Positions 1 through 10,595 of a DNA stretch of 10,595 bases are shown here, in pieces. Origin of the DNA: Candidatus Aenigmatarchaeota archaeon (GTDB lineage: Archaea; Aenigmatarchaeota; Aenigmatarchaeia; Aenigmatarchaeales; JAHLMR01). Where the stretch lies: assembly GCA_018920255.1 (NCBI GenBank), contig JAHLMR010000016.1:1-10595 (forward strand), in the 5' to 3' direction. Within the stretch, counting starts at the first letter, position 1. Every line of letters begins with the position of its first letter. Under the pieces are notes generated by a model, which worked only from the letters and a program-made list of their open reading frames with translations, did not search any database and was not told where the DNA came from. The position numbers and the translations under genes are program-made.

Positions 1-120
1 AGCAGCATTTGTAACAACTCCGCCTAAAGTTTCAAACACATTTGCAAACGTTATTTTAGAAAAAACAGGCATCAAAGAACTTATTAATAAAATATTTTTC
101 TTTATATTACCCCCTCTCAT
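1..120 (-). CDS. N-terminus of a secreted or membrane protein, partial at window edge
   Basis: Reading from ATG at 118-120 gives 40 open codons that run off the left edge. Seen: a basic start (MRGGNIKKN), a hydrophobic core (ILLISSLMPVF) and a small-residue site (SKITFA, then NVFETLGGVV). This is a plausible signal peptide with cleavage after A26, or an N-terminal membrane anchor. A TATA-like box lies on the same strand at 159-168, about 40 bp before the ATG, so the transcript would be nearly leaderless. Oddly, a GGGGGT lies inside codons 3-4, just before an ATA that would start the cleaner signal peptide (M)KKNILLISS. The mature protein is outside the window, so I assign no function. The gene lies downstream of ftsZ on the same strand but probably has its own promoter. 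Confidence 0.65.
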   Translation of the reverse strand, partial: MRGGNIKKNILLISSLMPVFSKITFANVFETLGGVVTNAA

Positions 121-158
121 ATTTATTAATTTATTTTAAAAAATATTTAAAGTTTTCG

Positions 159-168
159 TTTATATAAG
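159..168 (-). promoter_or_regulatory. TATA-like box for the edge gene
   Basis: The minus strand reads CTTATATAAA here, close to the archaeal TATA consensus. It would place the transcription start near 135-140, about 15-20 nt before the ATG at 120. No clear purine-rich BRE is visible upstream, where the strand is T-rich. Confidence 0.45.
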
Positions 169-169
169 T

Positions 170-192
170 AAAAATAAAAAATAAAAAAATTA
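170..192 (-). terminator. Oligo-T tract, probable archaeal terminator
   Basis: The minus strand carries successive T runs separated by single A residues directly after the stop codon of the small ORF at 190-306. Archaeal RNA polymerase terminates on such T tracts without needing a hairpin. It would end ftsZ-derived transcripts before the promoter of the edge gene. Confidence 0.4.
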
Positions 193-306
193 ATTAAATT
201 TTCTAGTATCAAAAAATAAGAAAAAAGGAGGCTCTTCTGTTGCTTTAACAGATTCATCGGTTACCTCCTTTTCTATTTTTATTTTTAATTCTTTTTTCAT
301 TAGCAT
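190..306 (-). CDS. Possible small protein of 36-38 residues downstream of ftsZ
   Basis: An open frame begins at ATG 298-300 (36 residues) or ATG 304-306 (38 residues) and ends at TAA 190-192. It starts with a lysine/glutamate-rich stretch (MKKELKIKIEKEV) and ends with EPPFFLFFDTRKFN. I do not recognise it. In favour: codon choice (AAA, GAA, ATA, ACT, GAT, AGA) matches the other genes, a weak GTGAT lies upstream, and a T-rich terminator follows the stop. Against: it is short, and a second overlapping frame has a far better Shine-Dalgarno site. The frame is the same as the ftsZ stop frame, with no stop between 366 and 190, but a strong hairpin lies between. It may be co-transcribed with ftsZ. 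Confidence 0.35.
   Translation of the reverse strand: MLMKKELKIKIEKEVTDESVKATEEPPFFLFFDTRKFN
223..272. repeat. Imperfect double hairpin inside the small ORF
   Basis: Outer arms AAAAGGAGG (223-231) and CCTCCTTTT (264-272) are perfect 9-bp complements. Nested within them, TCTGTT (236-241) pairs with AACAGA (247-252) around a 5-nt loop. On the minus-strand transcript the right outer arm supplies an AGGAGGT Shine-Dalgarno sequence (263-269), so pairing would hide it. Confidence 0.45.
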
Positions 307-315
307 CACTAATAG

Positions 316-357
316 TTGCGAGGCAGTATTTATAAGAAGAAATTTACTGCCTCGCAA
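316..357. repeat. Perfect 13-bp inverted repeat just after the ftsZ stop
   Basis: TTGCGAGGCAGTA (316-328) is exactly complementary to TACTGCCTCGCAA (345-357), with a 16-nt loop. The stem is far richer in G+C than its surroundings and begins 10 nt after the ftsZ stop codon. It would form a stable 3'-UTR hairpin that could protect the ftsZ mRNA or mark its 3' end. No T run directly follows it on the minus strand, so it is not a classic intrinsic terminator. Confidence 0.75.
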
Positions 358-366
358 TATGGGGGC

Positions 367-1515
367 TTATTTCATGATTATTGGTATTCCTAGCTCGCTT
401 TCTCTTTCTTTTTTAATTTCTTCTCTTTGCATTGGTCCTAATAAATATGGTGACTTTACTCCTGTAATTATTGCAATTATTTGTACTTTTCCAGTCATTT
501 CTGGAAGTACTCTTGCTCCCCAAATAACTTGTGCATCTTGTGATAATCTTTTACTTATCATTTCTCCAGCTTCATTTATTTCAGCTAATGTACAGTCTGG
601 TCCACATATAACATGTATAAGAGCACCCAAAGCACCAGAGTAATCTACTTCTAATAATGGATGATTTATTGCTTTTATTACAGCATCTTTTATTCTTGAT
701 TGACTGTCACTTTCACCAACACATATTGCAGATACTCCACCACAACTCATTATAGCCTTTACGTCAGCAAAGTCTAAATTTACTAAGCTTGGTACTGTTA
801 TTGTTTCAACTATACCTTTTATCATCATTGAAATTAATTCATCTGCAAGCGCAAATGCTTGAGCAAGCGGCATTTGTCCTGCATATTCTAAAAGTTTTTG
901 ATTTTCTATAACAACGACAGTATCAGTTACTTGTCTTAATTTTGCTAATCCATCTTCTGCTTTTTGAATTCTTGTTCCTTCCATTTTAAATGGCATAGTA
1001 ACTGCTCCAATAACTATTGCTCCAAGACTTTTTGCAATTTCTGCAACAACTGGAGCTGATCCTGTTCCCGTACCTCCTCCCATACCTGCAGTTATAAATA
1101 CTAAATCAACGCCTTCAAGCATTTGTTTTATTTGAGCTCTTTGTTCTGTTGCAGCCTTTTCTCCAACTTGTGGATATCCTCCAGCACCTAAACCTTTTGT
1201 TGTATCTCTTCCTATTAATAATTTTTTATGAGCTTTTGTTATTGCTAAGTGTTTTGCATCAGTATTTAATGCAATGACTTCTGCTCCACTTACTCCCATT
1301 TCAGTGAGTCTTGAAACTGTATTACAACCTGCACCTCCGCAACCAACTACAACAATTTTTGCTTTGTGCATCTGTAAATCAAATTCTTCTGATACTTTTT
1401 GTTCCCAATCCACGTTAGCATGACTCTCTAATCTTCCTTGAAATCCAGGAGATGTTGGTGCGCCAGCACCAGATCCAAATGCTCTTTCAAATGCTGATCT
1501 TACTAAACTATCCAT
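367..1515 (-). CDS. ftsZ: Cell division GTPase FtsZ
   Basis: Tubulin-like GTPase that polymerises at midcell to form the division ring; GTP is hydrolysed at the interface between subunits. Seen in 382 residues: an N-terminal extension of about 50 residues ([14 protein letters not shown], typical of archaeal FtsZ), a nucleotide-binding loop [13 protein letters not shown] (55-67), the tubulin signature GMGGGTGTG (144-152), and the T7 synergy loop [11 protein letters not shown] (247-257) with catalytic aspartates. The globular part ends near 353, and a short charged linker leads to a hydrophobic tail ending LGIPIIMK, where partner proteins such as SepF commonly bind FtsZ. AAGGTG at 1523-1528 sets the start at ATG 1515. 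The gene follows a coiled-coil gene across a structured 362-bp gap. FtsZ1 versus FtsZ2 assignment is not attempted. Confidence 0.97.
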
Positions 1516-1522
1516 AAATAAA

Positions 1523-1528
1523 CACCTT
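1523..1528 (-). promoter_or_regulatory. Ribosome binding site of ftsZ
   Basis: The minus strand reads AAGGTG, then TTTATTT, then ATG. This fits the GGTG-plus-7-nt spacing seen at other genes in the window and fixes the ftsZ start at 1515. Confidence 0.7.
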
Positions 1529-1533
1529 GTTTT

Positions 1534-1560
1534 GAATAATAACCATATTGGTTATTATTC
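1534..1560. repeat. Perfect 12-bp inverted repeat in the ftsZ leader
   Basis: GAATAATAACCA (1534-1545) is exactly complementary to TGGTTATTATTC (1549-1560), with spacer TAT. It lies 19-45 bp upstream of the ftsZ ATG, directly before the ribosome binding site. It could be an operator for a dimeric repressor or a leader hairpin affecting ribosome access. Confidence 0.8.
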
Positions 1561-1570
1561 TTATTTTACG

Positions 1571-1589
1571 ATTGTGCGGAATGCACAAT
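1571..1589. repeat. 7-bp inverted repeat near the probable ftsZ transcription start
   Basis: ATTGTGC (1571-1577) and GCACAAT (1583-1589) are perfect complements around GGAAT. The repeat abuts an AT-rich TATA-like stretch at 1589-1602, so it covers or adjoins the expected start site. That is where an archaeal repressor would block polymerase. Confidence 0.55.
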
Positions 1590-1617
1590 TTAAATATTTA
1601 TTTTTTGAAATATATTT
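1589..1617 (-). promoter_or_regulatory. Probable ftsZ core promoter (TATA-like elements)
   Basis: Two TATA-like stretches are present on the minus strand: AAATATTTAAATT (about 1589-1602) and AAATATATTTC (about 1607-1617). With the usual spacing of about 25 bp, transcription would start near 1570 or near 1587. I cannot choose between them. Either gives an ftsZ leader of 55-75 nt carrying the 1534-1560 inverted repeat. Confidence 0.4.
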
Positions 1618-1621
1618 TTAA

Positions 1622-1652
1622 TAATCGAAATGTTTTTAAATCATTTCGATTA
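1622..1652. repeat. Perfect 11-bp inverted repeat upstream of the ftsZ TATA region
   Basis: TAATCGAAATG (1622-1632) is exactly complementary to CATTTCGATTA (1642-1652), with a 9-nt AT-only spacer. It lies just upstream of the TATA-like elements, where archaeal activators, or repressors acting with a downstream site, usually bind. The arm sequence is unrelated to the two inverted repeats closer to ftsZ. Confidence 0.7.
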
Positions 1653-1665
1653 ATAATCATTTAGA

Positions 1666-1796
1666 AACAAAACTAAGCCCAAAGTTTTGTTGAGAAAGAT
1701 ATTTAACACTGACTAAGAAAATTTTATTAATTTTAAGCCCGAGATTTATCAAACTCGCCCAAAGTTTGATGAATCAAGCCCACAAGATATTAGCCC
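1666..1796. repeat. Cluster of GCCC-containing hairpins in the ftsZ upstream region
   Basis: Hairpin 1: AACAAAACT (1666-1674) pairs perfectly with AGTTTTGTT (1683-1691) around loop AAGCCCAA. Hairpin 2: 1743-1755 pairs with 1763-1775 over 13 bp, one of them a G-U pair (1747 with 1771), around loop CGCCCAA. Stem sequences differ but both loops contain GCCCAA. Three further GCCC words follow AA or TA at 1735-1740, 1776-1781 and 1791-1796. The region is otherwise AT-rich, so five GCCC within 120 bp stands out. In the ftsZ-sense transcript the loops read UUGGGCUU and UUGGGCG. No coding region is credible across 1516-1877, and no tRNA or known RNA fold is recognised. Confidence 0.6.
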
Positions 1797-1838
1797 TATT
1801 TTAAATTTTCTTCTGCGTATTTAAATATTTTTTGGAAG

Positions 1839-1856
1839 TAGAAAGAATATTTTCTA
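1839..1856. repeat. Weak hairpin after the coiled-coil gene
   Basis: TAGAAA (1839-1844) pairs with TTTCTA (1851-1856), 6-nt spacer, about 20 nt past the stop of the 1878-2711 gene. It is short and AT-rich. It may be a 3'-UTR structure, but chance is possible. Confidence 0.25.
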
Positions 1857-1877
1857 AAATATATTTTTTATTGAAAT

Positions 1878-2711
1878 TTATTCATAAAAATCTTCAAATC
1901 TATCAAATATTTTCCATGATTCTGGAGAGATTTTTATTTTTCCATTTACTTTTTTATAAACAACTTTTGAAACATTACTTTCAAAACAACTTTCAATTTT
2001 TAAAAAAAGATTTTCTTTACTTTCCTTTAATGTTTGTTCATATTTTTTTCTAGAATTTTCAACTTTTTTCTTTAAAATTGACAACTCTTGATTATTTTCT
2101 TTTATTTTTATTTTCTCATATTTATCTAATACATATGATGTTGAAGGATAAAGTGATAAGCCTATTATTCCTGATGCTACAACAGAAATTGCAAGCTTTG
2201 CTCCATCTGAAATTGGTAAATCTGATAAACTATTATATATTAACAATGCTGTATCTGTTCCTGTAAATATTTTTATTGCAGCATTATCAAAAAATTTTTT
2301 TAATTTTTTAGAAAATTCTCTATAATTTTTTATATCCTCTTCTTTTTCTAAGATAGTTTCACTATAATTTTTATATGCTTCTAAATACTTTTGTTTCTCA
2401 AAGTTACATTTTTCAATATAACTTTCAAATTCATCTAAATATTCTTTAACTTTATTTAATTCATCTAAGTATTTTAATAATTTTTCTGCATATTTTGTAT
2501 TCTTCTTTTTTTCTTCTTTTTCTATTTGTTTATTTATTTTACTTATTTCTTTACAAAGTATATCATAAGAAGTTTTTATTTCATTTCTTTTTTCTGGATT
2601 GTCAACATACTTAGATAGGCTTAATGGATCATATTTACTTAAAATTTCTCTTGTCATTTTTGACATATTTTCAAAGGATAGTGAATAATAAACTTCTAAA
2701 TTATTATTCAT
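1878..2711 (-). CDS. Unrecognised coiled-coil protein with a central hydrophobic region
   Basis: I do not recognise a family. The preferred start is ATG 2711 (277 residues) because GGGGGT lies 4 nt before it; the TTG at 2723 would add MGVK and lie upstream of that site. No signal peptide is visible. Layout from ATG 2711: an N-terminal segment to about 40, a Lys/Glu-rich predicted coiled coil at about 44-138, a hydrophobic region of two stretches (about 143-163, and AKLAISVVASGIIGLSLY at 172-189), a second charged helix at about 197-237, and a short C-terminal domain ending RFEDFYE. Two long helices around a hydrophobic hairpin suggest a membrane-bound scaffold; alpha-helical pore-forming proteins have a similar outline, but I see no motif to support that. 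It is next to ftsZ on the same strand, so a division or envelope role is possible by context only. Confidence 0.8.
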   Translation of the reverse strand: MNNNLEVYYSLSFENMSKMTREILSKYDPLSLSKYVDNPEKRNEIKTSYDILCKEISKINKQIEKEEKKKNTKYAEKLLKYLDELNKVKEYLDEFESYIEKCNFEKQKYLEAYKNYSETILEKEEDIKNYREFSKKLKKFFDNAAIKIFTGTDTALLIYNSLSDLPISDGAKLAISVVASGIIGLSLYPSTSYVLDKYEKIKIKENNQELSILKKKVENSRKKYEQTLKESKENLFLKIESCFESNVSKVVYKKVNGKIKISPESWKIFDRFEDFYE

Positions 2712-2716
2712 TTTTA

Positions 2717-2721
2717 CCCCC
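2717..2721 (-). promoter_or_regulatory. GGGGG Shine-Dalgarno-like site deciding the coiled-coil gene start
   Basis: The minus strand reads TTGGGGGTAAAAATG. The G run with the following T lies 4 nt from ATG 2711 and directly overlaps the alternative TTG at 2723, so the ATG is the likelier start. Confidence 0.5.
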
Positions 2722-2743
2722 AATTAATAATTAAATAGAAAAG

Positions 2744-2751
2744 AATATAAA
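2744..2751 (-). promoter_or_regulatory. TATA-like box for the coiled-coil gene
   Basis: The minus strand reads TTTATATT. Transcription would begin near 2721, leaving a leader of about 10 nt that just includes the G-rich ribosome binding site. It shares a 103-bp divergent intergenic region with the apt promoter. Confidence 0.4.
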
Positions 2752-2784
2752 CACATAACTTTAATTACGTCAAAAGTCGAAAAC

Positions 2785-2797
2785 TTTTTAATTTTAA
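2785..2797 (+). promoter_or_regulatory. TATA-like box for apt
   Basis: TTTTTAATTTTAA is centred about 25 bp before the apt ATG at 2815. No Shine-Dalgarno sequence precedes that ATG, so the mRNA is probably leaderless, which is common for first genes of archaeal operons. Confidence 0.4.
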
Positions 2798-2814
2798 AAT
2801 AATAGAATTAAAGT

Positions 2815-3348
2815 ATGGAGAATAATATTGAAATGTTTAAAAATAAAATCAGGAGAATTCCAGATTGGCCTAAAAAAGGAATTATTTTTTTAGATATAAC
2901 TCCATTATTAAATGATGAAAAATGTTTTCAAGAAATTATAAATATTCTTTACGAAAGATATAAAGATAAAAAAATTAATAAAGTGGTTGGAATTGAATCG
3001 AGGGGTTTTATAATTGGAAGTGCTCTTGCATATAAATTGTCTGCAGGTTTTGTACCTATAAGAAAATTTGGAAAACTCCCTTGGAAAAAGATAACAGAAG
3101 AATATGAATTGGAATATGGAAAAGATAAAATAGAAATGCATAAAGATGCTATCTCTGAAAATGATAATGTAATTCTTATTGATGATCTTATTGCTACTGG
3201 AGGAACAGCAAAAGCTGCTGCAAATTTAATTAAAAAATTAGGTGGAAAAATTATTGAATGTTGTTTTCTTATAGAATTGAAAAGTTTAAGTGGAAGAAAA
3301 GTTTTAGAAGAAAATGGATATAAAGTTTTTTCTTTAATTCAGGAATAG
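2815..3348 (+). CDS. apt: Adenine phosphoribosyltransferase
   Basis: Cytosolic purine salvage enzyme converting adenine and PRPP to AMP and pyrophosphate. Seen in 177 residues, the normal length: an N-terminal segment IPDWPKKGIIFLDITPLL (15-32), GIESRGFIIGSALAY (59-73), which contributes to the active site, a flexible-loop region around KFGKLPWKK (84-92), and the PRPP-binding motif VILIDDLIATGGTAKA (119-134). The motifs match the bacterial/eukaryotic Apt type rather than archaeal type-IV-like hypoxanthine enzymes, but substrate choice within the family cannot be proven by eye. The ATG at 2815 has no ribosome binding site, which suggests a leaderless message. The stop overlaps the ribosome binding site of the tRNA-modification gene downstream, so the two are probably translated from one mRNA. 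Confidence 0.93.
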   Translation: MENNIEMFKNKIRRIPDWPKKGIIFLDITPLLNDEKCFQEIINILYERYKDKKINKVVGIESRGFIIGSALAYKLSAGFVPIRKFGKLPWKKITEEYELEYGKDKIEMHKDAISENDNVILIDDLIATGGTAKAAANLIKKLGGKIIECCFLIELKSLSGRKVLEENGYKVFSLIQE

Positions 3349-3352
3349 GTGA
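3348..3352 (+). promoter_or_regulatory. Ribosome binding site of the e-MtaB gene, overlapping the apt stop
   Basis: GGTGA at 3348-3352 shares its first G with the apt TAG stop and lies 6 nt before the TTG start at 3359. It supports the TTG start and translational coupling. Confidence 0.65.
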
Positions 3353-3358
3353 AAATTT

Positions 3359-4633
3359 TTGAAAATATATATTGAAGGTTATGGTTGTGCTGCTCAACAA
3401 TCAGATGTAGAAATAATGAAAGGTTTAATTGTTAAAAGTGGTTTAGAAATAGTTAAAAATCCTAAATATGCAGATATTATTATAATTTCTACGTGTTCAG
3501 TAAAAAATACAACTGAACAAAAAATTTTATATAGAATTTCTGAATTGCAAAAAAATAAAAAGAAAATTATAATTACCGGCTGTCTTGTAGATGCAAATTA
3601 TAAAAAAATTAAAGAATATTTTCCAGATGCGTCTTTAGTAAGCACTCATAGAATTACAGAAATTCATAAGGTTATTAAAAAGCTTGAAAAGGAAAATAAA
3701 GTTGAATTAATTGGAAGAAAAAATATTCCTAAACTTTGTTTACCTAGAATAAGAGAAAATCCTGTAATTGCTACAGTTCAAATTTCAGAAGGTTGTGAAG
3801 GTTATTGTACTTATTGTTCTACAAAACTTGCTAAAGGAAAACTTTTTTCATTTCCTGAAAACATGATTTTAAAAGAAATAGAAAATGCAATTAAATCTGG
3901 TTGTAAGGAAATTAGACTAACTGCTCAAGATTTTTTTGCATATGGAAAAGATATTGAATCTAATTATTTATCTCTACTTGAAAAAGTTATAAAAATTAAA
4001 GGAAATTTTTTTGTTAGAGTTGGAATGGGAAATGTTAATAACTTAATTCCTTATTTAAAAGAAACAATTGAAATTTTTAAAAATTCAGAAAAAATATATA
4101 AATTTTTACATATTCCTGTTCAATCTGGAAGTAATAAAATTTTATCTGCAATGAGAAGAAAATATACAGTTGAAGATTGGAAAAAAGTTGTTTATGAATT
4201 TAAAAAAGAAATACCAGAAATTACAATTTGGACAGATATTATAGTTGGTTTTCCAGGAGAAACAGAAGAAGATTTTGATGCTTCTTATAATTTAATAAAA
4301 GAAGTGAAGCCAGATTATGTTAATGTTTCTAGATTTAGTTCAAGGCCTGGAACTGAAGCATCAAAGCTTAAGCAATTAAATACTGAAATTGTAAAAGAAA
4401 GGACAAAAAAAATTTCTGAAATTTCTAGAAAAATTTGTTTAGAAAATAATAAAAAATGGGTTGGATGGGAAGGTGAAGTTTTAGTAACAGAAAAATTAAA
4501 AACTTTTGTTGGCAGAAATTTTTCATATAAGCAAATTATTTTGCCAAATGCTTCAAAAAAAGATTTAGGAAAAATTATAAAAGTTAAAATTATAGATTCT
4601 CTTCCTTCCGGGCTTGTGGGAGAGAAGATTTAA
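3359..4633 (+). CDS. tRNA-t6A37 methylthiotransferase, archaeal e-MtaB/CDKAL1 type
   Basis: Radical SAM enzyme that adds a methylthio group to N6-threonylcarbamoyladenosine at position 37 of ANN-decoding tRNAs (ms2t6A), helping codon reading. Seen in 424 residues: an N-terminal UPF0004 domain with three cluster-binding cysteines, C10 (GYGC), C46 (STCSVKNTTEQK) and C75 (TGC); the radical SAM triad CEGYCTYC (C146, C150, C153); conserved IPVQSGSNKIL (252-262) and DIIVGFPGETEEDF (293-306); and a C-terminal TRAM domain from about 363. The very short spacing within the family motif GYGCAAQQSD and the STCSVK form fit the archaeal/eukaryotic branch rather than bacterial MiaB, but that call is by eye. 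The start is TTG with a good GGTGA. The last codons form a hairpin and are unusually G-rich. Confidence 0.9.
   Translation: MKIYIEGYGCAAQQSDVEIMKGLIVKSGLEIVKNPKYADIIIISTCSVKNTTEQKILYRISELQKNKKKIIITGCLVDANYKKIKEYFPDASLVSTHRITEIHKVIKKLEKENKVELIGRKNIPKLCLPRIRENPVIATVQISEGCEGYCTYCSTKLAKGKLFSFPENMILKEIENAIKSGCKEIRLTAQDFFAYGKDIESNYLSLLEKVIKIKGNFFVRVGMGNVNNLIPYLKETIEIFKNSEKIYKFLHIPVQSGSNKILSAMRRKYTVEDWKKVVYEFKKEIPEITIWTDIIVGFPGETEEDFDASYNLIKEVKPDYVNVSRFSSRPGTEASKLKQLNTEIVKERTKKISEISRKICLENNKKWVGWEGEVLVTEKLKTFVGRNFSYKQIILPNASKKDLGKIIKVKIIDSLPSGLVGEKI
4597..4626. repeat. 9-bp hairpin spanning the 3' end of the e-MtaB gene
   Basis: TTCTCTTCC (4597-4605) pairs with GGGAGAGAA (4618-4626), one pair being G-U (4603 with 4620). 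The 12-nt loop, TTCCGGGCTTGT, contains GGGCTT. It covers codons for LPSGLVGEK and lies 5 bp before the stop, at a convergent gene junction where only 5 bp separate the two stop codons. It may shape the 3' ends of either transcript. Confidence 0.5.
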
Positions 4634-4638
4634 AAAGC

Positions 4639-6663
4639 TCAAACTTTCTCAATTTTTGCGCAAAGTACATAAACCTGCATACCGTTCCCAGTATCACCTT
4701 CCCAATCACAAAACCAGCCATAAGTAGTAGAAGAGTCTATAAGTGGCCAAAATTTTTTAAGATAGACACCGGGGAGTCCTGCATTACATGCACCGGAGAG
4801 GGTAATATATCCTTGCGGACATACTACGTCTATTGTATCTTTATCAAGATTTGCATCACATCCAGCCAATCCTGAAGTATAATCACAATTATTAGGCTTT
4901 GAAGTATTAACCCAAGCACCACCCTTAATTATATTCATCTTAAGTGTTCCTGTAACACTTAAGTTGTATGGATAGTTGGTAGTTCCTATATTTACATTGT
5001 TATAAAAATTAGTAACTCCATTAACATAAACTTCTCCTGTAACATTTAAACCTCCAACAACATCTAATTTTTGTTGTGGGTTTGTTGTTCCTATACCTAC
5101 TTTTCCACCGCTTTCATAAATCACAGAATTTCCGATTGAATTTGCACCAGTCCATTTTGTAATATTATTTTGAGCTCCTGATCCGGTAACTCCAGAAGGC
5201 CATGAAGATCTACAATCACTTCCAATACATAATTGAGATCCTTTAATGAAACCTGTTGCGGTTATATTTCCATTAACATCTAAAGCTTCTTGTGGGCTTG
5301 TTGTTCTTATACCTACTTTACCGTTATTTCTTACTATTAAAATTGGACCTGTTGTTGGTGCCCAAACATGCCAATAATGATTTCCATCATTATTGGGAAA
5401 ATCAAAACTCCATTCTGTACTATTTGTAGTATTTATTAATATTATATTTGTACCGCCATACCAATATCTATTCTGCGTAACATTTAAATTTCCAACAACA
5501 TCTAAAGCTTGTTGTGGATTTGCTGTTCCTATACCTACTTTACTATCTCCTCTTATTACCATGTTTGGAGAGTTTGGACTTCCGTTTGGATGAAATGCAA
5601 AATAATCTGGAGTTCCTTCATAATAACTAAAACCATAATCTGGATATTGAGCAGAAACCCCCCAAATTTTGTTTCTTCCATTAGTAATAAATGAATTCAT
5701 AATTATTCCGTAAGATTTATCTACAATAAGATAACCATTCTCAACAGATAAATTACCTTGTATTTTTGTACTTCCATTAACACTAAGTTTTTCAGCAGGA
5801 TTTTCTATACCTATACCAACTTTTCCTTGAAAATATGCCTTTCCTCTTTCTATATATAAACCATATTCATTATCAGAATTTGTCTTTCCTTGTATTGCGG
5901 GGCTTCCAATTGCATAAAGTCCTGTTGCATAACCTATACCTTCTGCAAAAATACCATAACTATTTCCAACCCCTTTAACTCCTATTCCTGGACGACCACC
6001 AACCGAATTATTAGCAAAACCAAAAACTCCCACAGCAGTTCCATTTCCAAAAACCCCATAATATCCTTCTCCATAAACTCCTGTACCATTTGATGCAGTT
6101 GATTTTCCTAAAACTCCTGTTCCCATGCTTCCCCCGGTTTGTAAACCATAAACAGCTGTTCCACCTGGCCCAGCTTCACCATGAAGACCTTCTGCAGAAC
6201 CTGTACCAGAAATAGCTGTTAAATTATTAGTATTAACATTGATTGGATAATCTGTAAATAATAAATTTTTCGATGAAAATGAATAAGGAGAAGAAGTTAT
6301 ATTATATCTTGGTTTAAAAACTTCTACAGTTCTCATTTGTCTACTTGTAAAATTTATTTCAAGATAATATGGTTTATCCCAATTAAGATTTATCGGATTA
6401 TTTTTTCCTAATATAATATTAACTATTCCATTCTCATCAACATAAATATTTTCTTGAGTTTCACTCCAAAGTAGATTTCCTTTTTCTGGAGCGTCATAGA
6501 TAGAAAAACCAAAAGTATAAGTACCGCTTGTAACAGGAAAACCTGTTTTATCTGTTAATCTTCCTTGTAATGTTATTTGTTGTGGTAATCCTGCAAAAAT
6601 AGAAATTGAAAAAACAGATAAAATTAACATTAATATAGTTAAAAAAGTTATTTTATTTTTCAT
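4639..6663 (-). CDS. Secreted repeat protein with phage-tail/adhesin-like modules
   Basis: Probable cell-surface or released adhesin of 674 residues; exact ligand unknown. Layout: a Sec signal peptide (1-24, MKNKITFLTILMLILSVFSI core, cleavage near FAG); an N-terminal domain (about 25-130) with QGRLTDKTGFPVTSGTYTF and ENGIVNIILG, as in bacterial secreted proteins; a glycine-rich stretch with recurring GxYG/GVFG turns (145-272); five KVGIGTTNPQQ-LDV-GNLNVTG-type repeats (281-303, 375-397, 449-471, 521-543 and a weaker one at about 557-576), common in tail-fibre-like proteins; and a C-terminal domain with six cysteines (593, 602, 615, 626, 652, 668) including VVCPQGYITLSGAC, suited to disulfides outside the cell. 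I count about 16 N-x-S/T sequons, consistent with N-glycosylation. No S74 peptidase domain and no C-terminal membrane anchor are visible. A GAGGTG ribosome site precedes the ATG. Confidence 0.85.
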   Translation of the reverse strand: MKNKITFLTILMLILSVFSISIFAGLPQQITLQGRLTDKTGFPVTSGTYTFGFSIYDAPEKGNLLWSETQENIYVDENGIVNIILGKNNPINLNWDKPYYLEINFTSRQMRTVEVFKPRYNITSSPYSFSSKNLLFTDYPINVNTNNLTAISGTGSAEGLHGEAGPGGTAVYGLQTGGSMGTGVLGKSTASNGTGVYGEGYYGVFGNGTAVGVFGFANNSVGGRPGIGVKGVGNSYGIFAEGIGYATGLYAIGSPAIQGKTNSDNEYGLYIERGKAYFQGKVGIGIENPAEKLSVNGSTKIQGNLSVENGYLIVDKSYGIIMNSFITNGRNKIWGVSAQYPDYGFSYYEGTPDYFAFHPNGSPNSPNMVIRGDSKVGIGTANPQQALDVVGNLNVTQNRYWYGGTNIILINTTNSTEWSFDFPNNDGNHYWHVWAPTTGPILIVRNNGKVGIRTTSPQEALDVNGNITATGFIKGSQLCIGSDCRSSWPSGVTGSGAQNNITKWTGANSIGNSVIYESGGKVGIGTTNPQQKLDVVGGLNVTGEVYVNGVTNFYNNVNIGTTNYPYNLSVTGTLKMNIIKGGAWVNTSKPNNCDYTSGLAGCDANLDKDTIDVVCPQGYITLSGACNAGLPGVYLKKFWPLIDSSTTYGWFCDWEGDTGNGMQVYVLCAKIEKV

Positions 6664-6668
6664 ATATG

Positions 6669-6676
6669 TTCACCTC
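6669..6676 (-). promoter_or_regulatory. Ribosome binding site of the secreted protein gene
   Basis: The minus strand reads GAGGTGAA, ending 5 nt before ATG 6663, a strong match to the archaeal anti-Shine-Dalgarno. A TTTAAAT-like element near 6700-6708 could be a TATA box giving a short leader that still includes this site. A TATATAA further down, at 6682-6690, would leave it out. Confidence 0.6.
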
Positions 6677-6709
6677 TTAAATTATATAAATATGAAAAGC
6701 ATTTAAATT

Positions 6710-7501
6710 TTACTTTAATTCCTTCCAAATATTTTCAAACATTGGTTTGAAAAGTTTTGATGCTGCATGCTCACTTTGGGACCAAAATGCAATTTCTTGA
6801 GATGGGTGTGTTTCTTTTTCGTTTGTTAAAAGCATTAATACATGTGTATCATCAATAAGTGCAAATCTTCCTTCAATATCGGATGTAAGATTTCTAAGTT
6901 CAGCAATTTCCTTTAATTCTTCGCTAAAATCTTTTGCTTTCGGTGCTGCAATTCTTAATTTAACTCCACGTAAAGCTGCTTGACGTAAAGAATGTTTATG
7001 TTTTGAAATTATTTCTGCTAATCCTTCATTTGTAGTTATAATAGAAATGTGTTTTTTTGCATTTTTAATAGCAGTATCAATTTGCCTATGAAGAGCATCT
7101 CTTCCATGAAGCATTCCACTAATTTCTGCTGGATGAACAACAGATAATCCTTCTTTATAAATTTTTTGAAGTTCCTTTAAAATATTTGATTTTTGAAGAT
7201 TAGCTATTCTTTCTATAGCAATTTCAGCATCATTTTGAATTTTTTTCTTTGCTCTTTCAAGAGCTTCAAAAGGTTCAACAGCAACAAACCTTGCGGGTCT
7301 TCCATTTTGAATTATAACGAATCCTTTATCTGCAAGACTTTCAAGAATATCATAAGTTCTACTATGAGGTACTTTAGAAAGTTTAGATAATTCACCTGCT
7401 GTGGAATTTCCACGTGAAAGTAGTGCTACCCAAATCTTTCTTTCATAAAGATTTAACCCTATTTGTTTTAATGCATCTAATATTTGATTATTTGCTATCA
7501 T
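6710..7501 (-). CDS. TrmB-family transcriptional regulator
   Basis: DNA-binding regulator of 263 residues. Seen: an N-terminal winged helix-turn-helix (about 8-75) with LNLYERKIWVALLSRG, STAGELSKLSKVPHSRTYDI and the wing region LADKGFVIIQNGRPARFVAV, the classic TrmB pattern; a helical linker (78-115) that probably dimerises; and a C-terminal domain (about 125-263) containing KHISIITTNEGLAEII and GRFALIDDTHVLMLL, resembling the PLD-like effector region of TrmB proteins. Known TrmB members sense sugars, but no ligand can be read here. The gene lies 46 bp upstream of the secreted-protein gene on the same strand, so it could share a transcript with it or control it. Its coding sequence looks less AT-extreme than its neighbours. 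GGTGAT sits 3 nt before ATG 7501. Confidence 0.88.
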   Translation of the reverse strand: MIANNQILDALKQIGLNLYERKIWVALLSRGNSTAGELSKLSKVPHSRTYDILESLADKGFVIIQNGRPARFVAVEPFEALERAKKKIQNDAEIAIERIANLQKSNILKELQKIYKEGLSVVHPAEISGMLHGRDALHRQIDTAIKNAKKHISIITTNEGLAEIISKHKHSLRQAALRGVKLRIAAPKAKDFSEELKEIAELRNLTSDIEGRFALIDDTHVLMLLTNEKETHPSQEIAFWSQSEHAASKLFKPMFENIWKELK

Positions 7502-7504
7502 TTT

Positions 7505-7510
7505 ATCACC
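7505..7510 (-). promoter_or_regulatory. Ribosome binding site of the TrmB-family gene
   Basis: The minus strand reads AAGGTGATAAAATG, placing GGTGAT 3 nt before the ATG at 7501 and fixing that start. The rest of the 97-bp gap up to 7599 is AT-rich, with several possible TATA-like stretches and no convincing operator. Confidence 0.6.
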
Positions 7511-7598
7511 TTAAATTAAACATTTTTCTTTATTAATTAATAGTATAAAAAGATATTTAAAAATTACTACCTGAATGTAAATATATAATTTTTATAAT

Positions 7599-8540
7599 TT
7601 ATTCATTCTTTAATGGTAAAAATATTTTATTTTTTAGTTTTTTAAGCTCGTTTTTTCTCATGAAAATTATTGGTCTAAGAATTGGAAATTTAATATTTTT
7701 ATTTTCAATGTTAATTTTTTCTATATCCTTTAAAGTAATTTTTTGAAAATTATCTGGAAAAACTATAGCCAACGCATTCTCTTTTTCAGCAATAGAATTA
7801 ATTTCTTCTAAAAATTTTAATTTATCATAAAAGTAATATTTTATTTCTCTTCCATAATACCATTTATTTAATATTTTTAAAGAATCTTCAAAATTTTTAT
7901 TATCTTTTTCAAAAATTAAAATAAGTTCACAACCTTTTCTAGCAAGTAACCATGCTGCCTCAATCATTGTTTTTTTATTATTCATAACTACACATACTTT
8001 TCCAGCAGTACCAAGTGGAAGCCCACCAGCACACTCATATTTTTCAGTAAAAATATATGCCTTTCTTGATCTACATTCTATATTTATTTCGATATCAGGA
8101 TTTTCTAAATCAACAGGAGAATTAGTTATTTTTTTAACTGCTGCTCCTACTTCTTCTGCTATTATTCTTGAACTAAATTTATGTCTTCCTGCAGTTCTAA
8201 CTCTTATAGCAAATTTTTTATTTTTATTCAAACCAACAAATTTAGCAACTTCAACAGCAAGAATTTTCATTTCATCTAAACCAGCAAAACATACCCATGC
8301 AGGAGAAACTGAAGTAATTCCAAAAACTCTTTTTAATTGATTTATAGCATCATAAATTTTATCTGTATAAATAAATATTCTGTTTGGATTTATTTCTATT
8401 CTATATTCTATTTTTTTCAAAGCACAATCTATATTTTCTAAAAGAATTTTCATCCATTTATTTTTTACTTGTTCACTTTTTAATGCTATTTCTCCAAGTC
8501 TTACTATTATACAATCTGGGTTTCTAAATTTATATTTCAT
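7599..8540 (-). CDS. ThiI-like NFLD-THUMP subunit with a degenerate PP-loop domain
   Basis: Probable tRNA-binding subunit of a two-part tRNA 4-thiouridine synthase. Seen in 313 residues: an N-terminal ferredoxin-like domain opening IIVRLGEIALKSEQ (11-24), a THUMP domain (about 82-167, with FAIRVRTAGRHKFSS), and the ThiI linker GGLPLGTAGK (172-181). A PP-loop domain follows in the usual place but is broken: SGGxDSP is replaced by MNNKKTM (186-192), the CxxC is absent, the region equal to TGESLxQVASQT reads FPDNFQKITLKD, and the end is short after FPILRPI. Recognisable remnants (EAAWLLARKGCE, ENALAIV, PILRP) show real ancestry. It starts 2 bp after the stop of the intact PP-loop gene, with GAGGT just upstream. 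On its own it should not activate or thiolate tRNA. Confidence 0.85.
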   Translation of the reverse strand: MKYKFRNPDCIIVRLGEIALKSEQVKNKWMKILLENIDCALKKIEYRIEINPNRIFIYTDKIYDAINQLKRVFGITSVSPAWVCFAGLDEMKILAVEVAKFVGLNKNKKFAIRVRTAGRHKFSSRIIAEEVGAAVKKITNSPVDLENPDIEINIECRSRKAYIFTEKYECAGGLPLGTAGKVCVVMNNKKTMIEAAWLLARKGCELILIFEKDNKNFEDSLKILNKWYYGREIKYYFYDKLKFLEEINSIAEKENALAIVFPDNFQKITLKDIEKINIENKNIKFPILRPIIFMRKNELKKLKNKIFLPLKNE

Positions 8541-8542
8541 AG

Positions 8543-9184
8543 CTAAACCTCTAAAATTTCTGCGTTTTCAACAATCTCTTTTATTTTTAAATTTAATTTT
8601 CTTTCAGCATTTTCAACATCTTCTTTTTTTGCTTTTGTTTCCGGATATCTTGGGGTTGCAAAACAACATGCTGGTTTTCCAGATTCTGTATAACATCCTT
8701 TTTCTCTAGTACATGAAATTTCATAAGTTCCTATTTCCTTTGCCTTTCTTACTATTTCTTCTTTATCTAAACATAACAGTGGTCTTAATATAGGGATTTC
8801 TATAGCTTTAGATTCAACAGAAAGATTATGCAATGTCTGAGAAGCAACCTGAGCAAGTGATTCTCCTGTTATAATACATTGTGCATTTTCTCTTTTAGCT
8901 ACTTCTTCAGCTATTTTATACATAATTCTTCTACATAAAATACATGTTAATCTTCTTTCTGGATACTTTAAAATATTTTTAATATTTTCTCCATTTTGTA
9001 CAATATATAATTTTAATTTTTTTCTTAATTTTTTTGAAATTTGTTCACATAATCTAATAACACGTTCTTTTGTTCCCTTAGGAAGATAAGGAGAATTATC
9101 AACAAAAACTAAAATTATCTCACCATATTTTCCTGCAATATATGTACTTACTGGAGAATCAATGCCACCACTTATAAGGCACAC
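8543..9184 (-). CDS. thiI: Stand-alone catalytic PP-loop (AANH) half of tRNA 4-thiouridine synthase
   Basis: Catalytic part of ThiI, which adenylates U8 of tRNA and transfers sulfur to make s4U; ThiI-type enzymes can also feed thiazole synthesis. Seen, counted from GTG 9184 (213 residues): PP-loop SGGIDSP (5-11) at the very start, CILC (81-84), GESLAQVASQTLHNL (107-121), PILRPL (131-136), IGTYEIS (151-157) and a Cys-rich end with C158, C164 and C173-C174 before FATPRYPET. No NFLD, THUMP or rhodanese domain is present, although ThiI normally has the first two in one chain. CxxC plus a later Cys fits the Fe-S-dependent archaeal ThiI. It lies between cysS and the THUMP gene with minimal gaps, so one operon. 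A CTG at 9196 may be the true start, giving 217 residues. Confidence 0.88.
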   Translation of the reverse strand: MCLISGGIDSPVSTYIAGKYGEIILVFVDNSPYLPKGTKERVIRLCEQISKKLRKKLKLYIVQNGENIKNILKYPERRLTCILCRRIMYKIAEEVAKRENAQCIITGESLAQVASQTLHNLSVESKAIEIPILRPLLCLDKEEIVRKAKEIGTYEISCTREKGCYTESGKPACCFATPRYPETKAKKEDVENAERKLNLKIKEIVENAEILEV

Positions 9185-9193
9185 AAATTTTAC

Positions 9194-9206
9194 CAGTTAA
9201 ATCACC
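9194..9206 (-). promoter_or_regulatory. GGTGAT site pointing to a CTG start for the PP-loop gene
   Basis: GGTGAT (9206-9201) lies within the last cysS codons, followed by TTAA and CTG (9196-9194). The distance from GGT to this CTG (7 nt) matches that at other genes here, whereas the GTG at 9184 is 16 nt from the end of GGTGAT. Confidence 0.4.
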
Positions 9207-10595
9207 ATATACCATTTTGTTTCAAATTTTCCATCTTCTAAAAGAATACCGACTTTTTTTAAATTTTCTCTTATAGCATCAGAATTTTTAAAATCTTTTA
9301 TTTTTCTATAATTATCTCTTTGTATAATTAAAAAATTTACTATATCTTTCATTTCTTCATATTTTTTATTTATTTCTTTTTCATACAATTCTCCAAAGAA
9401 AATTTTAGAAAATTTTTCAAAAAAATCAAATAATACCTGTGCTGATTTTTTGTCCATTCTTTTATTTTCCTCATAAAATTTATTAATTTCTTTTATTAAC
9501 TCTAAAACTTCATTAATTGCTAAAGAAGTATTAAAATCATCATTCATTGCATCTTCAAACTTTTTCTTTTGCAATTCAAAAATTTTTAATAAATTTTCTG
9601 CATTTTTTCCTTCATTTGCATCTTCAATATTTCTTTTTAAATCAAAGATAACATGAATTATTTTTTCTAATTTTTCTTTAACAGATAAAATATCTTTTTC
9701 ATTAAAATCTAATTGTTTTCTATAATGTGTATTTAGCATAAAAAATCTTATAAGAATTCCTGGATATTTTTTCAATGCATCTCTTACTGTAATAAAATTT
9801 CCTAATGATTTTGACATTTTTTGCCCGTTTACAAGAACATGTTTTACATGCATCCAATATCTTGAAAATTCTTTTCCTGTTACTGCTTCACTTTGAGCTA
9901 TTTCATTCTCGTGGTGTGGAAATATATTATCTTCTCCTCCACCATGAATATCAAAACTTTCTCCTAAATATTTCATTGCCATTGCACTACATTCAATATG
10001 CCAGCCTGGTCTTCCTATTCCCCAAGGACTATACCAATATGGTTCATCTTTTTTTGCTGCTTTCCATAAACAAAAATCAGCAACATCTTCCTTTTCATAT
10101 TCATCTGACATTATTCTTCCTGAAGCACCAGCTTTTAATTTTTCTTTTTCTATTCCTGAGAGTTTTCCATAATCTTTAAATTTAGAAATTTTATAATAAA
10201 CCCCATCTTCAGTTTTATAACCATAACCTTTTTCAATTATTTTTTCTATTAATTCTATCATTTCCTGAATATGTTGCATTGCAGAAGGATGAACATCATT
10301 TCTACTAATACCTAATTTTTCTCTATCTTCAAAATATGCAACTGTATATTTTTCTATATATTCTTGAAACGGAATTCCTAATTCTTTTACTTTTTTTAAA
10401 ATTTTATCATCAATACTAATATCTGTAATATTTGATACTGTTTTTGTTTTATATCCTAAATATTCTAACCATTTTTTAACTACATCCCAAAAAATATAAC
10501 ATCTTGCATGACCTATGTGCATATAGTTATTTACTGTTAAACCACAAAAGTATGCTTTAACATAATCTTTTTTTAATGGTTTAAAATCTTCTATT
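9197..10595 (-). CDS. cysS: Cysteinyl-tRNA synthetase, N-terminus outside the window
   Basis: Class I aminoacyl-tRNA synthetase that charges tRNA-Cys in the cytosol. The frame is open to the window edge: before ATG 10522 come 24 more codons ending [15 protein letters not shown], which contain the zinc-ligand cysteine and the strand before the HIGH motif. The ATG therefore encodes an internal methionine and the gene is 5'-partial here. Counting from that methionine: HIGHAR (2-7), WHIECSAM (174-181, zinc ligand C178), [20 protein letters not shown] (194-213, zinc-ligand histidine region), KMSKS (235-239), then a helical DALR-type anticodon region to residue 441. The stop is followed in the same frame by the ThiI PP-loop sequence, five codons before its GTG. 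It is the most upstream gene seen of the cysS-thiI operon. Confidence 0.95.

Follow-up and report, generated by a model that had tools for sequence, protein, structure and literature searches.

Two adjacent genes of a Candidatus Aenigmatarchaeota archaeon, here called P1 and P2, probably encode the obligate subunits of a split ThiI/TtuI, in which P2 would grip the tRNA and P1 would thiolate U8 in trans; we put the probability of this reading at about 0.76. We infer the contact between P1 and P2, U8 as the target, the s4U activity and the Fe-S sulfur chemistry in P1. The window, that is the whole stretch of 10,595 nt analysed, comes from a genome of 552 kb in 25 contigs that is 94.6% complete. 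Its relevant features are:

9197..10594, minus strand: cysS (cysteine--tRNA ligase; profile match), located immediately upstream of P1 and read in the same frame
9201..9206, minus strand: GGTGAT, a Shine-Dalgarno-like site preceding CTG 9196, within the end of cysS (sequence)
8543..9196, minus strand: P1, stand-alone ThiI PP-loop (pyrophosphatase) domain, assigned as the catalytic subunit (start CTG 9196 or GTG 9184; motifs, Pfam, fold)
7599..8540, minus strand: P2, NFLD, THUMP, linker and degenerate PP-loop domain, assigned as a PH1313-like tRNA-binding subunit (Pfam, structure match)
8304..8510, minus strand: NFLD of P2 (ThiI_fer, PF22025; Pfam, E 1.1e-15)
8046..8282, minus strand: THUMP domain of P2 (PF02926; Pfam, E 9.1e-15)
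7998..8027, minus strand: interdomain linker of P2, GGLPLGTAGK (ends approximate), whose second Gly corresponds to T. maritima Gly168 (alignment)
7602..8001, minus strand: degenerate PP-loop domain of P2, in which PP-loop, CxxC helix, GES..SQT and the C-terminal portion are gone or have given way to other sequence, with a Rossmann-like core predicted to be folded (alignment, AlphaFold2)

P1 and P2 in the source genome

PF02568 (Pfam ThiI) matches P1 from end to end (E 5.5e-56), and the Pfam search found neither THUMP nor NFLD in it. Its motifs are SGGIDSP (residues 5-11), CILC (81-84), GESLAQVASQT (107-117) and CC (173-174). The first-pass annotation had described P1 as a motif-complete PP-loop protein free of tRNA-binding domains, and the Pfam match and the motif positions bear this out. 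Of the 11 ATP-contact positions listed for T. maritima, ten are kept; the exception is Asn288, which is replaced by Ser in P1 as in most relatives. With this substitution, the ATP-site set of SGGIDSP, R264 and GES..Q...Q is complete in P1, and none of it is found in P2. The CILC and CC of P1 provide the CxxC and third Cys in the PP-loop domain that define the archaeal Fe-S class, which P2 lacks. The fold predicted for P1 by AlphaFold2 matches the ThiI-ATP structure with a Z of 27.9.

P1 shares the reading frame of cysS, from which it is divided by a single TAA at 9199-9197 (...KWYMVI*LVKFVCLISGGIDSP). Initiation at CTG 9196 gives the N-terminus LVKFVCLISGG, and the N-termini of relatives are similar. 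The start codon is probably CTG 9196, with GTG 9184 as the alternative, and cysS is probably co-transcribed with P1.

P2 had been described as an NFLD-THUMP protein with the linker GGLPLGTAGK and a PP-loop reading MNNKKTM, in which CxxC is absent, GESL is lost and PILRP is left; this description and its coordinates proved correct. The dead domain has about 135 residues, and PDNFQKITLKD stands in the place of GESLAQVASQT. None of the T. maritima ATP-contact positions is kept in the alignment, and the PF02568 remnant is weak (residues 240-306, including PILRP; E 7.6e-6). The AlphaFold2 model of P2 has a pLDDT of 92 with the dead domain predicted to fold, and its Z is 30.2 to 1vbk and 27 to ThiI. 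The closest solved structure is PH1313 of P. horikoshii (1VBK, 'ThiI-like protein'), which P2 resembles from end to end, in the dead domain as well (E 2e-30 over residues 10-305; the structural match covers 294 residues). P2 has the make-up of the PH1313-like family, that is, NFLD, THUMP and linker followed by a shortened PP-loop domain without catalytic residues.

Neither protein is a single-chain ThiI, in which NFLD, THUMP and PP-loop domain occur together, because P1 is without NFLD and THUMP and the PP-loop domain of P2 is degenerate. Both fall below the 264.5-bit cut-off of TIGR00342 (NCBIfam ThiI), P1 with 196.7 and P2 with 146.8, while an intact control chain (L094) scores 314.7. Another complete ThiI in the genome had been named in advance as evidence against the split; the profile search of the 94.6%-complete genome found no PF02568 match besides P1 and P2. 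The sole other THUMP match is in a separate frame of 421 aa. Neighbour genes in the window are archaeal in type (MiaB-like-B, TrmB-type regulator), and the genome probably falls within DPANN. The window also encodes a 674-aa protein (4639-6663, minus strand) with a signal-like N-terminus and repeated KVGIGT-NPQ-LDV segments (86-nt repeats), which weakly resembles a mosaic adhesive trimer fibre domain and has no Pfam match, and a 281-aa protein (1878-2723, minus strand) rich in charged, coiled-coil-like sequence with no NCBIfam match.

Distribution of the two parts

A search of related archaeal genomes, suggested by the first-pass annotation, recovered the same pair of a dead NFLD-THUMP chain and a stand-alone PP-loop protein, mostly unlinked, in the window's class, Thermoplasmata, Borrarchaeum and Pyrococcus-type Thermococcales. 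Among the 40 nearest genomes, stand-alone PP-loops accompany a separate NFLD-THUMP chain, and genomes with the single chain only are without them; in a wider draw of 76 genomes of the phylum, split and single-chain forms are both present. Outside the Thermococcales, a stand-alone is found in 22 of 24 dead-chain genomes versus 1 of 25 with a complete-scoring chain (Fisher 1e-10, ignoring relatedness), and the pooled non-Thermococcales sets give a Fisher p of 7e-16, which likewise ignores relatedness. G037, tallied as having both an intact chain and a stand-alone, encodes a complete-scoring chain from which CxxC and SGGIDSP (here SGSVDAA) have been lost. Two genomes (G005 and G010, 89% and 69% complete) have a dead chain or fragment and no stand-alone, and both carry an intact chain. 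In the named archaea, all six dead-chain genomes (two Borrarchaeum, three Thermoplasmata-like, one euryarchaeote) hold exactly one stand-alone, which is present in 0 of 16 named intact-chain genomes outside the Thermococcales.

Among 41 Thermoplasmata, 29 have both parts, in separate places, six the stand-alone only, three the separate chain only and three an intact chain; the stand-alone is thus present in 29 of the 32 genomes with a separate chain. All 27 separate chains read are dead, and the 20 stand-alones read all keep the PP-loop and SQT motifs. Several stand-alones in the wider set (L014, L015, L016, L227, L230, L232, L238) have no CxxC, which means that the split form exists with and without the putative Fe-S site. 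A sizeable share of the related small genomes (G009, G011, G020, G021, G033, G035 and others) has no clear ThiI domain of either kind, and their gene content suggests that s4U has been lost there.

In the Pyrococcus-type Thermococcales, the stand-alone is found in nine of nine dead-chain genomes. P. horikoshii and five other Pyrococcus-type genomes have no complete ThiI, only a dead chain and a stand-alone; the ThiI-type complement of P. horikoshii is PH1313 and one stand-alone PP-loop. In three other Thermococcales (G088, G102, G080) the pair stands beside a separate complete ThiI and could therefore have another role there. An active single-chain TtuI is known from P. furiosus, and this would agree with the genomes that have both forms. 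The presence of a complete ThiI beside the dead chain in these three genomes, and the use of the same fold by other PP-loop thiolases, would suit a heteromeric thiolase that acts on another tRNA position or makes another sulfur product and is not the s4U8 enzyme. We consider such a change of target unlikely, since no further ThiI is present in most of the split genomes examined and the conservation seen in ThiI extends to both the NFLD-THUMP part and the active site of P1.

Origin of the split

In the tree, the stand-alone PP-loops and the intact-chain PP-loops of Thermococcales are sister clades, which points to duplication inside that lineage. Most Thermococcales genomes have kept the intact chain with a stand-alone PP-loop nearby. 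Both are present in most Thermococcus, so making good the loss of a chain's active site is not the whole role of the stand-alone. The active site has been lost from the chain in Pyrococcus-type genomes and partly in T. paralvinellae, and in G124 and G109 the stand-alone has shrunk to a fragment and the chain is intact. The chains of G018/G025 and G037 are still long, with partial decay that differs in each. Chains in partial decay beside a stand-alone are L073, L034/L035 and L039.

Stand-alones from Thermoplasmata and from the class of the window are placed apart from the Thermococcales ones. A single ancient origin of all stand-alone PP-loops was rejected (p-AU 0.0005), from which it follows that the split arose at least twice; one origin for the non-Thermococcales stand-alones is compatible with the test (p 0.24). 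In G080, the dead-chain and stand-alone frames overlap by about 25 nt. This stand-alone (L181) groups with intact-chain PP-loops, apart from other Thermococcales stand-alones, and is perhaps a separate, younger split.

Close relatives with a single intact gene had been named as evidence against the split. One genome of the window's own order (G006) is weakly such a case: it has a single intact chain, yet the NFLD-THUMP part of this chain nests in the dead-chain clade. Its placement is consistent with an ancestor that had both forms, and the split itself goes deeper than the order.

Residue partition and selection

In the T. maritima ThiI dimer, a tRNA bound by NFLD and THUMP of one subunit has its U8 in the partner's PP-loop domain, and a hydrogen bond joins linker residue Gly168 to Asp319 across the dimer (PMC4041423). 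About 30 of the positions conserved in intact chains are kept by stand-alones alone, including the PP-loop SGGIDSP, CxxC, GES..QVASQT, DK and C-terminal prolines; dead chains alone keep the linker GGLP..G..G and M-K-R-G, of which the linker half is trivial because stand-alones are without that region, and MKRG and the loss of Asp319 from dead chains are not. Gly168 is kept in 32 of 32 dead chains having the linker, and Asp319 in five of 32 dead chains versus 52 of 53 stand-alones. The T. maritima contact would therefore survive mainly from P2 to P1. Such a partition is expected from an asymmetric dimer with one working half-site.

The first-pass annotation had proposed that the dead domain survives as the dimer interface. 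The support is indirect: dead chains retain the linker, the folded core and helix alpha-1 (MKRG), but they have lost the sequence of the DI-loop (GES..QVASQT), which in T. maritima ThiI sits at the dimer interface.

The two proteins might also work separately, P2 as a tRNA-binding chaperone and P1 as an unrelated PP-loop enzyme, given that PP-loop domains serve many pathways and that the genes are mostly unlinked outside the window. This is very unlikely in view of the near-complete mutual co-occurrence, the complementary residue retention and the adjacency of the two genes in the window, in G080 and in several Thermococcus tandems.

Most of the close pairs measured show purifying selection on the dead domain. 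For the three closest Pyrococcus-type genomes its dN/dS is 0.07-0.09, for Thermoplasmata 0.19-0.28, and dN/dS is about 0.5 for both parts of the chain in Borrarchaeum; values are quoted for close pairs only, as dS is saturated in most dead-chain pairs. P2 as the decaying remnant of a ThiI in a reduced genome, with P1 alone or nothing making s4U, would accord with the 552 kb genome, with the single intact chain in G006 and with the faster evolution of dead domains than of NFLD-THUMP. Such local decay is rejected by recurrence and selection and is hardly credible: the pair recurs in Pyrococcus, in the majority of Thermoplasmata sampled and across the class of the window, the dead-domain dN/dS is low, and the linker and MKRG are conserved among dead chains.

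Discussion

The division of labour between two ThiI copies, as first proposed from the window, is strongly supported by co-occurrence, residue partition, intermediates and two independent origins. The pair is real; it is not special to the source genome, and the dead chain belongs to an existing family with a solved structure. In the two-subunit enzyme, P2 would hold the tRNA by its acceptor stem and CCA end through NFLD and THUMP. The linker of P2, together with the core that its dead PP-loop domain has kept, would serve to dock P1. P1 would bind ATP and adenylate U8, with sulfur delivered from the CxxC+C site. Since the homodimer already brings U8 of a tRNA held by one subunit into the partner's PP-loop domain, complementary losses would be possible after duplication: one copy may have dropped the tRNA-binding domains and the other the active site, leaving one working half-site. 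It is likely that two-subunit ThiI is a major archaeal U8 thiolase, that it has at least two origins, each through duplication of a homodimer and complementary loss of domains and residues, and that PH1313 and the PRK08349 family are the Pyrococcus halves.

The pair has in total the same three domains as ThiI/TtuI of T. maritima (4KR6/4KR7) and B. anthracis (2C5S), and P1 keeps their ATP-contact and CxxC residues. The homodimer reaches U8 in trans (PMC4041423), as we propose for P1 and P2. Unlike ThiI/TtuI, the domains in the window are on two chains, one PP-loop domain is dead, and neither chain meets the NCBIfam ThiI cut-off. A 2023 review lists PH1313 as a ThiI-like protein without conserved residues whose activity is unconfirmed (PMC9957541), and no partner for it has been proposed in the literature searched. 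The Thermococcales stand-alones are the family NF006222/PRK08349 'hypothetical protein', to which the P. horikoshii member matches with 347.5 bits (cut-off 251); P1, with 175.2 bits, is below the cut-off as a distant relative from a group of separate origin.

The closest functional parallel is Ncs6/Ncs2 (Ctu1/Ctu2), the eukaryotic wobble-U34 thiolase. It is proposed to derive from a homodimeric archaeal PP-loop thiolase that became a catalytic subunit and a paralogue without Fe-S cysteines, the latter proposed to orient tRNA (PMC10067955). Ncs6/Ncs2 differs in belonging to another thiolase subfamily, in acting on another tRNA position and in having no THUMP, and the P1 and P2 copies shared out the domains themselves. 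No description of a two-subunit ThiI was found in the literature on PH1313, PRK08349 and TtuI, with work on archaeal Fe-S TtuI and on the quaternary structure of E. coli ThiI covered in part. The two-subunit variant is apparently undescribed, while the fold of the dead chain is already known.

If the proposal is true, a crystal structure that has had no assigned role since 2005 and a 'hypothetical protein' family would both acquire a function. It would also fill an apparent tRNA-modification gap in many archaea, which arises because neither half passes the ThiI annotation cut-off. The pair would be a clean, repeated case of change from homodimer to heteromer, one that the trans arrangement in the T. 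maritima complex predicts and whose intermediates are still alive in Thermococcales. It would parallel the evolution proposed for Ctu1/Ctu2, and whether U8 thiolation needs a homodimer could be put to a direct test.
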